Assembly (NCBI GenBank): GCA_023456995.1
Contig: JAEWNU010000141.1
Coordinates: 1-13,585 of the forward strand
DNA length: 13,585 nt
Direction of reading: 5' to 3'
Source: Bacillota bacterium
GTDB lineage: Bacteria > Bacillota > Clostridia > Oscillospirales > Ruminococcaceae
Shown here: positions 1 through 13,585 of the stretch, piece by piece
How positions within the stretch are numbered: position 1 is the stretch's first letter
Layout: each line of letters opens with the position of its first letter
Made by a program: the position numbers and the translations under genes
The notes under the pieces: generated by a model
Told to the model about the DNA's origin: nothing
Database searches by the model: none
The model's input: the letters and a program-made list of their open reading frames with translations, nothing else

Positions 1-398
1 GCAACTACCAAAGATGAAAAGCCAAAATGTAATGCTTGAAATGCGACGCCTACGGTAGCCATAAGCAGAACCAGTTCATTAGGTATAATCCTTATTTTAA
101 TATCAATTATGGTAACGAGAATTGCGAATGTAAAAAGAGATGATAGAAGGATAGCTGTCTTTATGTTTTCTAAGCGCAGTACTGTAAGGCACCATAATCC
201 AGCGTTTAGAAGGCAAACCCCAAGCTTTGTATAAGGTTTGAGATAACCAGTATCCATGCCAGGGTTTATGCCTTTTTGAAACGACTTGCGGCAAACTATC
301 TTTTGCGCTATAGCGGGGAGCAGTAGCCCGATGATTGTTCCGCCAAGACAAAAAGCAAGAGCCAATATTTTGCTAGCCAAACTAAGCCCCCATTTCAT
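1..398 (-). CDS. Prepilin peptidase (A24 family), 5' part only
   Basis: This is the N-terminal 132 residues of a membrane aspartic peptidase that would cleave the leader from type IV prepilins or pseudopilins at the inner face of the membrane; the gene leaves the window on the left. The diagnostic stretch is IDIKIRIIPNE at residues 98-108, matching the family pattern of a catalytic Asp (D99) followed by IPN/IPD. The second catalytic Asp (GxGD motif) would lie beyond the edge. Hydrophobic segments are visible at about residues 11-30, 59-74 and 82-98. The N-terminal cysteine-rich zinc segment of full-length PilD-type enzymes is absent, as in short A24 members. The ATG at 398 has no strong Shine-Dalgarno sequence. 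An in-frame ATG at 452 exists, but it lies inside the terminator hairpin, so 398 is preferred. The gene sits directly downstream of three c-di-GMP riboswitches, which suggests control by that messenger. Confidence 0.8.
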   Translation of the reverse strand, partial: MKWGLSLASKILALAFCLGGTIIGLLLPAIAQKIVCRKSFQKGINPGMDTGYLKPYTKLGVCLLNAGLWCLTVLRLENIKTAILLSSLFTFAILVTIIDIKIRIIPNELVLLMATVGVAFQALHFGFSSLVV

Positions 399-440
399 TT
401 TGCTTTGTAGATAAGCCTGCTCAAGGCACTTTTGAATAAG

Positions 441-472
441 AAAAAGCTCCATTCGGGTGCACGAATAGAGCT
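441..472 (-). terminator. Terminator of riboswitch unit 3 (gene-proximal)
   Basis: On the minus strand an 11-bp stem forms between 472-462 and 455-445 with a six-base loop (456-461). All pairs form except one A-C mismatch, and the stem is followed at once by five U (445-441). It lies after the third aptamer and just before the prepilin peptidase gene, the expected place for a transcriptional expression platform. Seen directly in the sequence; function is inferred. Confidence 0.7.
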
Positions 473-473
473 C

Positions 474-495
474 AAGCATTATAATCATAACACTT
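474..495 (-). other. Linker hairpin of riboswitch unit 3
   Basis: AAGTGTTAT and ATAATGCTT on the minus strand pair over 9 bp (including G-U pairs) around the loop GATT. The same stem is kept in all three units, while the loop differs between them (GCTT, ACTT, GATT). It lies between the aptamer's P1 helix and the terminator. Confidence 0.5.
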
Positions 496-497
496 AA

Positions 498-580
498 AAC
501 AGTTCGGCAACCAGGCTGTCATAGTCATAAGACCTTAGACCCTCAGCTTTGCGTCCTTACCTTTCGGTAAGTTTGCTATT
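498..580 (-). promoter_or_regulatory. c-di-GMP-I riboswitch aptamer, unit 3
   Basis: Minus-strand RNA of 83 nt with the GEMM-I consensus in order: GCAAAC, a P2 stem CUUACC/GGUAAG closed by a GAAA tetraloop, the conserved ACGCAAAGC, a P3 arm containing GGUCUAAGG-like sequence, and the closing CUGGUUGCCGA. A P1 helix AAUAG/CUGUU bounds it. The GAAA loop is the known tertiary docking element of the class I aptamer. It differs from unit 2 at two positions. Ligand identity (cyclic di-GMP) is from the family; the residues contacting ligand appear to be kept. Confidence 0.9.
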
Positions 581-609
581 ATCGTTGTTGTTTTTTTAAT
601 TTTGGGAAT

Positions 610-642
610 AAAAAAGCCCCATTCGGCTGCACGAATAGAGCT
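610..642 (-). terminator. Terminator of riboswitch unit 2
   Basis: On the minus strand AGCTCTATTCG (642-632) pairs with CGAATGGGGCT (625-615) over 11 bp, all Watson-Crick or G-U, with a six-base loop and a following U-tract (615-610). This is the strongest of the three hairpins and is placed as a transcription-terminating expression platform for aptamer 2. Confidence 0.75.
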
Positions 643-643
643 C

Positions 644-665
644 AAGCATTATAAGTATAACACTT
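644..665 (-). other. Linker hairpin of riboswitch unit 2
   Basis: Same 9-bp AT-rich stem as in the other two units, here with loop ACTT on the minus strand, between aptamer 2 and its terminator. Preservation of the stem with a changed loop suggests a real RNA element or spacer. Confidence 0.5.
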
Positions 666-667
666 AA

Positions 668-750
668 AACAGTTCGGCAACCAGGCTGTCGTAGTCAAAA
701 GACCTTAGACCCTCAGCTTTGCGTCCTTACCTTTCGGTAAGTTTGCTATT
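668..750 (-). promoter_or_regulatory. c-di-GMP-I riboswitch aptamer, unit 2
   Basis: Second 83-nt GEMM-I aptamer on the minus strand, with GCAAAC, the GAAA-capped P2 stem, ACGCAAAGC, P3 and CUGGUUGCCGA all present. It differs from unit 1 at one position and from unit 3 at two. It is followed by its own linker hairpin and terminator, so it appears to be a complete switch and not an orphan aptamer. Confidence 0.9.
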
Positions 751-778
751 ATCGTTGTTGTTTTTTAATTTTGGGAAT

Positions 779-811
779 AAAAAATCCACATTCGTATGCA
801 CGAATAGAGCT
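779..811 (-). terminator. Terminator of riboswitch unit 1 (weaker)
   Basis: On the minus strand a perfect 6-bp stem ATTCGT/ACGAAT with loop GCAT is followed a few bases later by six U (784-779). The outer pairs that extend the stem to 11 bp in units 2 and 3 are partly lost here (several mismatches), so this terminator should be leakier. Confidence 0.6.
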
Positions 812-812
812 C

Positions 813-834
813 AAGCATTATAAGCATAACACTT
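813..834 (-). other. Linker hairpin of riboswitch unit 1
   Basis: Same 9-bp AT-rich stem as in the downstream units, here with loop GCTT, placed between aptamer 1 and its terminator on the minus strand. Confidence 0.5.
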
Positions 835-836
835 AA

Positions 837-919
837 AACAGTTCGGCAACCAGGCTGTCGTAGTCAAAAGACCTTAGACCCTCAGCTTTGCGTCCTCACC
901 TTTCGGTAAGTTTGCTATT
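837..919 (-). promoter_or_regulatory. c-di-GMP-I riboswitch aptamer, unit 1 (first transcribed)
   Basis: Promoter-proximal GEMM-I aptamer on the minus strand. GCAAAC (915-910), the P2 stem with GAAA tetraloop, ACGCAAAGC (893-885), P3 and GGUUGCCGA are all present. Its one difference from unit 2 turns an A-U pair of P2 into G-U, so the fold is kept. It begins about 100 nt after the promoter candidate at 1024-1061. Confidence 0.9.
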
Positions 920-1023
920 ATCGTTGCAAAATGCAAATTTATGTTGCTACCCTAGATTTTTAGTATTCACATTTAATCTACATTTTGATATTACTACGTA
1001 TAAATTTGCTTGTAAAGAGGTAT

Positions 1024-1061
1024 ATTATACCAATATATATGGTAAAATTATTAAATGCCAA
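1024..1061 (-). promoter_or_regulatory. Candidate promoter for the riboswitch/prepilin peptidase transcript
   Basis: On the minus strand an extended -10 (TGGTATAAT, 1032-1024) is seen. A -35-like TTGGCA (1061-1056) pairs best with an alternative -10 TATATT (1037-1032, spacer 18). The -10 sits inside the perfect palindrome GGTATA-T-TATACC (1019-1031), a possible operator. A further candidate, TTTACA-17-TAATAT, lies slightly downstream. The rest of 930-1151 is AT-rich and shows no gene and no convincing terminator after the upstream luxR-type gene, so read-through from it is possible. Confidence 0.4.
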
Positions 1062-1151
1062 TTTATATGCAACATTGCTTTTTTCCAGTTGAAGCATATT
1101 TCTTAGGTAACTCCCAACAGCTAGACAATTAGTATTGTTATGCGGCTGCGG

Positions 1152-2777
1152 CTAACCAAGGCGTGAACCCTCCTTGATCATATCAAGTTTCTTCATCATA
1201 TCGAGGTAAACCAACAATTCCTTGCGGGTGGACACATTGAGTTTGGCAAAAATTCGGCGGTTGTGCGTTTTAATGGTGTTAATGGAAAGACACAATTCAT
1301 CCGCAATCTCCTGTGCTCGATATCCCTTCACATAGAGATCAAAAACGCTTTTTTCTGCAGGAGAAAGCGTTTTTGCATTTTGTACAAACGCTTCAAACAT
1401 AAGGGCTGAATCGCCCTGCGGCTTTGAAAGTGTAACAGATCGATCCTTTTGGTTCTCATCCTGCTGCGCTAAAAATTCCATAAGGTCATTAATTTCCACA
1501 TAAGGGTTTTTAGCGCCGCACCCATAGTTTCTCGACTTAATTGCATTAAGACCTTCCTCCACCGGACGCAAATAGCGGCGGCTGATGAAAATAGACATCC
1601 CAAGGCTCGTGAGCAGCAGGATAATAATAATCATTAGGAGATAAGGCGTATTGCCTGTGATAGCATTTTGCAAGGTCTTTTGGTTCATCATCACCGACAC
1701 AATCCACTTTTCGCCGTTGTAGACCGAATCGGTGGGATAGAGCTTTACATCGGTATGAATACCGCCGAAGATGTTTGGCCCGCCGCTGTACAAGCAAAAC
1801 CCTTTGCTCTCTTCGGATATTTGAAGGGGCTCCGGCATGCAGGCGCTGGTTAGATAATAGTTGCCGGCGATCAGGCCCTGCTCAACATGAAACGTCCTTC
1901 CATCAGAGGGAGCGATAGCGGCAAAAATATTGGTATAGGCGCTGTTATCGGGGCTGTACTGCCGTTTAAAAAGACGATCACTTACTTCAAAACCGCACAC
2001 TCCAAACACTTCACCACTTTTGCTGCGAAGGGGAACACACAGTAGAATGCCCGATTCGCTGTTCTCCAAAAGGGTGGTACGATGGCTCCAGTGATAAAGC
2101 CTGGAAAGAGGCTGATTGGAATTTACTTTTGCCGTGTCCATCGTTTCCTGAAAAAACTTCTCACCTCGAATGTCAAATTCCATACGCCACTGCCCCATCA
2201 AGTTGATGCCGTTATCTCTTGCAATGCTGGATGGTCCTCTAAGGTAGTAAATATCCGATCCCACCGCACTTACTGCGTTGGGGTCGGTCTTTTTTAGGAA
2301 TATTCCCGCACGGGAATATTCTGCGTTTTCAAGACTGGGATTCACTGTTGCATCCAGCAGTAGGAACACGCCGCTGCATAGGTTGTATTCCATAGCCGCA
2401 GTCATAGCTTGCATCTGCGCTGCTAGAAATGGATTGATCAACTCTGGGTGTTCTTTTAGCTCCTTCGGAGATATACTGTTTTCCTTGAAAAAGCCATCGG
2501 CATTCGAGGCAATAACCTCTGAAAAGGAAACACCCTGCACAGACAGTCTGCCAAAGTTCATGGCAATATCCTCACTAATATGAGAAAGATCGCTTTGCAC
2601 AAACTGCCGCACTTCGGAAGCGCCGCTGCCCGTAATATCAAACAACAGGAGCAAAGAAACGAACAGCAGAATGACCGCCGCCCCTGACATAGCAAAAAAA
2701 GCGAAGAGCCTGCGTTGCAGGTGGGTTCCCTTATGTTTTCGTTCCCGCATCCAGAGTGCAATTGCTTGTCGAAACAT
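1152..2777 (-). CDS. Membrane-anchored one-component regulator: Cache-like sensor plus LuxR-type HTH
   Basis: A protein of about 541 residues that probably senses a ligand outside the cell and binds DNA inside. From the N-terminus it has a first membrane segment (around GAAVILLFVSLLLLF), a large outer region with features of a double-Cache fold (CSGVFLLLDATVN; VFGVCGFEVSDRLF), a second membrane segment (LLMIIIILLLTSLGMSIFI), a short HAMP-like linker (SRRYLRPVEEGLNAI), and a C-terminal GerE/LuxR HTH of about 55 residues beginning LSPAEKSVFDLYVKGY and including SINTIKTHNRRIFAKLNV. No receiver domain is present, so it is a one-component sensor. The start at 2777 has GGAG five bases upstream; an in-frame ATG at 2804 has no ribosome site. 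It lies 37 bp after the solute-binding gene, probably in one transcript. DNA targets are unknown; candidates are its own operon and the adjacent pilin peptidase locus. Confidence 0.85.
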   Translation of the reverse strand: MFRQAIALWMRERKHKGTHLQRRLFAFFAMSGAAVILLFVSLLLLFDITGSGASEVRQFVQSDLSHISEDIAMNFGRLSVQGVSFSEVIASNADGFFKENSISPKELKEHPELINPFLAAQMQAMTAAMEYNLCSGVFLLLDATVNPSLENAEYSRAGIFLKKTDPNAVSAVGSDIYYLRGPSSIARDNGINLMGQWRMEFDIRGEKFFQETMDTAKVNSNQPLSRLYHWSHRTTLLENSESGILLCVPLRSKSGEVFGVCGFEVSDRLFKRQYSPDNSAYTNIFAAIAPSDGRTFHVEQGLIAGNYYLTSACMPEPLQISEESKGFCLYSGGPNIFGGIHTDVKLYPTDSVYNGEKWIVSVMMNQKTLQNAITGNTPYLLMIIIILLLTSLGMSIFISRRYLRPVEEGLNAIKSRNYGCGAKNPYVEINDLMEFLAQQDENQKDRSVTLSKPQGDSALMFEAFVQNAKTLSPAEKSVFDLYVKGYRAQEIADELCLSINTIKTHNRRIFAKLNVSTRKELLVYLDMMKKLDMIKEGSRLG

Positions 2778-2814
2778 ATTCACTCCGTGCCCCTTCCTGT
2801 CCATGACGTCATTA

Positions 2815-4194
2815 CTACTTGCTCATCTTTTTTTGTGCCTCTCTGGGAGAAAGCTCGCCGCTATTTAAGTACCGTTCACGTTCAATGGCCATCAGCGCTT
2901 TGAAGTCTTTTTCATATTCTTTGCTGATGCTGTCAAAGCCTTCAAAAATGGGTGGTGTAAAAAAGCTGTAGTTCTCATACATGGAGTTGACCGCCGCCAG
3001 CATTTTCTTGATGCGGGTATCCTCCACGCCCTCCATGTGGCTTTTCATATCTTGTTCAAAAGCCTGCACCGTTACCGGCAGATATCCGGTGGAGGCTATA
3101 AAGCGCATATTTTGTGCCGGCGCAGTGAGCCATTTGAGAAACTGCACCGCTGCATATTCCCTCTTTTCCTCGGTCTTGGCTACCATGAAGCCGCCTCCGC
3201 GCTGAATGGCTGTTTTGGTTCCCCCTTTAAAGACCGGATAAGGTAGAATGCTGTATTCCACCTGCTCCACCCGGTTGTCCGGATAGGTAATGGTATCTCC
3301 GTAAAACAGAATCCCCGCCGACGAGCCGGTGGAGCAGACAAGGTCTCCTGTTTTAGAAAGGTCGGAGGAATATCCGTCATAGATCGCAATGCCCCCCTTA
3401 ACCGCTGGCGTGTAAAGCGTTTCGAATATATGGGCATATGCAGTGCCGCTACAATCTATTTGATAATTGTTGGCTTCGTTGCTGCCTGTTTCTGAAACAA
3501 TCAGGCTCTCGCCAAGCTGTTTCATGCCCACTTGTGCCATATTGAACCATGAATCAGAGGCATAAAACTGCTTGCCGTCGCCTTTTATCTCGGGCGTTTT
3601 CTTGTCAGTCCATTCATAATACATCTGCGACAGCTCACAGAGGCCTTCCATCGTATCAAACTGCTCCATTTAGGCACCCGTTTCTGCGGCAAACCGGTCA
3701 AACAGAGTTTGATTTAAGTAAAGAATCTCGGTGGATTTTGCCATCGGGAATACATAGAGCCCATTATCAAAACGCCCCTCGTCAATAAATGCTGGTATGT
3801 AAGCGGCAAGCTCATCCTTAGTAAAATACCCCTCCAAATCTGCCAGCATTCCTTTGTTGACAAAGCTGATGGCAACCTTGGGATAAGCGGTACAGATATC
3901 GGGCATGGCAGGTGCGCCAGGGTCGCCGCTGACAATCATTTTAAGACTTTCATTCAGCTCCGAGCTTGAGGCTATTGCGGTGACATTGATAACAATGCCT
4001 TGATCCTTACCTACGGTACTGTTGAATTCGTCAATCAGCAAATCCATGGTCTGCTGCATATCCCCACCATAGTTGTGCCACATGTTGAGGGTGACGGGAC
4101 TTTTGGGGCTTGGTTTTTCGTTGCTCCCACAGCCAGCAAGCGCCACGCAGATCAAACCAAAACTTAAAAAAAGGGATAATATTTTGCTCTTCAT
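2815..4194 (-). pseudogene. ABC-type extracellular solute-binding lipoprotein, interrupted by an in-frame TAA
   Basis: Family 1 (sugar-type) solute-binding protein, about 458 residues in total. The ATG at 4194 follows GGGAGG by seven bases; an in-frame ATG at 4215 has no such site. A lipoprotein signal ends in ALAGC, followed by TLNMWHNYGG, typical of the mature N-terminus, and later by family-like segments (FPMAKSTEILYLNQTLFDR, GGGFMVAKTEEKREYAAVQ, STGYLPV). Codon 175 is TAA (3672-3670), directly followed in the same frame by ATG and by well-conserved family sequence (MEGLCELSQMYYEWTDKKTP). The upstream half would be exported but incomplete, and the downstream half lacks a signal peptide. 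It could be a recent pseudogene, a sequencing error, or, less likely, read-through. No permease or ATPase genes lie nearby, and the linked sensor gene suggests a ligand-presenting role. Confidence 0.8.
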
Positions 4195-4242
4195 TTTGCT
4201 TCCTCCCCGCTTCAAAATATAACTGAGTTAAATTCTGCAAAT

Positions 4243-4263
4243 AATCACCCCAAAAATCACCCC
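4243..4263. repeat. Short direct repeat AATCACCCC x2 in the leader of the solute-binding gene
   Basis: Two identical 9-mers (4243-4251 and 4255-4263) spaced 12 bp centre to centre, about one helical turn, 49 bp upstream of the start at 4194. This could be an operator for a dimeric regulator, perhaps the linked LuxR-type protein. A nearby inverted repeat AATCA(N8)TGATT (4279-4296) and a 5-bp hairpin CCCAT-ATA-ATGGG (4313-4325) are also present. Function is not shown by the sequence. Confidence 0.35.
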
Positions 4264-4293
4264 TTTTCTTGCCACGCAATCACACTTGGGATG

Positions 4294-4322
4294 ATTACAA
4301 GGCAAGATAGAGCCCATATAAT
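4294..4322 (+). promoter_or_regulatory. Candidate promoter for the plus-strand zinc-ribbon/vWA operon
   Basis: A perfect -10 TATAAT (4317-4322) stands 17 bp after ATTACA (4294-4299), a four-of-six match to the -35 consensus. It would give a leader of about 135 nt before the first gene at 4463. The -10 lies in the small hairpin CCCAT-ATA-ATGGG. It is the best plus-strand candidate seen between the divergent gene sets. Confidence 0.4.
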
Positions 4323-4372
4323 GGGGTTGCAAAGTAAAAACAGAGCGCTGTAGAAGGCAATTTTTTACTTTT

Positions 4373-4400
4373 ATTATAGCACGAAATGCAACTAAATCAA
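4373..4400 (-). promoter_or_regulatory. Candidate promoter for the solute-binding/luxR-type unit
   Basis: On the minus strand TTGATT (4400-4395) is followed after 16 bp by TATAAT (4378-4373), with the extended -10 element TGC directly before it. This would give a leader of about 170 nt to the start at 4194. Together with the plus-strand candidate at 4294-4322, the two transcripts would overlap at their 5' ends by some tens of bases. Confidence 0.5.
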
Positions 4401-4462
4401 TGTTGTTACTTGCTCCTTACAATTGGTCGTTCAAACAAAAAACTAGTAAAGGAGGGCGCAAT

Positions 4463-4621
4463 ATGGTGGAGCCTGTAGCGAAACTCACAGGAAAAAACAT
4501 CGAAAAAGTAGCGAGCATAGACAAAGCGCAATTAGAAGTACCTCTGAAAGCAATTCTCACATGCAAATGTTTTCTCCCTAAAGGGATAACAAAGGGGATG
4601 CGGGATGATGGCGGACACTGA
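4463..4621 (+). CDS. Small protein of unknown function, first gene of the operon
   Basis: A 52-residue protein that I do not recognise. The start is supported by a strong AAAGGAGGG site six bases upstream (4448-4456); an in-frame ATG at 4400 lacks one. The sequence is mixed-charge (MVEPVAKLTGKNIEKV...) with one CxC (TCKCF) near residue 35 and no signal peptide or membrane segment. Its end overlaps the next gene by 17 bp in another frame, which suggests translational coupling. It may instead be a remnant of a longer N-terminal domain of the following gene, separated by a frameshift. Confidence 0.5.
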   Translation: MVEPVAKLTGKNIEKVASIDKAQLEVPLKAILTCKCFLPKGITKGMRDDGGH

Positions 4622-4898
4622 GCGTGATTTCACATCCAAAAGCACCATGCTCTTTGAAAATGGCGCTTATCGTTTTCACTTTGCCTGTGAGTTATGCGAC
4701 AACGGCTATACCACAGGAAAAATCGTATCGGACACAGTGGCTGAAGCCCTTGTAATTGCCCGAATGGAGGCTCGCCCCCACTTTAACTGTTGCCACAAAT
4801 GCCACCATTGGATCTGTGATGATCACTACAACATTGATGAAATGATGTGCGTTTCATGCGCACCATTGCGTAATCAAACAAATAAAGCTGATAAATGA
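4605..4898 (+). CDS. Small cysteine-rich zinc-binding protein, paralogue of the protein at 6617
   Basis: A 97-residue protein, probably cytoplasmic, with cysteines in the order CELC (28-31), CCHKCHHWIC (62-71) and CVSCAP (82-87), enough for two zinc sites. It aligns over most of its length with residues 10-136 of the protein at 6617 (shared FxFxCxxCxxGY near the start; HFxxCHxCHxWxCDxxxNxxExxCVxCAP at the end). The larger protein has an extra segment in the middle and three zinc ribbons after it. The start at 4605 follows AAAGGGG by seven bases; ATG 4608 is an alternative. No characterised function is known to me. Its place in the operon suggests work alongside the other zinc proteins. Confidence 0.75.
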   Translation: MMADTERDFTSKSTMLFENGAYRFHFACELCDNGYTTGKIVSDTVAEALVIARMEARPHFNCCHKCHHWICDDHYNIDEMMCVSCAPLRNQTNKADK

Positions 4899-4911
4899 AT
4901 TGGAGGTTCTT

Positions 4912-5751
4912 ATGAAAAAACTACTCTTATACTTGCTGGCACTAACACTCGCGCTTTCCCTTACGGCCTGCTCAGGTGGTGGCAATCCTGCATCCGCCCA
5001 ACAAAGCAGCAAGCCCTCCCCCAGTGCTCCGGAGCAGAGCAAATCCGCAGCACCCGAAAGTAAAGCATCCCTCTCTGCGCCTGAACTACTTTCCTCAACC
5101 TATGTTGACATCATGAAAGACGGCAGGTTCTATATGCGTTATATCGCTACTGTTACCACCGATGAAGGGGATTTTGAAAGTGAAATTGCTACCGCTACGG
5201 ATGGAGAGACCGTCGCCAACATCATGGACACAATGGGGATTAAGATGCGAACCTTAGTAAAGGATGGCAGTTTCTATCAAATTGACGATGCGTCTAAGAC
5301 GTATATGAAGCTTGACATACCTGAGATGCAGATGGACACGGGACTCACCGAAACTGAGGATCTTGTTTATCTTGGGAGCGGCACAGATTCTGTAAACGGA
5401 AAAGTTCTGCCCTATGAAGAATATCAAGTCAGCGACGGCACAATACGCTTTTACATGGATAATAAAAGCCTCTATGCCCTCGTCATCAAAACCGCCGATG
5501 GGGATATGACCATGCTTGTGCTGGAAATCAGCGACAAAATTCCCGCCGGAATGCTTGAGCTGCAAGCCGACTACAAGGAAACCGCCATGCCTTCCTTCGC
5601 CGCTGGCATCGAGATGGATGAAGAAACCAAGCGAGAGCTGGAGGAACTGCAAAAAGAGTTCGGCGACATGAGCCCCGAGGAAATTCAAAAGCAAGCCGAG
5701 GAGGCAATGCGGCAAGCTGGTATCGACCCCCAAAATCTTCCGACTAATTGA
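4912..5751 (+). CDS. LolA/LppX-like surface lipoprotein
   Basis: A 279-residue lipoprotein. The signal peptide is MKKLLLYLLALTLALSLTAC with lipobox LTAC (C20), followed by a low-complexity Ser/Ala/Pro/Lys tether to about residue 55. The rest alternates short strands (SSTYVDIMKDGRFYMRYIAT; ETVANIMDTMGIKMRTLVKDGSFYQIDD), which resembles the open beta-barrel folds of LolA-like or DUF6612-type lipoproteins; this is a fold guess, not a firm assignment. The C-terminus is an acidic amphipathic helix (EETKRELEELQKEFGDMSPEEI). The start at 4912 has GGAGGT six bases upstream; the in-frame TTG at 4900 lies in this site. It is spaced 13 bp after the previous gene and would be anchored to the outer membrane face. 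Confidence 0.7.
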   Translation: MKKLLLYLLALTLALSLTACSGGGNPASAQQSSKPSPSAPEQSKSAAPESKASLSAPELLSSTYVDIMKDGRFYMRYIATVTTDEGDFESEIATATDGETVANIMDTMGIKMRTLVKDGSFYQIDDASKTYMKLDIPEMQMDTGLTETEDLVYLGSGTDSVNGKVLPYEEYQVSDGTIRFYMDNKSLYALVIKTADGDMTMLVLEISDKIPAGMLELQADYKETAMPSFAAGIEMDEETKRELEELQKEFGDMSPEEIQKQAEEAMRQAGIDPQNLPTN

Positions 5752-5812
5752 TTTTTTGATGGACCCTAGGATTAGAACGCAAAGCAAGAATGATTTACAG
5801 GAGGGGGTTTCT

Positions 5813-6268
5813 ATGGATAATCTCTATCAACCGCACAAATCGTCCATCGGAGGACTTAACGCCAACGTGGTAGCAATGCTTAGCTACATCGCCTCGGTGG
5901 TTGTCGGCTGGATACCCGTCATTCGCTATCTCGCATGGCTGGTACCACTGGTGATTTTCTTCATGGAAAAAGACAGTAAATTTATCAAGTTTCATGCCAT
6001 GCAGTCCTTTTTGCTCCATGTGTTCGGAGCGGGGCTCAGCTTTCTGGTGTTGGCGGTATCGGGCGGGCTCGTTGGTGTGTCAATGCTAAACTCCTATACC
6101 TTTTCTGCGGCGCTAGGTGCAGCAGGTATTTTGGGCTTGCTCGTTACCGTTATCGCGCTTGCTATGACGGTTTTTGCAGTCATAGCAATGATAAAAGCTT
6201 ATGGCTACAAGGAATATTACATTCCTGTGGTTGGCAGCCTTGCCGTCAGATTCACAGGTCAAAGGTAG
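5813..6268 (+). CDS. DUF4870-type integral membrane protein
   Basis: A 151-residue membrane protein with about four helices: residues 17-32 and 36-50, a pair at about 67-90, and about 100-130. The family signature is FFMEKDSKFIKFHAMQSFLL (49-68), the acidic-basic loop and HAMQS motif typical of DUF4870/Tic20-like proteins, followed by a C-terminal KAYGYKEYYIPVVG. The biochemical role of the family is not established. The start at 5813 follows CAGGAGGGGG; an in-frame ATG at 5756 has no site. The 61 bases before it (5752-5812) hold no terminator. It is the only polytopic protein in the operon and so the natural membrane hub between the zinc-ribbon proteins inside and the lipoproteins outside (inference). 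Confidence 0.8.
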   Translation: MDNLYQPHKSSIGGLNANVVAMLSYIASVVVGWIPVIRYLAWLVPLVIFFMEKDSKFIKFHAMQSFLLHVFGAGLSFLVLAVSGGLVGVSMLNSYTFSAALGAAGILGLLVTVIALAMTVFAVIAMIKAYGYKEYYIPVVGSLAVRFTGQR

Positions 6269-6275
6269 GTGGCGG

Positions 6276-6602
6276 ATGATGGCAAGTTATAAACAGCCCT
6301 GTAAGCACTGTGGTACATTCATAGAGCGTGACAGCCGTTTTTGCCCAAAATGCGGCAACAGGAGTCCTTTTGTAGATCTGTGCCCCACTTGCCTGCGGGA
6401 GGTTCGCCGAGAAAACGCCGTCTGCTCGGGTTGCGGCAGACCGTTGTACATCACCTGCCCCAAATGTAAGCAGCAAACTTTTGCAGGTGAACAGTGCGAT
6501 GCTTGTCGTGTAAGTCTGCTTAAGCCATGCCAAAACCCACGCTGTGGTGAGATGCAGTTTTTTGAAAACACAAAATGCACCGCTTGCGGCAAAAAATTAT
6601 AG
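6276..6602 (+). CDS. Zinc-ribbon array protein (four ribbons, eight CxxC-type knuckles)
   Basis: A 108-residue cytoplasmic-type protein made almost wholly of zinc ribbons. Cysteine pairs lie at residues 9/12 with 23/26, 36/39 with 50/53, 61/64 with 74/77, and 85/90 (a CxxxxC variant, CQNPRC) with 101/104. It belongs broadly with double-zinc-ribbon (DZR) proteins. It ends CTACGKKL, the same kind of tail as three other proteins of the operon. The start at 6276 follows GGTGG, and 6279 is an equal alternative. The previous gene's stop lies just 7 bp before it. Such arrays may bind protein or nucleic acid; no partner can be named from sequence. Confidence 0.8.
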   Translation: MMASYKQPCKHCGTFIERDSRFCPKCGNRSPFVDLCPTCLREVRRENAVCSGCGRPLYITCPKCKQQTFAGEQCDACRVSLLKPCQNPRCGEMQFFENTKCTACGKKL

Positions 6603-6616
6603 GAAGGAATGGTCAT

Positions 6617-7369
6617 ATGCTCAAAGCATTTACACGCAATTATGAAGATAACTCCACCGAAGTCGGTTTCCAGTTTACCTTTTATTGCGACATCTGCCAG
6701 GATGGCTACAAAACCAGCTTTGTGGAGTCAGAAACCAGTAAGAAAAACGCTAAAATCCGAGGAATCGGACAGGGCATTTGGGCGGTAAGTAACCTTTTTG
6801 GCGGTGCGCTCGGCAATGTCGGATGGGCGGTAGAGCGCGGCAGCGATGTGCTCTCGGAGCGGTTTAACGGGATGAGCGCCGAATGGCAAAAGGAACATGA
6901 GGCTGCTTTTAATCGTGCGCAGAACGAGGCACAACAGCATTTTCACCGTTGCCACGCCTGTCACAAATGGGTGTGTGATGCAGACTTTAACGAGGATGAG
7001 GGGTTGTGCGTCGAGTGTGCCCCCCGCCAAGAAATTTATGTGGCTAAGGCAAGGGCATCCGCAATGCAGCGAAATCTGGATGAAGCGGCCGACACCGCCA
7101 CCGTTTGGTCGGGAAAGCTTGAAAGCAAAACCACCGTCTGCCCCGTCTGCGGAAAACCTGCCGGCACCGGCAAATTTTGCAGCAACTGCGGCGCTTCCAT
7201 GTCGCTTGTCAAATGTCCCAAGTGCGGCAAGGAAAACGCGCGCGAGGTTCGATTCTGTAATAACTGCGGCAGCTCAATGACCGCGCCTATAGTGGCAAAA
7301 TGTCCCGCCTGTGGTGCGGAAAATGCGCCCGGCACCAAATTCTGCGGCGAATGCGGCCGAAAGTTGTAG
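6617..7369 (+). CDS. Cysteine-rich domain plus three C-terminal zinc ribbons
   Basis: A 250-residue protein. Residues 16-136 match the 97-residue protein at 4605 (CDIC 24-27; CHACHKWVC 112-120; CVECAPR 131-137), but here they contain an insertion at about residues 46-100. The insertion has a Gly-rich, amphipathic-looking stretch (IGQGIWAVSNLFGGALGNV) that could touch a membrane. A helical linker (about 138-165) follows, then three zinc ribbons: C175/178-C188/191, C200/203-C214/217 and C229/232-C243/246, the last ending CGECGRKL. The start at 6617 has GGAAGGAA upstream; the gene begins 14 bp after the previous stop. Cytoplasmic, with no signal peptide. Function unknown; it may be an adaptor whose ribbons pair with those of its neighbours. 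Confidence 0.8.
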   Translation: MLKAFTRNYEDNSTEVGFQFTFYCDICQDGYKTSFVESETSKKNAKIRGIGQGIWAVSNLFGGALGNVGWAVERGSDVLSERFNGMSAEWQKEHEAAFNRAQNEAQQHFHRCHACHKWVCDADFNEDEGLCVECAPRQEIYVAKARASAMQRNLDEAADTATVWSGKLESKTTVCPVCGKPAGTGKFCSNCGASMSLVKCPKCGKENAREVRFCNNCGSSMTAPIVAKCPACGAENAPGTKFCGECGRKL

Positions 7370-7382
7370 GAGGGCTGACACG

Positions 7383-7838
7383 ATGACTAGCGATATTTTA
7401 GGCGGTCTTTTTAAGGGCCTCAGTAATTTTATGCCTCCGGATGATCCAGATACAAAAATCTTTTCGGCAACAAACGCCCTAAGCGAGCTACAGCAGCAGG
7501 AAGAACAAGTTTATGCAACGCTGGGGAAAAGAGTTTTTCCCACAATTCGTGACAGTGCTGACTATGCCGATCTACTGGAAGAATTGCGCGTGGTGCAAAA
7601 AAAACTAGTTGAGGCAAAAGAAAAGCTACAGGCAGCGCAGGCTGCCAAAAAAGTTGCCGAGCAGGAGTTCATGGACTGTATCTGCCCCAGCTGCGGAGAA
7701 GAAAATTCTGTCGGTACAAAGTTTTGTCAAAATTGCGGAACACGGCTGGGCGGAGCCGCTCTTATTTGTCAAAGCTGCGGCACCAAAAACAAGGCTGACA
7801 CCCGCTTTTGCGTGGAATGCGGAACCAAACTGTCATAG
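7383..7838 (+). CDS. Coiled-coil protein with two C-terminal zinc ribbons
   Basis: A 151-residue protein. Residues 28-98 form a helical, probably coiled-coil region (SELQQQEEQVYATLGKR; LLEELRVVQKKLVEAKEKLQ). Two zinc ribbons follow: C101/104-C115/118 and C129/132-C143/146, ending CVECGTKLS. The helical part with the YATLGKRVF segment resembles the protein at 8522 (KGKIGLFYWEKYL), and such zinc-ribbon/coiled-coil proteins are common in Clostridia without known function. The start at 7383 follows AGGAGGG; 13 bp separate it from the previous stop. No signal peptide, so cytoplasmic. Confidence 0.8.
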   Translation: MTSDILGGLFKGLSNFMPPDDPDTKIFSATNALSELQQQEEQVYATLGKRVFPTIRDSADYADLLEELRVVQKKLVEAKEKLQAAQAAKKVAEQEFMDCICPSCGEENSVGTKFCQNCGTRLGGAALICQSCGTKNKADTRFCVECGTKLS

Positions 7839-7898
7839 AAAAATGAATTTCCTTTTTTAGATAAAAACTTGCTTTGTAAAATGTTTAGGAGGGATTTT

Positions 7899-8489
7899 TT
7901 GAAGAGATATATGCTGCTATTTCTTACATTTATAATCGCTGTTTTGCTCTGCGCTTGTGCGCAGAACGGGGCTGCCAATATTACAGCAGCTTCTCACGCT
8001 CCGACGTCCAGCAACAGTACTACTGCGGCAACATCCCGTCAGACAGAATCTGTACAAAGTCAAACAAAAGACAGCAAAAATCAAGAGGTGACGATTCAGA
8101 TTTCTCCCCCTGAGGGCTGGACTCCGATAGAAGGTTCCGTTTTGCCTGTACATTACATGAAAAATACTGCCAGTGTGATGGTGAAAGCCGAACCTTTTAC
8201 AAGCGGCACACTGGATGAAGTCGTTAACGAAGCGCTCGAAATTTACCGAAAAACATTTGATAATGTTATCACCGCCGGGAACGTTGAAACAATTACGGTC
8301 GACAGCAAAGAGGCAAAAAAGCTGATGTTCACCTGCACGGTTAGCAAACTAGAGATGAAATATCTCTACGTTTATCTGTTCGCGGAAGGCAAAACTTATG
8401 TCATTACATTTGGCGATTCTGCAAGCACTTTCGATTCTCTTTCGTCCGACTTCGAAACAATTTTAAGCAATATTAAATTCAAAGCATAA
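7899..8489 (+). CDS. Small lipoprotein with TTG start, PsbP/DcrB-like fold guess
   Basis: A 196-residue lipoprotein. AGGAGGG (7887-7893) stands five bases before TTG at 7899, which makes this the likely start; the nearest in-frame downstream ATG (7911) is too far from the site, and upstream ATGs overlap or precede it. The signal peptide (KRYMLLFLTFIIAVLLCAC) ends in a lipobox-like LCAC with C20. A Ser/Thr/Ala-rich tether runs to about residue 60. The domain that follows begins EVTIQISPPEGWTPIEG and ends in a strand/helix pattern like PsbP/DcrB-type proteins (fold inference only). The 60 bases before it (7839-7898) hold no clear terminator, so it is probably co-transcribed with its neighbours. 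Confidence 0.7.
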   Translation: MKRYMLLFLTFIIAVLLCACAQNGAANITAASHAPTSSNSTTAATSRQTESVQSQTKDSKNQEVTIQISPPEGWTPIEGSVLPVHYMKNTASVMVKAEPFTSGTLDEVVNEALEIYRKTFDNVITAGNVETITVDSKEAKKLMFTCTVSKLEMKYLYVYLFAEGKTYVITFGDSASTFDSLSSDFETILSNIKFKA

Positions 8490-8521
8490 TAACATTGCAA
8501 AACAGAAAGAGAGTAATCAAC

Positions 8522-8911
8522 ATGGCGAATTTTTTAAATAAACTTAGCGAGATGGCAAAAACCGCCGCTGATAAAACTGGCGACATGATCGAGACTGGCA
8601 AGCTGAATGCCAAGATAAGTTCGGAAGAAGACGGCATTACAGATTTGAAGGGTAAAATTGGCCTCTTCTATTGGGAGAAATACTTGTCAACCAAAACTGC
8701 CGATGCGCAAATTTTGGAATGGTGCGAGGCAATCCAAGCCGCACAAGAGCGTATAGAAGCTACACGAACCGAAATTCAGTTACTCAAAGAGCAAAAGCCG
8801 ATAAACTCCGCTCCCATTGCTCTTCAGGACGCTACTTCCAAATGTCCCGCCTGCGGCACGGAAAATGGAGTTGGGACCAAGTTTTGCTCTCAGTGCGGTA
8901 ATAAGCTATAA
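8522..8911 (+). CDS. Coiled-coil protein with one C-terminal zinc ribbon
   Basis: A 129-residue protein of a type common in Clostridia. An N-terminal amphipathic helix (NFLNKLSEMAKTAADKTGDM) leads to a helical domain with KIGLFYWEKYL (45-55) and a coiled coil (AIQAAQERIEATRTEIQLLK), then a flexible linker and a zinc ribbon C108/111-C122/125 ending CSQCGNKL. It is related in layout to the protein at 7383. The start at 8522 has only a weak site (GAGAG) upstream; an in-frame ATG at 8495 is possible but has no ribosome site. Cytoplasmic; function unknown. Confidence 0.75.
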   Translation: MANFLNKLSEMAKTAADKTGDMIETGKLNAKISSEEDGITDLKGKIGLFYWEKYLSTKTADAQILEWCEAIQAAQERIEATRTEIQLLKEQKPINSAPIALQDATSKCPACGTENGVGTKFCSQCGNKL

Positions 8912-8935
8912 GTAAACGATAGCGAGGTAAACAGT

Positions 8936-11900
8936 ATGAGAAACAAAAAACGCTGTCTGTCTGTATTTCTCGCGGCCTGTATGGTTATTTCTCTGCTGCC
9001 AGGCTGCGATAAAAAGGGCGCGGATGACACGAGCCAAGCGCCTTCCACTGCACCGGACAGCGCGGTCGCACTTTCCGGAATCAAAAAAGGCCCCGCCGAT
9101 GGCATTGGTGAGGCTGGTAAAGATTTTGTGATGCTCAAAACCGGCAATGCAGATGACTGGCAAAGCGTTCCCGTTCCAAAGTTTAATCCGCTTGGCGCCT
9201 TTTCCCTGTATGACGAAGTGCAATACATAGGAACAGATTTGGAACCGGTTACCTTTTACACGCTGGATGGCTACACCGAAAAGCGGGAAAATTTGACGGG
9301 CGAACGCTGGGTACTTTCCATCGCTAACCCCGATTATTCTCTTAATTGGCTAAGGTGGTATACCCGCGAGGCAGGTGGACAGTGGTTTCCCGGTACGCGC
9401 GATCATTCTACCTTCGCTATAAAAGAAAATGACACGGTAACTTGGTGGGCCGATGCAAATCAGATTGACGGTGGCGTAGAAATTACGGTCGTTAATGTGA
9501 ACACACTCCCAATTGGCAAACCACTCACCCTGCGCCCTGCTGAGCTTTCGGGCAATGCCTATATCTTTTACACCGCTCCTACCAACGGAAAGCTGCAATC
9601 GGCGGCCATCACATTAAAAGGCGCGGATGACAGCGGTGTTGGCTTGGAGGTTAGCAGTGCCGCCAGATGGAGCGGATTCAGCTACGAAACCCAACTGTCC
9701 GTTTGGGATACCAACCTCAACAGAAAGAAAACTGACCGCTTTGTGCTGGACGATCTGCCAATTACCGAAGGCCCTCTCTGTTGGAAAATGACCTGGGGTG
9801 AAAATGTCTCGGTTCCCGATGAAATCAGTGTTACACTCAGCACAGTGGCAGACATCACGCCTGTTAAATGGGGTGAAGCGCCGGGGGGCATTCGTGTTGT
9901 CGGTGTGCCTATGGATTCAGCAAGCGTATTGACCCCCAGGTGGGCAAATGTCACGCACCGCGCGGTTTCTGTAGTCGATAAGGAACTTAACGGCGTTACC
10001 GACCAGAACGGCGACTTGTTCTTCTCTGCTCCCGCTGGATACTACAATCTGCTAATCGGCTCAGGGGTCTCCGACTCACCAAATATCCTGCGGCTGATAC
10101 CGGTGAATGCGGGCGAAATTACCACAGTCACCATTCCTCCCGAGGCTGCTGCAGCAGCGGGCGCGTTATCTCGATTTTATGGCGATTTTGACGCCAACGA
10201 GGGCGGGATAGAACTGCTTAGCGGCAAAACTGAAGGAGAACAAGCGGTAATATCCTTTGTTCTTAACGACCCTCTTGAGCGGAATATCGCACTGCAAAAG
10301 GAGGATATTTCTATTACTGAGGAAGGCGCAAATGCGACTGTTCTCAAAGTGGAGCGTGAGCTTGCGGGAAGCGATGTTGTGCTGGTGCTGGACTCCTCCG
10401 GTTCCATGGGCGAAAACATGAAACCCTGCGTGGCAGCGGCTCAGCGATTTGTTGAGAGTCTGCCCGAAAACTCCTCCATCTGTTTGATACAGTTTGCACA
10501 GGATATTACTGTCCACCCGGGAAGCGACAAGGCCAGTGCTTTAAAAGCACTTTCCACTGTAAAAGAGGGCGGTGCGACCGCGTTATATGACGCCACGGCA
10601 CAAGCACTTACGCTGCTCAATGGCAAAAAGCGTGGCTACGCTGTGGTCTTTTCGGACGGTGCGGACAGCCGTGAGCCGGGGGTGGATGGTGAGGGCAGTA
10701 CAACTACCAAAGAAGAAATTATTGAACAGATTGCGACGAGCGGCGTAACGGTACTCACCATCGGATTCGGGCAGGGGCACGACCCATCCACGCTGATTGC
10801 TATGAGTGCGTCTTCTAAAAACGGCGGATATTTTGCCGTTTCCGATAAAGATGCTCTTGAAGGGGCTTTTGCTTCAATATCTGGTCAATTTGGCAATCAA
10901 TATACTGTAACTTATCAGCGCCCTACCATTCCCGTGGATCAGAGCGGTACCGTGCCGGTTATCTCGATGATGCTTGACCGTTCCGGTTCGATGGACACCG
11001 ACCCCGCTGAGAGCGAAAACGTAGGCTGGCGGTTGGATAAGGTCAAGGAGATGTTTCACAACTTTATTCTGCAGATGCCGGACAACGCGCTGATGCAGTT
11101 GGGCAGTTTCGCCGAGCCTGAGGGCGGAGAATTCCCCCGTTTTGATCAGCTTACCTCCGACAGAAAAGCAAACTTTTTGCAAGCGCTGGGAAGCCTAGAG
11201 GCGGGCGGTGGCACCCCCACCCAATATGCGCTCATGCTTGCTCATTCAAATCTGGCTCCCATCCCTTCTCAAAAGAGAGTTCTGATTTTCTTTACCGATG
11301 CCGCCCTTTACGACTTAGAAAATCCTGAGGAACTGGATGAGGTTCTTTTGATGCTGAAACAATCCGGCATTCGGGTACTATTTGCGGGGCTTGCCGATGA
11401 TCCGAACAATGCCGAGCTGGATACTATATTCAAAACAGCGGCTGAGAAAGCGGGTGGCGGCTACATTCTGACCAACAGCATAGAGGAAATTGATAAAAAA
11501 CTACGAGAACTGATTGACAAAATCGATATCCCTACACCGAAGAAGGGCGTCAACATTACCCTTAATGTCGACTGCAAGACTGGTGTCAACAAAGGGCTAA
11601 ACTTCTGTACGACAGAAAATTTTGCAGACTTTTCACCCAAGACCGCCCCAGGCAAACAGCTTAACCCGCAGGTTGTAACCTGTAAAACGGGCGAGCGCTA
11701 TTCCATCTACAACGGTGGGGCAGCAAAGCTTCTATACGGCGGAGATCAACCCGTCACACAGAGTAACGTTCTAATGCGGATGCCTTTTGAAAACAAACAG
11801 GGCAACAATAAATTTGGCAAGTTAACTGTTTCTGAAGCATATTTAATGGATATTTTCAAGGGCATTCCCGCGCCAGAAGGGCAGGTTTACCTTGCGCTAA

Positions 11901-13585
11901 ACGCCTCGCTGGAATTTTCTAAAGCCGATAAGAGCGCAAATGAAATCGGCTACTGTATTCCGAATATCTTTAATCACTTTTATATCTCGGTAAACGAAGG
12001 CAGGATGATGCCGCCCTCGCAGGCAACATGGCTTGCGGAAAAACCCCTTGCCAATCCTGGTGAAAGTGACATTACCGTCTTTGACAAGGAGGCAAGATCG
12101 GGTGCGCTGGTGTTTCTTGTTGATCAGCCGGTGAGCGGCAATATCACCCAGCTTTCGCTGCATCTGTACGACACCGCTAACGGGCACATTGAACTGCCGC
12201 TTTCGGGCAGGCTGTCACAGCAGATGCTTACCATGGATACGTTGCCGACCCAGGAACCCACACAGATGAGTTCAGCATTTTCACTGGCGTTTACCGGAAA
12301 ATCTGAGCAAACCACATTAGAAGGCGTAACGCTGGCACAGGCGGACGCTGAATATGCGCCTGAGGACGCCAAGAAAAACGCCAGTTTTCGTATTTTGGAA
12401 GCGAAGTTTCAAAGCAAGGTACAGGCGCTTTTGGATATTGACCCCACCCAGCGGTTTCTTTATCAAATTGAAACCGACAACGGTGTGCTGATGACTCCCA
12501 TGAGTGAGATTGTCCGTAACCTGCCGTTGGGCTTTGTAGGCAGCACGATGTTAGCGCCGGGCTCGTGCAGCAATGTACGCCTCCCGTTTATCCTTCCAAA
12601 TGAGCTTTTGAATGCAAAATCATCAATTTATGCTGATCTTGCGACCGGCTCCAGACAATGGGATGTGGTGAAAGGCCAACCTTACAATACGGGAAGCGAA
12701 GACAAGAAACATTCACACGAATACTTTGATTTGACCGTCAACTCCCTTTCACCAGCCAGTGAAAACAGCAGTCAAATTGTTCTAGATTTTACACTGACCG
12801 ATAAAAAAGACGGCGAGGGCACCGGCGGGCTAGAAAGCATTCTTCAATTGCAGCGCAAAGATATAAACGAGGACGATAATAGTACCAATGAACTGCAACA
12901 GGCTGTGATGGGTCGCAGCGGGCTTTCCGGATTTGCCGGCGGCGAGAGCGAAACAATTGCCATAGTAGATCTGGTTCACACCAATCAGTTGATTTTTGGT
13001 GGTACACAAGAAAACGGCTCATGGGGTGCGTTTGATGGGCAGTCCCGCCGCGGCATTTTCTTATTTGACCTGCCGCCGGGCAGTGAGCCAAGTGAATGGA
13101 TGCTCACCAGCTCGCTGCTGCCTGAGCTGAAGCTTTCTGTAAGCAGTACGCCATACCAACATGTTGCGTTGCTTGCCCAAAAGCCAGAAATTTTAGTTGA
13201 CATCACCTTTGAAAAGCAACTGGAAGAAGCAGTAAACGGCGCAATTGCGGCGCATCAGGCTACCCGCCCCGCATCAAGCGATCGTAAGCCAATTGGGCTT
13301 TCTGACGATGAAGTATTAGGGAAACAGGTGCCATCACCGTCGCTCACGCTCTATGGCAGTCAACAAATCAAGGCGATGCAAACTGACGAAGATTTTTTAA
13401 AGCTCATGCGCGGACTGAAATGGATTCCTTCCGACAGCGACGCCAATGCAAATAGTGAATATCGATACGCACCGGAAGCTGTGGTGACACAGGGTTGGGG
13501 CGGACAATACGACCTTGCGGTGCTCTCCAAAACGCTGTTGGCCCGTCTTGGTTATCAACCCGAATATCGAACCGTCGCCATGACG
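8936..13585 (+). CDS. Very large lipoprotein with two von Willebrand A domains, 3' end outside window
   Basis: An open frame of 1550 codons without a stop, running off the right edge. GAGG eight bases upstream supports ATG 8936. A lipoprotein signal ends SLLPGC (C24). Residues about 90-340 are beta-rich and Trp-rich; a carboxypeptidase-regulatory-like segment follows (about 340-375). vWA-1 covers about 480-660 with a complete MIDAS: DSSGS from D486, T548 and D574. vWA-2 covers about 675-860 with DRSGS from D681, T760 and D788. Complete MIDAS sites normally bind a divalent metal and partner proteins. The region 870-1500 is not recognised. The last visible stretch (YAPEAVV...GGQYDLAVLSKTLLARLGY) resembles a transglutaminase-like domain with Gln where the catalytic Cys is expected. 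It would be anchored outside the membrane and is probably the main surface component of the operon. Confidence 0.85.
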   Translation, partial: MRNKKRCLSVFLAACMVISLLPGCDKKGADDTSQAPSTAPDSAVALSGIKKGPADGIGEAGKDFVMLKTGNADDWQSVPVPKFNPLGAFSLYDEVQYIGTDLEPVTFYTLDGYTEKRENLTGERWVLSIANPDYSLNWLRWYTREAGGQWFPGTRDHSTFAIKENDTVTWWADANQIDGGVEITVVNVNTLPIGKPLTLRPAELSGNAYIFYTAPTNGKLQSAAITLKGADDSGVGLEVSSAARWSGFSYETQLSVWDTNLNRKKTDRFVLDDLPITEGPLCWKMTWGENVSVPDEISVTLSTVADITPVKWGEAPGGIRVVGVPMDSASVLTPRWANVTHRAVSVVDKELNGVTDQNGDLFFSAPAGYYNLLIGSGVSDSPNILRLIPVNAGEITTVTIPPEAAAAAGALSRFYGDFDANEGGIELLSGKTEGEQAVISFVLNDPLERNIALQKEDISITEEGANATVLKVERELAGSDVVLVLDSSGSMGENMKPCVAAAQRFVESLPENSSICLIQFAQDITVHPGSDKASALKALSTVKEGGATALYDATAQALTLLNGKKRGYAVVFSDGADSREPGVDGEGSTTTKEEIIEQIATSGVTVLTIGFGQGHDPSTLIAMSASSKNGGYFAVSDKDALEGAFASISGQFGNQYTVTYQRPTIPVDQSGTVPVISMMLDRSGSMDTDPAESENVGWRLDKVKEMFHNFILQMPDNALMQLGSFAEPEGGEFPRFDQLTSDRKANFLQALGSLEAGGGTPTQYALMLAHSNLAPIPSQKRVLIFFTDAALYDLENPEELDEVLLMLKQSGIRVLFAGLADDPNNAELDTIFKTAAEKAGGGYILTNSIEEIDKKLRELIDKIDIPTPKKGVNITLNVDCKTGVNKGLNFCTTENFADFSPKTAPGKQLNPQVVTCKTGERYSIYNGGAAKLLYGGDQPVTQSNVLMRMPFENKQGNNKFGKLTVSEAYLMDIFKGIPAPEGQVYLALNASLEFSKADKSANEIGYCIPNIFNHFYISVNEGRMMPPSQATWLAEKPLANPGESDITVFDKEARSGALVFLVDQPVSGNITQLSLHLYDTANGHIELPLSGRLSQQMLTMDTLPTQEPTQMSSAFSLAFTGKSEQTTLEGVTLAQADAEYAPEDAKKNASFRILEAKFQSKVQALLDIDPTQRFLYQIETDNGVLMTPMSEIVRNLPLGFVGSTMLAPGSCSNVRLPFILPNELLNAKSSIYADLATGSRQWDVVKGQPYNTGSEDKKHSHEYFDLTVNSLSPASENSSQIVLDFTLTDKKDGEGTGGLESILQLQRKDINEDDNSTNELQQAVMGRSGLSGFAGGESETIAIVDLVHTNQLIFGGTQENGSWGAFDGQSRRGIFLFDLPPGSEPSEWMLTSSLLPELKLSVSSTPYQHVALLAQKPEILVDITFEKQLEEAVNGAIAAHQATRPASSDRKPIGLSDDEVLGKQVPSPSLTLYGSQQIKAMQTDEDFLKLMRGLKWIPSDSDANANSEYRYAPEAVVTQGWGGQYDLAVLSKTLLARLGYQPEYRTVAMT

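Follow-up and report, generated by a model that had tools for sequence, protein, structure and literature searches.

What would three riboswitch-like elements in series do ahead of a putative prepilin peptidase gene: what would they sense, would they act as equals, and would their ligand turn the gene on or off? The question is raised by the minus strand of the 13,585-nt stretch of DNA analysed here (the window), in which a first-pass annotation had read three c-di-GMP-I riboswitches and for which it had proposed an Infernal search with RF01051 as a check. By cmscan against Rfam 15, this search yielded three significant full-length minus-strand matches to RF01051 (c-di-GMP-I), all covering model positions 1-87 and scoring 82.2-85.8 bits against a gathering score of 35 bits, confirming that all three aptamers are there in series; with every copy 47-51 bits over the gathering score, chance matches were ruled out. 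The copies were numbered RS1, RS2 and RS3 in transcription order (Table 1). The places given earlier (837-919, 668-750 and 498-580) had marked the right elements but were about 5 nt off. Both the P2 GAAA tetraloop and the A just 3′ of P2, the ligand-stacking base (A41 in PMC6274999; numbering transferred in this analysis), are present in the RF01051 alignments of the window aptamers. As a triple-tandem riboswitch, the array has three complete aptamers and a weak RS1 platform. A snoR35 match at 10845-10925 was under its gathering score (E 0.55) and was discarded as chance.

The copies are closely similar. Units one and two span 169 and 170 nt, and per 85 sites the aptamers differ at 1 (RS1/RS2), 2 (RS2/RS3) and 3 (RS1/RS3); the linker hairpins differ between copies at 1 or 2 of 31 sites and the terminators at 3 to 6 of 32 sites, while the tail of RS3 extends into the gene and departs from the other two tails at 13 and 14 of 22 sites. 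Judged from these alignments, sensor and platform have been duplicated together in tandem. An assembly artefact from a single copy is unlikely, because the differences between copies lie at scattered sites. No viral contig matched an exact pattern built on a 55-position stretch of the unit, and a distant blastn of 441-960 against plasmids gave four records with aptamer-size matches, no single place covering 80% of the query.

Table 1. Features of the riboswitch array and neighbouring genes in the window, array copies in transcription order
Feature	Positions	Strand	Remarks
Candidate sigma-70 promoter	1032-1061	-	TTGGCA-18-TATATT, 10/12 matches
RS1 aptamer, first copy (5′-most)	842-926	-	RF01051 82.2 bits, E 2.5e-15
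RS1 antiterminator 5′ half	842-851	-	strand like GGUUGCCGAA
RS1 linker hairpin	about 811-836	-	like that of RS2; from folds, coordinates reckoned from unit positions
RS1 terminator-like hairpin, then U-run	783-812	-	2/12 stem positions mispaired
RS2 aptamer, second copy	673-757	-	RF01051 84.1 bits, E 8.5e-16
RS2 antiterminator 5′ half, last ten aptamer bases	673-682	-	GGUUGCCGAA; pairs with 625-635
RS2 linker hairpin	642-667	-	11 pairs, between aptamer and terminator; from folds, coordinates reckoned from unit positions
RS2 intrinsic terminator, U-tract	614-643	-	12 pairs; terminator scan
RS3 aptamer, third copy, closest to gene	503-587	-	RF01051 85.8 bits, E 3.3e-16
RS3 antiterminator 5′ half	503-512	-	strand like GGUUGCCGAA
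RS3 linker hairpin	about 472-497	-	like that of RS2; from folds, coordinates reckoned from unit positions
RS3 intrinsic terminator, U-tract	444-473	-	12 pairs; terminator scan
A24 prepilin peptidase gene	3-398	-	start ATG 398 or TTG 380; 3′ end past window edge
LuxR-type protein gene	1152-2804	-	upstream of array
SBP_bac_8 solute-binding protein gene	2815-4215	-	in-frame stop 3670-3672 splits it
Run of small genes	4400-8911	+	
Very large VWA-domain protein gene	8936 to window end	+	after small-gene run

The gene after the array had been called a prepilin peptidase, and this call stood: the piece within the window scores 24.6 bits against Peptidase_A24 (cut-off 26.5; profile positions 3-43 of 104), and P0001, a full-length relative 94% identical to it, scores 48.9 bits. 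Two further relatives, P0002 and P0003, start at the alignment column of TTG 380. In Caproiciproducens galactitolivorans (locus L004), the genes after a homologue 33% identical to the window's peptidase encode two TadE proteins, RcpC/CpaB, a ParA-like ATPase, a T2SSE ATPase and two T2SSF proteins (Pfam), and by eye loci L001 and L002 have a like gene order. By its gene content, the L004 set is a Tad (type IVc) pilus operon with the peptidase at its head; the window ends within the peptidase, and the Tad gene order is known from relatives only.

Upstream of the array, the LuxR-type gene encodes a protein of 550 aa, which carries a LuxR-type DNA-binding domain at its C-terminus; its N-terminal part is long and, by eye, looks membrane-bound. 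The two pieces of the split solute-binding protein match positions 3-105 and 113-267 of the 279-position SBP_bac_8 profile. In the plus-strand run of small genes, several products look by eye as if they have CxxC zinc-ribbon tails (6575-7369 was the one tested); the run also encodes a DUF4870 membrane protein and two lipoprotein-like proteins.

A terminator-like hairpin had been described after each aptamer, which was strongly borne out for RS2 and RS3; at RS1 a hairpin and U-run are present but weak, with a best hairpin energy of −6.0 kcal/mol versus −15.5 and −16.4 kcal/mol in the other two copies. The RS1 hairpin was absent from both the terminator scan of positions 1-1300 and the list made by a −8 kcal/mol rule. 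The scan returned four sites versus 1.1 ± 1.0 in shuffles, and two of the four, on the plus strand, are aptamer hairpins read backwards. The RS2 and RS3 terminators begin 29 nt beyond the aptamer. Sigma-70-like sites, such as the candidate promoter of Table 1, numbered five versus 3.8 ± 2.2 in shuffles and so were not above chance.

Between aptamer and terminator an alternative pairing can be drawn in every copy. All ten positions of the RS2 aptamer 3′ strand can pair with 625-635, i.e. the end of the terminator 5′ arm plus the loop, which would form the antiterminator 3′ half, with one bulged base and a duplex energy of −15.0 kcal/mol; nine of ten positions pair in RS3 (one mismatch) and eight of ten in RS1 (two mismatches). 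Each copy's pairing beats shuffles only weakly, being equalled per 1000 shuffles by 118 and 40 for RS1, 50 and 38 for RS2, and 164 and 157 for RS3. A permutation set was assembled by trying 73 aptamers, 56 of which have a terminator by the rule used (RS1 has none by it); the mean pairing with the own terminator was −9.82, whereas swapped terminators averaged −9.16. Of 20000 permutations, 252 did as well (485 for the 54 aptamers outside the window), a figure that is flattering given the near-duplicate loci in the set.

In the fold model, enforcing the aptamer raised the terminator share of RS2 from 0.11 to 0.78, and the shares of RS1 and RS3 went from 0.14 to 0.24 and from 0.90 to 0.91, respectively; there is thus no equilibrium switching in RS3 and hardly any in RS1, and RS2 is predicted to be the sole balanced switch. 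RS2 changed in the same direction at 25 °C (0.37 to 0.65), at 55 °C (0.19 to 0.85) and with the Turner 1999 parameters (0.01 to 0.87); the Andronescu and Langdon parameter sets gave the Turner 1999 numbers and were left out as support. When the whole leader was folded, the free terminator shares were 0.23, 0.04 and 0.88 for RS1, RS2 and RS3, respectively. At a transcript length of 134, before the terminator 3′ arm is completed, the free RNA is mostly antiterminator (RS1 0.86, RS2 0.99, RS3 0.90), so that RS3 might yet switch kinetically. When the aptamer is enforced at this length, antiterminator pairing beyond the aptamer persists (0.59-0.74), and the fold model is therefore not cleanly two-state.

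Eight platforms of relatives, lying before the peptidase gene or its cluster, were folded likewise. The only clear rise was in L021_a, from 0.33 to 0.95 with the aptamer enforced; L023_b went from 0.76 to 0.85, and six of the eight stayed within 0.02, several of the relatives' aptamer constraints being minimum-energy folds that miss the Rfam structure, which makes this a poor test either way. Only for L023_a was the pairing rarely equalled by shuffles (1 and 2 of 1000).

We consider it fairly probable that the three tandem-duplicated c-di-GMP-I riboswitches form the leader of a Tad-type prepilin peptidase gene and act, like Cd1, as OFF switches by transcription termination. Without ligand, the aptamer 3′ strand, which would contain the ligand-pairing base, would pair with the tip of the terminator 5′ arm and the loop, and the polymerase would read through; with ligand, this strand would be locked inside the aptamer, the terminator would form and transcription would stop. 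Copy 1 would be leaky, copy 2 a balanced switch, and copy 3 would terminate strongly unless the antiterminator wins during RNA synthesis. High c-di-GMP would then lower pilin processing and Tad pilus assembly. The first-pass annotation gave no regulatory sign; the anatomy points to OFF. Cd1 is an OFF switch whose terminator coexists with the aptamer and whose antiterminator captures the ligand-pairing C87 (PMC9262584), and the class I switches of C. difficile are described as transcriptional OFF switches (PMC11477304); by analogy, the resemblance of the window's layout to Cd1 lends the OFF sign modest support. Equal strength of the three serial switches is unlikely, because the RS1 terminator is weak and the RS3 fold does not change when the aptamer is enforced.

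The same inequality could mean instead that the array is a recent tandem duplication of little functional meaning, with one working copy and the others drifting. The few differences between aptamers and the weak RS1 terminator would suit such drift, but all three aptamers have kept full RF01051 scores, and tandem pairs recur before the peptidase gene elsewhere. This recurrence emerged from 20 of 60 fetched peptidase loci, mostly the best-scoring, whose leaders were scanned for RF01051 and its sister family RF03167: matches upstream of the peptidase were found in four, one in L018 and two each in L020 (the C. galactitolivorans locus again), L021 and L023, whereas the match in L050 lies downstream of the peptidase and the other 15 loci had none. 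In 33 peptidase-matching genomes of the same order, 53 RF01051 matches make up 47 loci, and the aptamers are in tandem at 3 of the 4 loci before a peptidase versus 2 of the other 43 (Fisher P 0.0024), a post hoc comparison of four or five loci in which L021 and L023 are assigned by the peptidase alone. Genome G247 has a single aptamer 1013 bases ahead of a second, distant peptidase match, and counting it as linked gives P 0.0058. We therefore regard mere drift as unlikely.

Elsewhere among these relatives, L002 and L003 have one aptamer further upstream, before another gene, which in L002 matches a crescentin rod profile far below cut-off. At L018 (1206-1455) two terminator-like hairpins lie between the single aptamer and the peptidase gene; two terminators have been ascribed to Bc1 as well (PMC11218506). 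By eye, the 61 relatives of G001 hold at least five doublets and no triplet among the matches listed.

The opposite sign has a direct precedent. Bc3-5, the sole tested triple c-di-GMP-I array that we found, is an ON array of very similar units about 160 nt apart (PMC4759541), and class II ON switches control the C. difficile type IV pilus cluster (PMC11477304). Were the window array of this kind, ligand would prevent termination, and read-through would need all three aptamers occupied, giving tight digital control. Against this, the Bc4 terminator is proposed to use aptamer bases (PMC4759541), whereas the RS2 and RS3 terminators can form beside the aptamer; moreover, enforcing the aptamer raised the terminator share or left it unchanged in all three copies. 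An ON array is accordingly rather unlikely, and OFF control by termination stays the preferred reading. The first-pass expectation that serial switches would sharpen the c-di-GMP response fits the behaviour of Bc3-5, yet Bc3-5 is an ON array (PMC4759541).

The ligand had been named as c-di-GMP. Just 5′ of P2, at model position 11, each window copy has A where the RF01051 consensus is G. We take this position to be Vc2 G20, in keeping with the layout in PMC6274999. In 49 other distinct aptamers, obtained by a motif search of fetched loci that misses other P2 lengths, it is G in 35, A in 11, T in 2 and C in 1, so that G is typical of c-di-GMP-I but not required, the base varying within the family. 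All 11 other A-type aptamers (L002, L003, L006, L012, L018, L023, L078, L083, L086, L138 and L156) read AAUAGCAAA, exactly the context of the window copies, and this common context suggests a coherent subtype in Clostridia. One of them, L138 (G247:C1:1665452-1665538, minus), lies about 1 kb upstream of a distant A24 match at 1663987-1664439.

An array sensing 3′,3′-cGAMP (c-AMP-GMP) rather than c-di-GMP was weighed on this ground, since A at the choice base, as expected of cGAMP riboswitches (GEMM-Ib), is found in all three copies. The corresponding base of the cGAMP riboswitch is A14, which closes the strand leading into P2, and a class I aptamer with the G20A change binds cGAMP (PMC6274999); in a Desulfobacca aptamer, a changed key ligand-contact base goes with a c-AMP-GMP affinity markedly above that of its homologues (PMC9481103). 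However, Cd1 tolerated A or C in place of its equivalent base, G11, without a large effect (PMC9262584), and the same A recurs, always within AAUAGCAAA, in the 11 of 49 aptamers above. The enzymes of relatives also lean against cGAMP. From 104 GGDEF matches in nine relatives, 30 loci were fetched, and all 24 domains readable by pattern carry Asp, like ordinary diguanylate cyclases, and none carries Ser, at what we presume to be the place of the Ser within the motif; the three GGDEF domains of G003, which has an A-type aptamer, were all unreadable by the pattern. A GGDEF enzyme with Ser in place of Asp (Hypr) makes cGAMP (PMC6456294). The ligand is probably c-di-GMP, but less certainly than first stated, because all copies have A at the base that guides the choice of cyclic dinucleotide; cGAMP as the ligand is improbable. 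More improbable still is a Clostridia AAUAGCAAA subtype, with the three window copies among its members, whose preference has shifted to cGAMP or to both cyclic dinucleotides, the window's array then being a graded three-step OFF gate on Tad pilus expression.

Triple class I arrays are already known, and the points of interest here are the target, the unequal platforms and the A at the choice base. Their rarity, claimed in the first-pass annotation, agrees with a survey of 12 triplet and 347 doublet c-di-GMP-I arrays (PMC9481103), and a 2025 survey lists triplets as well (PMC12452182). No report of a class I switch before a Tad operon was found among the open-licence papers listed: the text of PMC9481103 has no pilus, prepilin or Tad as whole words and uses 'pili' in another context only, the main text of PMC12452182 is without Flp, pilus, prepilin, pili, CpaB or peptidase, and the accessible part of PMC6916266 mentions riboswitches in its reference list only. 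The window adds one triplet to the short list, with a pilus target, and the loci of relatives suggest a recurring placement of tandem class I switches ahead of Tad-type peptidase genes in Clostridia. An OFF sign, if true, would run counter to the class II ON control seen for C. difficile type IV pili. With near-identical aptamers and differing terminators, the array is also a natural series that varies mainly the expression platform.

Several known systems share parts of this arrangement. The surveyed triplets and doublets (PMC9481103) have the same class and architecture. The L004 doublet (7691-7777 and 7833-7918) is likewise class I and directly before an A24 peptidase, and both of its copies allow pairing between the aptamer 3′ strand and the terminator tip (154-242 of 1000 shuffles as good); unlike the window, it has two copies 142 nt apart with T at the choice base, and its terminator share is unchanged by enforcing the aptamer. 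The G247 triplet (C1:1432528-1432919, minus; about 1500-1930 of L161, reverse strand), one of the two tandem loci not before a peptidase, also has three class I aptamers, and its first two terminators carry a GCAGCC tip as in RS2, but its third aptamer lies near the gene start, without a terminator by eye, and the downstream gene encodes a beta-helix, pectate-lyase-like protein. Two units with terminators and a third aptamer just before the gene start make this a leader of mixed platforms.

The crystallised form of the cGAMP riboswitch has A at the choice base, as in the window, and the pilM riboswitch of Geobacter metallireducens (GEMM-Ib) is linked to pili, but is ON (PMC9262584, PMC6274999). 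In Bc3-5 of Bacillus thuringiensis, as in the window, three complete and closely alike class I copies follow one another; there they are treated as independent elements and give control that is tighter and more digital than that of doublets and singles. Bc3-5 is ON, stands before cspABCDE and has a terminator proposed to use aptamer bases (PMC4759541), whereas the window array is OFF-like and stands before a prepilin peptidase. Cd1 of Clostridioides difficile shares with the window a separate terminator, a further hairpin (HP1) and, as predicted for the window, an antiterminator taking the ligand-pairing C; it precedes flagellar genes and has G at the choice base (G11; PMC9262584), where the window has A.
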